Shown here in pieces: positions 1-5,387 of a stretch of DNA of 5,387 nucleotides. Position 1 is the first letter of the stretch, and every line of letters begins with the position of its first letter. Below the pieces are notes generated by a model that did no database searches, was not told the DNA's origin, and saw nothing but the letters and a program-made list of their open reading frames with translations. Both the position numbers and the translations under genes were made by a program. Location of the stretch: positions 1 through 5,387 of the forward strand of contig JAEVYW010000111.1 of the NCBI GenBank assembly GCA_023392555.1, given 5' to 3'. This DNA comes from Pseudomonadota bacterium (GTDB lineage Bacteria; Pseudomonadota; Alphaproteobacteria; Sphingomonadales; Sphingomonadaceae).

Positions 1-80
1 TCCTTAGAGACCAACGACAAGGAAAGCGAACAAAGGCCGGCCGATGACTCACGCGGACGCCTCATAAGTGAGCGCTCGGC

Positions 81-113
81 ATGATCGGCAAATGATCATG
101 AAATGATCGGCAA
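81..113. repeat. three tandem 11-bp direct repeats in the operon leader
   Basis: Three head-to-tail 11-bp units lie at 81-91, 92-102 and 103-113. The outer two are identical (ATGATCGGCAA). The middle one (ATGATCATGAA) differs only at unit positions 7-9. The array also contains an inverted repeat, CATGATC at 80-86 against GATCATG at 94-100. The period is close to one helical turn, so a protein could contact the same DNA face at each unit. The array ends 58 bases before the lipoprotein start, which suits an operator for the downstream operon, but no known regulator consensus (for example a Fur box) was recognised. The repeat is read directly; a regulatory role is inference. Confidence 0.6.
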
Positions 114-161
114 ACCTCCATCGCCAAGCGGGCGCCGCCACTGTCCCTACTTGCAAGCGAT

Positions 162-167
162 GGAGGA
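162..167 (+). promoter_or_regulatory. Shine-Dalgarno site fixing the start of the first lipoprotein
   Basis: GGAGGA sits four bases before the ATG at 172, a strong match to the anti-Shine-Dalgarno sequence. It decides the start. The longer in-frame ATG at 103 lies inside the 11-bp repeat array, has no comparable site, and would add 23 polar residues in front of a lipoprotein signal peptide. Confidence 0.8.
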
Positions 168-171
168 CATC

Positions 172-1158
172 ATGCGCTCATCGATTGCGGCAATGTTGGC
201 AGCAACCGCGACATTCGCCGTCAGCGCCTGCGGCGGCGGAAGCAGCGGAGGCGGCGTTGGCGTGCAATCCACGCCGGTACCACCGACAGCACCGACGCCG
301 GCCGCGGCTCCGGTGACGATCTTCGCCTCACCAGCCCCGGGCGAATATGCGTCGATCGGGGCTTCGATCGCGGGACCCGGGGGAAATCTCGACGCCTACC
401 AGTCCAGCACCGACCGGTTCGGCCCCGTTTCCACGTCGCAGGCCGATCAGGCCCACGTCCGCTACACAACGGGCGGATATTATGAGGTGAAGCTCGCCGG
501 GGCCGATTGGGACCGCCTCGTACCCCACAAAGGGATGGTCACATCCGACCCGAACAACAATTACTTCCAACCGGCCGGCGTTCCGCAGAACTACGCTTAT
601 CTTGTCACGCGTAACTCCCGCACGCAGGGCTACAGTTTTTCGGAGCTGGGGGCCTGGGGTTCCGAGGCGCAGGGGCGCTGGGGGTACACCGCGTTCGGCG
701 CAGCAACTTCGCCAAACGGCGTTCCGACATCGGGTAGCGCGACCTTCAGCGGGGTCGTATCCGGAAGCACGGACGCAATGTCCGCCGACAACCTCTACGG
801 CGGCTACACGCCCATCCCGACCGACGGGTTCGTGACCCTCAATTTCGATTTCACGGCCGGCTCGCTGAACGGCCGATTGGACCTGTTCCTGCCGGACGGG
901 ATGAACCCCATCCCACTCGACAGTTTCGCGTTCACGCAGACGGTCTTCTCGCCGGGCAGCACCTCATATTCAGGGCGCTTCGACAGCCCGGAGACGGGCC
1001 AGAACTTCTTCCTCGGCCAGTTCACCGGACCAAACGCGCAGGAAACCATCGGTGCCTGGGCGGTCCCATTCCGGTTCGATCAACAGGGCGGATTCATCCA
1101 CGGCGACGGCCAGGTCCATCAGGCTTTCGGCGCCTGGGTCGCGAAGCGCGGCAACTGA
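172..1158 (+). CDS. TbpB-like surface lipoprotein (putative Slam cargo), copy 1
   Basis: This gene encodes a 328-residue predicted outer-membrane lipoprotein, probably displayed on the cell surface to bind a ligand that is not identifiable here. Residues 1-20 form a lipoprotein signal peptide: one Arg, an Ala-rich hydrophobic core and the lipobox VSAC, with Cys20 the lipidation site and the only cysteine. A Gly-rich then Pro/Ala-rich tether covers about 21-50. Residues 50-160 may be a handle-like domain. Residues 168-328 look like the beta-barrel of the transferrin-binding protein B family (TbpB_B_D): a first strand near TSGSATFSG (187-194), then VTLNFDFTAGSLNG (221-234), and the diagnostic GQFTGPNAQE (282-291), matching the family's G-x-F-Y-G-P-x-A-x-E pattern. 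The start at 172 is set by GGAGGA and by the signal peptide. The next gene is a paralogue 28 bases on, and a Slam gene follows it, the arrangement expected of a T11SS cargo. The family call is from motifs, not a profile search. A soluble haemophilin-type binder is less likely because of the lipobox. Confidence 0.85.
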   Translation: MRSSIAAMLAATATFAVSACGGGSSGGGVGVQSTPVPPTAPTPAAAPVTIFASPAPGEYASIGASIAGPGGNLDAYQSSTDRFGPVSTSQADQAHVRYTTGGYYEVKLAGADWDRLVPHKGMVTSDPNNNYFQPAGVPQNYAYLVTRNSRTQGYSFSELGAWGSEAQGRWGYTAFGAATSPNGVPTSGSATFSGVVSGSTDAMSADNLYGGYTPIPTDGFVTLNFDFTAGSLNGRLDLFLPDGMNPIPLDSFAFTQTVFSPGSTSYSGRFDSPETGQNFFLGQFTGPNAQETIGAWAVPFRFDQQGGFIHGDGQVHQAFGAWVAKRGN

Positions 1159-1186
1159 AAACCACCTCAGAAGCGGAGACACGAAC

Positions 1187-2122
1187 ATGCGTATGAACTT
1201 CGATGCCCTCATTATCGGGACGGCGACGGTAGCGCTCGCGGGGTGCGGTGGGGCTGGTGGTGGGGGCGTACAATCGATGCCCAACCCGATCACTGTGGCT
1301 CCGCCGCCGCCTTCCTCTCCGTCACCACCGCCATCACCGCCCCCCCTCCCGACGGGACCGATCGGGCTGCAAAGCAACGCACCCTTCGCAACGCAGGCAG
1401 CTCATCTGGACGCCTCTGGATTTAACATCGGGTCGGATGCCGTCGAGTTCAGTTACTCCTCTTCCGACAACGCCTACACAATCACGGTGCCCCACCATTC
1501 TCCCGGCCGTTTGGTAACTATCGGCGGCAATGGTTCGTACAACGCGACCGGCTGGACGCACCTTCAGGGCACCCATAACCAGGTTCAATCGCAACCAGTA
1601 TCAGCGCCGGTGACCGTCAATTTGGACTGGCCGGGATCTTCAACGCTCACCTACACGAGCGTTGGCGAGTGGGCCGAAGGCGGGGCCTTTCCCATCAACC
1701 GCGGCTTTTTCGCCTACGGCATCCCGACAACAGCCGGCGATGTGCCTGTATCAGGAGCTGGAACCTACACCGCGGCTGTTCGCGGAATGACCGAAGACGG
1801 CACGTTCGTTGGCGGCTCGGTTGCGCTGGCGTTCGATTTTGGCGCCGGCACGCTGAGCGGCGCGATGAAGCCGGTGCTTTATCCGTGGGATGCGTACCCG
1901 CTGGGCACCTATACGTTCCGCGACACCGTATATTCGTCAGGCTCTACGACATTTTCCGGCGCGTTCATCGTGCCCGGCTCCAATGCACCCTCCTCATTCA
2001 GCGGAAATTTCACCGGACCACAGGCGGCGGAATTCATGGCGAGCTGGCGCGCACCCTACGTCTATTCGAACGGCGGACCGGCGGGGACAATGGCCGGTGT
2101 CTGGACGGGCAAGAAGGACTGA
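1187..2122 (+). CDS. TbpB-like surface lipoprotein (putative Slam cargo), copy 2
   Basis: This gene encodes a 311-residue predicted surface lipoprotein, paralogous to the preceding product. The signal peptide ends in a near-ideal lipobox LAGC with Cys20, again the only cysteine. A Gly-rich stretch (21-27) leads into a markedly Pro-rich tether (about 33-58, runs of Pro with Ser). The C-terminal barrel is recognisable from DVPVSGAGTYTA (185-196), ALAFDFGAGTLSGAM (213-227), TVYSSGSTTFSG (247-258) and FSGNFTGPQAAEF (271-283). The last is the TbpB-type F-x-G-P-x-A-x-E element. The middle segments differ strongly from copy 1, so the two may bind different ligands or different faces of one ligand. 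GGAGA at 1175-1179 is seven bases before the ATG at 1187; a second ATG at 1193 is possible but less well spaced. Its stop lies two bases before the Slam ATG, which suggests translational coupling. Ligand unknown. Confidence 0.85.
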   Translation: MRMNFDALIIGTATVALAGCGGAGGGGVQSMPNPITVAPPPPSSPSPPPSPPPLPTGPIGLQSNAPFATQAAHLDASGFNIGSDAVEFSYSSSDNAYTITVPHHSPGRLVTIGGNGSYNATGWTHLQGTHNQVQSQPVSAPVTVNLDWPGSSTLTYTSVGEWAEGGAFPINRGFFAYGIPTTAGDVPVSGAGTYTAAVRGMTEDGTFVGGSVALAFDFGAGTLSGAMKPVLYPWDAYPLGTYTFRDTVYSSGSTTFSGAFIVPGSNAPSSFSGNFTGPQAAEFMASWRAPYVYSNGGPAGTMAGVWTGKKD

Positions 2123-2124
2123 CG

Positions 2125-3450
2125 ATGCTTCTGTTCGCAATGGGGACGGTCTTGGCTGGAACGGCGCCTGAACCATTGCCGCAACCTGCCGAGGCTGAAA
2201 TGGCCAGCCGCACGTTCCGGCTGACGTCGACAAACATGCTGGTATTCGCGGACAAAGCCGCTGCGAGTGGGCGTGTCGACGTCGCCGTGGACGCGTACCG
2301 GGCGCTTGCTCACGATGCAGATCCCCAGGTGCGCGCCGAGGCCCTTTACCGACACGGCAAGCTGCTTTTGAGTCTCGGAAAGCTGAAGGAAGCCGCCCTG
2401 CTTCTGAGGCGGGTGATCGATAGTCAGCCGACCGCAGCGCCGCCGCGGCTTGAGCTTGCTCGCGCTCTGCAGTTGATGGGCGACAATGACGGCGCATGGC
2501 GCGAGGTCCGTGCGGTCCAGGCTTCGGGATTGCCCATCCATGTTGCGCGGATGGTCGATCGCTATTCCGAGGCTCTGCGAGCTGCACGACCGTTCGGAAC
2601 ATCGATCCAGATCGCACTTGCTCCGGACTCCAACATCAACACTGCGACCCGTTCCGACACACTTGACACCGTGCTTGGCGATTTCGACATCGATGCTGAC
2701 AGCAAGGCCCGGTCGGGCGTGGGCGTTGCGCTGGCCGGCCAAGCGTATCGCCGCCTGCCGTTGAGCTCCGGCCACAGCTTGGTGGCGCGCGTAAGCGGTG
2801 CCGCGAACCTGTATCGAAAACCAGACTTCAATGACTTCACGCTCGACGCTGCGGCGGGCCCGGAGCTTCAGATCGGATCGAGCCGGGTCACGGTCGAGGC
2901 TGGGATCGCGCAGCGTTGGTACGGGATGAAGCCGGTGGTTCGCTCCACCCGGATTGCAGCGTCATTGAGGAAGCCCCTCGGCCGGCGCACCCAGCTGTCG
3001 GCCTCGGCCTCCATCGGTCGGCTCGATTACAAACTGAACGATCTACAGGACGGTACCTCGGTCAATGCGCGCTTAGGCGTCGAACGTGCCTTGTCCGCGA
3101 CGACCGGCATCGGCGTGAACCTATCCGCGGGGCGCCTTGCCGCCAGGGATCCGGCCTACTCGACACGCGACTGGCGGATAGGCGTGGTCGGCTGGCGCGA
3201 CATCGGCCGGGCGACGCTGACCGCCGAAGCCGAATACGGACGGCTGAAGGCAGATAACCGGCTTGCGCTGCTGCCCGAAGCTCGGGCGGACCGGTACAGC
3301 CGCTTGGCGATTGGAGCGTCGTTCCGTCAGCTCACCTTCGGTGGCTTCGCGCCGTTCACGCGGTTTGTCATCGAACGGAACCGAAGCACGGTCGAGTTCT
3401 ACGACTATCGCCGCCGCCGGTCGGAGGTCGGATTCAGCCGCGCCTTCTGA
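2125..3450 (+). CDS. Slam-family surface lipoprotein assembly modifier (DUF560, T11SS translocator)
   Basis: This gene encodes a 441-residue outer-membrane protein of the Slam family, whose characterised members (Neisseria Slam1 and Slam2) move TbpB-type lipoproteins to the outer leaflet. Residues 1-14 look like a short Sec signal with a hydrophobic core ending near AGTA, though it has no Lys or Arg at its N-terminus. Residues about 35-155 are helical with TPR-like spacing, clearest at [20 protein letters not shown] (71-90) followed by [18 protein letters not shown] (107-124). The typical Slam junction APDSNIN (166-172) opens the C-terminal barrel, which shows alternating amphipathic strands to the end. 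The terminal block [20 protein letters not shown] (417-436) followed by FSRAF, with terminal Phe, matches the family ending and the outer-membrane beta-signal. AAGGA at 2114-2118 is six bases before the ATG. It is slightly shorter than neisserial Slam proteins (about 490 residues, from memory). The adjacent lipoproteins are its likely cargo. Confidence 0.88.
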
Positions 3451-3511
3451 GGTTTCCGCAGAGCGGCAGTGGCAATTTCAACATCGCGACACCATATCGC
3501 GGTCAGCCGCG

Positions 3512-3539
3512 TTGACGATCAGCAGTGGCTCGTTACAAT
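3512..3539 (+). promoter_or_regulatory. sigma70-type promoter of uvrA
   Basis: TTGACG (3512-3517) and TACAAT (3534-3539) each match five of six consensus positions and are separated by 16 bases. The predicted transcription start is near 3545-3547, giving a leader of about 23 bases before the uvrA ATG. The -10 element ends just before the SOS box, so a bound repressor would cover the start site. Consensus match is seen; activity is inferred. Confidence 0.6.
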
Positions 3540-3541
3540 CA

Positions 3542-3556
3542 GAACATAAACGGAAC
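3542..3556. promoter_or_regulatory. LexA (SOS) box of alphaproteobacterial type before uvrA
   Basis: GAAC (3542-3545), seven bases, then GAAC (3553-3556) is an exact match to the direct-repeat LexA operator GAAC-N7-GAAC (GTTC-N7-GTTC on the other strand) known from alphaproteobacteria. It overlaps the predicted transcription start and ends 12 bases before the uvrA ATG. uvrA is a classic SOS gene, so LexA repression released by DNA damage is the expected control. The motif is seen directly; LexA binding is inference. Confidence 0.8.
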
Positions 3557-3568
3557 GAAATTCGGCCG

Positions 3569-5387
3569 ATGCTGACTCATATTTCTGTCCGCGGCGCGCG
3601 GGAGCACAATCTTAAAGCCGTCGACGTGGATATCCCGCGCGAGAGCCTGACGGTCATCACCGGCCTGTCCGGCTCGGGCAAATCCTCCCTCGCGTTCGAC
3701 ACCATCTATGCCGAAGGGCAGCGCCGCTACGTCGAGTCCCTCTCGGCCTATGCGCGCCAGTTCCTTGAGATGATGCAGAAGCCGGACGTCGAGCATATCG
3801 ACGGCCTGTCGCCTGCGATTTCGATCGAGCAGAAGACGACCTCGCGCAACCCGCGCTCGACGGTCGCTACGGTCACCGAGATCTACGACTACATGCGCCT
3901 TCTGTGGGCGCGCGTCGGCATCCCCTATTCGCCCGCGACGGGCCTTCCGATCGAGGCGCAGCAGGTCAGCCAGATGGTCGACCGCGTCATGTCGCTACCC
4001 GAAGGCTCGAGGCACTATCTGCTCGCGCCGGTCGTCCGCGGCCGGAAGGGCGAGTATCGCAAGGAGCTGGCCGAGTGGCAGAAGGCGGGCTTCACCCGCG
4101 TCCGCATCGACGGCGAATTCTACGACATCGAGGACGCGCCGGCGCTTGACAAGAAGTACAAGCACGACATCGAAGTCGTGGTGGACCGCGTCGTCGTCCG
4201 CGAGGGGATTGAGGCGCGGCTGGCGGACAGCTTCGAGACAGCGCTGAAGCTCGCCGAAGGCCTCGCCTTCCTCGACCCGGCCGATCCGCCCGCGGATGCC
4301 GAGCCTGCGCCGAAGGGCATGAAGCTCGACTACGCCCCGCCCGGCCGCATCCTGTTCAGCGAGAAGTTTGCCTGCCCCGTCAGCGGCTTCACCATCGCCG
4401 AGATCGAGCCGCGCCTGTTCAGCTTCAACGCGCCGCAGGGCGCCTGCCCCGCCTGCGACGGCCTCGGCGAAAAGCTGGTGTTCGACGAGGACCTCGTCGT
4501 CCCCAACCACGCTTTGTCGATCAAGAAGGGCGCGGTCGTGCCCTGGGCCAAGTCCAATCCGCCCTCGCCTTATTACATGCAGGTGCTGAGCTCGCTCGCC
4601 CGCGCCTACGACTTCGACCTCGAAACGCCGTGGGGCGAGCTGCCCGAGCAGGCGCAGGACGTCATCCTGCACGGCACCAAGGGCCGCCCGGTCACGCTGC
4701 GCTTCATCGACGGCCGCAAGTCGTACGAGGTGAAGAAGCCGTTCGAAGGCGTCATCGGCAACCTCAACCGCCGCATGATGCAGACCGAAAGCGCGTGGAT
4801 GCGCGAGGAGCTGTCGCGCTACCAGGCGAGTCGTCCGTGCGAAGTCTGTCACGGCGCCCGCCTCAAGCCCGAGGCGCTCAGCGTGAAGATCGCCGGCGAG
4901 GACATTTCGCTCTCCACCCGCCGCTCGGTCGAGGACGCCTACAATTGGTTCGGCAGCCTCGAGGAAAAGCTCAACCCGACCCAGCGGGAAATCGCGCACG
5001 TCATCCTCAAGGAGATCAACGCGCGCCTCGGCTTCCTCCACAATGTCGGGCTCGACTATCTCCATCTCGACCGCACCAGCGGGACGCTGAGCGGCGGCGA
5101 AAGCCAGCGCATCCGCCTTGCGTCGCAGATCGGCTCAGGCCTGTCGGGCGTGCTCTACGTCCTCGACGAACCGTCGATCGGCCTTCATCAGAAGGACAAC
5201 GACCGCCTGCTCGAAACGCTGAAGCGGCTAAAGTCGCTCGGCAATACCGTGCTCGTCGTCGAACATGACGAGGATGCGATCCGCACCGCCGACCATGTCA
5301 TCGACATGGGTCCGGGCGCGGGCGTCCACGGCGGCGAGATCGTCTGCGCCGGAACGCTCGACGAGCTGCTCGCGTGCGAGACCAGCA
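3569..5387 (+). CDS. uvrA: UvrA, excinuclease ABC subunit A (3' end outside the window)
   Basis: UvrA is the dimeric ABC ATPase that, with UvrB, scans DNA and recognises bulky lesions in nucleotide excision repair in the cytoplasm. The first 606 residues are visible, out of roughly 950 expected. Features in order: Walker [10 protein letters not shown] (32-40, Lys38); the highly conserved [17 protein letters not shown] block (about 50-66); the UvrB-binding and insertion domains; a degenerate zinc site FACPVSG (Cys269, Ser272) with CPAC (293-296); a second CxxC in RPCEVCHG (Cys424, Cys427); the ABC signature LSGGESQ (507-513); Walker [12 protein letters not shown] with Asp533-Glu534; and the switch histidine in VEHDEDA (His566). 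The second ATPase half lies beyond the edge. The start at 3569 aligns with other UvrA N-termini (VRGAREHNL follows). No good Shine-Dalgarno is visible; GGAACGA at 3552-3558 is weak and distant. Transcription should be SOS-controlled through the box at 3542-3556. The frame is intact throughout. Confidence 0.97.

Follow-up and report, generated by a model that had tools for sequence, protein, structure and literature searches.

The window, by which is meant the whole 5,387-nucleotide stretch of DNA analysed here, carries two predicted lipoprotein genes, a gene of the Slam family (type 11 secretion), part of uvrA and, ahead of the first gene, a tandem repeat:

81-124, forward strand: predicted operator of four tandem 11-bp units, of which 81-113 read ATGATCGGCAA, ATGATCATGAA, ATGATCGGCAA and 114-124 is a diverged fourth unit
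172-1158, forward strand: cargo1, predicted lipoprotein of 328 aa with a single handle-plus-barrel lobe of the TbpB fold; 193 homologs
1187-2122, forward strand: cargo2, predicted lipoprotein of 311 aa, a cargo1 paralog with a single TbpB-fold lobe; 159 homologs
2125-3450, forward strand: Slam / type 11 secretion outer membrane protein, 441 aa, a TPR part followed by a barrel
3569-5387, forward strand: uvrA, truncated by the window end; a neighbour outside the proposed system

The gap between cargo1 and cargo2 is 28 bases and that between cargo2 and the Slam gene is 2 bases, and the open reading frames agree with the tight packing described in the first-pass annotation. Cargo1 has the lipobox VSAC and an FTGP motif close to its C-terminus, cargo2 has the lipobox LAGC and also an FTGP motif, and the Slam protein ends in SRAF; the lipoboxes, barrel motifs and terminal phenylalanine reported earlier were thus all found again. 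The two cargos are paralogs, with 34% identity over 155 aa (E 2e-17). The gene after Slam was identified as uvrA by TIGR00630 (806 bits, cut-off 729.8), and no convincing terminator was found between the two. As a partner uvrA was rejected: of 16 loci of the window's Slam clade (L164 included, the window excluded), 3 have a same-strand uvrA following within 9 kb, versus 15 of 60 other loci, and it is treated as a neighbour.

Structure prediction, proposed earlier as a check on the TbpB-like barrels, gave confident models for both cargos (pLDDT 91.3 and 90.7) with the TbpB-type handle-barrel fold. The models match TbpB, HpuA, NHBA, fHbp and hemophilin; a second look with VIA-align covered cargo1. 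The profile check that had been proposed came out as expected for Slam and PF04575, but neither cargo reached the PF01298 cut-off of 26 bits, cargo1 scoring 21.8 bits (E 2.8e-4) and cargo2 14.1 bits. Against the NCBIfam model slam_lipo (NF041636), cargo2 scored 24.3 bits with a cut-off of 80, and cargo1 was not listed. PF01298 is carried by some homologs of cargo1 and by some of cargo2.

The Slam protein matches PF04575 at 66.7 bits (E 3.3e-18, cut-off 22) over residues 163-441, and its N-terminal TPR part matches TPR_19 at 26.3 bits (cut-off 25), which bears out the TPR-plus-barrel architecture assigned to it. The Slam-specific TPR model PF24575 stayed under its cut-off of 35.2 with 20.5 bits, and sequence searches of the PDB with cargo1, cargo2 and Slam gave no TbpB or Slam chain among the matches listed. 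Among named species, Sphingomonas segetis has the nearest Slam relative (64% over the matched part), followed by S. rhizophila (47%) and S. gilva (45%); the host is therefore likely a sphingomonad, as had been suggested. Taken together, profiles, models, paralogy and the Slam tree support the earlier reading of the locus as a sphingomonad operon of the Slam type that encodes two TbpB-fold lipoproteins.

Slam matches were found in 96 of 298 genomes of the family; of the 71 genomes from the genus of S. segetis, 22 have one, 16 of these at E < 1e-50. The loci surveyed comprise 60 stretches from the first search and 20 from the second, all annotated. A tree was built from 75 Slam proteins; L046 also stands for its duplicate L003 there, and the broken L164 was left out together with pieces shorter than 300 aa (L092, for example). 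It places the window in a clade of 16 rows with support of 90/96 (not starred). A cargo gene lies on the strand of Slam in 66 of 76 loci, and no cargo was seen in the stretch in 7 of 60 non-clade loci and 3 of 16 clade loci. The order cargo-cargo-Slam is one arrangement among several and recurs in L161 and L164; L170 has three cargos ahead of a Slam piece at a contig end.

The repeat, which the first-pass annotation had not reported, ends 47 bp ahead of the cargo1 start codon, and the corresponding gap in 12 genes of relatives is 48-131 bp. A motif search of 25 upstream regions, seeded with the repeat of the window, gave the consensus ATCATCGGCAA-ATCATCGGCAG-ATCATCATCGC. With a matrix that was not trained on the window, though the underlying search started from the repeat of the window, positions 92-124 score 35.3 bits, and the next best site in the window scores 12.9. 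Sites of at least 25 bits were found in 21 of the 25 regions, and 20 base shuffles per region peaked at no more than 6.8. When one genome at a time was left out, a site of at least 14.3 bits was recovered in 23 of the 25 regions or in the 35 bp before them, 17 of these being the top hit of the locus; the higher-scoring hits in L160, L161, L165 and L172 are further copies of the repeat within the same stretch. Two regions (L170 and L174) had no site in this procedure, and the site in L156 is weak, with 14.3 bits without its own genome versus 14.7 in the best non-clade locus; both results count against the reading favoured below. When 1.54 Mb was scanned, 53 hits of at least 16 bits came up, some of them overlapping and every one in a window-like or cargo-paralog locus; a shuffled control of 0.97 Mb gave 1.

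The repeat occurs in the 15 related loci that share the Slam clade of the window and is absent from the 60 Slam loci outside it, and its presence in a locus maps as a single change on the Slam tree. L001 has its site downstream of Slam; those of L040 and L048 lie directly against the regulator gene, about 0.5 and 1.3 kb ahead of the cargo. Sites of the PhoB/OmpR type have a repeat geometry with 11-bp spacing, so the spacing seen here suits a protein with a PF00486 winged helix as the binder. Judged from sequence, the repeat is likely the binding site of the winged-helix/TPR regulator that is encoded in related loci.

Of the 15 clade relatives, 12 have a TonB-dependent receptor of one family (more than 400 bits) no further than about 10 kb away, and the 60 other loci have none at this distance, which answers an earlier proposal to survey sphingomonad neighbourhoods for linked receptors. 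No such receptor lies in the stretch in the remaining clade relatives, L001 (contig end), L156 and L159. When 15 window-like loci (L164 included, L001 and the window excluded) were clustered, Slam was found in all 15, the winged-helix/TPR protein in 13, a cargo-type cluster that includes a few antisense open reading frames also in 13, and the receptor in 12. The genes typically come in the order receptor, convergent regulator and then the divergent cargo gene or genes with Slam. Receptor and regulator genes are convergent in 11 of 12 loci, with both on one strand in L065, and L002 and L039 have Slam in the usual position without a cargo. Three regulators were tested, and in these the PF00486 winged helix and the TPR repeats are over cut-off with a hydrophobic segment between them. 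All 23 aligned regulators have an RR pair directly ahead of that segment. NCBIfam receptor names were under cut-off in four receptors (three of the clade-linked family and the one from S. gilva), and for this reason no ligand is named.

Within the window neither receptor nor regulator is present, which counts against the favoured reading. The first-pass annotation had remarked that no TonB-dependent receptor is adjacent; this is correct for the window, but it reflects the window edge, only 171 bp ahead of cargo1. Bases 1-171, compared by eye in six frames with the N-termini of the relatives' regulators and with LigT C-termini, resembled neither. Most likely, the genome of the window has the receptor/regulator pair just upstream or, as in G329, at a distance with its own repeat. 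G329 has the cargo1 closest to that of the window in the S. segetis genus (62%) in a cargo-cargo-Slam locus without the pair, which lies some 680 kb off in the assembly and has its own site.

Of the 71 genomes, 15 have the receptor family and 16 have Slam (E < 1e-50); 13 have both, 2 have only the receptor and 3 have only Slam (Fisher p 9e-10, ignoring relatedness). The Slam of G332 in this count comes from outside the clade. In G001, G303, G308, G329 and G332, Slam and receptor are both present and were not seen in one locus, and in G328 and G363 the receptor/regulator pair occurs without a Slam match, beside an RTX and a beta-propeller gene. Both observations count against the favoured reading.

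The repeat tracks the receptor across genomes. An IUPAC pattern with up to 2 mismatches found 36 sites in 16 of the 71 genomes, and the reversed pattern found none; 14 genomes have site plus receptor, 1 has the receptor alone, 2 have the site alone and 54 have neither. The corresponding counts for the 298 genomes of the family are 6, 4, 4 and 284, and the four receptor-less sites may be due to chance. The association has p values of 7e-12 (71 genomes) and 5e-8 (298 genomes), both ignoring relatedness. Of 27 regulator entries, 17 have a site no more than 350 bp from the 5' end (0.004 expected), as do 13 of 20 entries for cargos and 2 of 11 for Slam. The same distance from the 5' end of the receptor gave 0 of 15, which is counted against the favoured reading; at the end of 13 of these 15 receptor genes lies a regulator entry in convergent orientation.

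Twenty stretches around further sites indicate what else the repeat precedes. The regulator gene starts beside the site in 10 of them. The gene opposite the regulator, or standing alone, is a cargo in L211 and L214, an RTX protein in L207, L219, L221 and L224 (less surely in L209, and in the opposite sense in L218), a PD40 beta-propeller in L206, L212 and L222, a PEP-CTERM protein in L217 and an FG-GAP protein in L215; the remaining partners are small or unassigned open reading frames. Families were assigned by profile for L206, L207, L209, L212, L215, L216, L217, L219 and L222, and by reading for the rest. In L160 and L165 the site precedes a PEP-CTERM gene that is followed by the receptor gene. 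The lipoproteins therefore probably belong, with other surface proteins, to the outputs of a common regulon and are not a stand-alone device.

The favoured reading, which is considered probable, is that the operon encodes two single-lobe TbpB-fold lipoproteins that are moved to the surface by Slam, and that its repeat is bound by a regulator which is paired with the receptor in relatives. Slam would flip both lipoproteins to the cell surface. The regulator would be held in the membrane by its hydrophobic segment with the preceding RR pair, and its predicted periplasmic TPR part may sense something and lead, through binding of the repeat, to activation of transcription. By analogy with TbpB and TbpA, the lipoproteins might capture a ligand and pass it to the TonB-dependent receptor, a step given slightly less than an even chance; export and the shared operator are firmer parts of the model than this hand-off. 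In a wider form, which is put forward tentatively, the receptor and a Tat-anchored winged-helix/TPR regulator would constitute a portable pair whose operator drives any exported protein gene placed opposite, linking several export routes to one outer-membrane cue.

Alternatively, the receptor/regulator pair could be a sensor only, and the Slam lipoproteins could belong, along with the RTX, PEP-CTERM and beta-propeller proteins encoded behind the repeat, to a set of surface or attachment proteins that are produced on its signal and bring the receptor nothing. The partner across the repeat is exchangeable (for example RTX in L207 and L219, PD40 beta-propeller in L206 and L222, PEP-CTERM in L217), which suggests a control unit with several outputs and makes this alternative a serious one. 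Solo cargos with a repeat and no receptor alongside (L172, L173 and L175) point the same way. It is nevertheless rather unlikely, given that the cargos have the fold of known ligand-capture proteins and that the receptor is in the same locus in most clade relatives.

It was proposed earlier that the locus is a self-contained display system, in which case the repeat, receptor and regulator of the relatives would be coincidental neighbours. The window holds only cargos and Slam, and three clade relatives have no receptor in the stretch, both in line with this proposal. It conflicts with the single change that the repeat needs on the Slam tree, with the tracking of the receptor by the repeat across genomes, and with a clade that shares the repeat with other exported-protein genes and mostly has the receptor within about 10 kb; a self-contained system is thus quite unlikely. 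It could also be that the cargos are not Slam clients but are periplasmic or surface-bound by another route, with Slam serving some other cargo. The unmet TbpB_B_D and slam_lipo cut-offs and the cargo genes that lie far from Slam in some genomes (L172, L173, L175) would fit such an arrangement, but the fold matches known Slam clients, homologs of both cargos include carriers of PF01298, and cargo genes usually share the strand of Slam, all of which makes it very improbable.

Slam loci of sphingomonads are already known from bioinformatics, and what is new here is the wiring, namely repeat, regulator and receptor. A limited search of open papers found no publication on the repeat or the regulator. 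The repeat, regulator and receptor provide a testable regulon and a candidate partner receptor, and further clients can be found by operator instead of by protein similarity. If several export routes do answer to one receptor-linked regulator, this would be a new mode of bacterial surface remodelling.

Several known systems share parts of this arrangement. The regulators resemble one-component regulators of the CadC/ToxR type in having a PF00486 winged helix and TPR repeats with a hydrophobic segment between them, and differ in the RR pair before that segment, which resembles a twin-arginine signal anchor. TbpB/TbpA and hemophilin/HrpC have in common with the window the handle-plus-barrel fold and a Slam-family protein, with a TonB-dependent receptor in the relatives. 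TbpB has two lobes, whereas each cargo model has one. For transferrin or lactoferrin as a ligand, the common fold is the one point of likeness; hemophilin is soluble, whereas both cargos match its fold yet have a lipobox and are predicted to be lipidated.

In the available part of one paper (mBio 2021, PMC8406197), TXISS subcluster 1C consists of DUF560 proteins, mostly from environmental Sphingomonadaceae isolates, and had no previously characterised representatives. It is like the window in having a DUF560/PF04575 protein in a sphingomonad host, a likeness of protein family and host group alone, and that part of the paper makes no mention of the repeat, the regulator or the receptor family. 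Sphingomonas surface proteins are described, in the portion available of a second paper (Microb Genom 2025, PMC12282271), as predicted T11SS cargo with several barrels each. Like the window cargos, they have TbpB-type barrels and a proline-rich N-terminal part and are found beside a sphingomonad T11SS, but they are multi-barrel proteins, whereas the cargos of the window are two separate single-lobe proteins, 328 and 311 aa long. Outside the clade multi-barrel cargo is common: a cargo of at least 550 aa occurs in 26 of 60 non-clade loci versus 1 of 16 clade loci (L164 included, the window excluded), the single clade case, in L164, being an over-extended open reading frame with a single lobe match.

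The uvrA gene that follows Slam in the window probably forms a unit of its own, separate from the Slam operon, since it is preceded by a promoter-like sequence in the stretch at 3451-3568, where promoter-like matches are about as numerous as in shuffled sequences.

Window 3512-3539, promoter-like TTGACG-16-TACAAT upstream of uvrA

Among the 76 Slam loci compared, uvrA lies downstream of Slam on the same strand and within 9 kb in 18. The 18 comprise 3 of 16 loci of the window's Slam clade (with L164 counted and the window not) and 15 of 60 loci outside it, a pattern that suggests an old chromosomal site. uvrA is likewise downstream in S. gilva, where Slam accompanies a double-barrel lipoprotein of 594 amino acids. 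The gene content of this stretch (L003) suggests a sister Slam locus under different control, the Fec names being assigned by reading.

L003 2121-7949 (S. gilva), receptor and FecR-/FecI-like genes, divergent from the double-barrel lipoprotein and Slam genes

Cargo genes may also be found away from Slam. In S. rhizophila four of them, each with a repeat site in front, occupy a stretch (L172 6801-12718) that approximately 200 kb separate from the Slam gene of this species; the locus of that Slam gene is without cargo. Cargo-like proteins adjoin non-clade Slams in L167 (11676) and L168 (8328), and their N-termini, by reading, resemble ordinary non-lipid signal peptides; these proteins are perhaps soluble clients. 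At the N-terminus of the window Slam (2125-2211), the first 28 residues include neither Lys nor Arg, which is unusual for a signal peptide, and the choice of start codon may need checking.

In the alignment of winged-helix/TPR regulators from related genomes, all 23 (including those in stretches L002, L039, L157, L160, L217 and L222) possess an RR pair, mostly SRR, immediately N-terminal of a hydrophobic segment. This arrangement resembles a twin-arginine signal anchor and, if it acts as one, the TPR part of the regulator would be a Tat substrate. One related genome, G329, has a Slam gene, a regulator gene and a receptor gene that are all broken across several reading frames, reflecting either gene decay or assembly error.

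L164 8721-10032 and L206 8385-10438, split genes of G329
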